A stretch of DNA of 64,000 nucleotides from Planococcus sp. MSAK28401 (lineage in GTDB: Bacteria > Bacillota > Bacilli > Bacillales_A > Planococcaceae), in the NCBI RefSeq assembly GCF_018283455.1, contig NZ_JAAMTH010000001.1:2895501-2959500 (forward strand), in the 5' to 3' direction. Below are positions 1 through 64,000 of this stretch, one piece after another (the first letter of the stretch is position 1; each line of letters begins with the position of its first letter). The position numbers and the translations under genes were made by a program. The notes beneath the pieces are model-generated. The model did no database searches, was not told the origin of the DNA, and saw nothing but the letters and a program-made list of their open reading frames with translations.

Positions 1-448
1 CAGAGGTATCGAGCACGCGGATGCCTTTAAAGCTCGGCAGCACAACGCCCGCATATGGATACGCTTTGTAGATATAGCGCAATTGGTCAAGCGCTGGTTT
101 GTTTTCCCATTGGAAATCGGTTTTGACGGAAATCTGCAAATGCTTCACCCAAAACAAATCATCTTGAGTCGAAGCAAAAATAACGACACCCTTCTGGAGG
201 TCGCCTTGATTATCCGTTATTTCCTTTTCCACTTTTTTACGCAATGCCTTGTAGGCTTTCAACTCTTCTTCATCTTTTGAGACGGTCAAGTATTCGTCGA
301 GGCGCTTCAGCCCATTCTTCAGCTGGATCTTCCAGGCCCCGTTCTGTGCTTCACGGTCTGCGGGATTCGTATTGAGGTAGACACTCAGCACACAGCGGTC
401 TTCACATTCGAATTGTTTCAGTTCTTGGATTTCGTCGTATAATGTCAT
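1..448 (-). CDS. aeRF1-type (VLRF1/baeRF) release-factor-like protein, 3' part cut off
   Basis: The reading frame starts at ATG 448 and runs off the left edge; 149 residues are visible. A ribosome binding site (AAGGAGG) lies 12 bases upstream, and the other nearby ATG is closed by a stop. The N-terminus (MTLYDEIQELKQF, then ECEDRCVLSVYLNTNP) and the later segments GAWKIQLKNGLKRLDEY and GVVIFAS resemble the bacterial archaeo-eukaryotic release factor families annotated in Bacillus as VLRF1 aeRF1-type release factors. Such proteins are thought to act at the ribosome on stalled or terminating complexes, but few have been tested. The gene has a near-perfect sigma-B promoter, so I infer a stress-induced translation-quality role. 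The catalytic loop is not visible, so activity cannot be judged. Confidence 0.62.
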   Translation of the reverse strand, partial: MTLYDEIQELKQFECEDRCVLSVYLNTNPADREAQNGAWKIQLKNGLKRLDEYLTVSKDEEELKAYKALRKKVEKEITDNQGDLQKGVVIFASTQDDLFWVKHLQISVKTDFQWENKPALDQLRYIYKAYPYAGVVLPSFKGIRVLDTS

Positions 449-487
449 TCACCCATCATCCTCCTTTAATCCTTACTTGTTATCTGA

Positions 488-512
488 ATACCCCAACCGC
501 CCCTACTTAAAC
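488..512 (-). promoter_or_regulatory. sigma-B promoter of the release-factor-like gene
   Basis: Read on the minus strand, GTTTAA, a 13-base spacer and GGGTAT match the B. subtilis sigma-B consensus exactly. It lies about 40 bases upstream of the start at 448. Confidence 0.75.
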
Positions 513-545
513 GGCAGCCAGCTTTTTCTTTTTCAATATTCGAAC

Positions 546-570
546 GTTTAAATTTTCCAGACTGTGGTAA
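546..570 (+). promoter_or_regulatory. probable sigma-B promoter of the DUF3243 gene
   Basis: GTTTAA, a 13-base spacer and TGGTAA, one mismatch from GGGTAA. It lies about 40 bases upstream of the ATG at 612 and is divergent from the sigma-B promoter at 488-512. Confidence 0.5.
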
Positions 571-611
571 ACACTAACTAGCAACAAAAAATGACGAGGA
601 GTGAATTATAC

Positions 612-923
612 ATGGAAAACGTTGATAAAAAAGTAGAAGAAAAATTGAGCAATACGGACAATAAAAAGAAAGAACAGATTTTGGCTGAATTCTCGACTTT
701 CATCGATTATTTAGGCGATAAAGTAGCGATGGGCGAGAAAATGGGCTTAAGCGAAGAACGCATCGCGCAGCTGGCATCTAAAGTAGCTGACTATCTTTCG
801 AAAAAAGAAGATCCGAAAAATAGCGAAGAGTATCTATTGCAGCGCTTATGGCAAGTAGGCGACAAAGAAGAACAACATATGCTCGCACATATGCTAGTCA
901 AATTGGCAAAAGAACAAGACTGA
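612..923 (+). CDS. DUF3243 domain protein
   Basis: A 103-residue hydrophilic, probably alpha-helical cytosolic protein. Residues from about 25 to the end carry the DUF3243 pattern: FIDYLGDKVAMGEKMGLSE, the DYLSKKEDPKN turn, then EEYLLQRLWQVGDKEEQH and MLVKL. The family is widespread in Bacillales (YmfJ type) and its role is not established. ATG 612 is preferred to ATG 591 because GAGGAG ends about ten bases before it. It is a single gene between its own sigma-B-like promoter and a strong terminator, so I infer membership of the general stress regulon. Confidence 0.75.
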   Translation: MENVDKKVEEKLSNTDNKKKEQILAEFSTFIDYLGDKVAMGEKMGLSEERIAQLASKVADYLSKKEDPKNSEEYLLQRLWQVGDKEEQHMLAHMLVKLAKEQD

Positions 924-929
924 TTATAC

Positions 930-962
930 AAAAAGCCTGAGCTTAACCGCTCAGGCTTTTTT
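930..962. terminator. bidirectional terminator
   Basis: Ten-base-pair stem AAGCCTGAGC/GCTCAGGCTT with A and T runs on both sides, between the convergent DUF3243 and MFS genes. Confidence 0.85.
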
Positions 963-970
963 ATGTCCAA

Positions 971-2245
971 CTATACACCCGCAACCGTTCTTTTATCATA
1001 TAAACGGAACATTGCTAGATAAACAAAGCCGCTCAACACCGCAAATGTGCCGAGGATGATAAAGGTCCAGCCGAACCCGAACCAGGCGGTCATCGGGATC
1101 GAGACCGGCGCAATCATCCGGCCGATCGTATAGCGCAGGCTCGCGGCGGCGAAATACTGTCCACGCATTGATTCAGGCGCAAGTTTGGAAATGAAGCTTT
1201 GCTGCAGCCCGACGACCATCAATTCAGCGAATGTGAAGACTGCCATCGCTACGAAGAACACCCAAAACCACGAAGTCATCGGGAAAATCGCCATCGATAA
1301 GCCGAACAGCATGGCAGAGAAGAAGAACACCCATCTCTCCGGGAACTTGGTCATCCAACGCGTAATGACTACTGTCAAGAGCGCTACAATCAAGCCGTTT
1401 TGCGCCAGCAAAATACCGAAAGAAGTTTCGCCGGTCACTGACCATTCACGCCCCAGAAAATCGAGAATCGTTTGGCGATCGATTGTTTCCTTCAAATAGA
1501 CCGGAATGACGAGATCCAATTGCATAAAGGTTTGCGCCCCCATGACACCCGCAATGACAAACAGCAAAAAGACACGGTCCTTCAAAATGATGCCGTAATC
1601 TTTCACTTGCGAAATCAATGCCCCTCTCCAGCCAGTCGCACCGCCTTCTTTCCATTTGTCCATAACTTCTGCCGACAAGGTCTCCACTGTATAAAGACGC
1701 AATAACAACCCAAGGAGCATCGAAATGACGGCAACTGACAACAGCAATTCGAACCGGTAGGAGAAGAACAACACCGCACCGAACAGAGGGCCAATGACGA
1801 CGGCAATATTCAGGGTCGTATAGAACACCGCAAATACATCGCTCCGATATTTTTCCGGAATGACGTCCGCGATCATCGCCTGGCTTGCTGGCCAGTACAA
1901 TGAGCCGCACATGCCGGCCAAAGTGAACGCTACAAAACTGAGCTCGGGCGAACTGAGCCAAGGCGAGTTTGCCACAGCGAACAGCAAGAATGCAAAGCCT
2001 TGCGCCACCGCCGCTGATACGAGCATGCGCTTGCGTCCGAAACGGTCAGCAAAATAGCCGCCAAACAAATTGGCAGCCACGGAAAACATTTGGGAGACGA
2101 TCAATAAGAGGCCCGCCATCCCTTTCCCGAACTCTTCCGCAAAATATATCGCTAGAAATGGGAACACCATCCAAAAACTTGTATTCATGAAAAACTCGCC
2201 CACTAGCCGAACTTTCAGGCTGCGGTTCCAATCCCTGATCTTCAT
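971..2245 (-). CDS. MFS transporter, drug-exporter type
   Basis: A 424-residue integral membrane protein with 12 predicted hydrophobic segments. The loop 2-3 signature of the major facilitator superfamily is present as GGYFADRFGRKRML near residues 63-76. The SFWMVFPFLAIYFAEEF opening and the LQQSFISKLAPESMRGQYFA motif in the second half are typical of the YttB/MdtG-like exporters of Bacillales; the substrate cannot be read from sequence. The start is the ATG after GAGGCATTATAG. It lies 31 bases downstream of the helicase gene on the same strand, so the two are probably cotranscribed, although no functional link is obvious. Confidence 0.8.
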   Translation of the reverse strand: MKIRDWNRSLKVRLVGEFFMNTSFWMVFPFLAIYFAEEFGKGMAGLLLIVSQMFSVAANLFGGYFADRFGRKRMLVSAAVAQGFAFLLFAVANSPWLSSPELSFVAFTLAGMCGSLYWPASQAMIADVIPEKYRSDVFAVFYTTLNIAVVIGPLFGAVLFFSYRFELLLSVAVISMLLGLLLRLYTVETLSAEVMDKWKEGGATGWRGALISQVKDYGIILKDRVFLLFVIAGVMGAQTFMQLDLVIPVYLKETIDRQTILDFLGREWSVTGETSFGILLAQNGLIVALLTVVITRWMTKFPERWVFFFSAMLFGLSMAIFPMTSWFWVFFVAMAVFTFAELMVVGLQQSFISKLAPESMRGQYFAAASLRYTIGRMIAPVSIPMTAWFGFGWTFIILGTFAVLSGFVYLAMFRLYDKRTVAGV

Positions 2246-2276
2246 CTATAATGCCTCGCTTCTGCGTCTGTCTTTC

Positions 2277-4406
2277 TTAAGTTAGTTCAAGCAATTGATA
2301 TTGCAGACAAATTTCCAATAGAAATTCTTTATGCTCTTTGGCAAACTGGATGCCAACTTTCTCTTCATCCAAATCCGTAATCCGGCCATTTCCGAAGACG
2401 CGGTGGCGTATATTTGCGCCCACCCGCAATTCCTCAACGGAACGGACGGCATCGGGATTATTCGGCACAGTAACTTTCGCTTTCGGGGCTTTCGGCGCGG
2501 ATGGCTTAACGATTCCCTCGCGTTTCATTTTTGGCAAGGCAATACGCCGCACTTCTTCTACAAAACGCGATTCCTTGTCGTAGCTGAGCAATTCCAGATG
2601 GCGTTTCGCCCGGGTCATGCCAACATAGAACAAGCGCCTTGCTTCTTCGAGCAACGCGGGATCGTCGGCGTCTTCTTCTGTCGGCACGATCCCTTCGACT
2701 AAATCGATTAAATAAACCCGGTCAAACTCCAAGCCTTTTGAGCTGTGCATGGTGGACAAGGTCAGCATATCATCAGTTTTTTCAGTTTTTGCCTGCTTTG
2801 TCACTTCTTCCAGCTGTTTTAAGCGTTTTGCGAAATCCATCATCGTTGGAAGCGGTTCGGCGATTTGTTCCAGCGTGCTGAGGATCTGCTGCAAATAATC
2901 GAGCTTCATGCCGAATTTCTCCGCGCGGCTTTTGAGCATCTGGTCATAGCCCATATCACGTCGGATGGTCTGGATTACTTTCAAAGGCGGCATGTCTTTT
3001 AGCGCATCCATCCATTTCCGCTGTTCCGCGATGATCCGCAGCTGGTAATCCTTCATGGTGACAGCCAAAGTGATTTCTTCGAACGCATGCTGCTTCGTCG
3101 GCTGCATCCGCCCTAATTGCTTAAGCTGAGAGGCCGACCAATAGGCGTTCGTCTTCGAAGCGATCTTGGAATATAAGTCTACCCGTTCGGGGCGCAGGCT
3201 GAAACGCATGAAATTTAAGATGTCCTGGACAATCCAATGGCTGAAAAAGCGGTTGTCCGCATCTTTCATATAAAACGGTATGCCGAGGCGATCCAGTTCA
3301 TCCATCAATAAAGTTGAGGAAGAGTTGTTGCGGTACAAAATCGCAACATTTCCGTATTCCTCGAGAGTGGAAAGTTCCTTTAATAAATACTTCAGCTGCG
3401 CTTCCTGCGAGGCGAGACGCCGGATAACGATCGGCCCGCCTTCTGGCCTGTCGGTAAACATATTTTTATCATGGCGCAATTTATTCGCTTTGATGAATTG
3501 ATTGGCCGTACTGACGATGGTGCCCGATGAGCGGTAATTGCGCTCCATTTTCATAATATAGGCATCCGGGTACACTTGGCGGAATTTGAGCAAATAGCTC
3601 GGCTCTGCCGCCCGCCACGTATAGATGGACTGGTCGTCATCCGCTACGACGCATAGATTGCGGTGGCTCTCGACCAGCTTTTCAACGATGGCGTGCTGGA
3701 CCATGGACGTGTCTTGGCTTTCATCCGTCATGACATAATCCCAGCGCTGCTGGTATTTTGACAGCAGCTTGGCGTTGGTATTTAATGCTTCAAAAGCGAT
3801 CGTCAACATATCATCGAAGTCCACGAGCCTCGGTTCATGGTTCTCTTTGTACTCTTCATAGATGGTTAAAATGTCGATGGCGCTCGGGAATGGTTCGTCC
3901 AGTGTCTTCCACTTTTTCTTCGGCACCATTTTGTTTTTCACAAAGCTGATGAACGACACCAATTCTTCCAATTGATCATCGGTAATCGGCTCATCGTTTT
4001 CACGGGCGTAGATGTCTTTCAGCAGGCGTTTCTTATTGAGGCGATTCGAATCGGCCCCTTCAATCATTATATAATCATCCGTCGACAAGTATTCTCTCGT
4101 GATTTGAAAAGCTAGACTATGTATTGTCGAAAAATCCACCGGGGAAAGCCCAGGGAAAAACCGGGCGTAGCGCTCAAGCATATCAGTTGCCGATGCTTTG
4201 CTGAAGGTGATGGCTTTGATACGTTTCGGCTGGACGGCTTTTTCCTCGATTAAATAACCGATCCTCATGATCATGGTCGTGGTTTTGCCGGAGCCTGGGC
4301 AGGCGAGAAGCAATAGCGGGCCTTCTGTCTTCATGACCGCTTTTTTCTGTATTTTATTCAGCTCGACACCGAGCTCCTGTTTTTTTCTTTCAAAAAAATC
4401 ACTCAT
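2277..4406 (-). CDS. UvrD/Rep-family ATP-dependent DNA helicase (YjcD-like)
   Basis: A 709-residue superfamily 1A helicase. Visible motifs are Walker A (ACPGSGKTTTM, about residues 35-45), motif Ia (ITFSKASATDML), motif II (TDESQD), motif III (VADDDQSIYTWRAAEPSYLL), motif IV (ERNYRS), motif V (LSTMHSSKGLEFDRVYLI) and motif VI (EEARRLFYVGMTRAK). A C-terminal segment (VGANIRHRVFGNGRITDLDEEKVGI) resembles the PcrA-type tail that binds partners. The shape is that of B. subtilis YjcD, smaller than PcrA. It probably unwinds DNA 3'-5' in repair or fork clearance. The start at 4406 is chosen because AAGGAGTC lies five bases before it; an upstream ATG at 4430 has no ribosome binding site. Confidence 0.85.
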   Translation of the reverse strand: MSDFFERKKQELGVELNKIQKKAVMKTEGPLLLLACPGSGKTTTMIMRIGYLIEEKAVQPKRIKAITFSKASATDMLERYARFFPGLSPVDFSTIHSLAFQITREYLSTDDYIMIEGADSNRLNKKRLLKDIYARENDEPITDDQLEELVSFISFVKNKMVPKKKWKTLDEPFPSAIDILTIYEEYKENHEPRLVDFDDMLTIAFEALNTNAKLLSKYQQRWDYVMTDESQDTSMVQHAIVEKLVESHRNLCVVADDDQSIYTWRAAEPSYLLKFRQVYPDAYIMKMERNYRSSGTIVSTANQFIKANKLRHDKNMFTDRPEGGPIVIRRLASQEAQLKYLLKELSTLEEYGNVAILYRNNSSSTLLMDELDRLGIPFYMKDADNRFFSHWIVQDILNFMRFSLRPERVDLYSKIASKTNAYWSASQLKQLGRMQPTKQHAFEEITLAVTMKDYQLRIIAEQRKWMDALKDMPPLKVIQTIRRDMGYDQMLKSRAEKFGMKLDYLQQILSTLEQIAEPLPTMMDFAKRLKQLEEVTKQAKTEKTDDMLTLSTMHSSKGLEFDRVYLIDLVEGIVPTEEDADDPALLEEARRLFYVGMTRAKRHLELLSYDKESRFVEEVRRIALPKMKREGIVKPSAPKAPKAKVTVPNNPDAVRSVEELRVGANIRHRVFGNGRITDLDEEKVGIQFAKEHKEFLLEICLQYQLLELT

Positions 4407-4445
4407 AATAGACTCCTTTTGCATTGGCAATCTCTTTCATAATAG

Positions 4446-4480
4446 CACAAAAGCAGGCCCTTTTAAGCGGCCTGCTTTCC
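4446..4480 (-). terminator. terminator after ywbE and the 58-residue gene
   Basis: Nine-base-pair stem AAGCAGGCC/GGCCTGCTT with a short T run on the minus strand. Confidence 0.6.
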
Positions 4481-4482
4481 AT

Positions 4483-4659
4483 TCAAATAAAATTTCGTTC
4501 CTGGGGTTTGGCAGGATCGCCTGTTTGGCGTTTGTCTTTTCTCGTTGCCAAATCTTCATGAACACGCTCTTTTTCGTCTTGTTCTTTACTCGTGCGATTC
4601 GCCCCAATTCTTCGCGGGTCAGATGATTGCAGGTCGTCTTGGTTGTGCTGTTCACTCAT
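4483..4659 (-). CDS. 58-residue highly charged protein, unknown
   Basis: A short frame beginning MSEQHNQDDLQSSDPRR and ending PAKPQERNFI, with about a third charged residues, no hydrophobic core and probably intrinsically disordered. It is convincing as a gene because GGAAGGGAA precedes its ATG at 4659, it begins 15 bases after ywbE ends, and a terminator follows its stop. I do not recognise a family. Comparable small hydrophilic proteins occur at 17345 and 53852 in this window, both with sigma-B promoters, so a stress-protective or sporulation-like accessory role is possible but unsupported. Confidence 0.6.
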   Translation of the reverse strand: MSEQHNQDDLQSSDPRRIGANRTSKEQDEKERVHEDLATRKDKRQTGDPAKPQERNFI

Positions 4660-4674
4660 GCAATTCCCTTCCTT

Positions 4675-4875
4675 TCACTTGCCGTTTAGAATTTCACAAA
4701 CACGCCCGACTTGCCCGTCTTCCAAGCGCACTTTAATGCCGTGAGGGTGCGTCGCTGAGTTCGTCAATAAATCTTTGACGACGCCTTGCGTTTTCTTGCC
4801 GGTACGCTGGTCTTTTTTCAAGATCACATTCACTTCAATCCCTGGCTTTACGTCACTTCTTTTTTTCCCGTCCAT
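4675..4875 (-). CDS. ywbE: YwbE family protein
   Basis: A 66-residue basic protein with the full YwbE pattern: MDGKKRSDVKPG, then VNVILKKDQRTGKKTQGVVKDLLTNSATHPHGIKVRLEDGQVGRV. The fold looks like a small SH3-like beta barrel (KOW/Hfq-like size), suggesting nucleic acid or ribosome contact, but no function has been demonstrated that I know of. The start is ATG 4875, seven bases after GGAGG; an ATG two codons earlier is only one base from GGAGG. It is followed directly by the 58-residue gene without a terminator. Confidence 0.8.
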   Translation of the reverse strand: MDGKKRSDVKPGIEVNVILKKDQRTGKKTQGVVKDLLTNSATHPHGIKVRLEDGQVGRVCEILNGK

Positions 4876-4926
4876 TTTCATCCCTCCAAGCTTGCTTCCA
4901 TTATAATCGAATTGCCTTAGGCATAC

Positions 4927-4957
4927 AAAAAAGCGGAGGGGACTCCCTCCGCTTTTC
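4927..4957 (-). terminator. terminator of ysnF
   Basis: Stem AAGCGGAGGG/CCCTCCGCTT followed by TTTTTT on the minus strand. Confidence 0.85.
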
Positions 4958-4968
4958 ATCCATGCTGC

Positions 4969-6093
4969 TTATAGTCTATCGCGGTCTGTGCGGTCTTTAC
5001 GGTCAAATTCGTCGTCCTCAACTAAATCGCCGTCTTTATGGATGTCAGCTTCTTCCTTGCGGACAGTTTCGCTGACATGCTCTGTGTCCTGCACTTTATT
5101 TTTGCCGATGGAAATCTCTTCAGAGACAACGTCTTTTTTCGTGACATCGACGCGTTCTTCAGAAACCGGTACGTGAATATCTTCACCTTCCGTATAGTTA
5201 TGCGTGCCAGTTGTATCTTCCTCGTTTACTGGACGGCGCTCGACATATACTTCTTCACGTTCAACCGGTACTTCAAGTGTTTGTTCTTCCTCGACGACAT
5301 GCTTGTCGACGTGGACTTCGCCCGTTTGAACGCGTTCTTTATTGACTTGCAGGCGCTCTTCATGCAAACGCAGGCGTTCTTCTTCCGAATCTGCACGGTC
5401 TAGGTCGCGGTCGATATCTTCGACTGTACGATTGCGGTTTGTCGTTTCGTCATTGAAATCCGAAGTCGCCCGGTGAGTGCCTGTTGAATCGACATCATCT
5501 GTTGTACGATCTTCTGTTCCAAGTCCGAATCCTGTTCCACGCTCTCTATCCACTCCAGCAGTTTCAGAGCCCAATGCATCGCGCTCCGTGTTGTACGCTA
5601 CGTCGTTTTCTTCGTTAGTATCGACTGTCAACCCGTCGCGTGCCACTGCCGAGTTGTCGACTTTTCTCTGGCTCGTCGTGCTATCGACTGTACCTGAGCT
5701 TTCCGTGCTGTCGACGTTTCCATAGCTGGTGTTATCGTATGGCGCTTCCCCTTCGTAGTTCGCGCCGAATTCACGGTCTACGAACAAGAGGATCTTGCCG
5801 TTTTGTACATCATTGTAGTAGCGGTCTGCTTCTGCTTCGTCTACACCCATATTGGAGAAGGCTTCGCGCGTCGGTTCATTGCCGGATAGGAAGCCCATGA
5901 ATTTATCCATCCAATTGCCTTCGGATGATTTATAATCCACGTCTGTGCGTCCGCGTACCATTGAAATCTGGTCTTCATTGCGGGCCATCACATACATGTC
6001 TTCTTCACGTGAACCTTGCTCTTTCATGTCTTCGATCTTTTTCAGTACTTCTGTTTCTGTGTCGAATGTTCCCATGAATTTATTGTTAGCCAT
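4969..6093 (-). CDS. ysnF: general stress protein, YflT-like domain plus DUF2382 (YsnF-like)
   Basis: A 374-residue acidic cytosolic protein. Residues 1 to about 100 form a general-stress-protein 17M/YflT-type domain (NNKFMGTFDTETEVLKKI, YVMARNEDQI, and the GVDEAEADRYYNDV segment). Residues about 105-195 are a low-complexity linker rich in D, T and S. The C-terminal half is DUF2382, seen as LRLHEERLQVNKERVQTGEV, VPVEREEVYVERRPV and IHVPVSEERVDVTKK. In B. subtilis both modules occur in sigma-B-controlled proteins of unknown biochemical role. The start at 6093 follows GGAGGAATTTGAA. It has a perfect sigma-B promoter and its own terminator, so it is a single-gene stress unit. Confidence 0.85.
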   Translation of the reverse strand: MANNKFMGTFDTETEVLKKIEDMKEQGSREEDMYVMARNEDQISMVRGRTDVDYKSSEGNWMDKFMGFLSGNEPTREAFSNMGVDEAEADRYYNDVQNGKILLFVDREFGANYEGEAPYDNTSYGNVDSTESSGTVDSTTSQRKVDNSAVARDGLTVDTNEENDVAYNTERDALGSETAGVDRERGTGFGLGTEDRTTDDVDSTGTHRATSDFNDETTNRNRTVEDIDRDLDRADSEEERLRLHEERLQVNKERVQTGEVHVDKHVVEEEQTLEVPVEREEVYVERRPVNEEDTTGTHNYTEGEDIHVPVSEERVDVTKKDVVSEEISIGKNKVQDTEHVSETVRKEEADIHKDGDLVEDDEFDRKDRTDRDRL

Positions 6094-6143
6094 TTCAAAT
6101 TCCTCCATTTTTTTGAGAAGTTTTTTGATTTCTAGTCTTGAAA

Positions 6144-6168
6144 TTACCCCTCAGGTGTGTTATTAAAC
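6144..6168 (-). promoter_or_regulatory. sigma-B promoter of ysnF
   Basis: On the minus strand GTTTAA, 13 bases, GGGTAA: an exact consensus match about 50 bases upstream of the start. Confidence 0.8.
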
Positions 6169-6216
6169 ATTTTCAGTTTGAAATGTGCCAAAATACTACT
6201 TTTCCACCATATTTTA

Positions 6217-8265
6217 TCAAACTTCACGATTCCAATGGCGGTGTGCCGCGATGGCTTCGATAAAGCTGTCTGCAAAGCCTTTCATGGAATCACCTGTAAC
6301 AACGCCTGGCTCGCCGGTATAACCATTGGCATCCAGCCATTTTTTGCCTTCATGCGTGGCGCCGATCGGTTTGAAATGCCCGAATGCTTCCGTTACATAA
6401 TAGGCGGCATTTCGTGCGAATTTCTTGCTGATGTCCGGACCACCGACTGCATAGATGGCGTCGAACAGTACCGGGTCTGCAGTAGTGAACGTATGGTCGA
6501 TTTTCACTTGCTTACCGTTTCCGGCGTCCAATTTGCCTTGCTGTTCGCTGATGATTTCGTATTGCAGGCCTTTGGATTCTAGCTGATCCAGCACTTCCAT
6601 AACGTCCTTGCCGTTAAAGTCAGGTGCTATAATAACGCCAACTTTGCGCGTCTTCGCGGATTTGACGGTATTTTCCTGGCTCAAAGCCGGCGATTTTTTG
6701 CTGGTATCGGTAGTACCGGTCTGTGGAGCTTTAACGCCGATGTTGCCGGCAATTTCCTGTGCCAGCTTGAGATTGACGTTTGCATACATATCCACGACCT
6801 GTTGGCGGATATCGATGCTGTCGCATTTACCCAACTCGAAGCTGAACGCTTCGATAATATGTTGTTGTTCCGGCTCGCTCATGCTGTTCCAGAACATCGT
6901 CGCTTGCGAGAAGTGGTCTTTAAAGCTGTCGCTGCGTTTGCGAACTTTGCGGCCTTCCACTTTCTCCTGGTAATGGACATATCCTCCGTCTTCTTCGCTG
7001 ACAGGTGCCGGCGTATGGTTGGTGAAGGAACTCTTCTGATATGACACTTTTCCTTTATTGATCGTCTGGCGGCCATAGCCATCGCGCTGGTTATTATGGA
7101 ACGGGCAAACAGCGCGGTTAATCGGCAGCTCATGGAAATTCGGCCCGCCTAGGCGGATCAATTGCGTATCCGTGTATGAGAATAAACGGCCTTGAAGAAG
7201 TGGATCATTCGAAAAATCAATTCCCGGCACTACATGGCCTGGATGGAACGCCACTTGCTCAGTTTCCGCAAAGACGTTGTCGACATTGCGGTTCAAGGTC
7301 ATCTTGCCGACGATGTGGATTGGAATCTCTTCCTGCGGCCACATTTTCGTCGCATCGAGCAAATCAAAATCGAATTTGTGCTCGTCTTCTTCCGGAACGA
7401 TCTGGACGCCCAATTCATATTCTGGATAATCGCCGCTTTCAATAGCTTCATGCAAATCTGCCCGGTGGAAGTCGGGGTTCTTCCCGTTGATTTTCTGGGC
7501 TTCATCCCATACGAGAGAGTGCACGCCGAGCGTCGATTTCCAATTGAATTTCACGAAATGGGATTTCCCTTCCGCGTTGACGAAACGGAATGCGTGGACC
7601 CCGAATCCATCCATTGTACGGAAGCTTCTCGGAATGGCGCGGTCAGACATCGTCCACATGACCATATGGGCCGATTCCTGATTGTTGGCGACAAAATCCC
7701 AGAACGTATCGTGAGCTGTTGCTGCTTGCGGAATCTCGTTATGCGGCTCCGGTTTAATCGCGTGGACCAAGTCTGGGAACTTGATGGCGTCCTGGATGAA
7801 AAATACCGGAATGTTATTGCCGACCAAATCGTAATTGCCTTCTTCTGTATAGAACTTGGTCGAAAAGCCGCGTGCATCGCGTACTGTCTCTGCAGAACCG
7901 CGAGAGCCTGCTACTGTGGAAAAACGGACGAAGACCGGGGTTTTTTTGCCTTTTTTCGAAAGGAATTTTGCTTTCGTCAAATGTTCAAGCGAATCATAAG
8001 CTTCAAATTCACCGTGTGCTGCGAATCCACGTGCATGGACCACGCGCTCTGGAATGCGCTCATGGTCAAAATGGGTCATTTTTTCACGGAAATGAAAATC
8101 TTCCATCAAAGTAGGCCCGCGTTCACCCGCTTTTAAGGAAAATTCATCCTCTGATAATTTCAAGCCTTGGTTCGTCGTCAAATCTTTGCCACTGTCGTCT
8201 GAACGGAATTGTTCTAATTGTTCGTTCTTGCTGTTTTCATCAACTTTCTTCGGATCTTGTGCCAT
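6217..8265 (-). CDS. katE: large-subunit catalase (HPII/KatE type)
   Basis: A 682-residue haem catalase that dismutates hydrogen peroxide. The clade 2 layout is complete: a catalase core (about residues 40-540) and a C-terminal flavodoxin/DJ-1-like domain (about 545-682, starting KTRKVGVIIAPDFNGKDV). The distal catalytic His is H77 in VVHARGFAAHGEFE and the distal Asn is in DLVGNNIPVFF near 150. The proximal haem-ligand Tyr is in RLFSYTDTQLIRLG near residue 368. The start follows GAGGAGTGGAAAA. A sigma-B-type promoter lies just upstream, in keeping with katE of B. subtilis. No PerR box is apparent. It is one of two catalases in this window; the other is manganese-dependent (52986-53816). Confidence 0.95.
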   Translation of the reverse strand: MAQDPKKVDENSKNEQLEQFRSDDSGKDLTTNQGLKLSEDEFSLKAGERGPTLMEDFHFREKMTHFDHERIPERVVHARGFAAHGEFEAYDSLEHLTKAKFLSKKGKKTPVFVRFSTVAGSRGSAETVRDARGFSTKFYTEEGNYDLVGNNIPVFFIQDAIKFPDLVHAIKPEPHNEIPQAATAHDTFWDFVANNQESAHMVMWTMSDRAIPRSFRTMDGFGVHAFRFVNAEGKSHFVKFNWKSTLGVHSLVWDEAQKINGKNPDFHRADLHEAIESGDYPEYELGVQIVPEEDEHKFDFDLLDATKMWPQEEIPIHIVGKMTLNRNVDNVFAETEQVAFHPGHVVPGIDFSNDPLLQGRLFSYTDTQLIRLGGPNFHELPINRAVCPFHNNQRDGYGRQTINKGKVSYQKSSFTNHTPAPVSEEDGGYVHYQEKVEGRKVRKRSDSFKDHFSQATMFWNSMSEPEQQHIIEAFSFELGKCDSIDIRQQVVDMYANVNLKLAQEIAGNIGVKAPQTGTTDTSKKSPALSQENTVKSAKTRKVGVIIAPDFNGKDVMEVLDQLESKGLQYEIISEQQGKLDAGNGKQVKIDHTFTTADPVLFDAIYAVGGPDISKKFARNAAYYVTEAFGHFKPIGATHEGKKWLDANGYTGEPGVVTGDSMKGFADSFIEAIAAHRHWNREV

Positions 8266-8305
8266 TTTTCCACTCCTCATCTTTTATGTATTGCCTAGTA
8301 TTTCT

Positions 8306-8330
8306 GTACCCCCTCACCATAAACAGAAAC
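8306..8330 (-). promoter_or_regulatory. sigma-B promoter of katE
   Basis: On the minus strand GTTTCT, 13 bases, GGGTAC; one or two mismatches from consensus, about 40 bases before the start codon. Confidence 0.6.
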
Positions 8331-8360
8331 AAATAAATAGAAAAATCGAAAAAAACTATG

Positions 8361-8397
8361 AAAAAAGGCCTTGCAGTGATGTAATTTCATTGCAAGA
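8361..8397 (-). terminator. terminator of glutaminase gene
   Basis: Imperfect hairpin built on CTTGCA/TGCAAG, followed on the minus strand by CCTTTTTTC. Confidence 0.6.
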
Positions 8398-8421
8398 CCC
8401 TGCTTGATTTTGGCATTTTTA

Positions 8422-9387
8422 TTAAAAAATACTTAAATCCCATTCTTTTGAAATTTGCCGCAGCATCATTGTTCCGGCAGCGCTGTTTCCTTGCACGTCA
8501 ATTGCCGGCCCGTAAACGCCGATGCCCGCTCCTGCACGGAATTCATAGGTTTGCGAATGGAGTTTCGGCGGAACGGCTGCCATGATGCCTCCTGAAACGC
8601 CGCTTTTGGCTGGAATGCCGACATGCGCCGCAAAATTCCCGGACGAATTATACATGCCGCAAGTGACCATCAATACTTTTGTCACTTGTGCGATTTCTTC
8701 GGAAAAATGCTTCACTTTCGTGATCGGGTTGTAGCCGTCGTAGGCGAGTATCAAGCCGAGAAGCGCTAAATCCTTCACTGAAACTTTAATGGAGCATTGG
8801 CTGATGTAGATATCGAGCGCTTCTTCCACTTCGAGCTCGAGGAACTTCGCTTCCTTCAAATAATAAGCGAGCGCCCGGTTGCGGTGTGAGGTAGCCCATT
8901 CCGAATCGTAGACTTCCTTGTCGATTTCGATAGGATGGCCAAGCAACTCTTCCAGAAAACCTTTCAAAAACTCAAATTTCTTTTGCGCATTCCGCCCCGG
9001 GAGCAACGATGAGATGGTAATGGCTCCCGCATTGATAAATGGGTTGAACGGCTTATTTGGCCGATGGATTTCAAACGGCACGATGGAGTTGAATGCTTCT
9101 CCTGTTGGCTCCACATCCACCCTCTCCAATACGAAGTCCAAACCATAATGGCAACTGAGCGCCACGAATGTCAGCGCTTTGGAGATACTTTGCAAAGTGA
9201 ACTCGGTGTCGGTGTCCCCTGCACAATAATAATGTCCATCTTCATCGATCATGCAGATCCCAAGTTTGCCCGGGTCGACTTTGCCCAAGGCCGGTATGTA
9301 CTGGGCTGTGGTGCCGAGAACGGCATGCCCTTTGTTTTCTTTCACCCAAGCTTCAAGCTGCTCGGTGATGCGCGGATTGTTTTGCAC
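8422..9387 (-). CDS. glsA: glutaminase
   Basis: A 321-residue serine-dependent beta-lactamase-fold glutaminase that hydrolyses glutamine to glutamate and ammonia in the cytosol. The SxxK pair is S67/K70 in FTLQSISKALTF, and the substrate-binding segments FNPFINAGAI, NRALAYYLKE, CSIKVSVKDLALLGL and the KSGVSGGI lid are present. The length matches the family (about 310-330). I favour GTG 9387, seven bases after GGAGG; ATG 9393 sits one base from it. It is a single gene with its own terminator. The paralogue (YbgJ/GlsA or YlaM type) cannot be settled. Confidence 0.9.
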   Translation of the reverse strand: MQNNPRITEQLEAWVKENKGHAVLGTTAQYIPALGKVDPGKLGICMIDEDGHYYCAGDTDTEFTLQSISKALTFVALSCHYGLDFVLERVDVEPTGEAFNSIVPFEIHRPNKPFNPFINAGAITISSLLPGRNAQKKFEFLKGFLEELLGHPIEIDKEVYDSEWATSHRNRALAYYLKEAKFLELEVEEALDIYISQCSIKVSVKDLALLGLILAYDGYNPITKVKHFSEEIAQVTKVLMVTCGMYNSSGNFAAHVGIPAKSGVSGGIMAAVPPKLHSQTYEFRAGAGIGVYGPAIDVQGNSAAGTMMLRQISKEWDLSIF

Positions 9388-9473
9388 CGCCATCCCTCCT
9401 TCAGTTCGTTTTCATTAATCATGACCGAAGCATATCATGATTGTCAAAGCTTGCGGAACGGAATCGGGCGAAA

Positions 9474-9504
9474 GAAAAAACTCCTCCATAGTCGGAGGAG
9501 CTTT
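9474..9504 (-). terminator. terminator of the mhqD-like gene
   Basis: Stem CTCCTCC/GGAGGAG followed by TTTTTT on the minus strand. Confidence 0.85.
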
Positions 9505-9506
9505 GT

Positions 9507-10112
9507 TCATCCTTTTTCATACCAAGCTTTCGCTGCAACCAATTCATCCATCGTCAACTGGTGGCCTTGGTTTTCCCAATGCAGATCGACTTTAGCGCCG
9601 GCTCCGCTTAGCAGCTTTTCAAGATCTTCCGATTCCTCTTTCGGGCAGATTGGGTCGTTGGTGCCGGCAGCGATGAAGACGCGCGTCCCTTCCAGATTCG
9701 GCAATTCCTTATTGCGGTCCGGTACCATTGGGTGGTGCAAGATCGCCGCTTTCAAAGAATCTTTGTACGAGAACAACAGGTTCGCGGCAATATTTGCGCC
9801 ATTCGAATAGCCAAGCGCGATGACGTTATTGCGGTCAAAGCCGTATTCATCAGCTGCCTGGCCGATGAATGCATGCAGCTCTTCTGTCCGTTCACGCAAA
9901 TCTTCCATGTCGAAGACGCCTTCAGATAAACGTTTGAAAAACCGCGGCATGCCGTTTTCCGACACATTCCCGCGAACACTCAGCACGCCCGCTTCCGGAT
10001 CGATGTGCCCTGCTGCTGGCAATAAGTCCGTTTCTGTTCCACCTGTTCCGTGCAATAGCAGGAATGTTGGCTTGGATGCATCCGCTGGTGGGTTGTAAAT
10101 ATGTTTCATCAT
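9507..10112 (-). CDS. mhqD: alpha/beta hydrolase (carboxylesterase), MhqD-like
   Basis: A 201-residue phospholipase/carboxylesterase-family hydrolase. The oxyanion region is LLLHGTGGTETDLL, the nucleophile serine lies in ALGYSNGANIA (about residue 116), and the acid and histidine are in AAGTNDPICP and NQGHQLT. It matches B. subtilis MhqD, a member of the MhqR regulon induced by quinones and catechol. The MhqR-like palindrome in its promoter region supports this identity. Its physiological substrate is not known. The first ATG is used because AGGAGG lies seven bases before it. Confidence 0.8.
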   Translation of the reverse strand: MMKHIYNPPADASKPTFLLLHGTGGTETDLLPAAGHIDPEAGVLSVRGNVSENGMPRFFKRLSEGVFDMEDLRERTEELHAFIGQAADEYGFDRNNVIALGYSNGANIAANLLFSYKDSLKAAILHHPMVPDRNKELPNLEGTRVFIAAGTNDPICPKEESEDLEKLLSGAGAKVDLHWENQGHQLTMDELVAAKAWYEKG

Positions 10113-10133
10113 GTAAAAACCTCCTATTTATAA

Positions 10134-10151
10134 TATCTTTAATTCGAGATA
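10134..10151. promoter_or_regulatory. MhqR-type operator
   Basis: An 18-base near-palindrome TATCTTTAATTCGAGATA. The described MhqR box of B. subtilis is a TATCTCGA/TCGAGATA-type palindrome. It lies 22 bases upstream of the mhqD-like start, in place to block transcription. Confidence 0.7.
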
Positions 10152-10187
10152 ATAACATCATATCATATTGAACTTTAGCTTCCAAAT

Positions 10188-10218
10188 CAAAAAGCCTGCG
10201 GAATATTCCACAGGCTTT
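10188..10218 (-). terminator. terminator of hslO
   Basis: Stem AAGCCTG/CAGGCTT extended by GGAATATTCC, with T run on the minus strand. Confidence 0.8.
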
Positions 10219-10230
10219 GCATAAAGTGAA

Positions 10231-11100
10231 TTAAGACAACATGTCCTGCAATTCGTCTTTCGTGAACACATAGGTTTCGTTGCAGAAATGGCATTGTGCT
10301 TCCGCTTGGCCTTCTGTCACGATAATGTCTTCAATTTCCGCAGACCCAAGGCCCTGAATCGCATTATGGATGCGTTCCCGCGAGCATTGGCATTGGAAAT
10401 TCACAGGCATCGTATCAAGCGCTTTGACGTTTTCTTTGCCTAATACTTCGTCCAAGATATCTTCAGGCGTCAAACCTGCACGCACCATATTTGAGATCGT
10501 CGGGATTTCAGTCAGCCGCTGTTCAAGCTGGCTGATCACCTTTTCATCAGTCCCCGGCATCAATTGGATCATGAACCCGCCCGAAGCCAGGATAGTATTG
10601 TCGGGATTGACGATAACGCCGACGCCGACAGAGGAAGGCGTCTGTTCAGAAGTCACGATATAATGGGTGAAATCATCCCCAAGTTCACCCGAGATGATCG
10701 GCACTTGGCCGACATACGGATGCTGCAAACCGATGTCTTTGGAGACAGTCAGTGTCCCTTCTGTCCCGACTGCCCGGCGGACGTCGAGTTTGCCTTGCTC
10801 GTTCAAGTCAAAATGGGTTTGCGGGTTGGAAACATAGCCACGTACTTCGCCTTTTGCGTTGGCATCAACAAGGATGGTGCCGAGCGGGCCGCCACCATTG
10901 ATTTTGATCGTCAATTTTTCTTCGCCTTTCAGCATCGCGCCGAGCATGACGCTTGCTGTCATGGAACGGCCAAGTGCTGCGGACGCTGTGGGCCATGTGT
11001 AATGGCGGCGCTGCGCCTCGTTCACCGTTTCTGTCGTGCGCGTTGCGAAGGCACGGATTTGGCCGTCGTAGGCCAAGGCTTTCACTAAATAATCGTTCAT
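10231..11100 (-). CDS. hslO: redox-regulated chaperone Hsp33
   Basis: A 289-residue cytosolic holdase activated by oxidation. The N-terminal dimerisation domain begins [19 protein letters not shown], and the C-terminal zinc switch is intact: C237 and C239 (CQC) with C270 and C273 (CHFC). Under peroxide plus heat or hypochlorite these cysteines release zinc and form disulfides, unfolding the linker. Length and order match E. coli and B. subtilis HslO. The start follows GAGAGGAAGAAAATAG. It lies 40 bases downstream of the DUF896 gene on the same strand and may share its transcript, and it ends at its own terminator. Confidence 0.95.
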
Positions 11101-11140
11101 CTATTTTCTTCCTCTCTGAAATCGTTTGGGTTTACTCTTT

Positions 11141-11350
11141 TTATTTTAAGTCTTTGACTTTGCTTGGCGTGACATCTGCGCCGAGTGGGTCAATTACCGT
11201 CATATTCGTTACAGTTGTCTCGACTTGTCCACGGATTTCCTGGAGATATTCGCGGCGGAGCACTTGCTGCTCCCGGATTTCCGCGTAGCTCAATCCGTAG
11301 CTGCGCTCTTTTTGTGCCAATTCGTTAATGCGCGGCAAGATCTTAATCAT
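11141..11350 (-). CDS. DUF896 (YnzC-type) small protein
   Basis: A 69-residue protein with the DUF896 pattern: a helical hairpin (RINELAQKERSYGLSYAEIREQQ and LRREYLQEIRGQVETTV) followed by a short tail with VIDPLGADVTPSKVKDLK. The best-known relative is B. subtilis YnzC, a LexA-regulated protein of unknown function; no LexA box is seen here. The ATG follows AAGGAGTGCGATTCAG. A half-conserved MhqR-like box lies about 60 bases upstream, which may connect it to the quinone response. Confidence 0.8.
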   Translation of the reverse strand: MIKILPRINELAQKERSYGLSYAEIREQQVLRREYLQEIRGQVETTVTNMTVIDPLGADVTPSKVKDLK

Positions 11351-11407
11351 CTGAATCGCACTCCTTTCTGTGCGGACAGGGACATATCCACTTCCTACAT
11401 TTTATAT

Positions 11408-11425
11408 TATCTCGAATTAAAAATA
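11408..11425. promoter_or_regulatory. possible degenerate MhqR-type box
   Basis: TATCTCGAATTAAAAATA: the left half is perfect for the TATCTCGA motif and the right half is degenerate. It lies upstream of the DUF896-hslO pair. It could be chance in AT-rich DNA. Confidence 0.35.
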
Positions 11426-11452
11426 AATAAATGTGCCTGCATCTCCCAAAAG

Positions 11453-11493
11453 CACAAAAAGCCGCCAACAGTCCTCAGGAGAACTGTGGCGGC
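11453..11493 (-). terminator. terminator of the GNAT/patatin operon
   Basis: Long stem GCCGCC..ACAGT/ACTG..GGCGGC with T run on the minus strand. Confidence 0.8.
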
Positions 11494-11499
11494 CGAAGC

Positions 11500-11946
11500 T
11501 CAAACAACCAGGCGGAACTGGGTGCATGTAACACCTGGCGCAACTTCGAAGGTTTCGTCTTCACGAAAGCCGAACGATTCATATAATTTACGTGCCGGGA
11601 CATTTGCTGTGCCGGTACTGACAATGAACTCCGCTGCATTCTTTTGCTTGAGGAGATGGTCCACCAAGCTGCGGGCGATCCCTTGCCGAAACTGGAGCGG
11701 GTCTACCACGAGCCGGTAAATATCGATAACGCCATCTTCTTCTTTATAGGAGATGAATCCTTTCAGATAGTCGTCCTGATAGCCAAGAAAGGTCTCTCCG
11801 CTTTGCTGGATTTCGTTGATCGTCTCGGATATATGGGGGATATCATGAAACCCCATCAGTTCCGCTTCGATCCGGTAAGCGGGACGCTGGATCGACTGGA
11901 TGTCGCGTGCAATTCTCTCATCTGTCTGGTCTATTTCAGTAATCAT
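11500..11946 (-). CDS. GNAT-family N-acetyltransferase
   Basis: A 148-residue acetyl-CoA-dependent acyltransferase. The core is IYRLVVDPLQFRQGIARSLVD, where the pyrophosphate loop QFRQGIA replaces the usual Q/RxxGxG/A, followed by FIVSTGTANVPARKLYESFGF, typical of the amino acid or small-amine acetylating group. The substrate is unknown. The stop of the patatin gene and this ATG overlap by one base (TGATG), with AAGGAG six bases upstream; a GTG one codon earlier is an alternative. Translation is therefore coupled to the patatin gene. Confidence 0.75.
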   Translation of the reverse strand: MITEIDQTDERIARDIQSIQRPAYRIEAELMGFHDIPHISETINEIQQSGETFLGYQDDYLKGFISYKEEDGVIDIYRLVVDPLQFRQGIARSLVDHLLKQKNAAEFIVSTGTANVPARKLYESFGFREDETFEVAPGVTCTQFRLVV

Positions 11947-12827
11947 CACAAGCTCCTTTCCAACCCTAAGGCATGTTGTGCATGGATAAATTTTTTCGCG
12001 CGGGGCACGACCAGTTCTGCATCCCGGTAGCCTTGGACATACAAAGCCGCAAGTCGCTCCTGGTCCCGCTCGATGCCGCGCAGCCTGTGCAAATTGCGGG
12101 GGCGTACGATAATGGCCTCATCTTGTGCTTCGAGCGCCTCTATGTGCTCCAGCGATTCGTTATAGATGCGCTGCCGTTCCTCTAGCGCCCGCGCAAGGCC
12201 CGGATACTGCCGTGCAAATGCCGGAGCGAGACGCATAAGGGGCGTCTGGCGCTTCCGGTAGCTCTTTTCACGCGTCATCACAATGATCGGTTTGGTCACG
12301 CCATCCAACAAAGCTCGTTTGATCGGCAGCGGATCGGCCAGGCTTCCATCCATGAGCAGTCGCCCGTTGTATTCCACAGGGCGCGACATGAACGGCAGCG
12401 AACTAGATGCCCGCACGACTGTGAGCAAATCTTCCGGGGGCAGCGGCTTGCGGTAGTAGATTGCTTCTCCGCTCATGCAATCCGTGGTTCCGACAACGAA
12501 TTCTTCCGCAGCTGCACCGAATCCACCGTAGTCAAACGGCACGAGGCGGTTCGGGATGTCATCGAAAATCAAGTTCATGCCGAACAGTTCCCGTTTTTTC
12601 AGAAAATTTTTCATTGAGATATAGTCAGGATGCGTGACATAATCGATCATCACCGTCCGGTTCCTGCCGCTTTGCCGGGAAAGATACGATACAGCGTTGC
12701 AAGCCCCGGCGGATACACCGATCACATAATCCGTAAACAGGCCCTCTTCCATAAACTTCTGCAGCACGCCAGCCGTATAGACGCCCCGCATGCCTCCGCC
12801 TTCCAAGATCAATCCGCTTTTCACCAT
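11946..12827 (-). CDS. patatin-like phospholipase
   Basis: A 293-residue lipid acyl hydrolase. The glycine-rich oxyanion motif is LILEGGGMRGVYTAGVL (about residues 6-22), the nucleophile elbow is GVSAGACNA (Ser near 39), and the catalytic Asp is in LMDGSLADPLPI. There is no signal peptide, so it acts in the cytosol or at the inner face of the membrane. It belongs to the bacterial RssA/YchK-like group. It is the first gene of a coupled pair with the GNAT gene. The start at 12827 lies just after GGGGAGGGTC; the next codon, GTG, is also possible. Confidence 0.85.
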   Translation of the reverse strand: MVKSGLILEGGGMRGVYTAGVLQKFMEEGLFTDYVIGVSAGACNAVSYLSRQSGRNRTVMIDYVTHPDYISMKNFLKKRELFGMNLIFDDIPNRLVPFDYGGFGAAAEEFVVGTTDCMSGEAIYYRKPLPPEDLLTVVRASSSLPFMSRPVEYNGRLLMDGSLADPLPIKRALLDGVTKPIIVMTREKSYRKRQTPLMRLAPAFARQYPGLARALEERQRIYNESLEHIEALEAQDEAIIVRPRNLHRLRGIERDQERLAALYVQGYRDAELVVPRAKKFIHAQHALGLERSL

Positions 12828-12854
12828 GACCCTCCCCTTTGCATGAAAGTGTGA

Positions 12855-13532
12855 TCATCCGATTTTCCGGGTCAATTCCTGTCCTTTGTTTTTCGGGGAA
12901 TTGACCGCGCCAGATACTTCGTACGCTTCCAACTCTGCCGCATTGTAAGGCTTGAGGAGTTTCTGCAATAGCTCGGGATCCTGGATATTCGGATCCAGCC
13001 AAGCCTTCTCATCGCCCTTTGATAAAATCACCGGCATGCGGTCATGGATATCCGCCATCACCGCATTCGGTTGAGTCGTCAAAATCGTGCAGCTATGGAT
13101 CAATTCCCCTTCTGGCGATTCCCACGACTCCCATAGCCCTGCAAATGCGAACAATTCATCGTCCTCCAAATGGATAAGCATCGGCGTTTTGCCATCCTGG
13201 CCTTTTTTCCATTCGTAAAATGCATTCGCCGGTATCAAGCAACGCTTTTTCTTGAAGGCGCTTCGAAAACTTGGTTTTTCTGCCGCCGTCTCTGCCCGGG
13301 CATTGATCATCTTGTAGCCGATTTTCTGATCTTTTGCCCATGACGGGATGAGCCCCCAACGAAATGTCCCGAGCCGATTGCGTTTGCCGTCATTGATGAC
13401 CGCAGCGATCTGCTGGGAGGGCGCCACATTGTAATTCTCTTCGTAGGAAGCCCGGTCGAGCGCGGCTTCTTCTATCTCAAAACGCTCGAGCAAGGCTTCG
13501 TAATCTGCATATAACGCAAATCTTCCGCACAC
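12855..13532 (-). CDS. SRAP (HMCES/YedK) abasic-site protein
   Basis: A 225-residue SOS-response-associated peptidase family protein. The essential Cys2 follows the GTG start (MCGRFALY), so it becomes the N-terminal residue after Met removal. NVAPSQQ, the FYEWKK glutamate and IHDRMPVIL histidine complete the active site. Members crosslink covalently to abasic sites in single-stranded DNA, shielding them during replication. AGGAG lies upstream of the GTG. It begins the run of minus-strand genes ahead of patatin (27-base gap). No LexA box is visible upstream. Confidence 0.9.
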   Translation of the reverse strand: MCGRFALYADYEALLERFEIEEAALDRASYEENYNVAPSQQIAAVINDGKRNRLGTFRWGLIPSWAKDQKIGYKMINARAETAAEKPSFRSAFKKKRCLIPANAFYEWKKGQDGKTPMLIHLEDDELFAFAGLWESWESPEGELIHSCTILTTQPNAVMADIHDRMPVILSKGDEKAWLDPNIQDPELLQKLLKPYNAAELEAYEVSGAVNSPKNKGQELTRKIG

Positions 13533-13654
13533 TGAAATCCTCTCCTTTTCTAAGTGGATTGGTTTAACTCCAATATAACAGATTTTTCAAACTTCTCTAG
13601 CAATCTGCTGTGCATTCCTTTAGGTATGCCGTTTCTGCGTACAATCCAAAAGAA

Positions 13655-13663
13655 TGTTATAAT
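13655..13663 (+). promoter_or_regulatory. extended -10 promoter
   Basis: TGTTATAAT (TGn plus TATAAT) about 33 bases upstream of the ATG at 13696; no good -35 is seen. Confidence 0.5.
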
Positions 13664-13695
13664 GGAGAGACTATAAGGAAATGAGGAGGAATTGC

Positions 13696-14127
13696 ATGGC
13701 TACTGCGCGCGAAATGAATTTGGTCAATAAGGATCTTTTGGTTGAGGAATTGGGCCTCAAGCAATTCGGCAACTCGAATGTTTTTTACAATGAGGACTTT
13801 TTTGTCCTTTCTCCGTCTGTGCAACGTTACGAAAAAGGCTTTGATGTAAGTGAATACAATCTCTCGAAATATGACCCCGAGAAACACCAAGGGTTTGTTA
13901 TTGTGCGTTATATGGATACGTTCCTGATGGCTAAACTTGAAAGCTTCACCGATAAGATGATGCCTCCTGAACTGCAATTGAAGAAAAAGAACGTGAAGCC
14001 TCATTGGAAGTTTACGGTTGTCGAAAACCCGGCCTATCATCTCGTGAATACCCAAAACAAGGAATTGCGCTATCGCCTGCAAGAACCTACTCGCAAACAA
14101 ATTCTTGCGTATTTCAATAAGCTTTAA
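13696..14127 (+). CDS. conserved-looking protein of unknown function
   Basis: A 143-residue soluble protein, about 25% K/E/D, with no signal peptide or membrane segment. It opens MATAREMNLVNKDLLVEELG and has aromatic-rich strands (NVFYNEDFFVLSP, GFVIVRYMDTFLMAKLESF, KPHWKFTVVENPAYHLV). I do not recognise the family. It is surely expressed: GAGGAGGAATTGC precedes the ATG, an extended -10 lies upstream and a strong terminator follows. It is divergent from the SRAP gene and stands alone, so context gives no function. Confidence 0.65.
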   Translation: MATAREMNLVNKDLLVEELGLKQFGNSNVFYNEDFFVLSPSVQRYEKGFDVSEYNLSKYDPEKHQGFVIVRYMDTFLMAKLESFTDKMMPPELQLKKKNVKPHWKFTVVENPAYHLVNTQNKELRYRLQEPTRKQILAYFNKL

Positions 14128-14130
14128 CGC

Positions 14131-14160
14131 CCAGCCCGCATTTTTCATGCGGGCTTTTTT
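14131..14160 (+). terminator. terminator
   Basis: Stem AGCCCGCA/TGCGGGCT followed by TTTTTT. Confidence 0.9.
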
Positions 14161-14246
14161 ACACCCTTTTTGCCGCTCCCACTTATTTGCCAATGAGTGA
14201 TAGAATGGATGGCAGAAGCTTTGACGAAACGGAAGTGATTGTCTTC

Positions 14247-15443
14247 ATGGAAAAACGCACATACACGGTACGCGACCGTGAATTCTGGAAAATTATTGCG
14301 AGCCTGCTGTTGGCTTCGTTATTTATTTTTGCCAATATCTATGCCGTCCAGCCTTTGCTGCCGGTATTCGTCTCGGATTTCGGAGTGTCGGTTTCAACTT
14401 CCAGCCTGTCGCTTTCCCTGACCATCATCGGATTGATTGCCGGACTGGTCATTCTCGGGTTCTTCTCTGACCGCAACGGGCGGCGCGCCTATATCATCTG
14501 GTCGCTGCTCGGCTCTGCCATCCCGTTTTTCATCCTGCCGTTTGTCGAATCGTTTACTGTGTTTCTCGCGCTGCGCTTGATCCAGGGCTTTGCGCTTGCC
14601 GGGGTTCCGGCTGCAGCGCTCGCCTATATCAGCGAAGAAATCGACCGAAAAAACATTGCCTATGCTACAGCTTTATACATATCGAGCAATGCACTCGGCG
14701 GCATGCTCGGGCGCGTCTTGACCGGATTTCTCACGGATGCGTTTTCCTGGCAATTGACGTTTTTCGCATTCGGCGCGACTGGCATCGCCTTGTTTATTGC
14801 CGTCTTTTTGCTATTGCCCCCTTCGCATCATTTTGAACCGAGCGAGCTGAGCTTTTCAAAAGATATCGAAGGTTTCCTATTCCATTTAAGAAATCCGGCA
14901 CTGCTCGTTGTGTTCGGCCTCGGCGCGATTCTCCAAATCGCTTTCACCGGCGTCTGGACCTATTTGCCGTTTCACCTTGAAGCACCGCCATTCTCCATGT
15001 CGCTGCAGGCGATTTCCTATCTGTTCTTCGCCTACGGCATCGGGGTCATTGGCTCACCGCTTGCCGGGCGGGCTGCTGAAGCATTCGGCTTGAGGCGAGT
15101 GCGCATCATCGGCGTGTTCATTTTTTCCACCGGCGTGTTGATGACGCTCGGCCCTGAACTATGGATGGTGGCAGTCGGCTTATGTGTGACTTGCCTCGGG
15201 TTTTTCACGGCCCATTCACTGACCGCCGCTTCTGTCGGCCAGCAAGCCACGCATCATAAAGGCAGCGCATCAAGCTTGTATCTCGTATCGTATTATATCG
15301 GCGTGGCCGCTGGAAGTTCATTGCTCAGCCCGATCTGGACCCGCTTCGGATGGACCGTGCTGATCCTTCTTTGCGCAGTGATGCCTGCGTTTTATGTATT
15401 AATCGTTACTTGGTACAGAAAAAGAGCCGCCTCGATTGCATGA
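14247..15443 (+). CDS. MFS transporter
   Basis: A 398-residue major facilitator with 12 hydrophobic segments. The loop 2-3 motif is GFFSDRNGRRAYI (about residues 72-84), and the GLIAGLVILG and LRLIQGFALAGVPAAALAYI segments are typical of Bcr/YdhP/YwoG-like exporters. The N-terminal cytoplasmic tail is short. The start at 14247 is chosen from the conserved length and GGAAGTGAT upstream; the frame is open 20 codons further up, without a ribosome binding site. The substrate is unknown. It stands alone, convergent with the DASS symporter. Confidence 0.8.
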   Translation: MEKRTYTVRDREFWKIIASLLLASLFIFANIYAVQPLLPVFVSDFGVSVSTSSLSLSLTIIGLIAGLVILGFFSDRNGRRAYIIWSLLGSAIPFFILPFVESFTVFLALRLIQGFALAGVPAAALAYISEEIDRKNIAYATALYISSNALGGMLGRVLTGFLTDAFSWQLTFFAFGATGIALFIAVFLLLPPSHHFEPSELSFSKDIEGFLFHLRNPALLVVFGLGAILQIAFTGVWTYLPFHLEAPPFSMSLQAISYLFFAYGIGVIGSPLAGRAAEAFGLRRVRIIGVFIFSTGVLMTLGPELWMVAVGLCVTCLGFFTAHSLTAASVGQQATHHKGSASSLYLVSYYIGVAAGSSLLSPIWTRFGWTVLILLCAVMPAFYVLIVTWYRKRAASIA

Positions 15444-15456
15444 GGCGGCTCTTTTA
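15420..15456. terminator. bidirectional terminator
   Basis: Twelve-base-pair stem AAGAGCCGCCTC/GAGGCGGCTCTT; the MFS stop codon lies inside it. Confidence 0.9.
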
Positions 15457-15458
15457 TT

Positions 15459-17102
15459 TTATTCCAGGAACTGTGCCGGGGTGCTCAATAAATCGATGCC
15501 CCAGACGAGCGGCAGGAAGTAGTAGACGGCCAGACCGACAAAGACAATCCCGAAGACGTTGAGGATGAATCCGGCACGGGCCATATCGATGATTTTCAAA
15601 TAACCTGAACCGAAGACGACGGCATTTGGCGGTGTTGCCACCGGCAGCATGAATGCGCAGGATGCTGTCACGGCCGCCGTCACCATCAGTGCATACGGAT
15701 GGATGCCAAGTGCCACTGCCAACGAAGCCATGATCGGGAACATCATCGAAGCCGTGGCGGTATTGGACGTAATTTCTGTCAGGAACAGTACGAATGCCGC
15801 AACGACAAGAACGATAATCAAGACATTGATTCCTTGCAGGCCGATCAACTGGCCGCCTACCCATTCGGAAAGGCCAGATTGGGTGAAACCTGCGGCGATT
15901 GCCAAGCCCCCGCCGAAGAGCAGCAGGATGCCCCATGGCAATTTAACGGCTGTTGCCCAGTCCAGCAAATTGTCGCCTCTGCGGTTTTTCGAGGGAATAG
16001 CGAACAAGATCAATGCTGCAATCAACCCGACCATCGCATCATTCAGTCCGGGCAAAAATTCCACTAGCAGGAACGAGCGGGTAATCCATGAAAATGCTGC
16101 TAGCAGGAAGATCGCGAAAACGATTTTTTCCTCGTAGGAAGCTTTGCCGAGCGCCGTCTTTTGTTCTTTAATGACGGCGCTGCCTCCCGGCAATTCCTTC
16201 AGTTTTAATGGGAAGGCAATCTTAATTAAATAGAACCAAGCCACAAAGATGAAAATCCACGCTACCGGCACGCCGAACAGCATCCACTCAGCAAAAGTGA
16301 TTTCAATCCCATAGATTTCATTGACCGCGCCGGCAAGCAATGTATTTGGCGGCGTCCCGATTAAAGTCGCGATCCCGCCAAGTGATGCGGAATAGGCGAT
16401 GCCGAGCATGAGCGCTTTGCCAAACCCAAAATTTTCCTGGGAAGTATCGATTGAGTCGTCATGTTTCAGCGCTTCCGACACCTGGTAAATGATAGCCAGC
16501 CCGATCGGTACCATCATCATGGCGGTAGCGGTGTTGGAAATCCACATCGACAGGAACCCAGTCGCCACCATGAACCCGAGAATGATCCGCTCGGTATTCG
16601 TGCCGATCAATGAAATGATGGTCAAAGCAATGCGTTTATGCAGATTCCATTTTTCCATCGTCAAGGCGATCATGAAGCCGCCCATGAACAGGAAAATCGT
16701 GTCGTTTCCATAAGCGGAAGTAGTCGCCCCCACATCCAATCCCCCCGTTAAAGGAAACAAGACAATCGGCAAAAGCGAAGTGGCGGGAATTGGAATCGCC
16801 TCGGTGATCCACCACGTCGCAATCCATATAGTACTCGCCAAAATCGCCTTCGCTTCCGGCGTCAAGCCTTCCGGGTTCACGAACAGCATCGTTAAGACGA
16901 ACAGTAAAGGGCCGAGGATCAGCCCCACCAATTGCGGCTTATTATAACTTTTCTTTTTGAAGCGCTCATCGTATGTACCTGCATCTTCTGCACGGTCGCG
17001 GTCATCCGGCTGCAAAGCTGAGCCGGGCTTGGCGAAAAAGCGCAGCATGTCTTTCGCTTGATCGTGCTTCGCCCACATCCAGTTCCATGTCGTTGAAATC
17101 AT
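15459..17102 (-). CDS. sdcS: DASS-family Na+:dicarboxylate/sulfate symporter
   Basis: A 547-residue membrane symporter of the divalent anion:Na+ family. After an unusually long polar N-terminus (about 55 residues) come two inverted-repeat halves, each with the SNT signature: WISNTATAMMMVP (about 203) and EITSNTATASMMFP (about 453). The C-terminal LPVATPPNAVVFGSGYL motif is a family hallmark. It resembles S. aureus SdcS, which carries succinate, malate and fumarate; sulfate or citrate are less likely. A cre-like site upstream fits carbon catabolite repression of C4-dicarboxylate uptake. The start follows GGAGGGATAAA. Confidence 0.85.
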   Translation of the reverse strand: MISTTWNWMWAKHDQAKDMLRFFAKPGSALQPDDRDRAEDAGTYDERFKKKSYNKPQLVGLILGPLLFVLTMLFVNPEGLTPEAKAILASTIWIATWWITEAIPIPATSLLPIVLFPLTGGLDVGATTSAYGNDTIFLFMGGFMIALTMEKWNLHKRIALTIISLIGTNTERIILGFMVATGFLSMWISNTATAMMMVPIGLAIIYQVSEALKHDDSIDTSQENFGFGKALMLGIAYSASLGGIATLIGTPPNTLLAGAVNEIYGIEITFAEWMLFGVPVAWIFIFVAWFYLIKIAFPLKLKELPGGSAVIKEQKTALGKASYEEKIVFAIFLLAAFSWITRSFLLVEFLPGLNDAMVGLIAALILFAIPSKNRRGDNLLDWATAVKLPWGILLLFGGGLAIAAGFTQSGLSEWVGGQLIGLQGINVLIIVLVVAAFVLFLTEITSNTATASMMFPIMASLAVALGIHPYALMVTAAVTASCAFMLPVATPPNAVVFGSGYLKIIDMARAGFILNVFGIVFVGLAVYYFLPLVWGIDLLSTPAQFLE

Positions 17103-17158
17103 TTTATCCCTCCATTTTTCAAATAATGAAAATTGTTTAATTATTCCACTTGCTTAAG

Positions 17159-17172
17159 TGTAGCCGTTTTCA
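17159..17172. promoter_or_regulatory. cre-like CcpA site
   Basis: TGTAGCCGTTTTCA matches TGWAANCGNTNWCA at 13 of 14 positions and lies 57 bases upstream of the dicarboxylate symporter start. Confidence 0.5.
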
Positions 17173-17292
17173 TTTTGCTGGACAAGGGCTGTGAAACGCT
17201 CTTTGCACAGAGATTTCACATTTCTTCATAGCGAGTTTATTTTCTATAGTTTCCTTAGCAACTAGAGGCTGCTCGGATAAAGCTTGAAGCCA

Positions 17293-17330
17293 TAAAAAAG
17301 AAGCTGCCGATCAGTTCCGGCAGCTTCTCT
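17293..17330 (-). terminator. terminator of the 62-residue gene
   Basis: Eleven-base-pair stem AGAAGCTGCCG/CGGCAGCTTCT with T run on the minus strand. Confidence 0.85.
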
Positions 17331-17344
17331 ATAGGCAGATTCAA

Positions 17345-17533
17345 TCACTTGCTTTCCGATTCGCCGATCGGATTCCGTTCATCGCCGACGCCGGTATTGC
17401 TGTGGGCGCCTTCTTTTCTCATTTTCTCGCCATCTTCCTGCGACTCACGGTCGATTCCTTCAAACTCTTCACGTTTTCTTCGGTTATTATCCCTTGTCGG
17501 GTTGGCATCTTTGGAAAATTCGTCTCTAGGCAT
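17345..17533 (-). CDS. 62-residue hydrophilic stress protein, unknown
   Basis: A charged, disordered small protein (MPRDEFSKDANPTRDNNRR..., ending RNPIGESESK) with no hydrophobic segment. GAGGAGG precedes the ATG, a sigma-B promoter lies 35-60 bases upstream and a strong terminator follows, so it is a real single-gene unit. The composition (R, E, D, G, N) recalls small hydrophilin/GsiB-like stress proteins, but there is no repeat and I do not recognise a family. Confidence 0.7.
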   Translation of the reverse strand: MPRDEFSKDANPTRDNNRRKREEFEGIDRESQEDGEKMRKEGAHSNTGVGDERNPIGESESK

Positions 17534-17567
17534 TATAGTTCCTCCTCTTGGACTGCTTTTTCCTCCT

Positions 17568-17592
17568 ATTCCCTAAGGACACTGCTTGAAAC
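17568..17592 (-). promoter_or_regulatory. sigma-B promoter of the 62-residue gene
   Basis: On the minus strand GTTTCA, 13 bases, GGGAAT. It lies partly next to the end of the downstream-transcribed DUF457 gene (17596). Confidence 0.7.
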
Positions 17593-17595
17593 GTA

Positions 17596-18072
17596 TTACG
17601 AGAAGTTGAACAGACCATAGCCGAAATAAACCGACAGGACTGACAAGGCAGCGAACACCAGATATTCTGTGAAGCTTCCGGTTGATGTGGTAATCGGCAA
17701 GCGCACCGTTACGCGCAGGGGAAACAATAGTTTTACGCCTCTTTTCGTTGCCATGTCCAGTATGATGTGGCTGATCATTCCGACAAGAATGCCCATTGCC
17801 AAGGCTTCATTCGGCAACACTGACTGAAACAGGACAGTCATGAGCACCAAAAACAGCAGGCTGTGGGTGAAAGTCCGATGGCCAAACAATGTACTGATCA
17901 GCTTCGATAAAATCGGGAAGCTTCGGCCAATCTTACTCGACCCGTGGCAAATATCCGGTATCAACGCTCCGGCCACACCGCCGATCAATAAGATGGCGGG
18001 CTCGTAATGGGAAACTTGCGCAAATGCCAGACTGGCTGCAATGCCGCCCGTGATGTGTGTTTTTCCTGTCAT
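17596..18072 (-). CDS. YdjM/DUF457 membrane-bound metal-dependent hydrolase family
   Basis: A 158-residue protein with about four hydrophobic segments. The family's histidine motifs are visible: MTGKTHITGG at the start, IPDICHGSSKIGR, GHRTFTHSLLF (about residues 65-75) and ISHIILDMATKRGVKLLFP. Members are membrane proteins with a presumed metal site of phospholipase-like type; E. coli YdjM is LexA-controlled. No LexA box is seen here. It is divergent from the HD nucleotidase gene, and its role is unknown. Confidence 0.8.
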   Translation of the reverse strand: MTGKTHITGGIAASLAFAQVSHYEPAILLIGGVAGALIPDICHGSSKIGRSFPILSKLISTLFGHRTFTHSLLFLVLMTVLFQSVLPNEALAMGILVGMISHIILDMATKRGVKLLFPLRVTVRLPITTSTGSFTEYLVFAALSVLSVYFGYGLFNFS

Positions 18073-18095
18073 AGCTGATTGCGCTCCTTTTCTTT

Positions 18096-18124
18096 TTGAA
18101 TCACTCTTTAATTTCTATTATAAC
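18096..18124 (+). promoter_or_regulatory. sigma-A promoter of the HD nucleotidase gene
   Basis: TTGAAT, 17 bases, TATAAC; about 50 bases before the start codon. Confidence 0.6.
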
Positions 18125-18175
18125 GTTTTTCGGGTATGCTGAAGACATCGAAATCAGCAAAAGGAGTCGTTTTTT

Positions 18176-18805
18176 ATGGGAATTCACCGTTTTTTCACCT
18201 CATTAAATGATTTGGAGCGGATCATCCGGGCACCGGGCAGGTTCAAATTTGAAGAGCATAATGTTGCCGCACATTCCTGGAAAGTCAGCCAGTATGCGAT
18301 GTTCTTCGCTACAATCGAAGAGCGCGAAGGCCGTCCTGTCGATTGGAAATCCCTCTATGAACGGACCATCAACCATGATTTTGCGGAAGTATTTATCGGG
18401 GACATCAAAACCCCGGTGAAATACGCATCCCCCGAACTCAAGGAAATCCTGGCGAAAGTCGAAGAAGGGATGATGGAGAAATTCATCTTAAAAGAAATTC
18501 CAGAAGAATTTCAGGAAGTGTTTTTCGACCGCATGAAAGAAGGAAAAGACGAGTCGCTCGAAGGCAGGCTGTTGGAGTTTGCCGATAAACTCGATCAATT
18601 CTACGAAGCGTTCGCGGAGCTGAAGCGCGGAAATACCGATAAGGAATTTCTGAAAATGTACCGGATTGCACTCAGCAAGATCCTCGATCTTCCACTCACT
18701 GCCAGCGTCGATTATTTCCGCGATGTCATCCTTGACGATATCATGATAGAGGATACGGCAATTGATATCCGCAAAATCACCAAGCGCGTGCTTGAAGCCC
18801 ATTAA
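18176..18805 (+). CDS. YfbR-like HD-domain 5'-nucleotidase
   Basis: A 209-residue cytosolic metal-dependent phosphohydrolase. HD residues are seen in EEHNVAAHSWKVSQYAMF (first His pair, about residues 27-34), INHDFAEVFIGDIKTPVK (the HD pair, about 67-68) and LLEFADKLDQFYEAFAELK (distal Asp). E. coli YfbR removes phosphate from deoxynucleoside 5'-monophosphates and the Bacillus relatives are annotated likewise. Substrate preference here is inferred. The ATG follows AAGGAGTCGTTTTTT. It is a single gene with a sigma-A promoter, followed by the CNNM/CBS gene in the same direction. Confidence 0.85.
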   Translation: MGIHRFFTSLNDLERIIRAPGRFKFEEHNVAAHSWKVSQYAMFFATIEEREGRPVDWKSLYERTINHDFAEVFIGDIKTPVKYASPELKEILAKVEEGMMEKFILKEIPEEFQEVFFDRMKEGKDESLEGRLLEFADKLDQFYEAFAELKRGNTDKEFLKMYRIALSKILDLPLTASVDYFRDVILDDIMIEDTAIDIRKITKRVLEAH

Positions 18806-18859
18806 TGGATTTTCTGGGCATCCCTCGCTGACTTGTGATAAATTAGAACAAACTACCTC

Positions 18860-18892
18860 GGAGGTGAATCCCTTATTTAAGGGAATTTATTG
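18860..18892 (+). promoter_or_regulatory. Shine-Dalgarno with hairpin bridging to a TTG start
   Basis: GGAGGTG (18860-18866) is 23 bases from the TTG start at 18890, too far for normal initiation. Between them is a perfect 6-bp stem with 4-base loop, TCCCTTATTTAAGGGA (18869-18884). Folding it out leaves seven bases, the optimal spacing. No other start codon lies in frame between an upstream stop (18878-18880) and the TTG. Confidence 0.65.
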
Positions 18893-20206
18893 GACCCCAT
18901 ACTTTTACTGAATTTAGCTCTTCTCGTTTTACTCATTGCATTAACCGCATTTTTTGTCGGCACGGAATTTGCTGTCGTCAAAGTCCGCATGTCGCGCATC
19001 GAACAACTGATCGAGGAAGGCAATAAGCAAGCCGTCATTGTCAAAAAAGTCGTTGGCGACTTGGACTATTATTTGTCCGCTTGCCAGCTTGGCATCACGG
19101 TGACCGCCCTTGGCCTCGGATGGCTCGGGGAACCAACTGTTGAGCGCCTTCTCCATCCTCTATTCGACTGGCTGGGCGTGCCTTCAGCCGTGTCGACGAT
19201 CGTCTCGTTCGCCTTTGCTTTTGCGCTGGTGACATTTTTGCACGTCGTCATCGGGGAATTGGCGCCGAAATCGCTGGCACTTCAGTTTGCGGAACGGATG
19301 ACTTTGTCATTGGCCCCTGCGCTTTATATCTTCGGGAAAATCATGTATCCGTTCATTTTCGTCTTGAACGGCTCTGCCCGTTTGCTGCTTCGCATGTTCG
19401 GTGTGGAACCTGCAGGCGAGCAGCAAGCCCATTCAGAAGAAGAACTGAAGATTATCATGGCGCAAAGTTTCCAGAGCGGTGAAATCAACCAGACGGAGCT
19501 TTCCTATATGCAGAATATCTTTGCATTCGACGAGCGCAGCGCCAAAGATGTCATGATCCCGCGCACACAAATGGTCGCTTTTCCAGACGATTTGTCCACT
19601 GAGGAATTGCTCGCTGAACTTCGGGAGCACCGCTTTACGCGCTACCCGATTGCACGCGACGGCGACAAAGATGACCTGATCGGTTTCATCAATGCCAAAG
19701 AAGTGCTGACCTATTATGCAATCAACAGCAATGTCCAAATGACGGAACTCATCCATAACCTTCCGTATTTCCACGAGACGACGCCTCTGCAGATGGCGCT
19801 CGTGAAAATGCAGAAAGACCGCACCCACATTGCCCTTGTCATCGATGAATACGGCGGCACATCCGGCCTGATCACGATGGAAGATATCCTCGAAGAAATC
19901 GTTGGGGAGATCCGGGATGAGTTTGATGAAGAAGAAGAAGCTGAAATCGTGAAAGAAAGCGATACCCGCTACATAGTGAATGGCCGCGTCCTGTTGAAAG
20001 ATTTGGAAGAGCGATTTAGCCTGAAATTTGCAGATAGCGACGAAATCGATACGATAGCCGGATGGATGCAGCATCAGCTCATCGAAGCCGAAGCCGGAGA
20101 TTCTTTTGAAAAAGGCGGCTACCACTGGGAAATCATCGCCATGGAAAATCACCATATCCTCAAAATCGCTTTTGAGAAACTCGAAGAGCCGGAAATCAAC
20201 GCGTAA
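18890..20206 (+). CDS. CNNM/CorC-family membrane protein with CBS domains (hemolysin-type)
   Basis: A 438-residue membrane protein. Residues about 1-190 are the CNNM/DUF21 domain with four membrane segments and the motifs [37 protein letters not shown] and [12 protein letters not shown]. Two CBS domains follow (about 205-330, with [13 protein letters not shown] and [22 protein letters not shown]), then a C-terminal CorC/HlyC domain. Relatives (B. subtilis YhdP, YqhB, YugS, YrkA) are linked to magnesium export. The start codon is TTG, required because the first membrane segment begins at once; initiation appears to depend on the hairpin described at 18860-18892. Confidence 0.88.
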
Positions 20207-20238
20207 ACAGGGCTGCCCCCAGGCAGTCCTGTTTTTTT
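20207..20238 (+). terminator. terminator
   Basis: Stem ACAGGGCTGCC/GGCAGTCCTGT followed by TTTTTT. Confidence 0.8.
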
Positions 20239-20281
20239 AGAAAAGAAGTAATTGACCATTCATCATTATTTCTTTACGATA

Positions 20282-20295
20282 AGAACAAATGTTCT
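20282..20295. promoter_or_regulatory. lexA box: LexA (SOS) box
   Basis: AGAACAAATGTTCT, a perfect palindrome around GAAC-N4-GTTC. It fits the Bacillus consensus CGAACRNRYGTTYC apart from the flanking base, and lies 27 bases upstream of the YolD-like start. Confidence 0.7.
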
Positions 20296-20321
20296 TATTT
20301 TTTTAGAAAGGAGTGGTGGAA

Positions 20322-20681
20322 ATGAAAAAGAATCAGCATTTGACGGTAAAAGGGGACGTATTGGACAGGGGGCAATTGAAATGGGGAGCGCTGATGCTGC
20401 CGGAACATGTCCGGATGCTGCGGGAATGGCGGGCCGATGAGCCTTCTCTCCATAAACCCCATCTCGATGAAGAAGAACTCGGATTATTGCAGGAGGAAAT
20501 CGGCATAGCCCACCAGCGGCAATGTATGGCGGAACTGCGTTATTGGGACGGCGGGCTGGCAGTCGTGTCCGGAACCATCATGTCAGTCGACTTGTCCACC
20601 CAAACCGTGGAGGTGTTATCCGGAACTACAGCTGCACGCATCGATTTTGACGATCTTCTCGGCATTCGCACAATCGATTAA
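20322..20681 (+). CDS. YolD-like protein, probably SOS-controlled
   Basis: A 119-residue YolD-family protein (LDRGQLKWGALMLPEHVRMLREW, then LDEEELGLLQEEIGIA, and the beta-strand tail GGLAVVSGTIMSVDLSTQTVEVL). Family members are usually encoded beside Y-family polymerases (UvrX/YqjW), and B. subtilis YqjX is LexA-controlled. Here no polymerase is adjacent, yet a LexA box precedes it. ATG 20322 follows AAAGGAG at nine bases; the upstream GTG codons touch the Shine-Dalgarno. I infer a DNA-damage-induced accessory acting with a polymerase encoded elsewhere. Confidence 0.8.
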   Translation: MKKNQHLTVKGDVLDRGQLKWGALMLPEHVRMLREWRADEPSLHKPHLDEEELGLLQEEIGIAHQRQCMAELRYWDGGLAVVSGTIMSVDLSTQTVEVLSGTTAARIDFDDLLGIRTID

Positions 20682-20725
20682 CACGGCTTTTAAAGGCGCA
20701 AAAGCGGATAATTTCCTTTTTCAAG

Positions 20726-20750
20726 GTTTTTTCTTGGCGGCATCGGGCAT
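20726..20750 (+). promoter_or_regulatory. probable sigma-B promoter of the yihY-family gene
   Basis: GTTTTT, 13 bases, GGGCAT; one to three mismatches from consensus, 40 bases upstream of the start. B. subtilis yfkH belongs to a sigma-B operon. Confidence 0.45.
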
Positions 20751-20789
20751 ATACTTAATAACTTTATAAAAAAATGGAGGTACAAAGTT

Positions 20790-21680
20790 ATGAGCAAAGT
20801 GACGTCTTATGCCAAAGAACTTGGCCAAGAATTCAAGAAAGACAATGCGACGACACTTGCGGCAGCGCAGGCCTATTATTACCTATTAGCAATCGTTCCT
20901 TTATTAATTTTGCTATTGGCCATTCTGCCGTATTTGCAGCTTGACCCACAACGGGTAGTCGATTTTATTGGCAGCATCCTACCGGGCGAAGTCGCAGCTA
21001 CGTTTGAAGAAAATATCATCAGCGTCGTGACTACACCATCCGGCGGTCTACTGACTTTCGGTATCCTCGGTACGCTTTGGTCAGCATCCAATGCTATGAC
21101 CGCGTTTATAGACGCGACGAATCAAGCATACGATGTGGAGGAAACCCGCTCATTTTTCAAGAAAAAAGGGATGGCCATCATTTTGACGATTTTCATGCTA
21201 GTTGCTGTTATCGTCGCGCTTGTCCTACCGATTTTTGGCGGCGCCATCATCAATACGATCACCGAGTTCCTGAATTTGCCTCAACAAACAGAAATTATTT
21301 TCCAAGTACTTCGTTGGGTCATTTCCATCGCGGTTATGAGCCTTGTCTTGGCCATGTTGTACAAATTTGCACCGAATAAGCAATTTCCTTTCAAGGAGGT
21401 TATTGTAGGTGCTTTGATTGCCACGATTCTTTGGCAGCTTGTTTCTCTTGGATTCTCTTTCTATGTTTCAAACTTCGGCAACTTTTCGGCTACTTACGGG
21501 AGCCTCGGCGGTTTGATCATTTTGATTCTTTGGTTCTTCCTGACAGGTTTAATCCTCGTAGTCGGAGCTGAAATCAACGCTATCTTGCACCGCCATAGAC
21601 ATGCCAAGAGTGATACGGAAGAAAGCAAATTGCAAATGGCCGAATCTGGTAATACAGAGTCTTCAATGAATAAGTATTAA
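20790..21680 (+). CDS. YihY/BrkB-family membrane protein (YfkH-like)
   Basis: A 296-residue inner membrane protein with about six hydrophobic segments. Family landmarks are AAAQAYYYLLAIVPLLILLLA (about residues 24-44), GILGTLWSASNAMTAFIDATNQAYDVEETRSFFKKK, LYKFAPNK and SLGGLIILILWFFLTGLILVVGAEIN. Once called ribonuclease BN in error, the family has no settled function; transport or envelope roles are suggested. B. subtilis YfkH is a sigma-B-dependent relative. The start follows GGAGGTACAAAGTT. It ends at a strong terminator and converges with the dipeptidase gene. Confidence 0.88.
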   Translation: MSKVTSYAKELGQEFKKDNATTLAAAQAYYYLLAIVPLLILLLAILPYLQLDPQRVVDFIGSILPGEVAATFEENIISVVTTPSGGLLTFGILGTLWSASNAMTAFIDATNQAYDVEETRSFFKKKGMAIILTIFMLVAVIVALVLPIFGGAIINTITEFLNLPQQTEIIFQVLRWVISIAVMSLVLAMLYKFAPNKQFPFKEVIVGALIATILWQLVSLGFSFYVSNFGNFSATYGSLGGLIILILWFFLTGLILVVGAEINAILHRHRHAKSDTEESKLQMAESGNTESSMNKY

Positions 21681-21685
21681 TGCCA

Positions 21686-21722
21686 AAAGCCATCCGCTGT
21701 TTGACAAGCGGATGGCTTTTTC
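21686..21722. terminator. bidirectional terminator
   Basis: Thirteen-base-pair stem AAAGCCATCCGCT/AGCGGATGGCTTT between convergent genes. Confidence 0.9.
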
Positions 21723-21738
21723 ATGCGGTCTTGCCGCT

Positions 21739-22692
21739 TTACCCGATACCCGGACGATGCGCAAGGAAATTTCGGAACGCAAACCCTTCTACCTGAGTTT
21801 CCGAATAGCGTTTTTGCAAAGCTTCGATTAAGTTCGGGTACACCGAAGCATTTTCGAGCCTTGTGACATGATCGGAGATACCGTCAAAATCAGATCCGAG
21901 TCCAATATGGTGTTCTCCACCGAGTGCACAAAGATGATCGATATGGCGCAGCAAATCGTCAATCGTCGCCCGGCGGCTTCCGGAATTGATGAATTCTGGA
22001 CAGAATACGACATCGATCAAGCCGTTGCGCGAGAACAGCGCCTCGATTTGCCCGTCGTCCAGATTGCGCGGATGATCGCATAACTTTCTTGCATTGGAAT
22101 GGCTTGCGATTGGGTAATCCGCGAGTTCCATCACTTCCCAGAATCCTGCGAGCGATAAATGGGACACGTCCGTGAAAACATGATGGTCATTATTCAGCTG
22201 CACCACTTGCTTGCCGAGCAGCGTCAAGCCGCCTCCTCTAGGCTCTCCGACACCATCCGCGCAAAGATTGGCGAAATTCCATGTCAGTCCGAGCGACAGC
22301 ACGCCTAGCCTATAGAGATGCCGCAATTTCGCAAGGTCGTTTCCGAAAGGGTCCGCCCCTTCAAGTGCAAGCACCGCCCCGATTTCACCCGGGCCCAGCG
22401 TATCGATATCTTCCCACCGACGGATGTGTTTCATGAGTGGCTGCCCGAGCACTTCGCTGTAGAACAAATCGACCTGCTCGAGGCAATGCTGCCATTTTTC
22501 ATTGTCCGGCAGTTCCGGATGCACGAACACTGCGAAAAATTGAACTTTCACACCGCCTCGCTGCAGGCGCAGAAAATTGGTGTCGAGTTCTTCCGCATCG
22601 AGAAAGCGCAACTGCTTTCCCCGAAACAATTCGTTGCGCTTCGCTACCTGAAGCTTCAGCAGCGCGTCGCAATGTGTATCGATGATCTGCAC
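21739..22692 (-). CDS. M19 (renal) dipeptidase
   Basis: A 317-residue zinc-dependent dipeptidase with an amidohydrolase-type barrel. Metal ligands are seen in IDTHCDALLKL (HxD, residues 6-8), ALEGADPF (bridging Glu), DVSHLSLAGFWEV, and IASHSNARKLCDHPRNL; the catalytic Asp region is HIGLGSDFDGI. The start is GTG, immediately after the TGA of the upstream amidotransferase gene, with a GGGG run as ribosome binding site. The two-gene unit suggests uptake-coupled breakdown of unusual or D-configured dipeptides, perhaps from peptidoglycan or gamma-glutamyl compounds; the substrate is inferred. Confidence 0.88.
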   Translation of the reverse strand: MQIIDTHCDALLKLQVAKRNELFRGKQLRFLDAEELDTNFLRLQRGGVKVQFFAVFVHPELPDNEKWQHCLEQVDLFYSEVLGQPLMKHIRRWEDIDTLGPGEIGAVLALEGADPFGNDLAKLRHLYRLGVLSLGLTWNFANLCADGVGEPRGGGLTLLGKQVVQLNNDHHVFTDVSHLSLAGFWEVMELADYPIASHSNARKLCDHPRNLDDGQIEALFSRNGLIDVVFCPEFINSGSRRATIDDLLRHIDHLCALGGEHHIGLGSDFDGISDHVTRLENASVYPNLIEALQKRYSETQVEGFAFRNFLAHRPGIG

Positions 22693-23415
22693 TCACTCAT
22701 CCCCTTCTTCTCTACACGCGCTGACAAAGCCTTCAAAGATGCGCAAAGACGCTGCGTCCCCTGCACGCGCCATGTTTTCCGGATGCCATTGCAGCCCAAG
22801 CGCGAAACCATGCTCTTTGCTTTCAATCGCTTCTATGACCCCGTCGCTCGCAATGCCCGACACGAGATAATGCTCCGACACTCGGCGATTCGACTGGTGA
22901 TGGCGGCTATTGACCTTGAGCTTCAAAGAATCTGTCAGCCGGTGCAAGAGCGAACCTTCCGCTACCTCAACAAAATGCGAGCCATGCTCTTTCGGTGCAC
23001 GCTGCTGATGTTGCAGCAAGTTACCGGCCAGCTGAGACGGCGTATCCTGATACATGTCCCCTCCGGCTGCGATATTCAAAATCTGGGCGCCTCGGCAAAT
23101 CGCCAGCACCGGTTTGTTTTTCTCCATCACTTTCTCCAGCAGCTCCAGCTCGAAGCGGTCACGTGAAGGAATGATGACGCCAAGACCCGGATGCGGCTCT
23201 TCGCCGAACAATATCGGGTCAATATCCCAGCCGCCCGCAAGGAACAATCCGTCGATGTGCTCGGCGAGTTCTTCCAGTTCCGCCTGCCCTTCAATATGCG
23301 GAAGCATGATCGGCAATCCCCCCGCCCGGACAATCGCTTCTGTGTCCGCGAGCTCTACATTGTATTCATCTTTCCCCAATTCCTTTGACGCAGTAATGCC
23401 GATGATCGGTCTCAT
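22693..23415 (-). CDS. class I glutamine-amidotransferase-like hydrolase (PuuD family)
   Basis: A 240-residue protein of the gamma-glutamyl-gamma-aminobutyrate hydrolase group (peptidase C26). The nucleophile Cys lies in VLAICRGAQILNIAAGGDMYQD and the His/Glu of the triad in ALGLQWHPENMAR; DGLFLAGGWDIDP is the oxyanion loop, with GGWD in place of the more common GGxD. It probably hydrolyses a gamma-glutamyl bond. ATG 23415 lies eight bases after AGGAG; the ATG two codons earlier is too close. It is the first gene of a tight operon with the dipeptidase. Confidence 0.85.
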   Translation of the reverse strand: MRPIIGITASKELGKDEYNVELADTEAIVRAGGLPIMLPHIEGQAELEELAEHIDGLFLAGGWDIDPILFGEEPHPGLGVIIPSRDRFELELLEKVMEKNKPVLAICRGAQILNIAAGGDMYQDTPSQLAGNLLQHQQRAPKEHGSHFVEVAEGSLLHRLTDSLKLKVNSRHHQSNRRVSEHYLVSGIASDGVIEAIESKEHGFALGLQWHPENMARAGDAASLRIFEGFVSACREEGDE

Positions 23416-23504
23416 TTCCATCACTCCTAAGTTGTTTGAATACTTGATATATTCACCATACAGAAGTTTTTTCAGGATGGAAAGAACAATCCAATCTTTC
23501 CCAT

Positions 23505-23553
23505 CAAAAAGAAACAGCCTGCGAAAGACGCGAAGCCTTCCGCCGCTGTTTCT
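23505..23553 (-). terminator. terminator of the PBP4-type gene
   Basis: Stem GAAACAGC/GCTGTTTC with interior pairs, followed by TTTTTG on the minus strand. Confidence 0.7.
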
Positions 23554-23594
23554 GTCAAAACTGATTTTCTATCGCCCTTCGAAGCTCTTGCCCA

Positions 23595-25094
23595 TCACTC
23601 AGCTTGATATTTAGCAATCGCTTCGGCAATCGCGTTTTCGATCGGCGTGACATTCGCCAGGTCATTGTTCAGGATGATCGCGAAGACCAGCCGTTCGCCG
23701 TCTTGTGTCGTCGCATAGCCTGCCAGAGAAGAAACCGAGGATAAGCTGCCGGTTTTCGCCTGGACGTTGCCTTCTGCGGCTGTGTCTTTCATGCGGTTGC
23801 GCAAGGTTCCGCCGACAAGGCGTTCAGAAGCTCCTGCGACCGGTAAGGACTCAAGGAACGTATCGAACCATGGCTCGTCCTGCGCTCCGGCCAATAACTG
23901 CGAAATCTCATTTGCAGGAATCAAATTGACGTGGGACATTCCGGAAGCATCGCGCAGATGGATGGTGTCGACATTGACGCCAAGCTTGTCAGCGGTTTCC
24001 TCCATCACTTCGAGCCCCGCTTCCCAGCTGCCTTCCCCGTTCACTACGCGGCCCATTTGTTTCGCCAACGCTTCGCCGTGCCCGTTATTGCTCAGTTTCA
24101 TGAACGGGATCGATAGTTCCGCGAGCGTCATCGATTGATGCTCTAGCAACATGCGGCTATCCGACGGCGTAACACCCATCCCCGTTTGCGAGTTTCCAAT
24201 CAACTCAACACCTTCCTTATCCAGTGCCTTTTCGAACAAGCTGAGCGCGTATCCGGATGGTTCATCGACTGCGATCCATTCACGCGTCCGGCTTCCCTGT
24301 TCCGGGATATTGCCTTCCACGATGATTTCATTCGTGCCGTGGTCTCTCGTGATGCTTAGCGTTTTCGGTTCGCCAGCTGCCACCGTTTGGGCGGTATTGG
24401 TGATCGTCACATAATCCGTCTCGGGCGACAAACTTACCCGCACTTCATCTCCCGCCGCCTCTCCGGCGTTCGCTTCCACGATGATCGACCCAGCGTCATA
24501 ATCTTTATTCGGTGAGGCGGTCAATGCGGATACTTGGGCTCCGACATAATACACTTCATTTTTCCATGTCATGTCTTCAGACAAGCGTTCATCGTCGAAC
24601 CAGCTATCGTCGCCGACCAAGTCGCCTTTCACTTTATGTATTCCTTGGACTTTCAATTCTTTTGCAAAGCGCTCGAAATCCTCCTCGAGCAATGTCGGGT
24701 CGCCTTTGCCTTTCAAGTAAAGATTGCCTTGCAGCACTTTGCCTTTCAGTTCCCCATCGGTATGCAGTTCTGTCGAGAATCGATGATCTTCTCCTAAAGT
24801 TTCAAGTGCTGCCGCCAAGGTGAACAGCTTCATATTGGATGCCGGTTTCAGTCGGATGTCGCCAAAGTGATCGTATATTTTTTCCCCACTGTCCGCTTTT
24901 CGGATACTGACGCCTGCTAGCGCGCCGTCCAAACTTTCGTCTTGCAGAATATCATTCACTTGCGCAGTTAAGGTTGCATATTCACTGTCTGCCCCTGCCA
25001 TCTTCCCGTCACTTCCCATCTTCAATGGGGATGCCACGAGAGCCCCTGCCAGCACGAGCAATCCCGCGGCTCTCCATCGATTCAATTTCGCCAT
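23595..25094 (-). CDS. dacB: D-alanyl-D-alanine carboxypeptidase/endopeptidase (PBP4/DacB type)
   Basis: A 499-residue exported penicillin-binding protein of peptidase family S13. A signal peptide (LNRWRAAGLLVLAGALVASP, residues 4-23) precedes the catalytic domain. The SxxK motif is S86-N-M-K89, followed by the long S13 insertion, the SxN motif in KLSNNGHGEALAKQ, and KTGSLSSVSSLAGY. It trims or cuts cell wall cross-links outside the membrane. The start at 25094 follows GGAGGAGGAAGCAAA. It resembles DacC of B. subtilis, which is active in stationary phase. It stands alone between two minus-strand operons. Confidence 0.9.
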   Translation of the reverse strand: MAKLNRWRAAGLLVLAGALVASPLKMGSDGKMAGADSEYATLTAQVNDILQDESLDGALAGVSIRKADSGEKIYDHFGDIRLKPASNMKLFTLAAALETLGEDHRFSTELHTDGELKGKVLQGNLYLKGKGDPTLLEEDFERFAKELKVQGIHKVKGDLVGDDSWFDDERLSEDMTWKNEVYYVGAQVSALTASPNKDYDAGSIIVEANAGEAAGDEVRVSLSPETDYVTITNTAQTVAAGEPKTLSITRDHGTNEIIVEGNIPEQGSRTREWIAVDEPSGYALSLFEKALDKEGVELIGNSQTGMGVTPSDSRMLLEHQSMTLAELSIPFMKLSNNGHGEALAKQMGRVVNGEGSWEAGLEVMEETADKLGVNVDTIHLRDASGMSHVNLIPANEISQLLAGAQDEPWFDTFLESLPVAGASERLVGGTLRNRMKDTAAEGNVQAKTGSLSSVSSLAGYATTQDGERLVFAIILNNDLANVTPIENAIAEAIAKYQAE

Positions 25095-25276
25095 TTTGCT
25101 TCCTCCTCCAAGTGGTTTACAAAAAATGTACCACAAAGAAAGTAAGAATTTTCTGATACCTGAATAATCAGAACTAATGGCTTACTACTATTTTATATTA
25201 ATAGTAAAAAAATCCAAATAAAATCTCTCTATTGGCTTGAATTCTTTTTCGCTAAGTTCTTTCAGCCTAGTTGCAT

Positions 25277-25314
25277 TAAAAAACCGCACCGGCAAGAATG
25301 CCGATGCGGTTTCT
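25277..25314 (-). terminator. terminator of the ribose operon
   Basis: Fourteen-base-pair near-perfect stem AAACCGCACCGGCA/TGCCGATGCGGTTT with T run on the minus strand. Confidence 0.9.
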
Positions 25315-25320
25315 TCTTCC

Positions 25321-26244
25321 TTATTGCTCGATCAATTCCAATTCTACAGGAATCGATGCTTCCACTTCTTCGCCATCCAAGTGCTGGATAGCCGTTTCGA
25401 CAGCCATTTCACCGATCATTTCCGGTTTTTGGGCAATCGTTCCGGCAAGACGGCCTTCTTCTACTGCTGCGACTGCATCGTTTGTGGCATCAAATCCGAC
25501 AACTGTGACATCTTTGCCAGAAGCTTCAATTGCTTCAAGTGCACCGAGCGCCATTTCGTCATTGTGCGCAAACACTCCGGTTACATCAGGGTTTGCTTGC
25601 AGGATATTTTCCATGACCGACAAACCTTCTGCACGGTTGAAATTTGCTGTTTGTTTAGCAACGACATCCAAGCTGTCCGCTGCAATATTATTGAAGCCTT
25701 CTCCGCGTTCACGCGCTGCAGAAGATCCTGGAACTCCTTCCAATTCAGCTACTTTCGCGCCATCGCCTACCAATGACAATAAATGTTCAGCAGCCATTTC
25801 GCCGCCGGCTACGTTATCCGAAGCAATGTGGGAAACGACTTCTCCGCCTTCCGCGCTGCGGTCTACAGTAATGACCGGGATGTCTGCATTATTAGCAGAA
25901 GTCACTGCTGAAGCGACTGCCTCAGAATCGACAGGGTTGATTAGAATCACGTCCACGCCTTGCTGGATCAAATCCTCTACATCACTTGCCTGCTTCGATG
26001 CGTCGTCTTGTGCATCAACTACAGAAAGAGTTGCGCCAAGTTCAGAAGCTTTAGCTTCTGCCCCTTCACTCAATGTCACGAAGAACGGGTTGTTCAATGT
26101 CGAAATCGAGAAACCGATTGTGTAATCGCCGCTCGCTTCTTCGCCGCCTGTTGTTTCTTCTGAATCTGAACCTGGTGCTTCCATGGAACATGCGGCCAAA
26201 ACCATCATTGCCAAAAGGACGAACATTAATAGCATTTTCTTCAT
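25321..26244 (-). CDS. rbsB: ribose ABC transporter substrate-binding lipoprotein
   Basis: A 307-residue lipoprotein with lipobox LAAC (Cys19), an acidic S/G/E linker and a periplasmic-binding-protein type I domain (YTIGFSISTLNNPFFVTLSEGAEAKA, VILINPVDSEAVA, VVGFDATNDA). It captures ribose outside the membrane for RbsC/RbsA. The start at 26244 is eight bases after AGGAG. It is the last gene of the rbs operon, 12 bases after rbsC, and a strong terminator follows. Confidence 0.93.
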   Translation of the reverse strand: MKKMLLMFVLLAMMVLAACSMEAPGSDSEETTGGEEASGDYTIGFSISTLNNPFFVTLSEGAEAKASELGATLSVVDAQDDASKQASDVEDLIQQGVDVILINPVDSEAVASAVTSANNADIPVITVDRSAEGGEVVSHIASDNVAGGEMAAEHLLSLVGDGAKVAELEGVPGSSAARERGEGFNNIAADSLDVVAKQTANFNRAEGLSVMENILQANPDVTGVFAHNDEMALGALEAIEASGKDVTVVGFDATNDAVAAVEEGRLAGTIAQKPEMIGEMAVETAIQHLDGEEVEASIPVELELIEQ

Positions 26245-26256
26245 TTCTACCACTCC

Positions 26257-27201
26257 TTATGCTGTTTTTTTACGGTCTAGCAATACTGCAAGTAATATAA
26301 CTGCACCCTTCACCACTTGCTGGAAGAAGGAGGACACCCCAATCAAATTCAATCCATTGTTCAAGACGCCAATGATCAGCGCACCAATTAAGGTGCCGAC
26401 GATCCATCCGCGGCCGCCAGTCAAACTCGTTCCACCGAGTACAACGGCTGCGATGGCATCAAGTTCAAACATCTGGCCGGCTGTCGGCTGAGCTGAATTC
26501 AAACGCGAAGTCAAGATCAGTGACGCCAGTGCAGCAAGCGCGCCGACCAAGGAATATACATAAATCTTGATGCGGTCGGCATTGATTCCTGAGAGTACGG
26601 AAGCTTCCTCGTTGCCGCCCACTGCGTAAACACGGCGTCCGAACGTCGTTTTCTTCAAAATGAAGTAAAGGATCCCGAAACTGATGAGCATCGTCACGAC
26701 TGGAATCGGGATGCCGAGGAAATAGCCTTTCCCGAGCATCTGGAAAGCCATGCTATCGCCAAGCCCTGAAATCGGCCGGCCTTCTGTGTAGACGAGCGTC
26801 AAGCCCCGGTAAATGGTCATCGTCGCAAGTGTCGCGATGAATGGTGCTACTTTCCCTTTTGCGATGATGACGCCGTTGATGGCTCCGAGAACTGCCCCGA
26901 GGAAGAGCCCCAACAGCATCGCTAAGATCGGGTCAATTCCTGAAGCCATCATGCCGGCTGTCACAGCACCCGTAAGCGCCAAGATCGATCCGACCGATAA
27001 GTCGATTCCGCCGGTCAAGATGACGAAGGTCATGCCGAATGCGATCAACGCATTGATTGACACTTGTCGGAGGACGTTCAAAATATTGCTCATGGATAGA
27101 AAACTCGGGTTAATTGCGGTAATGATGATGATGATCAAAATCAAACCGATGAACGGCGCGATTTTTTGGAACAAGCTTGTATTAGCGGACTTCAGCTTCA
27201 A
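26257..27201 (-). CDS. rbsC: ribose ABC transporter permease
   Basis: A 314-residue membrane permease of the AraH/RbsC group with about ten hydrophobic segments. Signatures are LRQVSINALIAFGMTFVILTGGIDLSVGSILAL and GRRVYAVGGNEEASVLSGINADRIK. I favour a TTG start at 27201, seven to eight bases after AGGAGGT; an ATG at 27222 lies before the Shine-Dalgarno. With TTG the gene overlaps the end of rbsA by 20 bases, implying translational coupling. Confidence 0.92.
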   Translation of the reverse strand: MKLKSANTSLFQKIAPFIGLILIIIIITAINPSFLSMSNILNVLRQVSINALIAFGMTFVILTGGIDLSVGSILALTGAVTAGMMASGIDPILAMLLGLFLGAVLGAINGVIIAKGKVAPFIATLATMTIYRGLTLVYTEGRPISGLGDSMAFQMLGKGYFLGIPIPVVTMLISFGILYFILKKTTFGRRVYAVGGNEEASVLSGINADRIKIYVYSLVGALAALASLILTSRLNSAQPTAGQMFELDAIAAVVLGGTSLTGGRGWIVGTLIGALIIGVLNNGLNLIGVSSFFQQVVKGAVILLAVLLDRKKTA

Positions 27202-28693
27202 GTTTCCCACCTCCTGTTGCATAATGCATAATTGTTTCCTGCGTCATTTCCTGTTTTGGCACATCTGCCGCCAGCTTGCCTTCGTGCATGACGAGCACAC
27301 GGTCGGCCATGCCAATCACTTCCGGAAGTTCGGAAGAAATCATTAAGATGGCGACGCCCCGAGCGGCCAATTCGTTGATGATCGAATAAATCTCTTTCTT
27401 CGCGCCAACATCGACTCCCCGCGTCGGCTCATCGAGTATGAGCACATCCGGTTCAATGCCGAGCCATTTGGCGATGACGACTTTTTGCTGGTTGCCTCCG
27501 CTGAGCGATTTAGCCGCTTGATCAGGCCCCGATGTTCGGATGCCAAGGCGCTTTACCATCCGGTCGTACAGGCTGCGTTCTTTGTCTTTCGACAGCAAAC
27601 CTTTTTTGGAAATGGATTCAAAGTTCGCCATACTGATGTTTTCTTCTACCGTAAAATCGACGATCAGCCCTTCGGATTTCCGGTCTTCGGTCACGTAGCC
27701 GATGCCGAGCTCTTTCGCTTTTTGCGGATTGTCGATTTTCGCAGGCTTGCCATCGAGTTCCACCGTTCCTGAATCCGCTTTCTTATAACCGAATAAAGAC
27801 TGCGCCACTTCTGTGCGCCCTGCCCCCATGAGCCCAGCAATCGATACGATTTCCCCTTTATGGATGTCGAAGGAAATATCTTCAAAGCAATCTTTGCGCG
27901 ACAAGCCTTTAACCGATAGCTTGACGTCTCCGATCGTGGAGCTTCGTTCCGGGAAACGGTCGCCGAGTTCACGGCCGACCATCAACTGGACAATTTCTTC
28001 GAAGCTGGTTTCGCTGATCTTCCGTTCACCGACGAATTCACCGTCGCGCAAAATGGTGATGCGGTCGCATAGCGAAAAGATTTCTTCCATGCGGTGAGAA
28101 ATATAGACGAAAGACACGCCGCGCTTTTGAAGATCACGGATAGTCACGAATAAAGTTTCGATTTCGCGGTCCGTCAATGCTGCGGTCGGTTCGTCCATAA
28201 TAATCATTTCTGCATCCATCGACAAAGCTTTGCCGATTTCCACCAATTGCTGTTGTCCGACAGACAATGTGCTTGCGGGAAGAGACGGGTCGATATCGAG
28301 CCCCAAATCTCCCAGGATTTTTTTCGTTTTGCGTTCCATGTCTTTTGTCTTCAGGATGCCTGTGCGCCCGACGGTTTCCTCGCGGCCGAGAAAGAGATTG
28401 TCCGCAATTGACAGGTGCGGCAGGATATTCAACTCTTGATGGATGACTGCGATGCCTTCCGCTTCTGCTTGCTTCGGCGAAGTGAATTCGACTTTTTTGC
28501 CTTTCACCTCTACCGTTCCGGAGTCACGTGTATAGATGCCGGACATGATTTTCATCAATGTTGATTTCCCAGCCCCGTTCTCACCCATTAAGGCGTGAAT
28601 CTCACCTTTTTGAAGAGAGAAATGGACTTTTTTCAAGACGGCGTTGCCGCTGAACGACTTGCAAATATCAGTCATATTGATCATTTCGGTCAT
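27182..28693 (-). CDS. rbsA: ribose ABC transporter ATPase, two-domain
   Basis: A 503-residue protein with two ABC domains. The first has canonical Walker A (GENGAGKSTLM), signature LSVGQQQLVEIGKAL and Walker B (MIIMDEPTAAL). The second has the degenerate P-loop GLMGAGRTEV usual in this family, signature LSGGNQQKVVIAKWL and VLILDEPTRGVDVG. It powers ribose import. The ATG at 28693 follows AGGCAGGTG by six bases; the ATG overlapping the rbsD stop (TAATG) at 28711 has no ribosome binding site. Confidence 0.95.
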   Translation of the reverse strand: MTEMINMTDICKSFSGNAVLKKVHFSLQKGEIHALMGENGAGKSTLMKIMSGIYTRDSGTVEVKGKKVEFTSPKQAEAEGIAVIHQELNILPHLSIADNLFLGREETVGRTGILKTKDMERKTKKILGDLGLDIDPSLPASTLSVGQQQLVEIGKALSMDAEMIIMDEPTAALTDREIETLFVTIRDLQKRGVSFVYISHRMEEIFSLCDRITILRDGEFVGERKISETSFEEIVQLMVGRELGDRFPERSSTIGDVKLSVKGLSRKDCFEDISFDIHKGEIVSIAGLMGAGRTEVAQSLFGYKKADSGTVELDGKPAKIDNPQKAKELGIGYVTEDRKSEGLIVDFTVEENISMANFESISKKGLLSKDKERSLYDRMVKRLGIRTSGPDQAAKSLSGGNQQKVVIAKWLGIEPDVLILDEPTRGVDVGAKKEIYSIINELAARGVAILMISSELPEVIGMADRVLVMHEGKLAADVPKQEMTQETIMHYATGGGKLEAEVR

Positions 28694-28710
28694 TTCGGTC
28701 ACCTGCCTCA

Positions 28711-29097
28711 TTAAAAGATGACGCCCGACTGGAGAATGACATTCGCATAAGGGCTTGCTTCCCCTGTGCGGATGATCAGTTTGGCGTTATGGCTCATCGC
28801 CTTCAATTCCTCGTGGCTCAGGTAGCGGCAATCCAATTGCTGTTGCATGCCAGCTTCCAAGCCTTTATTGTGATCGCTTATTTCCCGGGCAATATAAGCC
28901 GCTTCCGCTTCGAAATCCTCAAGCACTGCATCCAATACTGTTTCAAAAGAAGGCTCCCCGATGCGGTAGGATAAATCGACGCATGGGACATGTTCCGGTA
29001 CCGGCAGCCCGCAATCGGCAATGACAAGCAGATCCGTATGCCCGAACCGTGCCAAGTGGCCGGCGATATCGCGATTGATTATGCCTTGTTTTTTCAT
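28711..29097 (-). CDS. rbsD: D-ribose pyranase
   Basis: A 128-residue enzyme that interconverts pyranose and furanose forms of ribose so that RbsK can act. Conserved parts are MKKQGIINRDIAGHLARFGHTDLLVIADCGLP (catalytic His near residue 20) and ASPYANVILQSGVIF at the end. Its start overlaps the rbsK stop by four bases (ATGA). Confidence 0.93.
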   Translation of the reverse strand: MKKQGIINRDIAGHLARFGHTDLLVIADCGLPVPEHVPCVDLSYRIGEPSFETVLDAVLEDFEAEAAYIAREISDHNKGLEAGMQQQLDCRYLSHEELKAMSHNAKLIIRTGEASPYANVILQSGVIF

Positions 29098-29972
29098 TTT
29101 GCTGCCTCCATCCGGGAAACGACTTCCTCGTGGTTCGGCATGCCGCCTTGTGCCCCGAATTTCTCCACCGATAAGGAGGCAGCGGCGTTGGCGAAGCGGA
29201 CAGCTTCCTTGAACTCGCTGCCTTCAGCTAATGCAACTGCCAAGGCACCGTTAAAAGTATCTCCCGCGCCCGTTGTATCAACCGCTTGTGTCGGAAATCC
29301 TTCGACTGTTATATGCTTGTCGCCATCGAAATAGCGGGCACCGTTTTTTCCAAGCGTCACGACCATGCGATTCGGATAGCGTTCCAGTTCAAGTTCCCAA
29401 TTCGTGCCGAACAGCTCTTCCGCTTCGGTTTCATTCGGCGTCAAAAAATCCGCTTGTTTCATCGCCTCCGTAAATCCACCAGCTGGCGCTGGATTCAAAA
29501 TAGCCGGCACGCCGAGTTGTTTGGCAAGCTGCAGCGTATATTCCACAACCGGAATCGGCAGTTCCAACTGCAGAATGACCATCGAACTTTTTTCGATTAC
29601 CTTCTTCTGCGCATCGATATCCGATTTCGTTAGTTCGTGGTTGGCACCTGGGACGACGATAATGCGGTTGTCGCCTTCTGACAATAGGATATTGGCGATT
29701 CCGCTCGCCCCGTCCGTTTTTTTGACACCTCGTGTGTCAATCTGTTCTGTTTCCAAGCCACTTAGAAGTTGTGTACCGAATGCATCGCTGCCGACTGCCC
29801 CGACGATATGGACTTGGTCGCCGAGCCTCGCTGCTGCGACTGCCTGATTGGCGCCTTTTCCGCCAGGCACGGTCGTATATAAATTCCCTAGCACCGTTTC
29901 ACCTTGCTTCGGAAAGCGTTCTGTTCCGACCACAAGGTCCATATTGATGCTGCCTACTACTGTAATCATCAT
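29094..29972 (-). CDS. rbsK: ribokinase
   Basis: A 292-residue PfkB-family kinase that converts ribose to ribose 5-phosphate. The substrate site is VVGSINMDLVV and PGGKGANQAVAAARLG, and the second PfkB signature with catalytic Asp is AVDTTGAGDTFNGALAVAL. The length is that of E. coli and B. subtilis RbsK. The start overlaps the rbsR stop by four bases; ATG is doubled there, so 29972 or 29969 is possible. Confidence 0.95.
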   Translation of the reverse strand: MMITVVGSINMDLVVGTERFPKQGETVLGNLYTTVPGGKGANQAVAAARLGDQVHIVGAVGSDAFGTQLLSGLETEQIDTRGVKKTDGASGIANILLSEGDNRIIVVPGANHELTKSDIDAQKKVIEKSSMVILQLELPIPVVEYTLQLAKQLGVPAILNPAPAGGFTEAMKQADFLTPNETEAEELFGTNWELELERYPNRMVVTLGKNGARYFDGDKHITVEGFPTQAVDTTGAGDTFNGALAVALAEGSEFKEAVRFANAAASLSVEKFGAQGGMPNHEEVVSRMEAAK

Positions 29973-30949
29973 TCCACACTCCTTGTTGTGCCACGTAAGA
30001 CAAGCTTGACCGGAATTTCGTAGAAGCTTTCTTCCACGGGCTTATTCTCGATCCGCTTGATCAAAACGCGGGTGGCGATTGCGCCCATTTTGTAAACGTC
30101 CTGTGCAACGGTCGAGAGCCCCGGCGACAGCATCTCGCCCATTGCGATGCCATCGAATCCGACAATCTGCAAATCGTCCGGCACTTTTCTGCCGAGCAGA
30201 ACAGCTGCTTTCAAAGCCCCTGCTGCCGACACATCGCTTGAAGCGAATATGCCGTCGATTCCCGGATCGTTCTGCAATTCCCGTTCAACAATCTTTTGCG
30301 AATCGGCATAATGGAACGGGCAAGTGACGATGCGGTGATCGACATGCGCTTTTCCGATCGCTTCCATAAATCCCTCATAACGGTCGTTCGCCGGGTTCAG
30401 CGCTTCCGGCCCTCTCAGGAACAGGATGTTTTGGCATCCGCGCTCGAGCAGCGCATTCGTCCCAAGCACCGCACCTTCCTTATTATTCGATGAGACGACC
30501 GGGATTTTTTCATTGATCGCCCGGTCAAGAGCTACAATCGGCAGCTTGGTATTTGCATAATGGGGTGCCTCCAGCTGGTTGGAAGTTACGATAAAGCCGG
30601 CGATGTATTTTTTCTTCAAGGTTTCGATATAATTTTTCTCTTTTTTCGGGTCTTCATCGGAGTTGCATAAAATCACCGTATAGCCGTAGCTCAATGCCAC
30701 ATCTTCCACAGCTCGTGCAAGTTCCGGGAAAAAGGGATTCGTGATGTCCGGTAAAATGAGCCCGATCAAATTGGAACGTTTCGTGTTCAAAGAGCGTGCG
30801 ACCGGATTCAGCTCATATTCCAGTTCCTCAACTGCTTCTGTCACCGCTTTGGCCGCATCTGCACTGACATAACCGCTGCCATTCAAAAAACGTGAAACCG
30901 TCGCAACGGAAACGCCTGCTTTTTTTGCCACATCTCTGATCGTTGTCAT
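29969..30949 (-). CDS. rbsR: LacI-family ribose operon repressor
   Basis: A 326-residue regulator with an N-terminal LacI helix-turn-helix (TIRDVAKKAGVSVATVSRFL, residues 3-22), hinge helix region (NPVARSLNTKRSNLIGLI) and a ribose-binding-protein-like effector domain (LILPDITNPFFPELARAVEDVA, GIFASSDVSAAGALKA). It heads the rbs operon, as in B. subtilis, and so represses itself. The ATG is preceded by GGAGAAGAGCG. The operator is the palindrome 23-40 bases upstream. Confidence 0.93.
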   Translation of the reverse strand: MTTIRDVAKKAGVSVATVSRFLNGSGYVSADAAKAVTEAVEELEYELNPVARSLNTKRSNLIGLILPDITNPFFPELARAVEDVALSYGYTVILCNSDEDPKKEKNYIETLKKKYIAGFIVTSNQLEAPHYANTKLPIVALDRAINEKIPVVSSNNKEGAVLGTNALLERGCQNILFLRGPEALNPANDRYEGFMEAIGKAHVDHRIVTCPFHYADSQKIVERELQNDPGIDGIFASSDVSAAGALKAAVLLGRKVPDDLQIVGFDGIAMGEMLSPGLSTVAQDVYKMGAIATRVLIKRIENKPVEESFYEIPVKLVLRGTTRSVE

Positions 30950-30974
30950 CGCTCTTCTCCGTTCTCAGGTTTTA

Positions 30975-31020
30975 TGTAACCGGTTACACATACTATAAAA
31001 CGTCCCTTTCTTCTTGTCAA
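30975..31020 (-). promoter_or_regulatory. rbs operon promoter with RbsR operator/cre
   Basis: On the minus strand TTGACA (31015-31020), a 17-base spacer and TATAGT (30992-30997). Immediately downstream, over the start point, is the perfect palindrome TGTAACCGGTTACA (30975-30988). It suits a LacI-family repressor and also satisfies the CcpA cre consensus TGWAANCGNTNWCA at every position. Confidence 0.85.
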
Positions 31021-31053
31021 CGCGATTTTTCATTTCATCCTGCTTCGAATTCC

Positions 31054-31087
31054 ATAAAAAAATACCCCGACAATTGATATCGGGGTG
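31054..31087 (-). terminator. terminator of the rhodanese-like gene
   Basis: Stem ACCCCGA/TCGGGGT followed by a T run on the minus strand. Confidence 0.75.
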
Positions 31088-31093
31088 AGAGAA

Positions 31094-31462
31094 TCAATGG
31101 GCCAGCATCCGCTCGCCGCAATTTTCTTCAGTTAGGCTATAGCTGATAACATTTTTCCCTTTTTTCCTAAGCATGCGGACAGCCATATTCTTTTCCATCT
31201 CATCAGAAGCGATGATGTGGATCGGGCGGTCCGGTATTTCTTCGTAGCTACGGATGAAATAAGCGACCGGCAATTCGAATGCGCCTTCGATGGGATCTTT
31301 ATAGGAAATATTATAGGCTCTCACATCCAGCAAGAGAATATCATCGTTTTCTTTCAGGTTGTCTGCACAATCGTGCTTGACCCCTTTGGCCGTGACGTAG
31401 CGTTTATAAAAACCGTTGGAGCCGGCAAGAGCCAGCAGCGCAATCGGGATGCCAATACTCAT
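31094..31462 (-). CDS. rhodanese-fold protein lacking the active cysteine
   Basis: A 122-residue protein with a short hydrophobic N-terminus (MSIGIPIALLALAGSNGFY), possibly a membrane anchor, and a rhodanese-like core (DDILLLDVRAYNISYKDPIEGAFELPVAYF). At the active-site loop, where CxxGxR is expected, IHIIASDEMEKNMAV occurs, so the sulfur-carrying Cys is absent and catalysis by the usual mechanism is unlikely. It lies 79 bases after the CstB-type gene on the same strand, with only a weak hairpin between, so it may be coexpressed with sulfide detoxification. A binding or scaffold role is inferred. Confidence 0.65.
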   Translation of the reverse strand: MSIGIPIALLALAGSNGFYKRYVTAKGVKHDCADNLKENDDILLLDVRAYNISYKDPIEGAFELPVAYFIRSYEEIPDRPIHIIASDEMEKNMAVRMLRKKGKNVISYSLTEENCGERMLAH

Positions 31463-31541
31463 TGTTTCGATCTTCCCCTTTTGGATTGTGTTTTTTCAAA
31501 GGAAAACCGCCGAAGCCAAAGCTTAAGCGGTTATCTTCCTA

Positions 31542-32954
31542 TTATTGTTTCACGGATGCGACTTCTTGTTGCCATTTGCTGTAGCCGCCTGTCATATTGA
31601 CCAGCTTGTCGATGCCGTTCGCTTTCAGGACACTTGCTGCAATGGCAGAACGTGCACCTGCTTGGCATTGAACAATCACAGTTTTATCTGTGGCGACCTC
31701 ATCCAGGCGGTTTTTCAAGGTACCGACCATGATGTGCTTGGCGTTATCGATATGGCCTTCATCAAATTCTGTCTGATTGCGGACGTCCAGCACATAGGCC
31801 TCGCCTTTTTCGACCATTTCATTCGCTTCAGCTGGTGTCACATTCTCATATGTTGCCAAGTTTTCAGCTTGCTCCATAATTTTTTCCACTGGCGCATAAC
31901 CGTAGACTTCGTCGATTCCGATTGAACGCAATGCAGTCAAAGCTTCGTCGAGCACTTTGGTATCGAGAAGAAGATAGAGCGGCTTGTTGTAATCAACGAC
32001 CCAACCTGCCCAGTTAGTGAAGGAATTATTGAACGGGATGTTGATCGTTCCTTGGATATGGCCTTTACTATAAGCATCTGCTGGGCGCATATCGAGTACT
32101 TGTTTGCCTTCTGCAAGCAGCGCTTCGATATCTGTGGCTGATGTGATTTCTTTTGGTTTCGGCAAGTCTTTGATCAACTGCGGCCCGACTTTATTGACCG
32201 ATTTCATCACCGCGAAATAATACGGCGGTTCCGGCTGGCCTTCAAGCAAAGCTTTCTTGAAGGAAGCTTCATCATCGAATTGCATCGCCCAGTTAAAGGC
32301 TTTTTCGTAACCGACTGTCGTCGATGGCACCGCGCCGAGTGATTTACCACAAGCGGATCCGGCACCATGTGCTGGCCAAACTTGCAAATAATCCGCAAGG
32401 GCCTTGAAACGTTCGATCGATTTGAACATCGCCACAGCACCGGACTCTGAAGTCCCTTGGATGCCTGCCGCTTTTTCAAGAAGGTCCGGGCGCCCGACGT
32501 CGCCGACAAAGACGAAGTCGCCAGTGAAAATGCCCATTGGCTTGTCCGCGGATCCGCCTTTATCCGTCAATAGGAAGGAAATGCTCTCTGGGGTATGGCC
32601 TGGCGTATGCATCACGTCAAAGATTAAATTGCCGATCTTAAACTGATCGCCCTCTTTCAATAATTGATGGCTGATTCCATCCAGGTTCAGATATTTCCAA
32701 TCGGCATCGCCTTCATCCGAAATATAGAGCTTTGTCCCAAAACGGTCATTCAGTTCCCGTGAACCGGACACAAAGTCAGCATGGATATGCGTTTCAAGAG
32801 CGCCAACAATATTCAGTTTCTCTTTTTTCGCCAGTTCCTCGTATGCTGTGATATCGCGCATCGGATCAACGACGACTGCTTCGCCTGTTTTTTGGCACCC
32901 TACTACATAAGATGCGTGAGCCAATTTTTCGTCGTAGAAATATCGTAATAACAT
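31542..32954 (-). CDS. cstB: CstB-type persulfide dioxygenase-rhodanese
   Basis: A 470-residue multidomain sulfide-detoxification enzyme. The N-terminal metallo-beta-lactamase domain (about 1-250) keeps the Fe site (H56, H58, D60 in THIHADF; VMHTPGHTPES; FTGDFVFVGDVGRPDL) and the cysteine loop AHGAGSACGKSLGA. A pseudo-rhodanese domain (about 265-355) has YLLLDT where the Cys should be. A C-terminal rhodanese domain has active C430 in VIVQCQAGARS. The order matches S. aureus CstB, which oxidises persulfides to thiosulfate. The promoter carries a CstR/CsoR-type operator. Confidence 0.9.
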   Translation of the reverse strand: MLLRYFYDEKLAHASYVVGCQKTGEAVVVDPMRDITAYEELAKKEKLNIVGALETHIHADFVSGSRELNDRFGTKLYISDEGDADWKYLNLDGISHQLLKEGDQFKIGNLIFDVMHTPGHTPESISFLLTDKGGSADKPMGIFTGDFVFVGDVGRPDLLEKAAGIQGTSESGAVAMFKSIERFKALADYLQVWPAHGAGSACGKSLGAVPSTTVGYEKAFNWAMQFDDEASFKKALLEGQPEPPYYFAVMKSVNKVGPQLIKDLPKPKEITSATDIEALLAEGKQVLDMRPADAYSKGHIQGTINIPFNNSFTNWAGWVVDYNKPLYLLLDTKVLDEALTALRSIGIDEVYGYAPVEKIMEQAENLATYENVTPAEANEMVEKGEAYVLDVRNQTEFDEGHIDNAKHIMVGTLKNRLDEVATDKTVIVQCQAGARSAIAASVLKANGIDKLVNMTGGYSKWQQEVASVKQ

Positions 32955-32995
32955 GGAATCAATCTCCTTTTGGTTGGTTTCGGTTTCTTAAACCC

Positions 32996-33024
32996 AATAT
33001 ACCCCGCAGGGTATAAAATGTAAA
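32996..33024 (-). promoter_or_regulatory. cstB promoter with CstR/CsoR-type operator in the spacer
   Basis: On the minus strand TTTACA (33019-33024), 17 bases, TATATT (32996-33001). The spacer is almost filled by the inverted repeat TATACCC-TGCG-GGGTATA (32998-33015), the GC-tract type recognised by CsoR-family persulfide sensors. Confidence 0.75.
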
Positions 33025-33063
33025 TATATATGCTTTAGTTTTTTACTGGCTTTTCTCAAGACA

Positions 33064-33108
33064 TAAAAAAAAGCTTCAAGAGCGCAGCAACTGCGCTCTT
33101 GAAGCTTA
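33064..33108 (-). terminator. strong terminator of the acyl-CoA operon
   Basis: Seventeen-base-pair perfect stem starting AAGCTTCAAGAGCGCAG, 3-base loop, T run on the minus strand. Confidence 0.95.
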
Positions 33109-33116
33109 AAGGCGTA

Positions 33117-33941
33117 TTATTTTTTTCCGTTGAAGAAATCCGGAAGCTCGCTCACTTTCATGGGAAACTCTGCTTTGCGCTTATCGACGAAGGATTGGAT
33201 GCCTTCATCCGCATCGGCATTTTGCCCGGCCCAGTGAAGGAACTTCGATTCGGCGAGATGCGACTCATGTGGATGATCCACGCCAAGCATCTTCCATAAT
33301 AATTGGCGCGTAAAGCTATTGGATGTGGCGGCGGTATTTTCTGCAATGTCCCGTGCGATTTCATATGCTTTTTCAAGCGGATCTTCCGATTCATATTGCA
33401 TGAGCCCCGCCTCCACCGCTTCAGCCGTCGGGATGTAGCGCCCCGTCAGTGTCCATTCGAGTGCTTTTCCGATGCCGACGATGCGCGGCAAAAACCAGCC
33501 GGAGGAAGCTTCCGGGCCAATGCCGCGGCGTCCGAAGACGAAGCCGATTTTCGCATCTTTTTTGACGATGCGGATATCCATCGGCAAAGTCATGGTCATG
33601 CCGATGCCGACTGCAGGGCCGTTGATGGCGGCAATGATCGGTTTTTTCACTTCATAAACTTGGTTGCTGACCTGCCCGCCGAGGTCCCGGTATTCTTCCG
33701 CACTTTGTTCGGAAGCGAACGTCGAGCCGCCGTCCGATAAGTCCATGCCGGCACAAAACGCCCGCCCGGCACCGGTCACGACAATGACGCGCACAGCATC
33801 GTCACCATTAACGTTTTGGTAGAAATGAAGCAGCTCGTCGTTCATTTTTTCTGTATAGGCGTTCATTTTTTCAGGGCGATTCAAGGTCAATGTCAGAATC
33901 CCGTCCGATAATTCGGTTTTAATGGTTTCGTACAAGCGCAT
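33117..33941 (-). CDS. enoyl-CoA hydratase/isomerase family protein
   Basis: A 274-residue crotonase-fold protein. Both oxyanion-hole segments are present: VVTGAGRAFCAGMDLSDGG (about residues 57-75) and PIIAAINGPAVGIGMTMTLPMDI. The second catalytic region reads RRGIGPEASSGWFLPRIVG, with one Glu at the usual Glu144/164 area, so hydratase or isomerase activity is plausible. The GSTFASEQSAEEYRDLGGQ insertion is characteristic of the PaaB/EchA group. It overlaps the nitronate-monooxygenase-like gene by 23 bases, so the two are coupled. It is the last gene of the cluster. Confidence 0.85.
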   Translation of the reverse strand: MRLYETIKTELSDGILTLTLNRPEKMNAYTEKMNDELLHFYQNVNGDDAVRVIVVTGAGRAFCAGMDLSDGGSTFASEQSAEEYRDLGGQVSNQVYEVKKPIIAAINGPAVGIGMTMTLPMDIRIVKKDAKIGFVFGRRGIGPEASSGWFLPRIVGIGKALEWTLTGRYIPTAEAVEAGLMQYESEDPLEKAYEIARDIAENTAATSNSFTRQLLWKMLGVDHPHESHLAESKFLHWAGQNADADEGIQSFVDKRKAEFPMKVSELPDFFNGKK

Positions 33942-34821
33942 TCACCCCTTCTTCGTATTCCCGCTCCAGCTGCTCAACAGCTTCCTTGACCGTCTCGCGC
34001 TTCGTCACCGTCGTCACGCCGTGTCCAGCCGACCAAATATCGCGCCACGCCTTGGCATTGACGAGATGGGACAAATCGACTTCTGTTTTCGGCTTTAAGG
34101 TTTTCGGATCGATGCCTTGTTTTTCAAGGCTTGGGATGAGGACATTCACCGGGACGCCGCTGAACGAATCGGTATATAAAACGTCTTCGATCGAGGAGTC
34201 GATGACCATCTGCTTGTACTCTCCCGGAGCGTTGCTTTCTTCGACCGCCAAAAAGCGCGTCCCCATATAGGCATAATCTGCGCCCATCAATAAAGCAGCT
34301 GCCACATCTTGCCCGGTGGACAAAGAACCGGACAGGATGATGGTGCCGTCAAAGAACTTTTTGACCGCCGCAATGAAAGCGAACGGATTGAGCGTGCCCC
34401 CGTGCCCGCCAGCGCCTGCGCATACAAGGATCAATCCATCGACACCGCTTTGTGCCGCTTTCTTCGCATGCTTAGCGTTTGCCACATCGGAATAAACAAG
34501 GCCGCCGTATGCGTGGACGATTTCGAGTACTTCTGCAGGCGAGCCGAGCGAAGTGATGACAATCGGCGGCTGATGCTCACGGATCAATTCCACGTCTTCG
34601 TCATAGCGCTTGTTCGAACCGCGGTGGCTGATGAAATTGACCGCCCAGGGAACATCGCCGAGCGCTTCTTTTACTTCAACAAGCCATTTCGCACATTCTT
34701 CGACGGGACGCGCATTCAATAGAGGAAACGAACCGATGACGCCGGCACGCCCTGATTCAATAACCATTTGAGGCGTCGATACGAGAAACATTGGCGCCAC
34801 GATGACCGGCAGTTTAGGCAT
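33919..34821 (-). CDS. nitronate monooxygenase (2-nitropropane dioxygenase) family
   Basis: A 300-residue FMN-binding TIM barrel. Family marks are PVIVAPMFLVSTPQMVIESGRAGVIGSFPL, LVCAGAGGHGGTLNPFAF (about residues 137-154) and GSLSTGQDVAAALLMGADYAYMGTRFLA. Such genes, frequent in acyl-CoA operons of Gram-positives, may act as flavin oxidoreductases rather than on nitroalkanes; the true substrate is unknown. ATG 34821 overlaps the thiolase stop by eight bases and its end overlaps the enoyl-CoA hydratase start. Confidence 0.85.
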   Translation of the reverse strand: MPKLPVIVAPMFLVSTPQMVIESGRAGVIGSFPLLNARPVEECAKWLVEVKEALGDVPWAVNFISHRGSNKRYDEDVELIREHQPPIVITSLGSPAEVLEIVHAYGGLVYSDVANAKHAKKAAQSGVDGLILVCAGAGGHGGTLNPFAFIAAVKKFFDGTIILSGSLSTGQDVAAALLMGADYAYMGTRFLAVEESNAPGEYKQMVIDSSIEDVLYTDSFSGVPVNVLIPSLEKQGIDPKTLKPKTEVDLSHLVNAKAWRDIWSAGHGVTTVTKRETVKEAVEQLEREYEEGVNALVRNH

Positions 34822-35995
34822 GTTCAATCACCACCGCAATTCCCTGACCGCCGCCGATGCATAGGCTCGCGACCGCGTATTTCCCACCGCGCCGCTTCAA
34901 TTCATAAGCCGCTGACAGCAAGAGACGTGCACCGCTCGCGCCAACCGGATGGCCAAGCGCAATCGCCCCGCCGTTGACGTTCACTTTCGAACGATCGAGC
35001 CCAAGCTCTTTTTCCACCGCCAAATATTGCGCCGCGAACGCTTCGTTCACTTCGACCAAATCGATATCATCCATCGTCAATTCCGCTTTTTCCAGTGCAC
35101 GGCGGATGGCAGGAACCGGGCCAATGCCCATGATCGTCGGATCCACTCCAGCCACATGCCAGGACACGATGCGCGCGACAGGCGATAAGCCATGCTTTTT
35201 GACTGCATCTTCCCCTGCCACAACAAGAGACGCCGCACCGTCATTGATGCCTGAAGCATTGCCCGCTGTTACGGAGCCGTCTTTCTTGAACGAAGGGCGC
35301 AGCTTCGATAAGCCCTCCGTATTGGCATCCGGTTTGATGTGTTCGTCTTTATCGACCACAACCGTGCCTTTGCGTGTTTTCACCTCGACGCCGACAATTT
35401 CTTCGTCAAACTGTCCGCCAGTTGCCGCTTTCGCTGCCCGCTGGTTTGATTCGACCGCGAATTCATCTTGGGCTTCACGGGAAATATCGTATTGCTCAGC
35501 CAGTTTCTCGGCCGTCATGCCCATGCCGCTGCCGGTATATTGGTCGGTCAGCGTCGCAAGCAGCATATCCTCAAACTGCATCGGCCCCATCTTCGCCTTG
35601 CTGAAACGCTGTGTGAAGTTCGCATAAGGCGACATCGACATATTCTCCGCACCGCCCGCCAAAACGATATTCGCTTCGCCGAGCAAAATATGCTGCGCCG
35701 CGGAAACGACTGCCTGCGCACCGGATCCGCATAGGCGGTTCAAGGTTAAGGCTGGCACTTCCTGGGGAATGCCTGCATTCAATCCGATATGGCGCGCAAG
35801 ATATGCTGCATTGACGTTCGATTGGATAACATTGCCGTAAATGACGTGATCCACATCTTTCGCTTTGACATTCGCTCTTTTCAGCGCTTCGATCGCTGTC
35901 GCCGTGCCGAGCTCCGTTGCATCTGTATTCGCAAACGACCCGCCGAATGCCCCGAATGCCGTTCTTGCACCATCTACTAGATATACACGTTTCAT
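34814..35995 (-). CDS. thiolase (acetyl-CoA C-acyltransferase)
   Basis: A 393-residue thiolase. The acyl-accepting Cys is C89 in LTLNRLCGSGAQAV, the catalytic His is in VNEAFAAQYL and GGAIALGHPVGASGARLL, and the second Cys in ASLCIGGGQG. It releases acetyl-CoA (or propionyl-CoA) from 3-ketoacyl-CoA at the end of beta-oxidation; biosynthetic use cannot be excluded. ATG 35995 is eight bases after AAAGGAG. It opens the downstream half of the cluster, after a 123-base gap without a clear terminator. Confidence 0.92.
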   Translation of the reverse strand: MKRVYLVDGARTAFGAFGGSFANTDATELGTATAIEALKRANVKAKDVDHVIYGNVIQSNVNAAYLARHIGLNAGIPQEVPALTLNRLCGSGAQAVVSAAQHILLGEANIVLAGGAENMSMSPYANFTQRFSKAKMGPMQFEDMLLATLTDQYTGSGMGMTAEKLAEQYDISREAQDEFAVESNQRAAKAATGGQFDEEIVGVEVKTRKGTVVVDKDEHIKPDANTEGLSKLRPSFKKDGSVTAGNASGINDGAASLVVAGEDAVKKHGLSPVARIVSWHVAGVDPTIMGIGPVPAIRRALEKAELTMDDIDLVEVNEAFAAQYLAVEKELGLDRSKVNVNGGAIALGHPVGASGARLLLSAAYELKRRGGKYAVASLCIGGGQGIAVVIEHA

Positions 35996-36118
35996 GTCCA
36001 TTTCTCCTTTTCGCGCCCAATTGAAAGGGCTTACATAATCAACAGAAAATTAAACTTCAATTTCATCGTATCGTTCAGTAAATATACTCATAAAATATTG
36101 CAGTGACCCAACATCCGG

Positions 36119-36478
36119 TCATACTAGTTCAAAGCTTCCCATAAGCTTTCCTGTACCGGAAGCATCTTTGATCTGCAGCTCACCGGCATTGTCCGTGGTC
36201 AGCATCCCTTCGATGACGAACGCTTCACCTGCATGTGCCATGCCGACAAAACGCACGGTGAATTTCGCCCGCTTCCTATCTGGAAACCATTCTTCTATCG
36301 CAGCTGCAGCCCAGCCCATCAATAACATGCCGTGGACGATCGGTTCCTTGAAGCCTTTGCTGCGCGCGACTTTTGGGACCGTGTGGATTTCATTGAAATC
36401 CCCTGAAGCACCTGAATAACGCACCATATCAATCGGTGCGAGTGGGTTCTTATGAATGTCCGGCAATTTCTGCGCCAT
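36119..36478 (-). CDS. MaoC-type dehydratase (hot-dog fold), catalytic half
   Basis: A 119-residue hydratase 2-type protein. It carries the catalytic motif YSGASGDFNEIHTVPKVAR (Asp/His pair, about residues 21-39), then GFKEPIVHGMLLMG and the strand KFTVRFVGMAHAGEAF. It hydrates trans-2-enoyl-CoA to the (R)-3-hydroxy form, usually with a partner lacking catalytic residues. That partner is the preceding gene: the two overlap by 29 bases and probably form a heterodimer. Confidence 0.85.
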   Translation of the reverse strand: MAQKLPDIHKNPLAPIDMVRYSGASGDFNEIHTVPKVARSKGFKEPIVHGMLLMGWAAAAIEEWFPDRKRAKFTVRFVGMAHAGEAFVIEGMLTTDNAGELQIKDASGTGKLMGSFELV

Positions 36479-36902
36479 GCTGTTCCCGCCTTTCGATTAA
36501 AGTGGCCCGCCCAATGCGAACCACTTCATTACCTTGATTGCGATAAATTGTTTCAATCTGGTAAAAGCGTTTGTCTTTTTTATCGAATCGGTCGGTTAGC
36601 ACCGCCTTTGCTGAAATGATATCACCGCTGATGATGTCATTTACATATTCAAAACTTTGCTCGCCGTGCAGTATGTCATTCGGTTCCAACCCCCAAACCC
36701 TGAACAATTGATAGAAATCCCGTTCATTCCAGAAATCGATGACTGTTGTGTATGTAGGCGGAGCTGGGATATCCGGATACCCCGCATCCAATGCTGCTTC
36801 TTTGTTGAAATAAACTGGATTCCTTAAGCCGAGGGCCAATGCAAACTCACGGATCTTGCCAGCTTCTACGTGAAAAGGCGCGTAGTGAAATTCCTGCTCC
36901 AT
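36450..36902 (-). CDS. FAS1-like dehydratase (MaoC N-terminal-like partner)
   Basis: A 150-residue hot-dog protein of the FAS1-like dehydratase group. It opens with FHVEAGKIREFALALGLRNPVYFNKEAALDAGYPDIPAPPTYTT in pieces typical of the family: a binding hot-dog without the D-x-H catalytic pair, and the C-terminal GNEVVRIGRATLIER strand. Two-subunit (R)-hydratases in steroid and acyl-CoA catabolism are built this way. ATG 36902 follows GAGGAGGGATAGG. Its end overlaps the MaoC gene. Confidence 0.85.
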   Translation of the reverse strand: MEQEFHYAPFHVEAGKIREFALALGLRNPVYFNKEAALDAGYPDIPAPPTYTTVIDFWNERDFYQLFRVWGLEPNDILHGEQSFEYVNDIISGDIISAKAVLTDRFDKKDKRFYQIETIYRNQGNEVVRIGRATLIERREQHGAEIAGHS

Positions 36903-36969
36903 CCTATCCCTCCTCATTTCGGCTAGTCCGCTTCACTTCAATCAGCGAGAATATGCGCACGGTTGCTTG

Positions 36970-38022
36970 TTATAACACTTCGCCCCTGCGTGTCCGGTTC
37001 GCCATATCAATCAAGTTCGTGACTGCCTTATTCAAATGGCGGAAACGCTCATCTTCAATTTCACCTTTTTCCCAACGGTAATAGATTTGCTGCAAAATTC
37101 CGGCCAGCTTATAAAACCCAAACGCCAGGTAATAGTTGATATTCGACATATCGCGCCCGCTTTGCTTCGCATACTCTTCCACGAATTCCTTGCGGCTGTA
37201 GAAGCCTGGCTGGCTTGAGATGATATTGATGCCGATATCTGCATCTTCCGCTTGTCCCCAGTAAGCCAAAGTCGAACCCACATCGCTAAGTGGATCGCCG
37301 ATCGTCGACAATTCCCAATCGAGGACGCCTGTTGCAAGCCCTGGGCTTTGTTCATCAATCACCATATTGTTCAATTTGAAGTCATTATGGACGATGGTCG
37401 TTTCTTCATTAACGGGAATGTTCGCTATGAGCCATTGCTCCAACTCTTCAAGCCCTTCGACATCATCGGTTTTGGAGTGGTGATAGCGTTTGATCCAGCC
37501 TTTCACTTGGCGTTCCATGAAACCTTCCGCTTTGCCCATCTCGGCGAGTCCGGCTTCTTTGTAATCGATTGCCTGCAGCTGAACCAATGTCGTAATGACA
37601 TTTTTCGAAATGACCGGACCTGCTTGTTCCGGGTTCCCGTACACTTCCGGAAGTTCTTCATCGATAACAATCCCTTGTTTTTTCTCCATAACGTAAAAAT
37701 GCTTGTCCATCACTTCCGGGTCTTCGCAATACACGTATGGTTCAGGCGCTAGCGGAAAAACAGGATGCACTTTTTCAAGCATCTTGAATTCGCGCTCCAT
37801 ATCATGCGCTTTAGGCGGAATCTCCCCAAAAGGCGGGCGTCTCAACACACCTTCCCAGTGCTCGATCTGCAGCAAGTAAGTGAGATTCGAATAGCCTTCC
37901 GAAAATTGGCGGACCTTCATCTCGCCTTCCGGCAAGTGCGGTATTGCATTTCTCAGGAAACGCTCGACTTTCTGCCAATCGACTTCCTGTGTTTTTTGCG
38001 TTTTCCGTATTGCATCACTCAT
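36970..38022 (-). CDS. APH-type phosphotransferase (ACAD10/11 or LvaA kinase type)
   Basis: A 350-residue kinase-like protein. Nucleotide-lobe segments (FSEGYSNLTYLLQ, VLRRPPFGEIPPKAHDMEREFKML) are followed by the catalytic loop IVHNDFKLNNMV (about residues 206-217) and the metal-binding VLDWELSTIGDPLSDVG. This is the family of the kinase half of ACAD10/11 and of Pseudomonas LvaA, which phosphorylate 4-hydroxyacyl-CoA. Antibiotic resistance is unlikely because it lies within an acyl-CoA gene set beside an ACAD11-type dehydrogenase. The start at 38022 follows GGAGAGAATTGCT. Confidence 0.82.
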   Translation of the reverse strand: MSDAIRKTQKTQEVDWQKVERFLRNAIPHLPEGEMKVRQFSEGYSNLTYLLQIEHWEGVLRRPPFGEIPPKAHDMEREFKMLEKVHPVFPLAPEPYVYCEDPEVMDKHFYVMEKKQGIVIDEELPEVYGNPEQAGPVISKNVITTLVQLQAIDYKEAGLAEMGKAEGFMERQVKGWIKRYHHSKTDDVEGLEELEQWLIANIPVNEETTIVHNDFKLNNMVIDEQSPGLATGVLDWELSTIGDPLSDVGSTLAYWGQAEDADIGINIISSQPGFYSRKEFVEEYAKQSGRDMSNINYYLAFGFYKLAGILQQIYYRWEKGEIEDERFRHLNKAVTNLIDMANRTRRGEVL

Positions 38023-38281
38023 AGCAATTCTCTCCAAGTCATTCGTATTTGAAAATCCTTTGCTCGACTTCTTACTGTGCTTACTAGCTCTGTACATATC
38101 TTATCGATTACGACGCAAGTCATTATTTGAAAACAAGTCACCGATCCCCCCTACTCCAGTGAATCCGCGTCATATTTTCTCGGCTTGTCGCACTTATCTC
38201 TCACACCGCTCGTAGCAAATCATATAATTACTTTTTTCGCATATTTTATTCAGCAACACTAGCCTCATTTCGCTTGTACAT

Positions 38282-39508
38282 TTACTGCCGTAATTCATTT
38301 GCTTTCAACTGTTCACGTAACTCCATTCGTCCAACATCACGCAAGTGAACTTGGTCTGGTCCATCAACAAGACGCAAGGTTCGTGCATTTGCATAATGTT
38401 CTGCGAGTGGGAAATCTTCTGTCAGCCCTGCGCCTCCGAATACTTGCATCGCTCGATCGATGACGTTGATCGAGACGCGCGGTACGGCAATCTTGATCAT
38501 GGCGATTTCCTTGCGTGCGGCTTTTGCTCCGTGTTCATCGATCTTGTGCGCGGCGTTCAAAGTCAGCAGGCGCGCCTGTTCGATTTCAATACGGCTTTCG
38601 GCGATGATTTCCTTGATGACGTCTTTTTCCGCCAATGTTGAACCGAAAGCGACGCGGCTTTCCGCTCGCCTGCACAACAATTCTAGCGCTCGTTCAGCTG
38701 CCCCGATTGCACGCATGCAGTGGTGAATACGACCTGGGCCAAGGCGGCCTTGTGCGATTTCAAACCCTCGGCCTTCCCCAAGCAGCATATTGCTTGCCGG
38801 GACGCGGACGTTTTCATAATGGACTTCTGCATGCCCTTGCGGCGCATCGTCGTAGCCGAATACGGTAAGCGGGCGGACAATCTTGACGCCTGGCGTATCG
38901 AACGGTACCAGGATCATCGACTGTTGTTTGTGCTTTTCGGCATCAGGGTCGGTTTTGCCCATGACGATTGCGATGCTGCAGCGCGGGTCCATGGCGCCCG
39001 TCGTCCACCATTTCTTGGCGTTGATAACGTATTCATCGCCGTCACGGACGATGCTGCTTTGGATATTGGTGGCGTCGGATGAAGCGACGTCCGGCTCGGT
39101 CATGGAAAAGCACGAGCGGATCTCGCCGTTCAATAAAGGCTCGAGCCATTGCTTTTTCTGCTCATCCGTGCCGTATTTCACGAATACTTCCATATTGCCT
39201 GTATCTGGCGCGTTGCAGTTGAAGATTTCTGGCGCAATAAGCGATCGACCCATGATTTCACACAGATGGGAGTATTCATAATTTGATAAGCCTGCCCCGT
39301 ATTCCGGGTGATCCAGGAACAAATTCCATAAGCCTTGCTCTTTCGCTTTTTGTTTCAGCTCTTCGATCACCGGCGAGATGGTCCAGCGGTCGCTAGCACT
39401 TTCTTTATATTCTTTCACTGTCTGTTCAGCTGGATAAACGTAGCTATCCATGAATTTCAATAAGTCTTTACGCAATTGTTCTGCTTTTGGTGATAATTCC
39501 TTAAACAT
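38282..39508 (-). CDS. acyl-CoA dehydrogenase, ACAD10/11-like
   Basis: A 408-residue flavoprotein. FAD and substrate motifs are [18 protein letters not shown] (about residues 132-149), [36 protein letters not shown] and [34 protein letters not shown]. The tail [10 protein letters not shown] and the long N-terminal helix mark the ACAD10/11/LvaC-like clade rather than short-chain butyryl-CoA dehydrogenases. In that clade the enzyme works with an APH-type kinase to remove a 4-phosphate group. The kinase lies 259 bases downstream. A cre-like site precedes the gene, indicating catabolite repression. Confidence 0.88.
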
Positions 39509-39758
39509 TTAATCGGCCCCCGGTTTCTTTTAATGTATTTTTTAATCTTTTCCACGACGCATTGCGCGGCAGGCTTTCCAATAGAACAAATCGTTCGATC
39601 AGCTTGAAGTTTATTGCTCTGTAATGAGTGCTTGTTTTCTTTATTGCATGCCGCTGTGTTTACAAGCAATTGATCGAAAACTGAATATAAATTCACAAAT
39701 ATCTTCACGAACAAAAATTCTCTCGTTTCTTTGGTTACCAAATACATCACTCTAGGTA

Positions 39759-39777
39759 GTAAGTGAAAGCACTTACA
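39759..39777. promoter_or_regulatory. cre-like inverted repeat
   Basis: GTAAGTG-AAAG-CACTTAC is a perfect 7-bp inverted repeat; TGAAAGCACTTACA inside it matches the cre consensus at 13 of 14 positions. It lies about 250 bases upstream of the acyl-CoA dehydrogenase. Confidence 0.5.
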
Positions 39778-39800
39778 TATTATTTTTAAAAAATAATATG
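39776..39800. repeat. 25-base perfect AT palindrome
   Basis: CATATTATTTTT, a central A, and the exact reverse complement AAAAATAATATG. It abuts the cre-like repeat. It could be a protein site, a cruciform or a weak bidirectional terminator. Confidence 0.6.
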
Positions 39801-39904
39801 TCTAAACATTCACTAAACTATATTCAGAAAAAGTATATCTTTTCCTTTTTTGAATTACAAGTTTACTTTTAAATTATTTTAAATATTCTCTTTATTAATT
39901 ATCG

Positions 39905-39939
39905 CAAAAAAACTTCTGCCCATATTCGGACAGAAGTTG
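39905..39939 (-). terminator. terminator of the yebC-family gene
   Basis: Stem AACTTCTG/CAGAAGTT followed by TTTTTTT on the minus strand. Confidence 0.85.
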
Positions 39940-39957
39940 AATGGTTTATGGAATTTT

Positions 39958-40674
39958 TTACGCCAAGTCGACGTTGTGATAGACCTGCTGGACGTCTTCG
40001 AGGTCTTCGATGGCATCGACCATCTTTTCGAATTGCGCCTGGTCTTCTTCTGACAGCGGCAATTCGTTCTGCGGAAGCATCGTCAATTCAGCGACCGTGA
40101 AATCCGTTACGCCGTCCGCTTTGAACGCTTCTTGCACCAGGTGGAATTGATCCGGTTCTGCATAGACGATGACGGTGCCTTCTTCTTCGAGGATGTCACG
40201 CACATCGATATCCGCTTCCATCAATAGCTCCAGTGTATCGTCGGCCGACTTGCCTTCTACGCCGATAACCGCCGTATGGTCGAACATGTAAGCTACCGAT
40301 CCACTGACACCCATATTGCCGCCGTTTTTACCGAATGCTGCGCGCACGTCGGAAGCGGTGCGATTGACGTTATTGGTCAAAGTGTCGACGATGACCATCG
40401 AGCCGTTCGGTCCGAATCCTTCGTAGCGCAGCTCGTCGTAGTTCTCTTCCGATCCGCCTTTTGCTTTTTCGACAGCGCGGTCGATGATGGCTCTTGGCAC
40501 GTTATAGGTTTTGGCGCGCTCCAGCACGACTTTCAATGCCTGGTTTGATTCCGGGTCTGGTTCGCCTTGCTTGGCGGCTACATATATTTCACGGCCGAAT
40601 TTTGCATAGATTCGGCTTGTGTTGGCATCTTTGGAAGCTTTTTTCTCTTTAATATTATTCCATTTGCGTCCCAT
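39958..40674 (-). CDS. yeeI: YebC/PmpR-family protein, YeeI type
   Basis: A 238-residue three-domain cytosolic protein. The opening [20 protein letters not shown], rather than MAGHSKWNNIKHRK, places it with B. subtilis YeeI/E. coli YeeN rather than YrbC. Other marks are [39 protein letters not shown] and the acidic C-terminus [16 protein letters not shown]. YebC proteins were first described as transcriptional regulators, and recent work points to relief of ribosome stalling at proline tracts for one group. Which applies to YeeI is unclear. Confidence 0.92.
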
Positions 40675-40873
40675 TGTTATTCCTTCTTTCTCAAATTTCT
40701 TACGATGAAGAACATCATTTCATTCTATTATAATACAATACCTTCCGCTCTATCGACCTTCAGCCTTAAAAAAACCGTCTTCCATCCGCTTATTTTCTTT
40801 GCCCATACTAAAAATCGCTTTAACTCTCTCGGCTGTGAATAGCTCCAGCGGGACAGTCAAAGCGATCGAATTT

Positions 40874-41971
40874 TCATTCCCCGTAAGGCGTTTGCTGGTA
40901 AAAATAATTCGGTTTGACGACGTCGTTTTTATAAGGCTTATGGAAAATATGCGTCGTTGCCGGCGACACCGGCGGAATCAGCCATGCCCAATTCCCGGTG
41001 ACTTTGCGCCCTTCCCGCTCTTCGATTTTCTCGAAATTCTTGAACTGCTTGGCGGCGGTATGGTGATCGACGATGGTCACGCCCGCATTCGCAAATGATT
41101 CAAGCACCGCCACGTTCAATTCGACGAGCGCTTTATCTTTCCATAGCGTCCGCTGCGAACTCGTGTTGAGCCCCATAATTTCCGCCATTGTCGGCAACAG
41201 GTCATAGCGGTCTTCATCGGCTAAATTGCGGGCGCCGATTTCCGTTCCCATATACCAGCCATTGAACGGCGCCATACCGTATTCAATGCCCCCGATTTCA
41301 AGCTTCATATCGGATATGAGCGGCACTGCATACCATTTCAGCCCGAGCTCCGCCATAGCTGGCCAGTCAGGATGTCCAATCGCCACTTCAGGCTTGGCCT
41401 CCGCTGGCAGCTCGAACCATTTGGGCTGCTTGCCGGCTTCACCGATCACTACTGGCAATAGGTCGAAATCACTGCCCGCCCCTTGCCATCCCAGCGCCTC
41501 GCATTGTTTGGTAAATGCAAGAGACGAAGAGTCGCCGACGATCCGGGCGTCCCGTTCATATCCTGCATAGCGCAATAATTGATGGTTCCAGATGCGCATC
41601 CCACTTTTGTCTGACTGCTTGAAAATTGTAATGGCCGGGCGGATTTGCCCTCCGTTGAATGCAAAGCGCAAATGGCGGACGATGGCCGAAAATACTTGTT
41701 CTTCCGTCTCCGCTTCACGTTCATCAAAAATTTCTAAAGTCTGCCAAAACAAACGCCCGATGCAGCGGTTGTTATTGCGCCACGCCATGCGCGCACCGTG
41801 TTGCAGTTCTTCCGTCGTATGTAAATAGCTGCCCGAAGACTCGATTTCCTGTTCAATTTCCTCTACACGGCGGCGGATTTCCTGTTCACCTTTTCCCAGT
41901 TCCAAATAGCAAGTTTCAATGAAATGAGCTGCCTCTTCGAATAACAGAGGGCGTTGTGCAAGCTTTTCCAT
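40874..41971 (-). CDS. nos: bacterial nitric oxide synthase oxygenase
   Basis: A 365-residue NOS oxygenase domain without a reductase domain, as in other Bacillales. The haem-ligating Cys is C70 in RMAWRNNNRCIGRLFW; the substrate-binding Glu lies in PFNGWYMGTEIGARN, and pterin/haem contacts include HHTAAKQF and GNWAWLIPPVSPATTHIFHK. It oxidises arginine to citrulline and NO with electrons from general reductases. NO in Bacillus and Staphylococcus protects against oxidative stress and antibiotics, which fits the other stress genes here. ATG 41971 follows GGAGTGAAACT; the frame upstream lacks a ribosome binding site. Confidence 0.95.
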   Translation of the reverse strand: MEKLAQRPLLFEEAAHFIETCYLELGKGEQEIRRRVEEIEQEIESSGSYLHTTEELQHGARMAWRNNNRCIGRLFWQTLEIFDEREAETEEQVFSAIVRHLRFAFNGGQIRPAITIFKQSDKSGMRIWNHQLLRYAGYERDARIVGDSSSLAFTKQCEALGWQGAGSDFDLLPVVIGEAGKQPKWFELPAEAKPEVAIGHPDWPAMAELGLKWYAVPLISDMKLEIGGIEYGMAPFNGWYMGTEIGARNLADEDRYDLLPTMAEIMGLNTSSQRTLWKDKALVELNVAVLESFANAGVTIVDHHTAAKQFKNFEKIEEREGRKVTGNWAWLIPPVSPATTHIFHKPYKNDVVKPNYFYQQTPYGE

Positions 41972-42096
41972 AGTTTCACTCCTTTCCGTACATCGTACCA
42001 CCGGAATTGGCCGGCGGTCGCCAGATTTGTGACAACTCTTTGATTTTCAGCCGCACTTTAGTACACTGTATGAAGTGAATTAAACATTTTGAAAAT

Positions 42097-42196
42097 TAAA
42101 AGAGAGCGATGAATTCGCTCTAGGCGGACTCTTTCGGCCCACAGGATGTGGGTCATGCAGCTGGTGCTGCATGAGTCACCGCCTTCCACTCTTTTA
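42097..42196. other. multi-hairpin structured element, identity unknown
   Basis: A 100-base stretch in which most bases can pair: outer stem TAAAAGAG/CTCTTTTA (42097-42104, 42189-42196); hairpin AGAGCGA/TCGCTCT (42103-42121); a stem GGCGG/CCGCC (42123-42127, 42179-42183) enclosing CCCACA-GGA-TGTGGG (42138-42152) and the 9-bp hairpin TCATGCAGC/GCTGCATGA (42153-42174). It lies 52 bases upstream of the HAD phosphatase (plus) and 125 bases upstream of nos (minus). It could be an RNA leader, a small RNA or a repeated palindromic element. Confidence 0.6.
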
Positions 42197-42247
42197 TAAA
42201 ATCCATCTAAATTGATACATAATAAAAAAGCAAGGGAGCTGCGCGAT

Positions 42248-43048
42248 ATGGTGAAAGCGATTTTCTTTGATTTGGACGATACTTTATTGTGGGATCAGCA
42301 AAGCGTGAAAGAAGCATTCCGTGAAACATGTGAGTGGGCAGCGGAACAAACGAACACCGATTGCAGCGATTTGGAACAGGCGGTGCGGGAAGAAGCCCGC
42401 AAACTGTATGCGGGCTATTCGACACATGCCTTTACGCAAATGATCGGCATCAACCCGTTCGAAGGGCTGTGGGGGCGTTTCGATGATTCGGGAGACGATT
42501 TCCAACAACTTAAAGAAGTCGCCCCAGGCTATCAACAAGAGGCCTGGACGCTCGGGCTGAAACGCATCGGCATCGACGATCCTGCCTTAGGGAAACAGCT
42601 AGCCGAGTATTTCCCAGAAGCCAGAAAACGCAATCCCATTCTCTACGAAGACAGTTTGGAAGTGCTCGATCAATTGAAAGACCGTTTCGATTTATTGCTG
42701 TTGACGAATGGGTCACCGAGCCTTCAGCAGATCAAACTCGACATCACGCCGGAAATCGCGCCGTACTTCGACCATATCGTCATCTCCGGCGCTTTCGGGC
42801 GCGGCAAGCCCGATGTCTCCATCTTCGAGCACGCCTTGTCGAAGTTCGGCTATGCCCCGGAAGACGTATTGATGGTCGGCGACAATCCGCTGACGGACAT
42901 CCTCGGGGCTGAGCGTGCGGGCATCCCGTCCGTCTGGCTCAACCGAGAGCAAAAAGCCCCTCATGAAACGGTTGTCGCAACTCATGAAATTAACAGCCTG
43001 AAAGAGCTATTGCCCTTGCTCAACAAGCTGGAAACCACATCTGCATAA
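42248..43048 (+). CDS. HAD-family hydrolase, possible phosphoserine phosphatase (YsaA-like)
   Basis: A 266-residue HAD phosphatase with a helical cap. Motif I is FFDLDDTLLW (nucleophile and acid Asp, residues 8 and 10), motif II LLTNGSPS, motif III the Lys in GAFGRGKPDVSIF, and motif IV MVGDNPLTDILGA. It resembles B. subtilis YsaA, which has been annotated as phosphoserine phosphatase. The convergent neighbour pair serA/aminotransferase makes the first two steps of serine synthesis, and no other phosphatase is in view, so this role is a reasonable inference. ATG 42248 follows AAGGGAG by nine bases. Confidence 0.75.
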   Translation: MVKAIFFDLDDTLLWDQQSVKEAFRETCEWAAEQTNTDCSDLEQAVREEARKLYAGYSTHAFTQMIGINPFEGLWGRFDDSGDDFQQLKEVAPGYQQEAWTLGLKRIGIDDPALGKQLAEYFPEARKRNPILYEDSLEVLDQLKDRFDLLLLTNGSPSLQQIKLDITPEIAPYFDHIVISGAFGRGKPDVSIFEHALSKFGYAPEDVLMVGDNPLTDILGAERAGIPSVWLNREQKAPHETVVATHEINSLKELLPLLNKLETTSA

Positions 43049-43100
43049 GAAAAGCGCCCGCCCGAATGTGTCTAGAGACCAATCAGGAGGGCGCTTTATT
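43049..43100. terminator. bidirectional terminator
   Basis: Stem AAAGCGCCC/GGGCGCTTT around a 29-base loop region, T run on the plus side, between convergent genes. Confidence 0.7.
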
Positions 43101-43103
43101 TTT

Positions 43104-44690
43104 TTACAGATCGATTGCCGTAACGCTTTCGATTTCTTCGAGTTTCTTCAATCCTTCCAAATCTTCCGGATCGGCGTGCTTATCGATCGACAGCATCATG
43201 ATCGCGTCGCCGCCGACATTCGAACGCCCAACCTGCATCGTCGCGATATTGATGTCTTCTGCGCCGAGCAATGTGCCGACGCGGCCGATGACGCCCGGAC
43301 GGTCATTATGGCGGATGAACAACAGGTGGCCGTTCGGCAGGAAGTCGACGATATAATCATCCACTTTGACGATGCGTGCGCCTTGGCCGTTCAAAAGCGT
43401 GCCGGATGCTTTTCGCGTGCCGCTCTGCGTTTTCACTTCGACAGTGATGAGGTTAGTAAAGCCGCGGGATTCGGTCGATTTATGTTCGTTGACATGAATG
43501 CCTTTTTGGTTGGCGATATACATCGCATTGACGTCATTGACGTGTTTGCCGAGATGGCGTTTGAGCATCCCTTTGAGCATATTGCGCGTCAATGGGCCGA
43601 CTTCAAGGTTCGCGAGCTCGCCAGAATAATAGACATTCACTTCATCCGCCGTTTCACCGGTCAAATCAGTGAGAAACGTACCGATGCGTTCTGCCAAATC
43701 GAAATATGGCTCGATGCGTTTCATGATTTCTTTCGGCACAGACGGCAAGTTTACAGAATTGCGGACGGTGCCATATTTGACGAAGCTGACGACATCTTGG
43801 CTGACGTCGACCGCAACGCTTTCCTGCGCTTCAAAAGTGCTCGCCCCCAAGTGAGGCGTCGCGATGATTTCCGGCAATTCCAGCAAGCGGAAATCCACCA
43901 TTGGCTCTTGTTCAAACACATCGAGTGCCGCACCAGCCACTTTGCCCGATTTTACTGCGTCGTACAGCGCGCTTTCGTCGATGATGCCGCCGCGTGCGCA
44001 GTTGATGATCTGCACGCCGTCTTTCATTATCTTGAAAGCTTCCGCATCGATCAAATGCTTCGTTTCTTTCAACAGCGGCGTATGGACCGTAATAAAGTCA
44101 GCCACTTTCAAGACATCTTCCACCGAGCCGAAATCCACACCGAGTTTTTCGGCTTTTTCAGCGGTCAAAAATGGATCGTAAGCGATAATGTTCATGCGCT
44201 GTCCTTTGGCACGCGCTGCCACTTCCTGGCCAATGCGCCCGAAGCCGACAACGCCGAGCGTCTTATTTTTCAATTCGACGCCGACATAGGCTTTGCGGTC
44301 CCATTTTCCTTGCTTCAAGGAATTATAGGCTTGTGGAATTTTGCGCGCCATCCCCATCAGCATCGCCATCGTATGCTCGGCTGCTGAGTTGGTATTGCCG
44401 TCCGGTGCGTTGACGACAATAATGCCGTGCTCGGTTGCCGCTGCCAAATCGATATTATCGACACCGACGCCTGCGCGGCCGATGATTTTCAAATTGGAAG
44501 CTTTTTCGATCAATTCACGCGTCACTTGCGTTTGGCTCCGGACGAGCAATGCATCGAATCCGTCGATGCGTTCAGCAAGTTCCGCTTCAGTTAAATTCGT
44601 CTCCATGACGATATTGATGCCGTCGGCGTGGCGCAGTGGATATACGCCTTCTTCTGATAGGGGGTCGCTGATCAATACGTGAAATGTCAT
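43104..44690 (-). CDS. serA: D-3-phosphoglycerate dehydrogenase
   Basis: A 528-residue type I PGDH, first enzyme of serine synthesis. The order is substrate domain, Rossmann domain ([29 protein letters not shown], about residues 146-174), catalytic Arg/Glu/His in [19 protein letters not shown] and TPHLGAST, intervening ASB domain (about 320-450) and C-terminal ACT domain ([32 protein letters not shown]) for serine feedback. Its start overlaps the aminotransferase stop (TAATG), so the two are translationally coupled and share the T-box leader. Confidence 0.96.
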
Positions 44691-45847
44691 TACTTATCCT
44701 TCCCTTCCAAAAAGACTTGCTGCGCGGCTGCGATGCCCGCGCCAAGCGTAATATCTTGCCCAAGTTTCTTCAAGACGACTTCCGATGCGGCGAGCGCCTG
44801 CAGCACTTCCGCCGGGGAGCAATAGCCCATATGCCCGATGCGGAAGATGCTTTTCGCGAGATGCTGCTGTCCACCCGCAAATTCAATGGCAAACTCTTCT
44901 TTTAGCACTTTGCGGAATTTTTCTGCGTCAAAATCTTCCGGATGTACGGCAGTAACGGTCGGCGATGCGTCCTTGTCGCTTGTGAGCAACCGGACGTTCA
45001 GCGCCTTGAATGCAGCGCGGGTCATATCGCGCATCAAGCGGTGCCGGCGGTAAACATTTTCCAGCCCTTCTTCCTCCAATAAATTCAGCACTTGCTGCAG
45101 GCCGTAAAGGATGGAGATAGCCGGTGTAAACGGTGTCGTATCTTTCTCGATGTTGTCGCGGTGTTTAATTAAATCCAAGTAAAAACGCGGCTGCGGATTC
45201 GCTTCGATTTTTTTCCATGCCCGCTTGCTCGCTGCGATGAACGCGAGCCCTGCCGGCAGCATGAACGCTTTTTGGGAGCCGGTCACGACAATATCGACGC
45301 CCCATTTGTCCATTTCCGTCTCCGTTCCCGCTACGCATGAAACGCCGTCAACGACGATCAGCGCGTCCGATACTTGTTTCACCGTCTCCGCAAGTTCTTT
45401 AATCGGATTCAAGACACCGGTTGAGGTTTCACAGAACGTAGAGAAAATGACGCGGATGTCCGGATGCTCCCCAAGGAAATTTTTTACGGCTTCCGGATCC
45501 GCCGCTTGTCCCCATTCCACGTTGAAAACATGTGTCGTGATCCCGTAGGCTTGGCAGATTTTAGCGAACCGTTCGCCGAATGCACCGGTGACAAGCACCA
45601 TTACTTCGTCGCCGGGCGCCACCGTATTGACTACTGCACTTTCCAGCGCGGAAGTTCCGCTGCCCGTCAAAATCATCACTTCTTCTTTTGTGCCAAATAC
45701 TTTTTTCAATTTCGGGCGGATATCTCTGATCAATGAATACGTGCTTTCCCCGCGATGCCCGATCATCGGTTGTGCCATGGCCCGTTCTACGCTCGGTGGA
45801 ATTGGTGTCGGTCCTGGAATTCGCAAAATTTGTTGGTCTGTCAGCAT
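44690..45847 (-). CDS. class V PLP aminotransferase, likely phosphoserine aminotransferase
   Basis: A 385-residue fold type I aminotransferase of the serine-glyoxylate/alanine-glyoxylate (PucG-like) group. Opening RIPGPTPIPPSVERAMAQPMIGHRG, the cofactor Asp in LIVVDGVSCVAG, and the Schiff-base Lys in VVTGSQKAFMLPAGLAF (about residue 194) are visible. It is not a canonical SerC. Its position under a serine T-box and ahead of serA indicates that it converts 3-phosphohydroxypyruvate to phosphoserine. The start at 45847 follows AAAGGGGATATTATC; the frame upstream runs into the leader terminator. Confidence 0.88.
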   Translation of the reverse strand: MLTDQQILRIPGPTPIPPSVERAMAQPMIGHRGESTYSLIRDIRPKLKKVFGTKEEVMILTGSGTSALESAVVNTVAPGDEVMVLVTGAFGERFAKICQAYGITTHVFNVEWGQAADPEAVKNFLGEHPDIRVIFSTFCETSTGVLNPIKELAETVKQVSDALIVVDGVSCVAGTETEMDKWGVDIVVTGSQKAFMLPAGLAFIAASKRAWKKIEANPQPRFYLDLIKHRDNIEKDTTPFTPAISILYGLQQVLNLLEEEGLENVYRRHRLMRDMTRAAFKALNVRLLTSDKDASPTVTAVHPEDFDAEKFRKVLKEEFAIEFAGGQQHLAKSIFRIGHMGYCSPAEVLQALAASEVVLKKLGQDITLGAGIAAAQQVFLEGKDK

Positions 45848-45894
45848 GATAATATCCCCTTTCGATTTGAAAAAATGTTTTTTGGAAATTTGTA

Positions 45895-46170
45895 TACAAA
45901 AAAAGACTCTACGCCCCACATCCAAGATGCAAGGGGCGAAGAGTCTCTAGTCGCGGTACCACCCTAATTTACTGCCCAGCATACAGGCAGCCTCATTAAT
46001 ATCATGCGTAACGTGCATGAAGCGGATGGGCTTACTAAACTGTTCAGCACATCTATTCGGGAGTGCTGCCGAATGCCGGAACCGCTGATTCGCACCACCC
46101 ATCAGCTCTCTTAAGATTCCTCTGCCCACGGCCTATCTCCGTCGCAATAGTTAATCGATATAAGTGAATT
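45895..46170 (-). promoter_or_regulatory. T-box: serine-specific T-box leader
   Basis: Read on the minus strand from about 46170: Stem I with the AGAGAG and GGTG loop elements (46087-46117), and a specifier loop CGGC-AGC-A-CTCC whose codon AGC (46065-46067) is serine. The conserved T-box core GGTGGTACCGCG lies at 45952-45963, followed by a terminator stem around GAGACTCT/AGAGTCT (45899-45949) with a T run. Uncharged tRNA-Ser would favour antitermination and expression of the aminotransferase and serA. Confidence 0.9.
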
Positions 46171-46176
46171 GAGTCC

Positions 46177-46205
46177 ATCATATATACGAAAAAAACTATT
46201 GTCAA
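46177..46205 (-). promoter_or_regulatory. sigma-A promoter of the T-box/serine operon
   Basis: On the minus strand TTGACA, 17 bases, TATGAT: a near-consensus promoter just before the T-box leader. Confidence 0.85.
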
Positions 46206-46416
46206 TATATAAAAAATATTTAGATTTCTTTGCAAGCGTTTCCAACGCTGATTCCACTATAGGCATCGGTGCCAAAAAAATAATTTCATTCCCCGCTTGT
46301 CCTTTCAGAGAATTCCGCACTCTGAGATAATTCAATTGTGATGGCCCGCACATGCTAGTAGGCTCTAATTTGCGTATAATGAATAGAGCTTCCCTTTTCA
46401 CTTGTTGTATTTTCAG

Positions 46417-46441
46417 GAATAATGTCTTGAAGAATGGGTAA
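46417..46441 (+). promoter_or_regulatory. possible sigma-B promoter of csbB
   Basis: GAATAA, 13 bases, GGGTAA, about 50 bases upstream of the start. The -10 is perfect, the -35 weak. B. subtilis csbB is sigma-B controlled. The rest of 46206-46416 shows no gene. Confidence 0.4.
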
Positions 46442-46491
46442 ATGGATTTTTGGGGAAGATTTTGAATGCCCTTTGAAAGGAGAACACCATT

Positions 46492-47430
46492 ATGAAGCTG
46501 ATCTCTATTATTGTGCCAGCTTTCAACGAAGAAGCGAACATCGCTTCGATGTACAAGACTTTGGTGCAAGAACTTGAGCCGCTTCCTTATCTGTATGAAA
46601 TCATGTTTATCAATGACGGCAGCAGTGACGGAACTTTAGATAAAATACTCAAACTCGCCAACGAACACGAAACCGTAAAATATATTTCCCTGTCCCGTAA
46701 TTTCGGGAAAGAATCCGCTATGTTTGCAGGCATGAAACGAATCAAAGGAGACGCTGTCATCCTGATGGACAGCGATATGCAGCACCCTCCCACACTCATC
46801 TGCGAAATGATCCAAGGTTATGAAGACGGCTTCCATCAAGTCGTCGCCAAACGGTCTCGCAAGGGAGATTCGAAACTGCGCAGTGCATTTTCTTCCCTAT
46901 ATTACAAAATAGTCAATTCCGTAACCGATGTCAGCTTCGAAGACGGCGAAGGCGATTTCCGCCTCCTGAGCCGCAAAGCCATCAATTCCATCCTGTCACT
47001 CAGTGAGAGCAATCGTTTTTCTAAGGGCATCTACTCGTGGATCGGCCTCAGCAAGAAAACCATCAGCTATGACAACGTCGCGCGCGCAGAAGGCGATTCC
47101 AAATGGTCCTTCGCAAGCCTCGTCAATTACGGCATCGACGGGATCATTTCATTCAACATGAAGCCGTTGCGCATCTGTTTTTATACTGGCTTTCTCGTCT
47201 TGTTCCTGTCCTTGCTTTATATCGCTTTTACGTTTTACCAAATCATGGTACGTGGCGTCATCGCACCCGGTTATTTCACGACCATCACGGCGATTTTGCT
47301 GCTTGGCGGCATTCAATTGATCAGCCTTGGCGTCATCGGCGAATACGTCGGGCGCATCTATAACGAAACCAAGCAGCGGCCGCATTTCTTGGTCGAGATG
47401 AGCAATGTGGATGAATACGATGAATCTTAA
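46492..47430 (+). CDS. csbB: GT2 glycosyltransferase, undecaprenyl-phosphate sugar transferase (CsbB-like)
   Basis: A 312-residue membrane-associated glycosyltransferase. The GT-A domain has SIIVPAFNEEANI, INDGSSDGTLD, the DXD motif in VILMDSDMQHPP (about residues 90-101) and FRLLSRKA; two C-terminal membrane segments follow (about 228-250 and 262-285). CsbB/GtrB proteins load a sugar, GlcNAc in B. subtilis, onto undecaprenyl phosphate at the inner face. Followed by gtcA and yfhO in one operon, it should supply the donor for glycosylation of lipoteichoic acid or another wall polymer. The ATG follows AAAGGAGAACACCATT. Confidence 0.88.
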   Translation: MKLISIIVPAFNEEANIASMYKTLVQELEPLPYLYEIMFINDGSSDGTLDKILKLANEHETVKYISLSRNFGKESAMFAGMKRIKGDAVILMDSDMQHPPTLICEMIQGYEDGFHQVVAKRSRKGDSKLRSAFSSLYYKIVNSVTDVSFEDGEGDFRLLSRKAINSILSLSESNRFSKGIYSWIGLSKKTISYDNVARAEGDSKWSFASLVNYGIDGIISFNMKPLRICFYTGFLVLFLSLLYIAFTFYQIMVRGVIAPGYFTTITAILLLGGIQLISLGVIGEYVGRIYNETKQRPHFLVEMSNVDEYDES

Positions 47431-47815
47431 GCGCTTGAATACGGAGTTCACCCGCTTTGTTTTTGTTGGGGTCGTCAACACGCTCAGCTATTACTCCATC
47501 TATCTGTTTTTGCATAATGTGCTCGACTGGGTCTATATGCTTTCCCATATCATCGGATTTTTGATCAGCTTGAACATTTCGTTTTTCTTGAACACTTACG
47601 TAACGTATCGCGTCAAACCGACCTTGAGGAAGTATTTGTATTTCCCGCTGACACAAGTCGTCAATATGTCGGTTTCTACATTCTTGATTTTCATATTCGT
47701 GGAATTTCTCCACATCAACAGCAATATCGCGCCTTTTGCTGCAGTGATTTTCACCATTCCCGTGACCTTTGTCGTCTCCGGAAAAATCCTTAAAGCGCCA
47801 GCGCAATCCAAATAA
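47405..47815 (+). CDS. gtcA: GtrA-family flippase (GtcA/YngA-like)
   Basis: A 136-residue protein with four hydrophobic segments (FVFVGVVNTLSYYSIYLFL, MLSHIIGFLISLNISFFLN, VVNMSVSTFLIFIFVEF, IAPFAAVIFTIPVTFVVSG), the GtrA layout. It is proposed to flip undecaprenyl-phosphate-sugar across the membrane between CsbB and YfhO. In B. subtilis the equivalent (YngA/GtcA) is encoded elsewhere; here it sits between its partners. The gene overlaps the csbB end; the true start may be ATG 47411 or 47420 because the Shine-Dalgarno signal is weak. Confidence 0.85.
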   Translation: MWMNTMNLKRLNTEFTRFVFVGVVNTLSYYSIYLFLHNVLDWVYMLSHIIGFLISLNISFFLNTYVTYRVKPTLRKYLYFPLTQVVNMSVSTFLIFIFVEFLHINSNIAPFAAVIFTIPVTFVVSGKILKAPAQSK

Positions 47816-47834
47816 TCATAAAGACGGTGGCATT

Positions 47835-50450
47835 ATGCGTTCTTTTCGTCCCTATCTTCTACTGACAGTTGCATTTTTAGCCATGGCCATCATCGGCCAT
47901 GGCGTCTTTCTGTTTCAATGGACCCAAAACCAGTTCATGGCCGGTCCCAATGACGGCCTTGCCCAAATGATGCCGTTTAAGCAATTGCTTTATGACCACT
48001 ACACGCAAGGCGAATTCTTCTATTCCTTCGATTTCGGCCTCGGTGCTGGCATATTCAGCGAACTATCGTATTATTTTTCGACGTCTTTCGTGTATATCTC
48101 GACACTTGTAATTGTCTATTTATTCGATTCCCTTCAATTGATCGGTGATCCCGATGTCCTGTTCTGGGCCAACGCGTCCGTTTTCATCAGCGTTGCCAGG
48201 CTGACCATCGTATTGATCGTCACTTACACCGTGTTCCGCTATATGCGCATCACGCGCTTATCGGCATTTGTCGGCGCAAGCATTTATGGGATCTCTGGCA
48301 TGTACTTCCGCCATGCGGCATTTTGGGAGTTTTTTGCGGATGCATTCATCTGGCTGCCCTTGCTGATTTTCGGTGCCGAAAAAATCTTCCGCGAACAAAA
48401 ACCCGGCTGGTTTATGTTCGCCGTTGCGATCGCGATGATCGATAATTTCTATTTTGCTTATATCAACTTTCTCCTGACGGGTATTTACATTGTGTTCCGC
48501 CTGTTCATTCCGCTTGAGAAGACAGAAACGAAGTGGAAGCAAGCTATTCTATGGTTCTTGATGGCCGGATCGATCGGCGCTGGCATGTCCATGGTATCGT
48601 TCATCCCTTCTGTCTATGCATTCTTGAACAATCATCGGCCGGCATTCCAGCAAGATATTCTATGGTTCGATGAAACGGAAAACATTCTGTTCATGAGCCG
48701 TTACATCCTGTTACCGGCGATGTTTATGCTATTTTTATTCATTCCATCCCTGTATAAGCTCCATCGCTTCAGGCTTTTCGCATTGCTCGGCCTCCTGGCG
48801 ATGGTGCTGTATCACAGTCCGATGGCCGGCAGTATTTTCAACGGCTTTTCTGCACCTCAGCACCGCTGGGAATACTTTATGTCGTTTGTCGCTGCAGGCG
48901 CAATTGCCAGCGGCTTGGATCATTTCCATAAGCTGCGCTTGAAGGAAGTTGTCCCGGCTGCAATTTTGACCGCCCTCCTTTATGGATGGTTCGCTTGGCG
49001 AGATGAAGCGCTTGAATTTACCACGCTTTATCCGCGCCTGGCACTGGCAGGTCTCGTATTGACCTTGGCAGCCGCTTTGGCAGCGATGGCCATTCGGCAG
49101 CGATGGCAAAAACCGCTATTGTCAGTTTTGCTGCTTGCTTTGGTGTTGGCAACCGCCAATGTCTACCAAAGTGAAAAACTGCTGGACAACGCCGATATCG
49201 CGGACGTCGATGAAGCTTTAATTACCGGTGAAGATTACGACAACGAGGAAGTACGCACTTTGATCGACGAAATCCAAGAACGCGAAAAGAGCGAGATGTA
49301 TCGCATCGACTGGATGGAAGGCGTGCGCAATAACACGCCGATTGTCCAGGACTTCCAAGGACTCAGCGCTTATTCCAGCATCTTGAATAAGAACTTGCTG
49401 TATTTCTATTTATACGATTTGGAGATCGACATGCAGCGGGAAAGCGTCAGCCGCTACGCAACACTCGGCAACCGCAGCAATCTACACAGTCTTTTGCAAG
49501 GCAATTATGCGATACGCGAACGGGAAGATCCGAATGTGCCATTCGGTTTCCGTAAATTTGCCGCTACCGATAATTTCATCGCTTATCAAAATCGCTACCC
49601 ATTGCCTTTCGCGCGTCCTGCTTTCCAGGTATACCAAGAGTCCCAGTTAGCGGATGAGCCGCCTTTGCTGCGCGAACACGCCATGCTCAGTGGAATCGTC
49701 TTGGATGAAACGGCAGAAACCGAACCCCTTCCCGATCGCTTCCCGGGAGAAGCTGAATATGAAATCGAAGAAATAGGCGCTAACTATGAAGACGGCGTGC
49801 TAGATATTTCCGAGGAAACCGGCGGAATCGATTTGCTGCTCGATGAAGTTCCTGAAGAAGGCGATTTGTATATCTCCTTCCATTTGGAGAATACGGCCGA
49901 GGATCAGGGCTTTCCGCTAGAAATCAATGAATACCGCACGACCCGCAAGTCCAATCAATCGATTTACAAGACCTTTGTTGACGATTTGACAATCCGGGTC
50001 AAGGCTGCCGAAACAGTTGAAATCCGCATGCCCGAAGGAACATATGAGCTAACGGATATTGAAATTGTGAAAGAACCCTATACCCTTTTGAGAGAGCAAA
50101 ATGCTTTAGCAGACCGCACGAGCAATTTGAAAATTGACGGCAGTCAAGTTGATGTGGCTTACGATAATCAAGATGGCGCCCCTTACCTCAATTTGTCGAT
50201 TCCTTACGAAAGAGGCTGGCAGGCGACCATCAATGATGAACCGGTCGATGTGCTGAAAGCCAACTATGCGTTTTTAGCGGTTCCTCTTGAAGACGGCATG
50301 AACAAAATTGAGCTGCGCTATCGCCCGCCGTTCTTTTTGCCCTCTCTCTTCACCAGCTTGTTGGCGCTCGCCACTGGAATGTTTTGGCTGCACCGGCGCA
50401 AAAGAAATGCCGCTCGTAAACATGAGCCAAAAGACACCATGACGAATTAA
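47835..50450 (+). CDS. yfhO: YfhO-family membrane glycosyltransferase
   Basis: An 871-residue polytopic protein of GT-C type. It has about twelve hydrophobic segments in residues 1-440, a large external domain (about 450-840, acidic, with the family's NNTPIVQDFQGLSAYSSILNKN segment) and a last membrane segment before a basic tail. Near the N-terminus, FDFGLGAGIFSELSYYF and GISGMYFRHAAFWEFF are characteristic. YfhO in B. subtilis transfers GlcNAc from the lipid carrier to lipoteichoic acid outside the membrane. The start at 47835 is set by the first membrane segment, with GGTGG upstream. It ends the csbB-gtcA-yfhO operon. Confidence 0.88.
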   Translation: MRSFRPYLLLTVAFLAMAIIGHGVFLFQWTQNQFMAGPNDGLAQMMPFKQLLYDHYTQGEFFYSFDFGLGAGIFSELSYYFSTSFVYISTLVIVYLFDSLQLIGDPDVLFWANASVFISVARLTIVLIVTYTVFRYMRITRLSAFVGASIYGISGMYFRHAAFWEFFADAFIWLPLLIFGAEKIFREQKPGWFMFAVAIAMIDNFYFAYINFLLTGIYIVFRLFIPLEKTETKWKQAILWFLMAGSIGAGMSMVSFIPSVYAFLNNHRPAFQQDILWFDETENILFMSRYILLPAMFMLFLFIPSLYKLHRFRLFALLGLLAMVLYHSPMAGSIFNGFSAPQHRWEYFMSFVAAGAIASGLDHFHKLRLKEVVPAAILTALLYGWFAWRDEALEFTTLYPRLALAGLVLTLAAALAAMAIRQRWQKPLLSVLLLALVLATANVYQSEKLLDNADIADVDEALITGEDYDNEEVRTLIDEIQEREKSEMYRIDWMEGVRNNTPIVQDFQGLSAYSSILNKNLLYFYLYDLEIDMQRESVSRYATLGNRSNLHSLLQGNYAIREREDPNVPFGFRKFAATDNFIAYQNRYPLPFARPAFQVYQESQLADEPPLLREHAMLSGIVLDETAETEPLPDRFPGEAEYEIEEIGANYEDGVLDISEETGGIDLLLDEVPEEGDLYISFHLENTAEDQGFPLEINEYRTTRKSNQSIYKTFVDDLTIRVKAAETVEIRMPEGTYELTDIEIVKEPYTLLREQNALADRTSNLKIDGSQVDVAYDNQDGAPYLNLSIPYERGWQATINDEPVDVLKANYAFLAVPLEDGMNKIELRYRPPFFLPSLFTSLLALATGMFWLHRRKRNAARKHEPKDTMTN

Positions 50451-50519
50451 CGGGTTTAGCTCCCCTCCTACATGTGTAAGGTAAGGTAATACAATTTTTA
50501 GGAGGAAGGAGAGAACGCG

Positions 50520-51158
50520 ATGAAATCATGGTTGATGCTTATGCTTTTAGGACTTTTACTGCTGCTGGCGGCATGTGGGGACGACACAACAGAACCTCCA
50601 ACGGAAACAGACGGAGCCGAACCGCAAGAAGAGGAAGTGGAAGAACAGGAAGGTGAGCCACAGGATGGTTCAGGAGGCGAATCATCAGGAGCCAGCGAAG
50701 TTCAATTGCTGACGGTTGAATTCCTGAACGCAGACGGGGATGCTACCGGTACTGCTGAATTGACGGAAGAGGACAACGGCGTTATGGTCACATTGAATGT
50801 AGAAGGATTGGAACCTGGCATGCACGGTATTCATTTCCACGAAGAAGGAATGTGTGAAGCGCCTGATTTTGAATCAGCAGGCGGACATTTCAACCCGACT
50901 GGCGCAAGCCATGGACTTGATAACCCGGACGGCCCTCATGCCGGTGACCTTCAAAATATTGAAGTTGCAGATGACGGTACTTCAATGGATGAACTGACAG
51001 CAGAAGAAGTCACTTTGCAAATCGGCGAAGATAACTCATTGTTGAAAGAAGGCGGAACAGCGCTCATCATCCACGCTTCAGAAGATGACGGCCAAACCGA
51101 CCCTTCCGGTGATTCCGGTGAACGCGTCGCTTGCGGCGTAGTTACAGCTGAAAACTAA
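50520..51158 (+). CDS. sodC: Cu/Zn superoxide dismutase lipoprotein
   Basis: A 212-residue lipoprotein with lipobox LAAC (Cys19), then an acidic, disordered linker (about 20-60, rich in E, G, S) that holds the enzyme off the membrane, and a Cu/Zn SOD domain. All metal ligands are visible: HFH in HGIHFHEEG, bridging His in GGHFNP, zinc ligands in HGLDNPDGPHAGDL, and the last copper His in ALIIHASEDD. The Cys pair for the disulfide is MCEAP and VACGV. Unlike B. subtilis YojM, which lacks a copper His, this one looks catalytically competent. GGAGGAAGGAGA precedes the ATG. Confidence 0.92.
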   Translation: MKSWLMLMLLGLLLLLAACGDDTTEPPTETDGAEPQEEEVEEQEGEPQDGSGGESSGASEVQLLTVEFLNADGDATGTAELTEEDNGVMVTLNVEGLEPGMHGIHFHEEGMCEAPDFESAGGHFNPTGASHGLDNPDGPHAGDLQNIEVADDGTSMDELTAEEVTLQIGEDNSLLKEGGTALIIHASEDDGQTDPSGDSGERVACGVVTAEN

Positions 51159-51163
51159 GCACT

Positions 51164-51200
51164 AAACCAGCCAGAGAATCTTCTCTGGCTGGTTTTTTAT
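51164..51200 (+). terminator. terminator of sodC
   Basis: Fourteen-base-pair stem AACCAGCCAGAGAA/TTCTCTGGCTGGTT followed by TTTTTT. Confidence 0.92.
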
Positions 51201-51241
51201 TGTCCATTAAAAACCTGTGTAAGAATAACAGTTTTCTTCGC

Positions 51242-51266
51242 GTTTAGCCCGAATCGGAACGGGAAT
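51242..51266 (+). promoter_or_regulatory. sigma-B promoter of the SDR gene
   Basis: GTTTAG, 13 bases, GGGAAT, 35 bases upstream of the ATG. Confidence 0.7.
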
Positions 51267-51301
51267 AACTACCATATATTCATATCGAGGAGGACGCTTA
51301 C

Positions 51302-52177
51302 ATGTCAAAAGATAAATACGAAAAGATCCATGACCAAATCGACCCGCAGGAGCAAGACCATCAGCCAGGGGTAGAAAGCGAAATGTCCCCGGAACCGATA
51401 TATGACGACGAAAATTATAAAGGCGCAGGCAAGTTGGCAGGAAAAGTCGCGTTGATCACAGGGGGCGACAGCGGCATCGGCCGCGCCGTTGCGATCGCTT
51501 ACGCTAAAGAAGGCGCAAACATCGCCATCGCCTATTTGGACGAACACGATGACGCCGATAAAACCATCGAAGCCGTGAAATCTTACGGAGCAGAAGCCCA
51601 GAAATTTGCAACGGACGTGAGCCAAGTGGAAAACTGCCACCAATTAGTCGTGGATATCATCGCTGAATTCGGGCAATTGAACATCCTTGTCAATAATGCG
51701 GGCAAGCAATTCCCAACAGAAGATTTCCTTGATATCAGTCCGGGGCAATTGCATGAAACTTTTGAGACGAATATTTACAGCATGTTTTATTTGTCCCAAG
51801 CAGCATTGCCGCATCTCTCCAAAGGAGACAGCATTATCAATACATCCTCCGTGACGGCTTATCGCGGATCACCCGCACTCATCGATTATTCGTCTACAAA
51901 AGGCGCAATCACCAGCTTTACGCGCTCACTGGCGGCCAATGTTAGCGAACAGGGCATCCGTGTCAATTCAGTAGCGCCAGGCCCGATTTGGACGCCGTTA
52001 ATTCCTGCCACATTCGACGCCGAAAAATCTGGCAAGCAAGGCGAAGGCACACCGTTAGAACGCCGCGGGCAGCCAGCCGAACTTGCTCCGGCATACGTTT
52101 ATCTTGCTTCCACTGATTCCACATATGTGACCGGCCAGGCAATCCATGTAAACGGCGGAGACTTCATCACTTCATAA
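51302..52177 (+). CDS. short-chain dehydrogenase/reductase, general stress type (YhxC/YdaD-like)
   Basis: A 291-residue NAD(P)-dependent oxidoreductase. A 45-residue polar leader (DQIDPQEQDHQPGVESEMSP) typical of the YhxC/YdaD/YghA group precedes the Rossmann core with VALITGGDSGIGRAVA (about residues 49-64), NILVNNAGKQFP and catalytic Ser-Tyr-Lys in NTSSVTAYRG and IDYSSTKGAI. The D in GGDSGIG favours this subgroup. The substrate is unknown. GGAGGACGCTTAC precedes the ATG, and a sigma-B promoter lies just upstream, as for B. subtilis ydaD. Confidence 0.88.
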   Translation: MSKDKYEKIHDQIDPQEQDHQPGVESEMSPEPIYDDENYKGAGKLAGKVALITGGDSGIGRAVAIAYAKEGANIAIAYLDEHDDADKTIEAVKSYGAEAQKFATDVSQVENCHQLVVDIIAEFGQLNILVNNAGKQFPTEDFLDISPGQLHETFETNIYSMFYLSQAALPHLSKGDSIINTSSVTAYRGSPALIDYSSTKGAITSFTRSLAANVSEQGIRVNSVAPGPIWTPLIPATFDAEKSGKQGEGTPLERRGQPAELAPAYVYLASTDSTYVTGQAIHVNGGDFITS

Positions 52178-52193
52178 TATTCCAGACCAACAG

Positions 52194-52224
52194 TAAGCCG
52201 GCCACTCCATGTGGCCGGCTTTTC
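52194..52224 (+). terminator. terminator
   Basis: Eleven-base-pair stem AAGCCGGCCAC/GTGGCCGGCTT followed by TTTT. Confidence 0.8.
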
Positions 52225-52915
52225 AAATCGTTTCTTTTACAGGCGGATAGAACCGTGTTTTCTGCAGCGCCGAGAAATGGGCTAGCGGCGCTTCCGCATT
52301 CCATTCAACCGGAAGAAATGCGGCAAGCGAATTTTTGGCAATTTCTGCATGGACCTTTTGCAGTTGCCACGGCGCATGTACAATATCCACGCGGTACAGG
52401 GCCGATTTTGGCTTTGTCCATAAACAATAACGTTCCGTCAGCCATCGCTCGAGCTCTGATGACTCCAGTATTCCGGCGCTTGGCGTGAAGCCCACCTGGA
52501 AACTCTCGCCAATAGCTGGTTTAGCGAGGCGGCTCGTAAATACATAACGCCTGTCTTTTTTCACTACTTTCATGCGGGCATACCGATAAAGAAGAAATCC
52601 TCCTGAACTCGCCGCTTTTACTGCTAGCAGGCTATCGGCATCCAAGCTGAAAAAATAGACGCCAGACCGGCCCTTATATTTTACATATGTTCTTACATTC
52701 AATTCACGGTATCTCCCGACAATGGGAAATGGCAAGGAAAAGCGCAGGCGTGTGTGATCGGCAATAAACGGAACGACGCCGACCCACGCTCGGCCTTCAA
52801 ACAAATCAATTTCGAGTTCTGCCGGCACAAACGGCCGCAGTGTATTGGGCGCAATCGGCCAATGCAAAAAAACAAGATCTCGCCATGTCTGCGCCATAAT
52901 CCAAGGCTGTTTCAT
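52223..52915 (-). CDS. DUF2071 (YqjF-like) protein
   Basis: A 230-residue protein with the YqjF signature: QTWRDLVFLHWPIAPNTLRPFVPAELEIDLFEGRAWVGVVPF at the start in pieces, then ELNVRTYVKYKGRSGVYFFSLDADSLLAV and LTERYCLWTKPKSALYRVDIVHAPW. The fold is probably beta-rich and related to acetoacetate decarboxylase; biochemical function is unknown. It has no signal peptide. The stop lies next to the terminator of the convergent SDR gene. The Shine-Dalgarno is AAGGGGGAGT. Confidence 0.82.
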   Translation of the reverse strand: MKQPWIMAQTWRDLVFLHWPIAPNTLRPFVPAELEIDLFEGRAWVGVVPFIADHTRLRFSLPFPIVGRYRELNVRTYVKYKGRSGVYFFSLDADSLLAVKAASSGGFLLYRYARMKVVKKDRRYVFTSRLAKPAIGESFQVGFTPSAGILESSELERWLTERYCLWTKPKSALYRVDIVHAPWQLQKVHAEIAKNSLAAFLPVEWNAEAPLAHFSALQKTRFYPPVKETI

Positions 52916-52945
52916 CTATACTCCCCCTTAAAAATATTCATAATG

Positions 52946-52978
52946 AAACGGGACGAAGAATTTTTCTTCGTCCCTTTT
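52946..52978 (-). terminator. terminator of the manganese catalase operon
   Basis: Eleven-base-pair stem GGGACGAAGAA/TTCTTCGTCCC. Confidence 0.8.
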
Positions 52979-52985
52979 CATTCAT

Positions 52986-53816
52986 CTATCCTTTTAATTT
53001 GTCTTCAGGCAGCGTGTCATGCGACTCAAGCGGCCCTGGCTTCAACTTGGGCTTTTGCCCGAAAGCTTGTGCCTGTTCGTATTTGAACGGATGGCCGTCC
53101 GGTGCATTGCCGCTCATCCATGGTAATGATGCACTGTCTTCGCCTTCCGAGAAATTATAAAGCGTGTGGGAATATTCGGTCGCTTCCCACTCTGGAGGCA
53201 CGGTAGAAGGTGTGATCACGCCCCCTTCTTTTTCTTCCAAATCGCGTATCGCTGCGATCCACTGGTTTTGATGCATCGTATCGCGAGCCAGCAGGAATGA
53301 CAGTAGATCTTTTACGCCTTTGTCATCCGTCAAGCTGTACAAACGGGCCACTTGCAGGCGGCCTTGCGATTCTGCGTTGACATTGGCACGGAAGTCGGCA
53401 AGCAAATTGCCGCTTGCGATGATGTATCCGCCACTCCATGGCACCCCGGCACTGTTCTCCGGCGTTGCCCCGAGGCCTGAAACAATCGCATGGTGCGGGT
53501 TCATTCCGCCCATGATGGCTCCGATCACCGGGTCGCTCGCCGCTTTCTCTTGTTCATAAACCGGCGCGCCTTCAAGCAATTGGGCCACCATGGTGGCGAG
53601 CATTTCGATATGCCCGAGCTCTTCTGTCCCAGTGTCCATCAGCAAATCTTTGTATTTTTCGTTCCCTCTCGTATTCCACCCTTGGAACAAATACTGCATC
53701 GCTACAGACATTTCGCCGAACTGGCCGCCGATGACTTCCTGCAATTGCTTCGCAAATATCGGGTCCGGTTTATCCGGCTTGGCTTCGAATTGAAGTTCTT
53801 TTCTATTAAAAAACAT
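52986..53816 (-). CDS. manganese catalase
   Basis: A 276-residue dimanganese catalase (YdbD-like). The five metal ligands are all in place: E35 (GEMSVAMQY), E66 and H69 (EELGHIE), E149 (NAESQGRL) and H182 (DTMHQNQW), numbered almost as in Lactobacillus plantarum. It destroys hydrogen peroxide without haem. The CotJC-type spore coat relatives are shorter; the long C-terminal tail (FKYEQAQAFGQKPKLKPGP) marks the full catalase group. It lies 35 bases downstream of the repeat-protein gene and shares its sigma-B promoter. Confidence 0.93.
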   Translation of the reverse strand: MFFNRKELQFEAKPDKPDPIFAKQLQEVIGGQFGEMSVAMQYLFQGWNTRGNEKYKDLLMDTGTEELGHIEMLATMVAQLLEGAPVYEQEKAASDPVIGAIMGGMNPHHAIVSGLGATPENSAGVPWSGGYIIASGNLLADFRANVNAESQGRLQVARLYSLTDDKGVKDLLSFLLARDTMHQNQWIAAIRDLEEKEGGVITPSTVPPEWEATEYSHTLYNFSEGEDSASLPWMSGNAPDGHPFKYEQAQAFGQKPKLKPGPLESHDTLPEDKLKG

Positions 53817-53851
53817 TTAACTTCCTCCTCGTATTTTTCGGGTTATTTATC

Positions 53852-54127
53852 TTAATCTATCCGTCCTTGACTGTCTTTCTTGGTGTCTTTTGGATGTCCG
53901 CCATCATAGTCGGAATCATTTCCTCCAGCATTGAACGTTTTCTTTCGCTGTTCGTTTTTTTCGTTTCCTTGTGTTTCGCCAACTCTGCCTTCACTGCCAG
54001 GAGTGCTGTCCTGGGGTTGCCCGCCGTCGTAATCCGAGCTATTGCTCCCCGCATTGAACTGCTTATTTTCTTTATCCGGGTTCTCATGATTTTCAGGTCC
54101 TTCACGCTGGTTATGATCTGTGCCCAT
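53852..54127 (-). CDS. 91-residue hydrophilic protein with two tandem motifs
   Basis: A disordered, acidic protein rich in N, G, D, Q and E. The 18-residue unit QFNAGSNSSDYDGGQPQD recurs about 40 residues later as TFNAGGNDSDYDGGHPKD, so the protein is an internal duplication. No family is recognised. AAGGAGGCGTAACG precedes the ATG, a sigma-B promoter lies 45-70 bases upstream, and the manganese catalase follows after 35 bases, so it is the first gene of a stress operon. The repeated acidic SDYDGG could bind metal, for example manganese, but this is speculation. Confidence 0.7.
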   Translation of the reverse strand: MGTDHNQREGPENHENPDKENKQFNAGSNSSDYDGGQPQDSTPGSEGRVGETQGNEKNEQRKKTFNAGGNDSDYDGGHPKDTKKDSQGRID

Positions 54128-54172
54128 CGTTACGCCTCCTTGGAAAATCTGGAATTTATATTCCCTAATAAT

Positions 54173-54197
54173 CTACCCAGCATTGAAAGGCTAAAAC
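54173..54197 (-). promoter_or_regulatory. sigma-B promoter of the manganese catalase operon
   Basis: On the minus strand GTTTTA, 13 bases, GGGTAG. Confidence 0.65.
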
Positions 54198-54302
54198 CAA
54201 ATAAACTTTGTTTTCAGTTAATTAACCAAATAGTAATATTATCGTTTTTACAACAGATTAAAAAGCAACCTTAAAATTCCTTTTATTGTAAATACGAACG
54301 CA

Positions 54303-54335
54303 TAAAAAAGCCTCATTCTACCTGAACGAGGCTTA
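54303..54335 (-). terminator. terminator of the LOV-STAS gene
   Basis: Stem AAGCCTC..TTC/GAA..GAGGCTT followed by TTTTTT on the minus strand. Confidence 0.85.
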
Positions 54336-54348
54336 TCAATTATTCAAT

Positions 54349-55122
54349 CTATTCATTAATGCTAGCTAATGCCTTCTCGATGCTCGAATAAGTTTTCAGC
54401 ATATTGTCCCGTTCCAGATCGCGCACCAATTCGGTTGCCGCTTGCGGAGTAACTCCAGTGATGTACATATGGCTCCCCATAATGCGCAGTGCTTCGCAAA
54501 TTTGTGTAAACCAATGGAGCGGAGATTCCTCGTCCCACGTCAATCCTGTAATATCGAGAAGCGCATGTTCAATTCGATGCTCGCTGACGTATTCGCATAG
54601 CTTCACTTTTAATGCTTCAAAACGTTGCAGGCTCATCGTTCCAACCAATGCCACTGTCGCAACGTTTGGCTGTATCGATAAAATTGGCAACATCAGTTTC
54701 TCTATTTCACTTTCATTAGCGGTAATCGCTTCTTGCTGCAAAGTTTCAATTGTAATGTCCGTCTGGGTACCGATAAAATAGAGCTTTCCTTCAACAGTCA
54801 CCGGCGAAATCGCCAGGCGGTTCCAAAACGGCAGTCCATCTTTTCGGTAATTGCGCAAAATCACTGTCGCTTTCTCCTGCTTTTTAATCGCTTGCCGAAT
54901 TTGGTCAACGGCTTCAGGAGCTGTTTTCGGGCCCTGCAGGAAACGGCAGTTCTGACCGAGCAGTTCTTCTTTGCCATAACCGGTCATTTCCGTAAATGTG
55001 TGATTAGCATAAATGATTGGATTGTCTTCTTGTGCAGGATCCGTGACAATGGTGCCGACTTTGCTGCCATCTAGCATGGCTTCAAGCAGCTGAATCTGTG
55101 TACCCACTTCCATTTTTTCCAT
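54349..55122 (-). CDS. ytvA: LOV-STAS blue-light receptor (YtvA-like)
   Basis: A 257-residue photoreceptor. The N-terminal LOV/PAS domain (about residues 12-125) has the flavin motif GQNCRFLQGP with photo-adduct Cys59, plus NYRKDGLPFWNRLAISPV and FIGTQTDIT. A linker helix leads to a C-terminal STAS domain (about 148-255; VATVALVGTM, HALLDITGLTWDE). B. subtilis YtvA acts in the stressosome to activate sigma-B on blue light. That suits a genome region rich in sigma-B promoters, linking the sensor to its output. The ATG follows GAGGTGAACTAATTTAT. Confidence 0.93.
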   Translation of the reverse strand: MEKMEVGTQIQLLEAMLDGSKVGTIVTDPAQEDNPIIYANHTFTEMTGYGKEELLGQNCRFLQGPKTAPEAVDQIRQAIKKQEKATVILRNYRKDGLPFWNRLAISPVTVEGKLYFIGTQTDITIETLQQEAITANESEIEKLMLPILSIQPNVATVALVGTMSLQRFEALKVKLCEYVSEHRIEHALLDITGLTWDEESPLHWFTQICEALRIMGSHMYITGVTPQAATELVRDLERDNMLKTYSSIEKALASINE

Positions 55123-55151
55123 ATAAATTAGTTCACCTCAAATTTTTACTC

Positions 55152-55180
55152 ATATTATTTTAGCACAGCTTTGGATGCAA
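55152..55180 (-). promoter_or_regulatory. sigma-A promoter of ytvA
   Basis: On the minus strand TTGCAT, 17 bases, TAATAT, 30 bases before the start. Confidence 0.6.
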
Positions 55181-55201
55181 CCAAAACTGGGGCACCCGGA
55201 A

Positions 55202-55226
55202 GTTTCAGGAATCCGTCAAAGGGTAA
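55202..55226 (+). promoter_or_regulatory. sigma-B promoter of the DJ-1/Hsp31-type gene
   Basis: GTTTCA, 13 bases, GGGTAA, 43 bases upstream of the ATG. Confidence 0.75.
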
Positions 55227-55269
55227 ATGTACAACAAGAGCTTTCTAAAGAAATGGAGAGGATACCCAA

Positions 55270-55974
55270 ATGGCAAAAGTATTGGCAGTATTATCAAGCG
55301 GCTATTCAAATGAAGAGCATAATTACGTAACCGGCTGGTGGGCAGAAGAATTATTCGAGCCTTTATCGGAACTTGAAAAAGCGGGCCACTCTGTAGGGTT
55401 GGCTTCGATTGACGGCGGCAAACCGGTCGTCGATCCCTTGAGCCTCGATAAGGCTTATGATCCCGACGGCAAATATAAGAAATTATACGATTCCGGCATC
55501 GCAGATAAGACCACACCGGTCGTGGATGTCCGAGCAAGTGATTACGATGCCATCATGATTGTCGGCGGCCACGGCGCGATGTTCGACTTAGCGCATGATG
55601 AAAATCTGCATGCCGTCATCAATGTCGTTCATGAAACAGGCGGCATCGTTTCCGCTGTCTGCCACGGACCGGCTCCGCTGGCTTTCACAAAAACGAAAGA
55701 TGGCAAGCCCTTATTGCAAGGGTTGAAAGTGACAGGATATCCGAATGATATGGAACCTGAGGAAGTCGACGGGCTATTGCCATTCAGCCTTGAAGACGAA
55801 ATGGCCAAAATTGCGCAATACGACAAGGGCGATGGCCAAGACGAATACTTTGTTTGGGGCAGCGACCGCCTCCTGACTGGCCGCGATCCTGGTTCCTCAC
55901 AAGCATTCGGCCATGAACTGGCGAAGAAACTGACCGAAATGGAAGAGCATCAACTCGACAAGCACTTGGACTAA
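55270..55974 (+). CDS. DJ-1/PfpI superfamily protein, Hsp31-like
   Basis: A 234-residue cytosolic protein. The nucleophile elbow is SAVCHGPAPL (Cys131, His132), with the acidic partner near Glu29 in WWAEELFEPL and the loop IMIVGGHGAMFDLAHD. The long form with LSLDKAYDPDGKYKKLY belongs to the Hsp31/HchA-like group, with members reported as chaperones and glutathione-independent glyoxalases. The AAAGAAATGGAGAGGATACCCA leader contains the ribosome binding site. A sigma-B promoter lies upstream, and a small membrane protein gene follows after 59 bases. Confidence 0.88.
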   Translation: MAKVLAVLSSGYSNEEHNYVTGWWAEELFEPLSELEKAGHSVGLASIDGGKPVVDPLSLDKAYDPDGKYKKLYDSGIADKTTPVVDVRASDYDAIMIVGGHGAMFDLAHDENLHAVINVVHETGGIVSAVCHGPAPLAFTKTKDGKPLLQGLKVTGYPNDMEPEEVDGLLPFSLEDEMAKIAQYDKGDGQDEYFVWGSDRLLTGRDPGSSQAFGHELAKKLTEMEEHQLDKHLD

Positions 55975-56033
55975 TCATGCGCTTGAAGCAATAAGCTCAA
56001 CAATGATACCAACTATATGGAGGAGGAAATGGA

Positions 56034-56261
56034 ATGGATAATAAAAACAATCAAAATGAACAAGACAGGGAACAGGAATACATGAAAACGAGTAAGCAGG
56101 AGGTGGACCACAAGACGCCACAGCATAAACAAGGTCTTGAAGAGCCGAAGAGAACAGGCTATCCGCCATTGCAGCTGGGACTGATCATTTTTGGCATCGC
56201 TGTTTTGGTAATTGTTGGATTTGCCATCGGTTTCGACTGGTTCGGCTTGTTCGGGAATTAA
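56034..56261 (+). CDS. 75-residue single-pass membrane protein, unknown
   Basis: A charged N-terminus (about 45 residues, rich in N, Q, K, E) followed by one hydrophobic segment LQLGLIIFGIAVLVIVGFAIGF (about 47-68) and a short tail FDWFGLFGN. It is a probable inner membrane protein with the N-terminus inside. GGAGGAGGAAATGGA precedes the ATG. Cotranscribed with the Hsp31-like gene and ended by a strong terminator, so it is probably sigma-B controlled. I do not recognise a family. Confidence 0.65.
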   Translation: MDNKNNQNEQDREQEYMKTSKQEVDHKTPQHKQGLEEPKRTGYPPLQLGLIIFGIAVLVIVGFAIGFDWFGLFGN

Positions 56262-56281
56262 TTGCATTGCAAGAATCACGC

Positions 56282-56321
56282 AAAAGCGGCGGACAGGAAA
56301 TTCCTGTCCGCCGCTTTTTTT
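56282..56321. terminator. bidirectional terminator
   Basis: Perfect long stem AAAGCGGCGGACAGGAA paired with its complement, flanked by A and T runs, between convergent genes. Confidence 0.95.
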
Positions 56322-56331
56322 GTATGCCCTG

Positions 56332-57504
56332 TTAAATTTGCTCGCTCAACTGAACTTCAAATGTTTTCAATTCGCCGTTCCGGTAAGCTTTGACCGTTAC
56401 AGGCCCTTCTTCCACTTCCGTATAAAGATACTGACGGAGCTCCAAGACAGAAGAAACGGTTTGGCCATTCAATTCAATGATGGTATCTTTCGCTTCGATT
56501 CCTGCTTTATCCGCGCTGGATCCTTCTTGTACCGATTGGACGACGATACCGTCTTCCACTTCACTCGGAAGATTCAATTCCGCATTTCTGATTTCTGCAG
56601 GTACTTGTTCCAACTCAAGCAATGCAACGCCTAAAGACGGACGGGAAACTTCCCCTTCTCCTTCAAGTTCTGAGATGATCGGGATTGCTGAATTGATCGG
56701 AATGGCGAGTCCAATGCCTTCTACTGCGTCCTGTGCGATTTTCATCGAGTTGATGCCGATGACTTGGCCTTGGGCATTCAATAATGCACCGCCGCTATTG
56801 CCGGGATTAATCGCGGCATCGGTTTGAAGCACTTCTGACTGCCAATCTTCCTGGCCGTCTTTATTGATATCGATCGGGATAGCGCGTTCTGTCCCCGAAA
56901 TGACGCCTGTTGTCACCGACCCAGAAAATTGAAGGCCAAGCGGGTTGCCGATTGCAATGACCGGTTCTCCTGATTTAAGCACTGAGGAGTCGCCGAAGTC
57001 TGCAACTGTTTCAATCTGTGCTCCAGGGACTTTCAGGACAGCGAGGTCGGTCCATACATCCGAACCGAGCACTTCCGCCTCGAGCTCTTCGCCGTTTGCC
57101 AAGGTTACGACGACCTCTTTAGCGCCCTCCACAACGTGGTGGTTCGTGACAATGAATGCATCGTCCCCTTGTTTTTTATAGATGACGCCAGATCCTGCCC
57201 CTGCTTCTTGTGTAGACGTTTGGGCAAATGGATTATTGCCCGCTTGCAGGTTGGATACGCCGACCACAGCATCTGCCGTCGCGTCAACGGTTTCTGTGAC
57301 GTCTGTCGTGACAATTGCCGATTCGCTTTGCAGTTCACTGCTTTGGACTCCGGCAGTGGCGGATTCCGTTTCACCCAAATCGGTTCCAGTGACCAGCGTG
57401 CCTACCAGCAACGCACCTGCCAATACGCCTCCGAAACTGGAAGCCATATAACGTTTCAACGGATTCTTCTGATTGTTTTGCGGTGTTGTATTGTAGTAGC
57501 CCAT
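56332..57504 (-). CDS. htrA: HtrA/DegP-type serine protease with PDZ domain
   Basis: A 390-residue membrane-anchored protease. After a cytoplasmic start and one membrane segment (about 20-42) comes a trypsin-like domain with catalytic His in FIVTNHHVVEGA, Asp in VWTDLAVLKV and Ser in NPGNSGGALLN. A C-terminal PDZ domain (about 290-390; PSLGVALLEL, VVQSVQEGSSADKAGI, GELKTFEVQL) follows. It degrades misfolded secreted proteins at the outer membrane face. A two-component system lies directly upstream on the same strand, as with CssRS and HtrB in B. subtilis, although there the genes diverge. Confidence 0.92.
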   Translation of the reverse strand: MGYYNTTPQNNQKNPLKRYMASSFGGVLAGALLVGTLVTGTDLGETESATAGVQSSELQSESAIVTTDVTETVDATADAVVGVSNLQAGNNPFAQTSTQEAGAGSGVIYKKQGDDAFIVTNHHVVEGAKEVVVTLANGEELEAEVLGSDVWTDLAVLKVPGAQIETVADFGDSSVLKSGEPVIAIGNPLGLQFSGSVTTGVISGTERAIPIDINKDGQEDWQSEVLQTDAAINPGNSGGALLNAQGQVIGINSMKIAQDAVEGIGLAIPINSAIPIISELEGEGEVSRPSLGVALLELEQVPAEIRNAELNLPSEVEDGIVVQSVQEGSSADKAGIEAKDTIIELNGQTVSSVLELRQYLYTEVEEGPVTVKAYRNGELKTFEVQLSEQI

Positions 57505-57639
57505 TATTTTTCCATCCCCTTAATGATTGTTTGTCGTTTGCCTTGTGGCTTTCGATATTCTTATCATACAAAGCAGATATGAAAAAATTATGACCAAACA
57601 TGCAACAGAAATGTAAAGTTTTTGCGGTGTCCAAATGCC

Positions 57640-57672
57640 CAAAAGCCTACCGGAACAACCGGCAGGCTTTAA
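57640..57672 (-). terminator. terminator of the two-component system
   Basis: Stem AAAGCCTACCGG/CCGGCAGGCTTT with T run on the minus strand. Confidence 0.8.
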
Positions 57673-57678
57673 GTATTT

Positions 57679-59094
57679 TCATGGCTTATTTGATTGTTTA
57701 TGAGGCAGGCGAATCGTGAATTTGGTTCCGCGCCCTTTTTCGCTTTCTACCGAGATTTCTCCGTCGTGCAAATTGACCAATTGGCGAACGATGGAAAGGC
57801 CGAGCCCGAACTGGCCGCTTCCACGCGACATGTCCGCTTTGTAGAAGCGCCGCCAAATCATCTCCAGTTCCTCGACTTCGATGCCGTCTCCGGTATCTTC
57901 CACTTCCAGCACAGAGACGCCCGATTCCGCACGGGCGCGAAGGAAAATGTCGCCGTTTTCGGTGAATTGGATGCTATTTTTGACGATATTCACCAGGATT
58001 TGAATCAACCGGTCCATATCCCCATAAATCATCTCACCTGGATCGGCTTCGATCAACAAGCGATCGCCTTTTTCGTTTGCTTGCAATTGCAGCTGCTCTT
58101 GGATAATTTCCAAGAGTTCGGCCGCTTCGATTTCCTCTTTCATGAGCGTCACTTGATTTGACCGGATCTTCTCATAATCCAGGTTTTCATTGACGAGGCG
58201 CATGAGCCGCTTCGTCTCATCACTTACAAGACGGATGCCTTTTTCGCGCTGCTGTTCTTCGATCATGCCGCTCTTCAAGCCTTCGATGATGCCGGCAATG
58301 GTCGTAAGTGGCGTTCTCATTTCATGCGAGACATCAGCCATGAAGCGTCGTCTGCGGTTTTCGAGCTGTTCGATTTCTTCGCTGGAACGCTGCAGCTTAT
58401 CGGCCATCATATTGAAGTCATGCGCCAAATCCCCAAATTCGTCAAAATTCGATTCAGGTAAATTCACTTGGTAATGCCCTTCGCTGATCATCGACGTTGC
58501 TTTGCGCATACGCTGCAGCCGCGTCACATGGATTTTGGCCAGCAAGAGGCTGAGCAGCAAGGCGAACGGCAAAGAAATGGCGATCACTGCGACAAGCGTC
58601 CGATTCAATTCTCCCACCATTTCCCGGATGCCGCTTACAGGCGAAGCCAATAATACGCCTCCTGCAAGCGTGCTGCCTTCCACATAAGGCAACGCGACGA
58701 ATGTCATCGACCGCTCAAAGCGTTCGACATCCCGGTAGACGACCAAGGTTTCGCCGCGCTCGATGACATTCCATTCCTCCGGCGTCAATTCGACCGACGG
58801 AAAATTGCCGTTAATCGGATAAAGGATCCGGCTTTGCTGATCGAAGACGATGAAATTGATGTTCTGCGCTTCAAGCACCGTTACATAGGCTTGCAAATCC
58901 GTCCCTGGGCGCGCCTGTTCCAGTTCCTGGAGAATCTGTTCGCCGTAGCGCTCCAATTCCTCCGCCTTGTCCGAATACGCCACCCGCTCACCGTAAAAAA
59001 TGAATAGCGTGCTTAAAATGGCCACTGCAAACAACAAAACGCCCATATGGCTCGCGATCAATTGATAGAAATACTTAACCCGCAAGTTCTTCAA
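57679..59094 (-). CDS. sensor histidine kinase
   Basis: A 471-residue membrane kinase. It has a membrane segment (about residues 12-35), an extracytoplasmic sensor domain (36-165), a second membrane segment (166-187), HAMP (about 188-240), phospho-acceptor His257 in FMADVSHEMRTPL, then N box NIVKNSIQFTENG, G1 DTGDGIEVEE and G2 GLGLSIVRQL. The start is TTG 59094, which overlaps the response regulator end by 20 bases with GGAG 12 bases upstream. Its neighbour is htrA, so I infer a secretion-stress (CssS-like) role, but sequence alone does not show this. Confidence 0.88.
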   Translation of the reverse strand: MKNLRVKYFYQLIASHMGVLLFAVAILSTLFIFYGERVAYSDKAEELERYGEQILQELEQARPGTDLQAYVTVLEAQNINFIVFDQQSRILYPINGNFPSVELTPEEWNVIERGETLVVYRDVERFERSMTFVALPYVEGSTLAGGVLLASPVSGIREMVGELNRTLVAVIAISLPFALLLSLLLAKIHVTRLQRMRKATSMISEGHYQVNLPESNFDEFGDLAHDFNMMADKLQRSSEEIEQLENRRRRFMADVSHEMRTPLTTIAGIIEGLKSGMIEEQQREKGIRLVSDETKRLMRLVNENLDYEKIRSNQVTLMKEEIEAAELLEIIQEQLQLQANEKGDRLLIEADPGEMIYGDMDRLIQILVNIVKNSIQFTENGDIFLRARAESGVSVLEVEDTGDGIEVEELEMIWRRFYKADMSRGSGQFGLGLSIVRQLVNLHDGEISVESEKGRGTKFTIRLPHKQSNKP

Positions 59095-59755
59095 ATTTAT
59101 AGCCCACTCCCCACACCGTATGGAAGAGCTGGTCCCCTTCCGGAATTTTCTTGCGCAGCCGTTTGATATGGACATCTACTGTCCGTTCATCACCGTAGAA
59201 CTGATAGCCCCAAACTTGTTCAAGCAATTGCTCCCGGCTGAATACTTGCTTCGGATGCTGCAGGAAAAAGACCAGCAGATCGAATTCCTTCGGCGTTAGA
59301 TTGTCGATCGCTTGGCCGTCTTTGACGACTTCGCGTGTTTCTTTCCTGACATGGAAATGGGATGTGCGGATGCCGTCCCCGGCCGCTTCATCTTTTCGCG
59401 CCCTTCTGGTCACCGCTTTGATGCGCGCCATCAAGGTCAAAGGGCTGAACGGCTTCGTCACGTAATCATCTGCTCCCATTTCAAAACCGATTACTTGGTC
59501 GGATTCACTGTCTTTCGCTGTCAGCATAATGATGGGCACTTCGCTTCCCGTCTCGCGGATTTTCCGGCACAGCGCGATGCCGTCCATTCCCGGAAGCATC
59601 CAATCCAGGATCAACAGGTCGAAATCCTCTTCCTGGAATTTACGGTAGCCTTCCAGCCCATCTCCAGCGAATTCACCTTCTAGCCCTTCTTTTGAAAAAA
59701 ACAATTCCAACATCGAGCTGACACTCGGGTTATCTTCTACTACTAAAATTTTCAT
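59075..59755 (-). CDS. OmpR-family response regulator
   Basis: A 226-residue regulator. The receiver domain has phospho-acceptor D51 in LLILDWMLPGMDG, acidic ED at 7-8, and the Lys in VTKPFSP. The winged helix (about 135-226) shows NLTPKEFDLLVFFLQHPKQVFSREQLLEQVWGY and ERTVDVHIKRLRKKI. It pairs with the kinase whose gene overlaps its end. ATG 59755 follows GGAGGTGGAATC. A HAMP-kinase partner and adjacent htrA point to envelope-stress control; the B. subtilis relative could equally be YkoG or YclJ. Confidence 0.9.
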   Translation of the reverse strand: MKILVVEDNPSVSSMLELFFSKEGLEGEFAGDGLEGYRKFQEEDFDLLILDWMLPGMDGIALCRKIRETGSEVPIIMLTAKDSESDQVIGFEMGADDYVTKPFSPLTLMARIKAVTRRARKDEAAGDGIRTSHFHVRKETREVVKDGQAIDNLTPKEFDLLVFFLQHPKQVFSREQLLEQVWGYQFYGDERTVDVHIKRLRKKIPEGDQLFHTVWGVGYKFEELAG

Positions 59756-59795
59756 GATTCCACCTCCAAGTTCCGCTCTCCTGTGTGTACAAAAT

Positions 59796-59825
59796 CCAAA
59801 AAGCCGCCCTGAAAACGGGGCGGCC
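59796..59825 (-). terminator. terminator of the GTPase gene
   Basis: Stem GCCGCCC/GGGCGGC followed by TTTTT on the minus strand. Confidence 0.8.
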
Positions 59826-59832
59826 ACATGGT

Positions 59833-60846
59833 TTAAGCATTCTTTTCGCGCTTTTTCAGCTTATCATAGAGGCTGCCGATCATTTCATAATCGATGGCGA
59901 TATTGTTTTCGTACGCATATTTCACGCCGTAGCCAAGTGCCAGTGTCATGGAACTCGCCACTGTACCGCCGATAATCGAGCCTGCCCCTGGGACAAATTT
60001 CAAGGCCTGGCGGTAGAGTGTATGGCCGATGGTCTGCGTGGCAGTAATGACAATCATATCTTTTGCCGCTTTTTTCGTCAAAGGCTTATCGTACAGATTC
60101 GACAATTTGACGATGAGTCCGACCTGCAGCGTTGTTAGCGGCAATACGTCCGATCCTGGAATCGGTGACGCGCCGATGATTCCCGCTGAGACCCCGGCCC
60201 CCACGATCCAGCGCGTGGCGGCAGACGATTTCTCTTTCATGCTTTTCGCGAAGAGCAGGTCTTTCCCCTTCTTTTCCAGCAACAGCAAAACTTCCTTCTT
60301 CAGCAGATCCAAGTTCTCTCCAGTTTTTGAAGACACTGGGATCACTTTGTATTTATTGTTTGTGTGCCCTTTGATGAATCTAATGATCGATGGGATATCT
60401 TCTGCCGCATCGATTTTATTCAAGACGATGAGGATGTCTTTATTATGTTTTTCGATCTCGGCGAATTTTTGCTTTTCGCTATCTGAAAAGACCGTTCCGG
60501 CAGCGTTCAGGAAAAACAGCACGACATCCGATTGCTGGACGAATTCCAAAGTCTTTTTTGGGTTTTCATCATTCGGGTCATTGAGCCCGGGTGTATCCAT
60601 AAACTTGATGTTCTCCAAGCCGCGGATATTATAAGGGTCCACGCTGACCGTCTCGCCAGGCATCGGGTTGGTGCTGGCAATGTCTTCACCGATGATCTTA
60701 TTCACCGTCGTCGATTTCCCGGCATTGACTTCACCGATCAATGAGATCAGCAAATCCTGCTCGAGCGTATCGCTCACTTTCTTCATCTCATCTTCAAACA
60801 CTTTATCCATCGCACGCATGACTTCATCTTCGAATTCCTTAACCAT
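59833..60846 (-). CDS. Era/dynamin-like GTPase with DUF697 domain
   Basis: A 337-residue GTPase. G1 is GEVNAGKST (residues 38-46), G3 MDTPGLNDPND, G4 LNKIDAAE and G5 VSSKTGE. The C-terminal part (about 215-337) carries glycine-rich hydrophobic segments (VGAGVSAGIIGASPIPGSDVLPL, GAGSIIGGTVASSMTLALGYG) of the DUF697/YcjF type, likely to contact the membrane. The role is unknown; relatives are tied to membrane or cell-size stress. ATG 60846 follows AAGGAGGAG by eight bases. It is a single gene between terminator and divergent CHY gene. Confidence 0.82.
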   Translation of the reverse strand: MVKEFEDEVMRAMDKVFEDEMKKVSDTLEQDLLISLIGEVNAGKSTTVNKIIGEDIASTNPMPGETVSVDPYNIRGLENIKFMDTPGLNDPNDENPKKTLEFVQQSDVVLFFLNAAGTVFSDSEKQKFAEIEKHNKDILIVLNKIDAAEDIPSIIRFIKGHTNNKYKVIPVSSKTGENLDLLKKEVLLLLEKKGKDLLFAKSMKEKSSAATRWIVGAGVSAGIIGASPIPGSDVLPLTTLQVGLIVKLSNLYDKPLTKKAAKDMIVITATQTIGHTLYRQALKFVPGAGSIIGGTVASSMTLALGYGVKYAYENNIAIDYEMIGSLYDKLKKREKNA

Positions 60847-60994
60847 TGGCCCGTCTCCTCCTTCAAGATACTTATCCCTATTATAAAGGCTTCCGGCGTT
60901 CGCGACCATTTTCAGCCATCTCCCTGCACTCGCCACCAGCTCTATTTCATAGTAGCATGAAAGAAATATGCAAATTCATAAGGAGTGCCTGTCC

Positions 60995-61321
60995 ATGTGT
61001 GAACGCCCTCGCGTCATCGGAATCGATGTCGACCCTGAAACCCGCTGCCGCCATTACCATTCGGAAAACGACCGAATTGCTATCCGCTTCCACTGCTGCG
61101 GAGAATATTTCGCTTGCTTTGCATGCCATGCTGCAGTCGGCTGCAACAACCCATCCGTCTGGCCGAAAGAGCAGTTCCATGAAAAAGCCATCCTTTGCGG
61201 GGCGTGCGGCAACGAGCTGTCCATTCGCGACTATCTCGATTGCGCTTCTTCCTGCCCGTTTTGCGCAGCTGCCTTTAATCCCGGCTGCAGTCTCCATAAG
61301 CACCTGTATTTCGAAGTTTAA
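60995..61321 (+). CDS. CHY zinc-finger protein
   Basis: A 108-residue cysteine/histidine-rich protein. The CHY-type motif starts ETRCRHYHSENDRIAIRFHCCGEYFACFACH and continues with a second cluster, ILCGACGNELSIRDYL and CPFCAAAFNPGC, sufficient for about three zinc sites. Bacterial relatives resemble yeast Hot13, a zinc-removing protein of mitochondria; the bacterial role is unknown. MCERP is preferred as the start since AAGGAG lies nine bases before the ATG at 60995. Confidence 0.88.
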   Translation: MCERPRVIGIDVDPETRCRHYHSENDRIAIRFHCCGEYFACFACHAAVGCNNPSVWPKEQFHEKAILCGACGNELSIRDYLDCASSCPFCAAAFNPGCSLHKHLYFEV

Positions 61322-61349
61322 AATGACTTGGGGTATAATTCCAACTAAT

Positions 61350-61401
61350 AAAATAACCGCCCGAAAAGCTGGATTCCCACAGCTTTTCGGGCGGTTTTTG
61401 A
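61350..61401. terminator. bidirectional terminator
   Basis: Perfect 17-bp stem AACCGCCCGAAAAGCTG paired with its complement, T runs on both sides. Confidence 0.95.
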
Positions 61402-61406
61402 ATTGG

Positions 61407-61886
61407 TCATTTCACTTTCAGGCACATCGCGAATTGCTCGCCTTTTTTGCCCATTACTCTTCGGCCGGTGTCTTCAAAACCGGCTTTTTTATAGAGGTTC
61501 TGTGCAGCAATATTGCGCGCGTTAACGCCGAGCACGACTTCGTCAAAAGCTTCAAATTCCTTTTGCAGAAAAGCCGGCAACGCTTCAAGAGAGCCGGTTG
61601 CGATGCCGCGCCCTTGAAATTTCGGATTGACGGAATAGCCGCGCAAAAGCAGGGCTTTCGGATTATCGGAATAGCGTTTCCGGTCCTCAGATTCATCCAG
61701 CTCGAAAAATCCCGCTACTTCGCCGCGCGCACGGATAACAATCAGATGCTTCTCAGGATTTCCCGCATCCCGCTTGATGAGGTCCTGGGGCATCATGGTA
61801 AACTCCTGCTGGTCTGCCGGGAGATCATAGGAGACATCTGTTCTTTTGGTGTAGCAATGCAATGTCACTTCACTTTTTCTAATCAC
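61407..61886 (-). CDS. GNAT-family N-acetyltransferase
   Basis: A 159-residue acetyltransferase. Acetyl-CoA-binding motif A is LRGYSVNPKFQGRGIATGSLEALP (about residues 81-104, QGRGIA pyrophosphate loop) and motif B is VNARNIAAQNLYKKAGF. The N-terminal half is of the YjdJ/ElaA-like polar sort; the substrate is unknown. The start codon is GTG, after AGGGGG. It is 23 bases after the metallophosphoesterase gene on the same strand and so probably cotranscribed. Confidence 0.82.
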   Translation of the reverse strand: MIRKSEVTLHCYTKRTDVSYDLPADQQEFTMMPQDLIKRDAGNPEKHLIVIRARGEVAGFFELDESEDRKRYSDNPKALLLRGYSVNPKFQGRGIATGSLEALPAFLQKEFEAFDEVVLGVNARNIAAQNLYKKAGFEDTGRRVMGKKGEQFAMCLKVK

Positions 61887-61909
61887 GAAAATCGTTCCCC
61901 CTAAACGAG

Positions 61910-62737
61910 CTATTCATTTTCTAACGTTACGACTACGACTTCGGGCAAATTGAAAACACGCAGTGGAAATCCGCTGTTCCCAAGGCCACGGCTCAACACA
62001 AGCTGTGTATCACCTGATTCGAATACGCCTTCTGTCATGCTCGGAAACCAGCCTTGCCCAGGGGCGATCAAGCCGCCAAGGCCAGGAATGCGAATCTGGC
62101 CGCCGTGTGCATGGCCCGAAAAAACGACATCGATGCCTTCGCTAGCGTAAGTCTCCAATTGTTCGGGCCGATGGGCAAGCAACAAGGTAAAGGCGTCGTT
62201 AAGCCCGGCTTCTGCGATGCTGTTGCGTGTGAATTCCTCTTCATGCAGATAGATATCCATCAACGGGTCGTCGATACCCGCAATTTGTATAGCTTCTCCG
62301 TCCTGTTCCCACATGACCGAGCGATTGCGCAGCACTTGCACACCGCGCTCTTCCAAGGCGGGAATGATTTCATCATCCAGCCGGTTCGATGATACTTCAT
62401 GGTTGCCAATGACATAATACACTTCGCTCATCTCAACCAGCCCGTCGACAGCCGCCAAGCTTCTCTCTAAATCATAGCGATTGCTGTCGATTAAATCTCC
62501 AGTGATGAAAATAACATCCGGATTCGCCGCTTCGACTTTATCCAATAGGGATTGCTGTTGGTCTCCAAACTCGGCGTTGTGGAGGTCCGATACTTGGACA
62601 ATGCGTTTGCCGGCAAATGCATCCGGCACTTTTTCCGATTGGACCGAATATTCGGTCGTGACAATCCAGTTATTATTGACCCAGGCGAACCCCAGCAGGA
62701 GCAATGCCACAAAAATTAATGCGATCAGTTTCTTCAT
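61910..62737 (-). CDS. membrane-anchored metallophosphoesterase (YkuE/YaeI-like)
   Basis: A 275-residue calcineurin-like phosphoesterase with an N-terminal membrane anchor or signal (LIALIFVALLLLGFAWV, about residues 4-20). Metal-binding motifs are VQVSDLHNAEFG, ITGDLIDSN, VIGNHEVSS, LAHRPEQ and FSGHAHGGQIRIPGLGG. Related proteins are B. subtilis YkuE and E. coli YaeI, implicated in lipid phosphate removal at the cell surface. The ATG follows GAGGAATAGCAT and overlaps the stop of a possible 36-residue upstream frame. Confidence 0.88.
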   Translation of the reverse strand: MKKLIALIFVALLLLGFAWVNNNWIVTTEYSVQSEKVPDAFAGKRIVQVSDLHNAEFGDQQQSLLDKVEAANPDVIFITGDLIDSNRYDLERSLAAVDGLVEMSEVYYVIGNHEVSSNRLDDEIIPALEERGVQVLRNRSVMWEQDGEAIQIAGIDDPLMDIYLHEEEFTRNSIAEAGLNDAFTLLLAHRPEQLETYASEGIDVVFSGHAHGGQIRIPGLGGLIAPGQGWFPSMTEGVFESGDTQLVLSRGLGNSGFPLRVFNLPEVVVVTLENE

Positions 62738-62844
62738 ATGCTATTCCTCAATTCATTGGTGTAACCCGTGCGTCCATCGTATTGGCCACTGTGCGGGCGT
62801 CTTGGTTTGGCATCATAGCTGTTCCGCTTGAACGGCCAATCCAT
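62734..62844 (-). CDS. possible 36-residue coupled small gene
   Basis: A short frame MDWPFKRNSYDAKPRRPHSG... ending RNSI whose stop overlaps the metallophosphoesterase ATG by four bases (ATGA). Hydrophilic, with no family recognised. The only ribosome binding candidate is a poor GAGAG 14 bases upstream, so it may be chance. Confidence 0.3.
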   Translation of the reverse strand: MDWPFKRNSYDAKPRRPHSGQYDGRTGYTNELRNSI

Positions 62845-62903
62845 TGCAGCAGGAAAGCTCTCTAGCGCTGCCAAATCCTGTTCTTATTCTACCAGCATTC
62901 GCC

Positions 62904-62938
62904 CAAAAGAAAAGCAATCAGCTAATCGCTGATCGCTT
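62904..62938 (-). terminator. terminator of the ABC exporter
   Basis: Stem AAGCAATCAGC/GCTGATCGCTT followed by TTTTCTTTT on the minus strand. Confidence 0.75.
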
Positions 62939-63724
62939 CTATACTTTCGTTTTTGCATGGTTTCTTTTCGTGAACCAAATGCCCAGTGCCGCCAGTCCTA
63001 TCAGGCATGCAAGCGAGATGGCGAGTGTCCAGGTCAACGCTGCCGCACCCGGCCCGATATCCAGAAAGGACGCCGCATAATTCGGAAGCTTTAACGGCGA
63101 CCATTCCCAGCGGTTGCCGAACAGGCTGTCGACAAGCTGTAAAATCAGCAAGGTGGCAAGCGTTAACCCAGCGGCCAATCCTGCATTCGGCATAGACGCA
63201 CTCGCGAATAAAATCAAAGTAACGACCAGCACCATCCATAAGCTATAAGTCGCCGCAAACGCCAAGAACTCTCCGAACGGTACCGCTGAAAACAGCACCG
63301 CCGTATAATAATAACCCGCCAAAAATCCTGTCCACATGCTAATCAATGCCACGATGGAAGCCATCAGCCATTTACTGAGGAAATAGGATACATACGATAA
63401 GGGGCGTACATATAACAGAGTCGCCGTTCCATTTCTGCGCTCGCCAGCAATACTGCCCATATAAGCGAGAACGAGGACAAGCATGCCGATCAGCTGGAAT
63501 TGGCCCATGACCGCCACCAGCAATTGTTCGGGTTCAGGATCCGGCAATTCGATGACGGCACCGTCTGGCAAACCGCCTGTTGCATCGAGAATCTGAGGAA
63601 GGAAATAATTCGATAAAGGTTCTGTGACGCCTAACAAAATGAAGACGACGGGAATCCAGAATATTTTATAATTGCGCAGGTTCTCACGCCATTCCTTCAA
63701 TAGCAGTGTCGAAAATTGGTTCAT
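62939..63724 (-). CDS. ABC-2 type transporter permease
   Basis: A 261-residue membrane protein with six hydrophobic segments. Features are the amphipathic start FSTLLLKEWRENLRNYKIFWIPVVFILLG, a large external loop (about 40-75, with GLPDGAVIELPDPEPEQL), and the family segment IAGERRNGTATLLYVRPLSYVSYFLSKW. It acts with the ATPase encoded just before it (ATGA overlap at 63721-63724). Substrates of such two-gene exporters (YhaP/NatB-like or antimicrobial peptide types) cannot be told. Confidence 0.85.
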   Translation of the reverse strand: MNQFSTLLLKEWRENLRNYKIFWIPVVFILLGVTEPLSNYFLPQILDATGGLPDGAVIELPDPEPEQLLVAVMGQFQLIGMLVLVLAYMGSIAGERRNGTATLLYVRPLSYVSYFLSKWLMASIVALISMWTGFLAGYYYTAVLFSAVPFGEFLAFAATYSLWMVLVVTLILFASASMPNAGLAAGLTLATLLILQLVDSLFGNRWEWSPLKLPNYAASFLDIGPGAAALTWTLAISLACLIGLAALGIWFTKRNHAKTKV

Positions 63725-64000
63725 TTTCCTGCCACCACCTTCAAGAAAATATCTTCCAGGCTGGCGGTCTGTTGTTCGACCCCAACCACGGGCAGGCTCT
63801 TGACTGACAAGAAGCGGAACACATCCTGCATGATCGGCCCTTCCGCCTTTATAGGAATAATGGCCGCTGTGCCCTGAATGGCAGCTGGCCAAGGTGATTC
63901 GCGCACAAACCTTTCCGCAGCGTTAGTGTTCTCAAAACGAATTCGAATTTGCGGATCTGCGTAACGGCTGCGTACCTGATTAAGAGAACCGTGTTCCACC
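63721..64000 (-). CDS. ABC transporter ATP-binding protein, 5' part outside window
   Basis: Only the last 93 residues are seen, from VEHGSLNQVRSRY to the C-terminus SLEDIFLKVVAGK. That ending, with a split regulatory-like tail (IRIRFENTNAAERFV, AAIIPIKAEGPIMQDVFRFL), is typical of the C-terminal part of CcmA-like ABC-2 exporter ATPases. The Walker motifs lie beyond the right edge. The stop overlaps the permease start by four bases, so this is its partner subunit. Confidence 0.8.
   Translation of the reverse strand, partial: VEHGSLNQVRSRYADPQIRIRFENTNAAERFVRESPWPAAIQGTAAIIPIKAEGPIMQDVFRFLSVKSLPVVGVEQQTASLEDIFLKVVAGK

Follow-up and report, generated by a model that had tools for sequence, protein, structure and literature searches.

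Bridging of a ribosome binding site by a hairpin has its best-known examples in phage T4, where the Shine-Dalgarno (SD) sequences of genes 38 and 25 lie 22 and 27 nt from the start and are brought by structure to 5 and 11 nt, respectively; destabilising mutations lower initiation at these genes, the arrangement of gene 25 being confined to close T-even phages (PMC3014915). The initial annotation of the locus described here had invoked T4 gene 38 as a precedent, and that review confirms it.

The window analysed here is a stretch of 64,000 nucleotides from the chromosome of Planococcus sp. MSAK28401. It carries a distant SD, a hairpin and a TTG start ahead of a gene of the CNNM family, with the following features:

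18857..18898, + strand: match of covariance model R1 (63.2 bits); the window leader belongs to the model's 24 training rows, and the match holds by construction
18860..18867, + strand: distal SD GGAGGTGA, one base before the hairpin
18869..18884, + strand: hairpin (5' arm 18869-18874, loop 18875-18878, 3' arm 18879-18884)
18878..18880, + strand: in-frame TAA, from sequence reading
18879..18883, + strand: AAGGG in the 3' arm, a weaker SD-like stretch at ordinary spacing to the TTG; a masked proximal SD in a rival reading
18885..18889, + strand: tail from hairpin to start, 5 nt; across 57 distinct class-level elements it spans 4-8 nt, the descriptor permitting 4-9
18890..18892, + strand: TTG start codon, retained in 45 of the 45 genus genomes having the orthologue
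18890..20206, + strand: CNNM-CBS-CorC_HlyC protein of 438 aa, from the family of MpfA magnesium efflux proteins

From 18857 to 18898 the sequence runs CTC GGAGGTGAA TCCCTT ATTT AAGGGA ATTTA TTG GACCCC. The SD GGAGGTG (18860-18866) and the TTG at 18890 are separated by 23 nt (18867-18889), the 6-bp stem pairs TCCCTT (18869-18874) with AAGGGA (18879-18884) around the loop ATTT (18875-18878), and 7 nt are left between SD and TTG when the hairpin is looped out. This reading confirms the anatomy given initially, namely a distant GGAGGTG, a 6-bp hairpin, a start at TTG 18890 and a stop at 18878, and because the TAA at 18878 is in frame, an in-frame start farther upstream is excluded. The assignment of the protein to the CNNM family was also right, since Pfam returned the CNNM domain (PF01595) at 171.6 bits, against a cut-off of 28.4, as well as CBS and CorC_HlyC domains; a finer protein name can only be inferred, because NCBIfam models match the 438-aa protein only below their cut-offs.

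Folding as good as that of the window element occurred in a fraction of 0.0023 of its shuffled spacers, and the 120-nt region overall was not more stable than its shuffles (z = 0.81). In the minimum-energy fold for this species, an ACCTC just upstream also pairs with the SD, a pairing that the letters of most orthologues do not permit. An Rfam search of positions 18700-19050, up to E = 10, gave two matches, neither overlapping 18857-18898. Slightly farther upstream, TGTGATAAATT at window positions 18834-18844 (ATGGTAAATT in many orthologues) stands about 15-25 nt before the SD and recurs in many Planococcus leaders; it is perhaps a -10 region, in which case the leader would be very short.

Judged from the sequences compared, the hairpin is real and conserved, and its decisive support is comparative. 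Among 46 genomes of the genus, own genome included, an orthologue was found in 45, the one lacking it (G022) having a 68% match only, at paralogue level. All 45 leaders (own included) retain GGAGGTGA, the hairpin and the TTG, and a single pattern, CGGAGGTGAATCCCTT, loop, AAGGGAA, four bases and TTGGACCCC, fits every one of them. Ten distinct loops occur among these leaders, with ATTT in 25 of the 45, and the loop has 4 nt in 40 of them and 3 nt in the other five. A peptide read from GTG 18864, in a 15-codon frame across the hairpin found by eye, was rejected, as 3- and 4-nt loops shift its frame. In a second collection of named records, of which the best 80 of 259 were kept, the 52 loci L039-L090 were read: the SD is followed after 15-45 nt by TTGGA or GTGGA in 47, and the arrangement is absent in five (Tenuibacillus, Aquisalibacillus and three Halobacillus). 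Stems resembling CCCTC/GAGGG or CCCTT/AAGGG were seen in Planococcus, Planomicrobium, Paenibacillus, Viridibacillus and Alkalicoccobacillus, and those of Peribacillus and Metabacillus are longer and of different sequence.

Covariance model R1 was built from 24 leaders, its alignment (A2/R1) leaving out L076 and L081-L083, which have longer hairpins and were misaligned. At order level, 82 of 261 genomes matched at E<=0.1, 46 of them from the genus itself; at class level, 102 of 398 matched at E<=0.01 (10 from the genus), in 22 of 145 genera by the tool's tally. Every one of the 66 match loci examined (L166-L231, comprising 26 returned best matches and 40 hand-picked for variety, eight of the 66 from the genus) precedes a CNNM gene, and the element is thereby linked to one gene family. 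Covariation was scored on alignment A4, which replaced A3 (31 opposite-strand part matches in the latter) and leaves out L081-L083 and L192. Across its 82 distinct aligned leaders 98.8% of the stem cells are paired, four of the six stem pairs have changed on both sides (46 cells vs 10.4 in shuffles) and the covariation score is 0.280 vs 0.097 in shuffles, counts that lean towards structure because the alignment was fitted to the model. When partners were slid by -1 as a control, pairing persisted in 92.4% of 249 cells, with a covariation of 0.051. The most variable pair, columns 20/42, occurs as CG, UA, AU and GC. Covarying stem bases in the 5' regions of orthologues, which the initial annotation had proposed to look for, are thus present.

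The arrangement is also repeated within the genome. Including the window gene, five of its seven CNNM genes have it, with different stems (TCCCTT/AAGGGA, TCCCT/AGGGA, CCCCC/GGGGG, CTCCC/GGGGG and a long one with CTTTGCG/CGCAAAG), four starting with TTG and one with GTG, GAGGTG replacing GGAGGTG in one, and with shuffle p from 0.0007 to 0.023; the leaders read for the other two (L332, L341) have no such arrangement. For one own-genome CNNM gene (L004, 920-990, C1:1919.5k), the longest mechanical ORF begins at ATG 953 inside the hairpin loop, and a family-consistent TTG lies at 965, 12 nt downstream; automatic annotation may misplace such a start. Scanning 400 kb, roughly a tenth of the genome, yielded two matches, both with AGGAGG, among 156 distant candidates (frames of at least 100 codons, score at least 14), and in the window one of 36 distant SD/start candidates passed, being the element itself, so that the arrangement is rare outside the CNNM family in the part sampled. 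The 464-kb sample of this genome contained no further GGAGGTG-hairpin-start frame of at least 100 codons. One site (L273, position 6642, minus strand) combines AGGAGG with a stem of 7 bp that lacks G-C pairs and with a 565-codon TTG frame; it is a possible, weak case of a non-CNNM split site in the same genome. In other phyla, GGRGGTG and GAGGTG are both absent from the 110 nt upstream of all 28 CNNM loci read (L091-L118, mostly Gastranaerophilales or related), every one of which has an ATG near the expected start.

To sample leaders by protein and not by hairpin, CNNM genes were taken with the Pfam model in 61 class-level genomes, and 110 leaders from 55 genomes were read; outside these stand four own-genome genes (read separately), one contig-end repeat, G275, three part matches and sub-cut-off matches. 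Near-identical genes are present in this sample, and the distance, pairing, terminator and SD-likeness tests used distinct spacers. An SD of GGTG type lies 14-68 nt ahead of an in-frame start in 64 of the 110 genes, and a hairpin was found at shuffle p<=0.05 in 59 and at p<=0.01 in 43, by base shuffles on the best of several SD/start options, uncorrected. The 59 hairpin-bearing genes are spread over 39 of 55 genomes, 29 of 42 genera and 20 of 30 families, and unrelated stem sequences are common, such as CCTTCGTTCT/AGAACGAAGG (L308), GTCTTACG/CGTAAGAC (L338) and TCGCCGG/CCGGCGA (L303). Orthologues that keep the distance without the stem, named at the outset as the finding that would speak against the reading, were not found: 59 of the 64 distant-SD CNNM genes pass the hairpin test, and of the five failing, L244, L259, L288 and L347 read as interrupted or very short hairpins and L296 is a probable false start. 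Doubtful among the 59 are L240 and L286 (chosen loops above 40 nt, ATG) and L297 (4 bp). All 59 encode proteins with an AEF-type motif (a simple pattern), which 86 of the 110 genes have and 24 lack; 27 of the 86 fail the hairpin test. Start codons in the 59 are TTG in 53 and ATG in six, and in the other 51, assigned by best ordinary SD, TTG in 23, GTG in six, ATG in 13 and without assignment in nine (ATG vs TTG or GTG, 59 against others, Fisher p 0.011).

An arm-swap permutation gave 0 of 5000, a result that is partly circular because the elements were chosen for pairing. Less circular is a test in which SD and start were picked blind to the hairpin: a score of at least 11 was reached by 54 of 59 distinct spacers, vs 8.6% of shuffles and 14% of 70 own-genome controls, and a score of 14 by 44 of 59, vs 2.1% of shuffles and three of the 70 controls. 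In L334 a second hairpin (GCTC ATTT GAGC) is nested within an outer TCCCCC/GGGGGA stem, and L321, L340, L344 and L347, from two genomes of one genus, have stems of 3-4 bp, one with a GAAA loop, which are among the smallest seen and are useful for the lower limit of bridging.

In the 57 distinct elements, the linear distance from SD to start ranges over 16-67 nt (32.6 +/- 10.7), and the distance with the hairpin looped out is far less variable, 7.9 +/- 1.6 nt, a narrowness to which the descriptor itself contributes in part by limiting the gap to 0-5 and the tail to 4-9 (total 4-14). Gap and tail length are not anticorrelated (rho 0.14, p 0.31). For comparison, GGAGGTG has its usual spacing of 5-6 nt at 11 of 12 sites in the 464-kb sample of the same genome. 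The looped-out segment measures 11-59 nt, and the hairpin is present in the minimum-energy fold of 54 of the 59.

These lengths also bear on whether the palindrome might be a DNA operator, or an intrinsic terminator or attenuator, instead of an RNA bridge. The window hairpin is an inverted repeat and appears terminator-like in a consensus scan; nevertheless, the sequences are unrelated between genes, 11-59 nt are looped out, the position is tied to the SD and the start codon, and, of the 57 distinct elements, seven have at least 5 T in the 8 nt after the stem and four have a run of at least 4 T, and we regard this explanation as very improbable.

The element is probably a split ribosome binding site that accommodates a hairpin, of the kind known from T4 genes 38 and 25 and in this case belonging to a cellular gene family. 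That the hairpin and its position are kept despite changes in letters suggests that it may serve to fold SD and start together so that the protein is made. The 30S subunit would bind the strong distal SD GGAGGUGA; the hairpin, almost directly after it, would stay folded and loop out its 11-59 nt; and the UUG, 4-8 nt past the stem, would fall in the P site at a workable total distance of about 8 nt, with selection retaining fold and position and not letters. We infer that initiation at the UUG would proceed through the distal SD with the hairpin folded, setting the expression of a Mg2+-exporter-type protein. The central claim of the initial annotation, a hairpin that bridges a distant SD to a TTG, has thus held, the stem letters turning over and the pairing, the SD, the position and, mostly, the TTG being kept. 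Counting against it are the 27 AEF-motif genes that fail the hairpin test and the frequent pairing of SD bases in minimum-energy folds (the SD is free in three of 59), although pairing with the tail does not exceed that with shuffled tails.

One finding is at odds with pure bridging: the 3' arm resembles an SD more closely than expected. Pyrimidines make up 83% of the 5' arm, which renders the 3' arm SD-like, and for this reason we considered a relay between two SDs, in which the purine-rich 3' arm (AAGGG, GAGGG, AAGGA) would be the operative SD at ordinary spacing, masked by the hairpin, and the distal GGAGGTGA a loading (standby) site from which the ribosome opens the hairpin and slides forward. 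In 57 class-level elements the 3' arm exceeds randomly flipped stems in SD-likeness (-6.4 vs -3.8 kcal/mol, p 3e-10), access to the distal SD explains little of this bias (unpaired 0.53 vs 0.51), and the proximal stretch reaches -6 kcal/mol in 38 of the 59, all of which a relay would accommodate. However, the proximal stretch is weak (above -5 kcal/mol) in 12 of the 57 distinct elements, whereas the duplex of the distal SD with the 16S tail is predicted at -10.6 kcal/mol or stronger in all 59 (mean -14.7, vs -7.0 for the best proximal stretch) and is the stronger of the two in 58 of 59; furthermore, the change at columns 20/42 turns the SD-like stretch into GAGGG, AAGGG, TAGGG or CAGGG. A relay is therefore, in our judgement, unlikely, and the folded, split site is preferred.

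A further question, raised in the initial annotation as a possible sensor of heat, ions or proteins, is whether the hairpin regulates. Temperature, Mg2+, a helicase or a protein might melt or stabilise it, so that the exporter is made on demand, and published work on these genes supplies the arguments for it. In B. subtilis, MpfA is the primary Mg2+ efflux pump and its paralogues are candidates (PMC8844918). The S. aureus MpfA is a proposed Mg2+ exporter, exporter or regulator being left open by the authors, and an initiator-tRNA mutation rescues the mpfA deletion, an effect they attribute to mpfB, whose start is GUG (PMC6711546). When S. aureus loses the DEAD-box helicase gene cshB, its mpfA mRNA rises under every condition of that study, with a larger effect in RPMI and at 25 C, possibly indirectly according to the authors (PMC5122736). 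The rise goes in the direction one would predict were CshB to open a translation-promoting hairpin. The helicase data, however, concern mRNA levels and not translation. Moreover, predicted stem stability varies about tenfold (-1.9 to -22.8 kcal/mol), and this range, together with the unconserved stem letters, leaves no tuned thermometer or sequence-specific protein site apparent. SD-tail pairing tested against shuffled tails showed no excess (p 0.77), hence no selection for closing pairs between SD and tail. A regulated switch consequently appears improbable.

In this context, three probably staphylococcal loci (L251, L254, L261), when counted from the TTG, have the S. aureus MpfA residues Y141, E183, I199 and G326 in all three and I32 in one, and L251 has 449 aa, equal to the published length of S. 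aureus MpfA; by this agreement of residues and length, the published MpfA numbering very likely starts at the same TTG. One might speculate, with considerable doubt, that the element is an old, family-wide device of Bacilli, in which a folded hairpin (at high Mg2+ or without helicase) would let the exporter be translated and opening by a CshB-type helicase would lower translation and lead to mRNA decay, which would explain the rise of mpfA mRNA in the cshB mutant.

If the split-site reading is true, it provides a cellular case across 20 sampled families of Bacilli, and dozens of natural hairpins looping out 11-59 nt become material for learning how the ribosome copes with structure that separates SD and start. 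Gene finders that expect the SD 4-12 nt before the start can miss or misplace such TTG starts, and the element would offer a testable handle on the control of Mg2+ exporters of the MpfA kind.

Among described systems, the extended SD interactions of S. aureus are alike in extended SD pairing and in frequent UUG starts (~9%), and differ in that neither 'hairpin' nor 'stem-loop' appears in the main text of that paper (PMC13009471). An 'intervening hairpin' named in another article concerns RNase Y cleavage and not ribosome binding (PMC11780869). No description of the CNNM-leader element was found in searches of the open PMC library. RNA thermometers and SD-sequestering hairpins share a short hairpin at the ribosome binding site; unlike theirs, the conserved stem of the CNNM leaders lies between SD and start and excludes both, and the extra pairing of the SD is unselected. 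In E. coli thrS the structured region is part of a repressor operator, whereas no conserved operator sequence is evident in the CNNM leaders. The thrS split site is nevertheless comparable, as a long hairpin there reportedly stays folded while the ribosome accommodates it (PMC3936740). Closest are T4 genes 38 and 25, in which, as here, an overly distant SD is brought close by intervening structure; in contrast to them, the present element is chromosomal, belongs to one membrane-protein family in 20 of the 30 class families sampled, has mostly TTG and not AUG as start, and has its stem letters replaced between genes. In brief, the kind of site is already known, and a family-wide cellular case with turnover of stem letters is, as far as our searches go, new within the literature searched.
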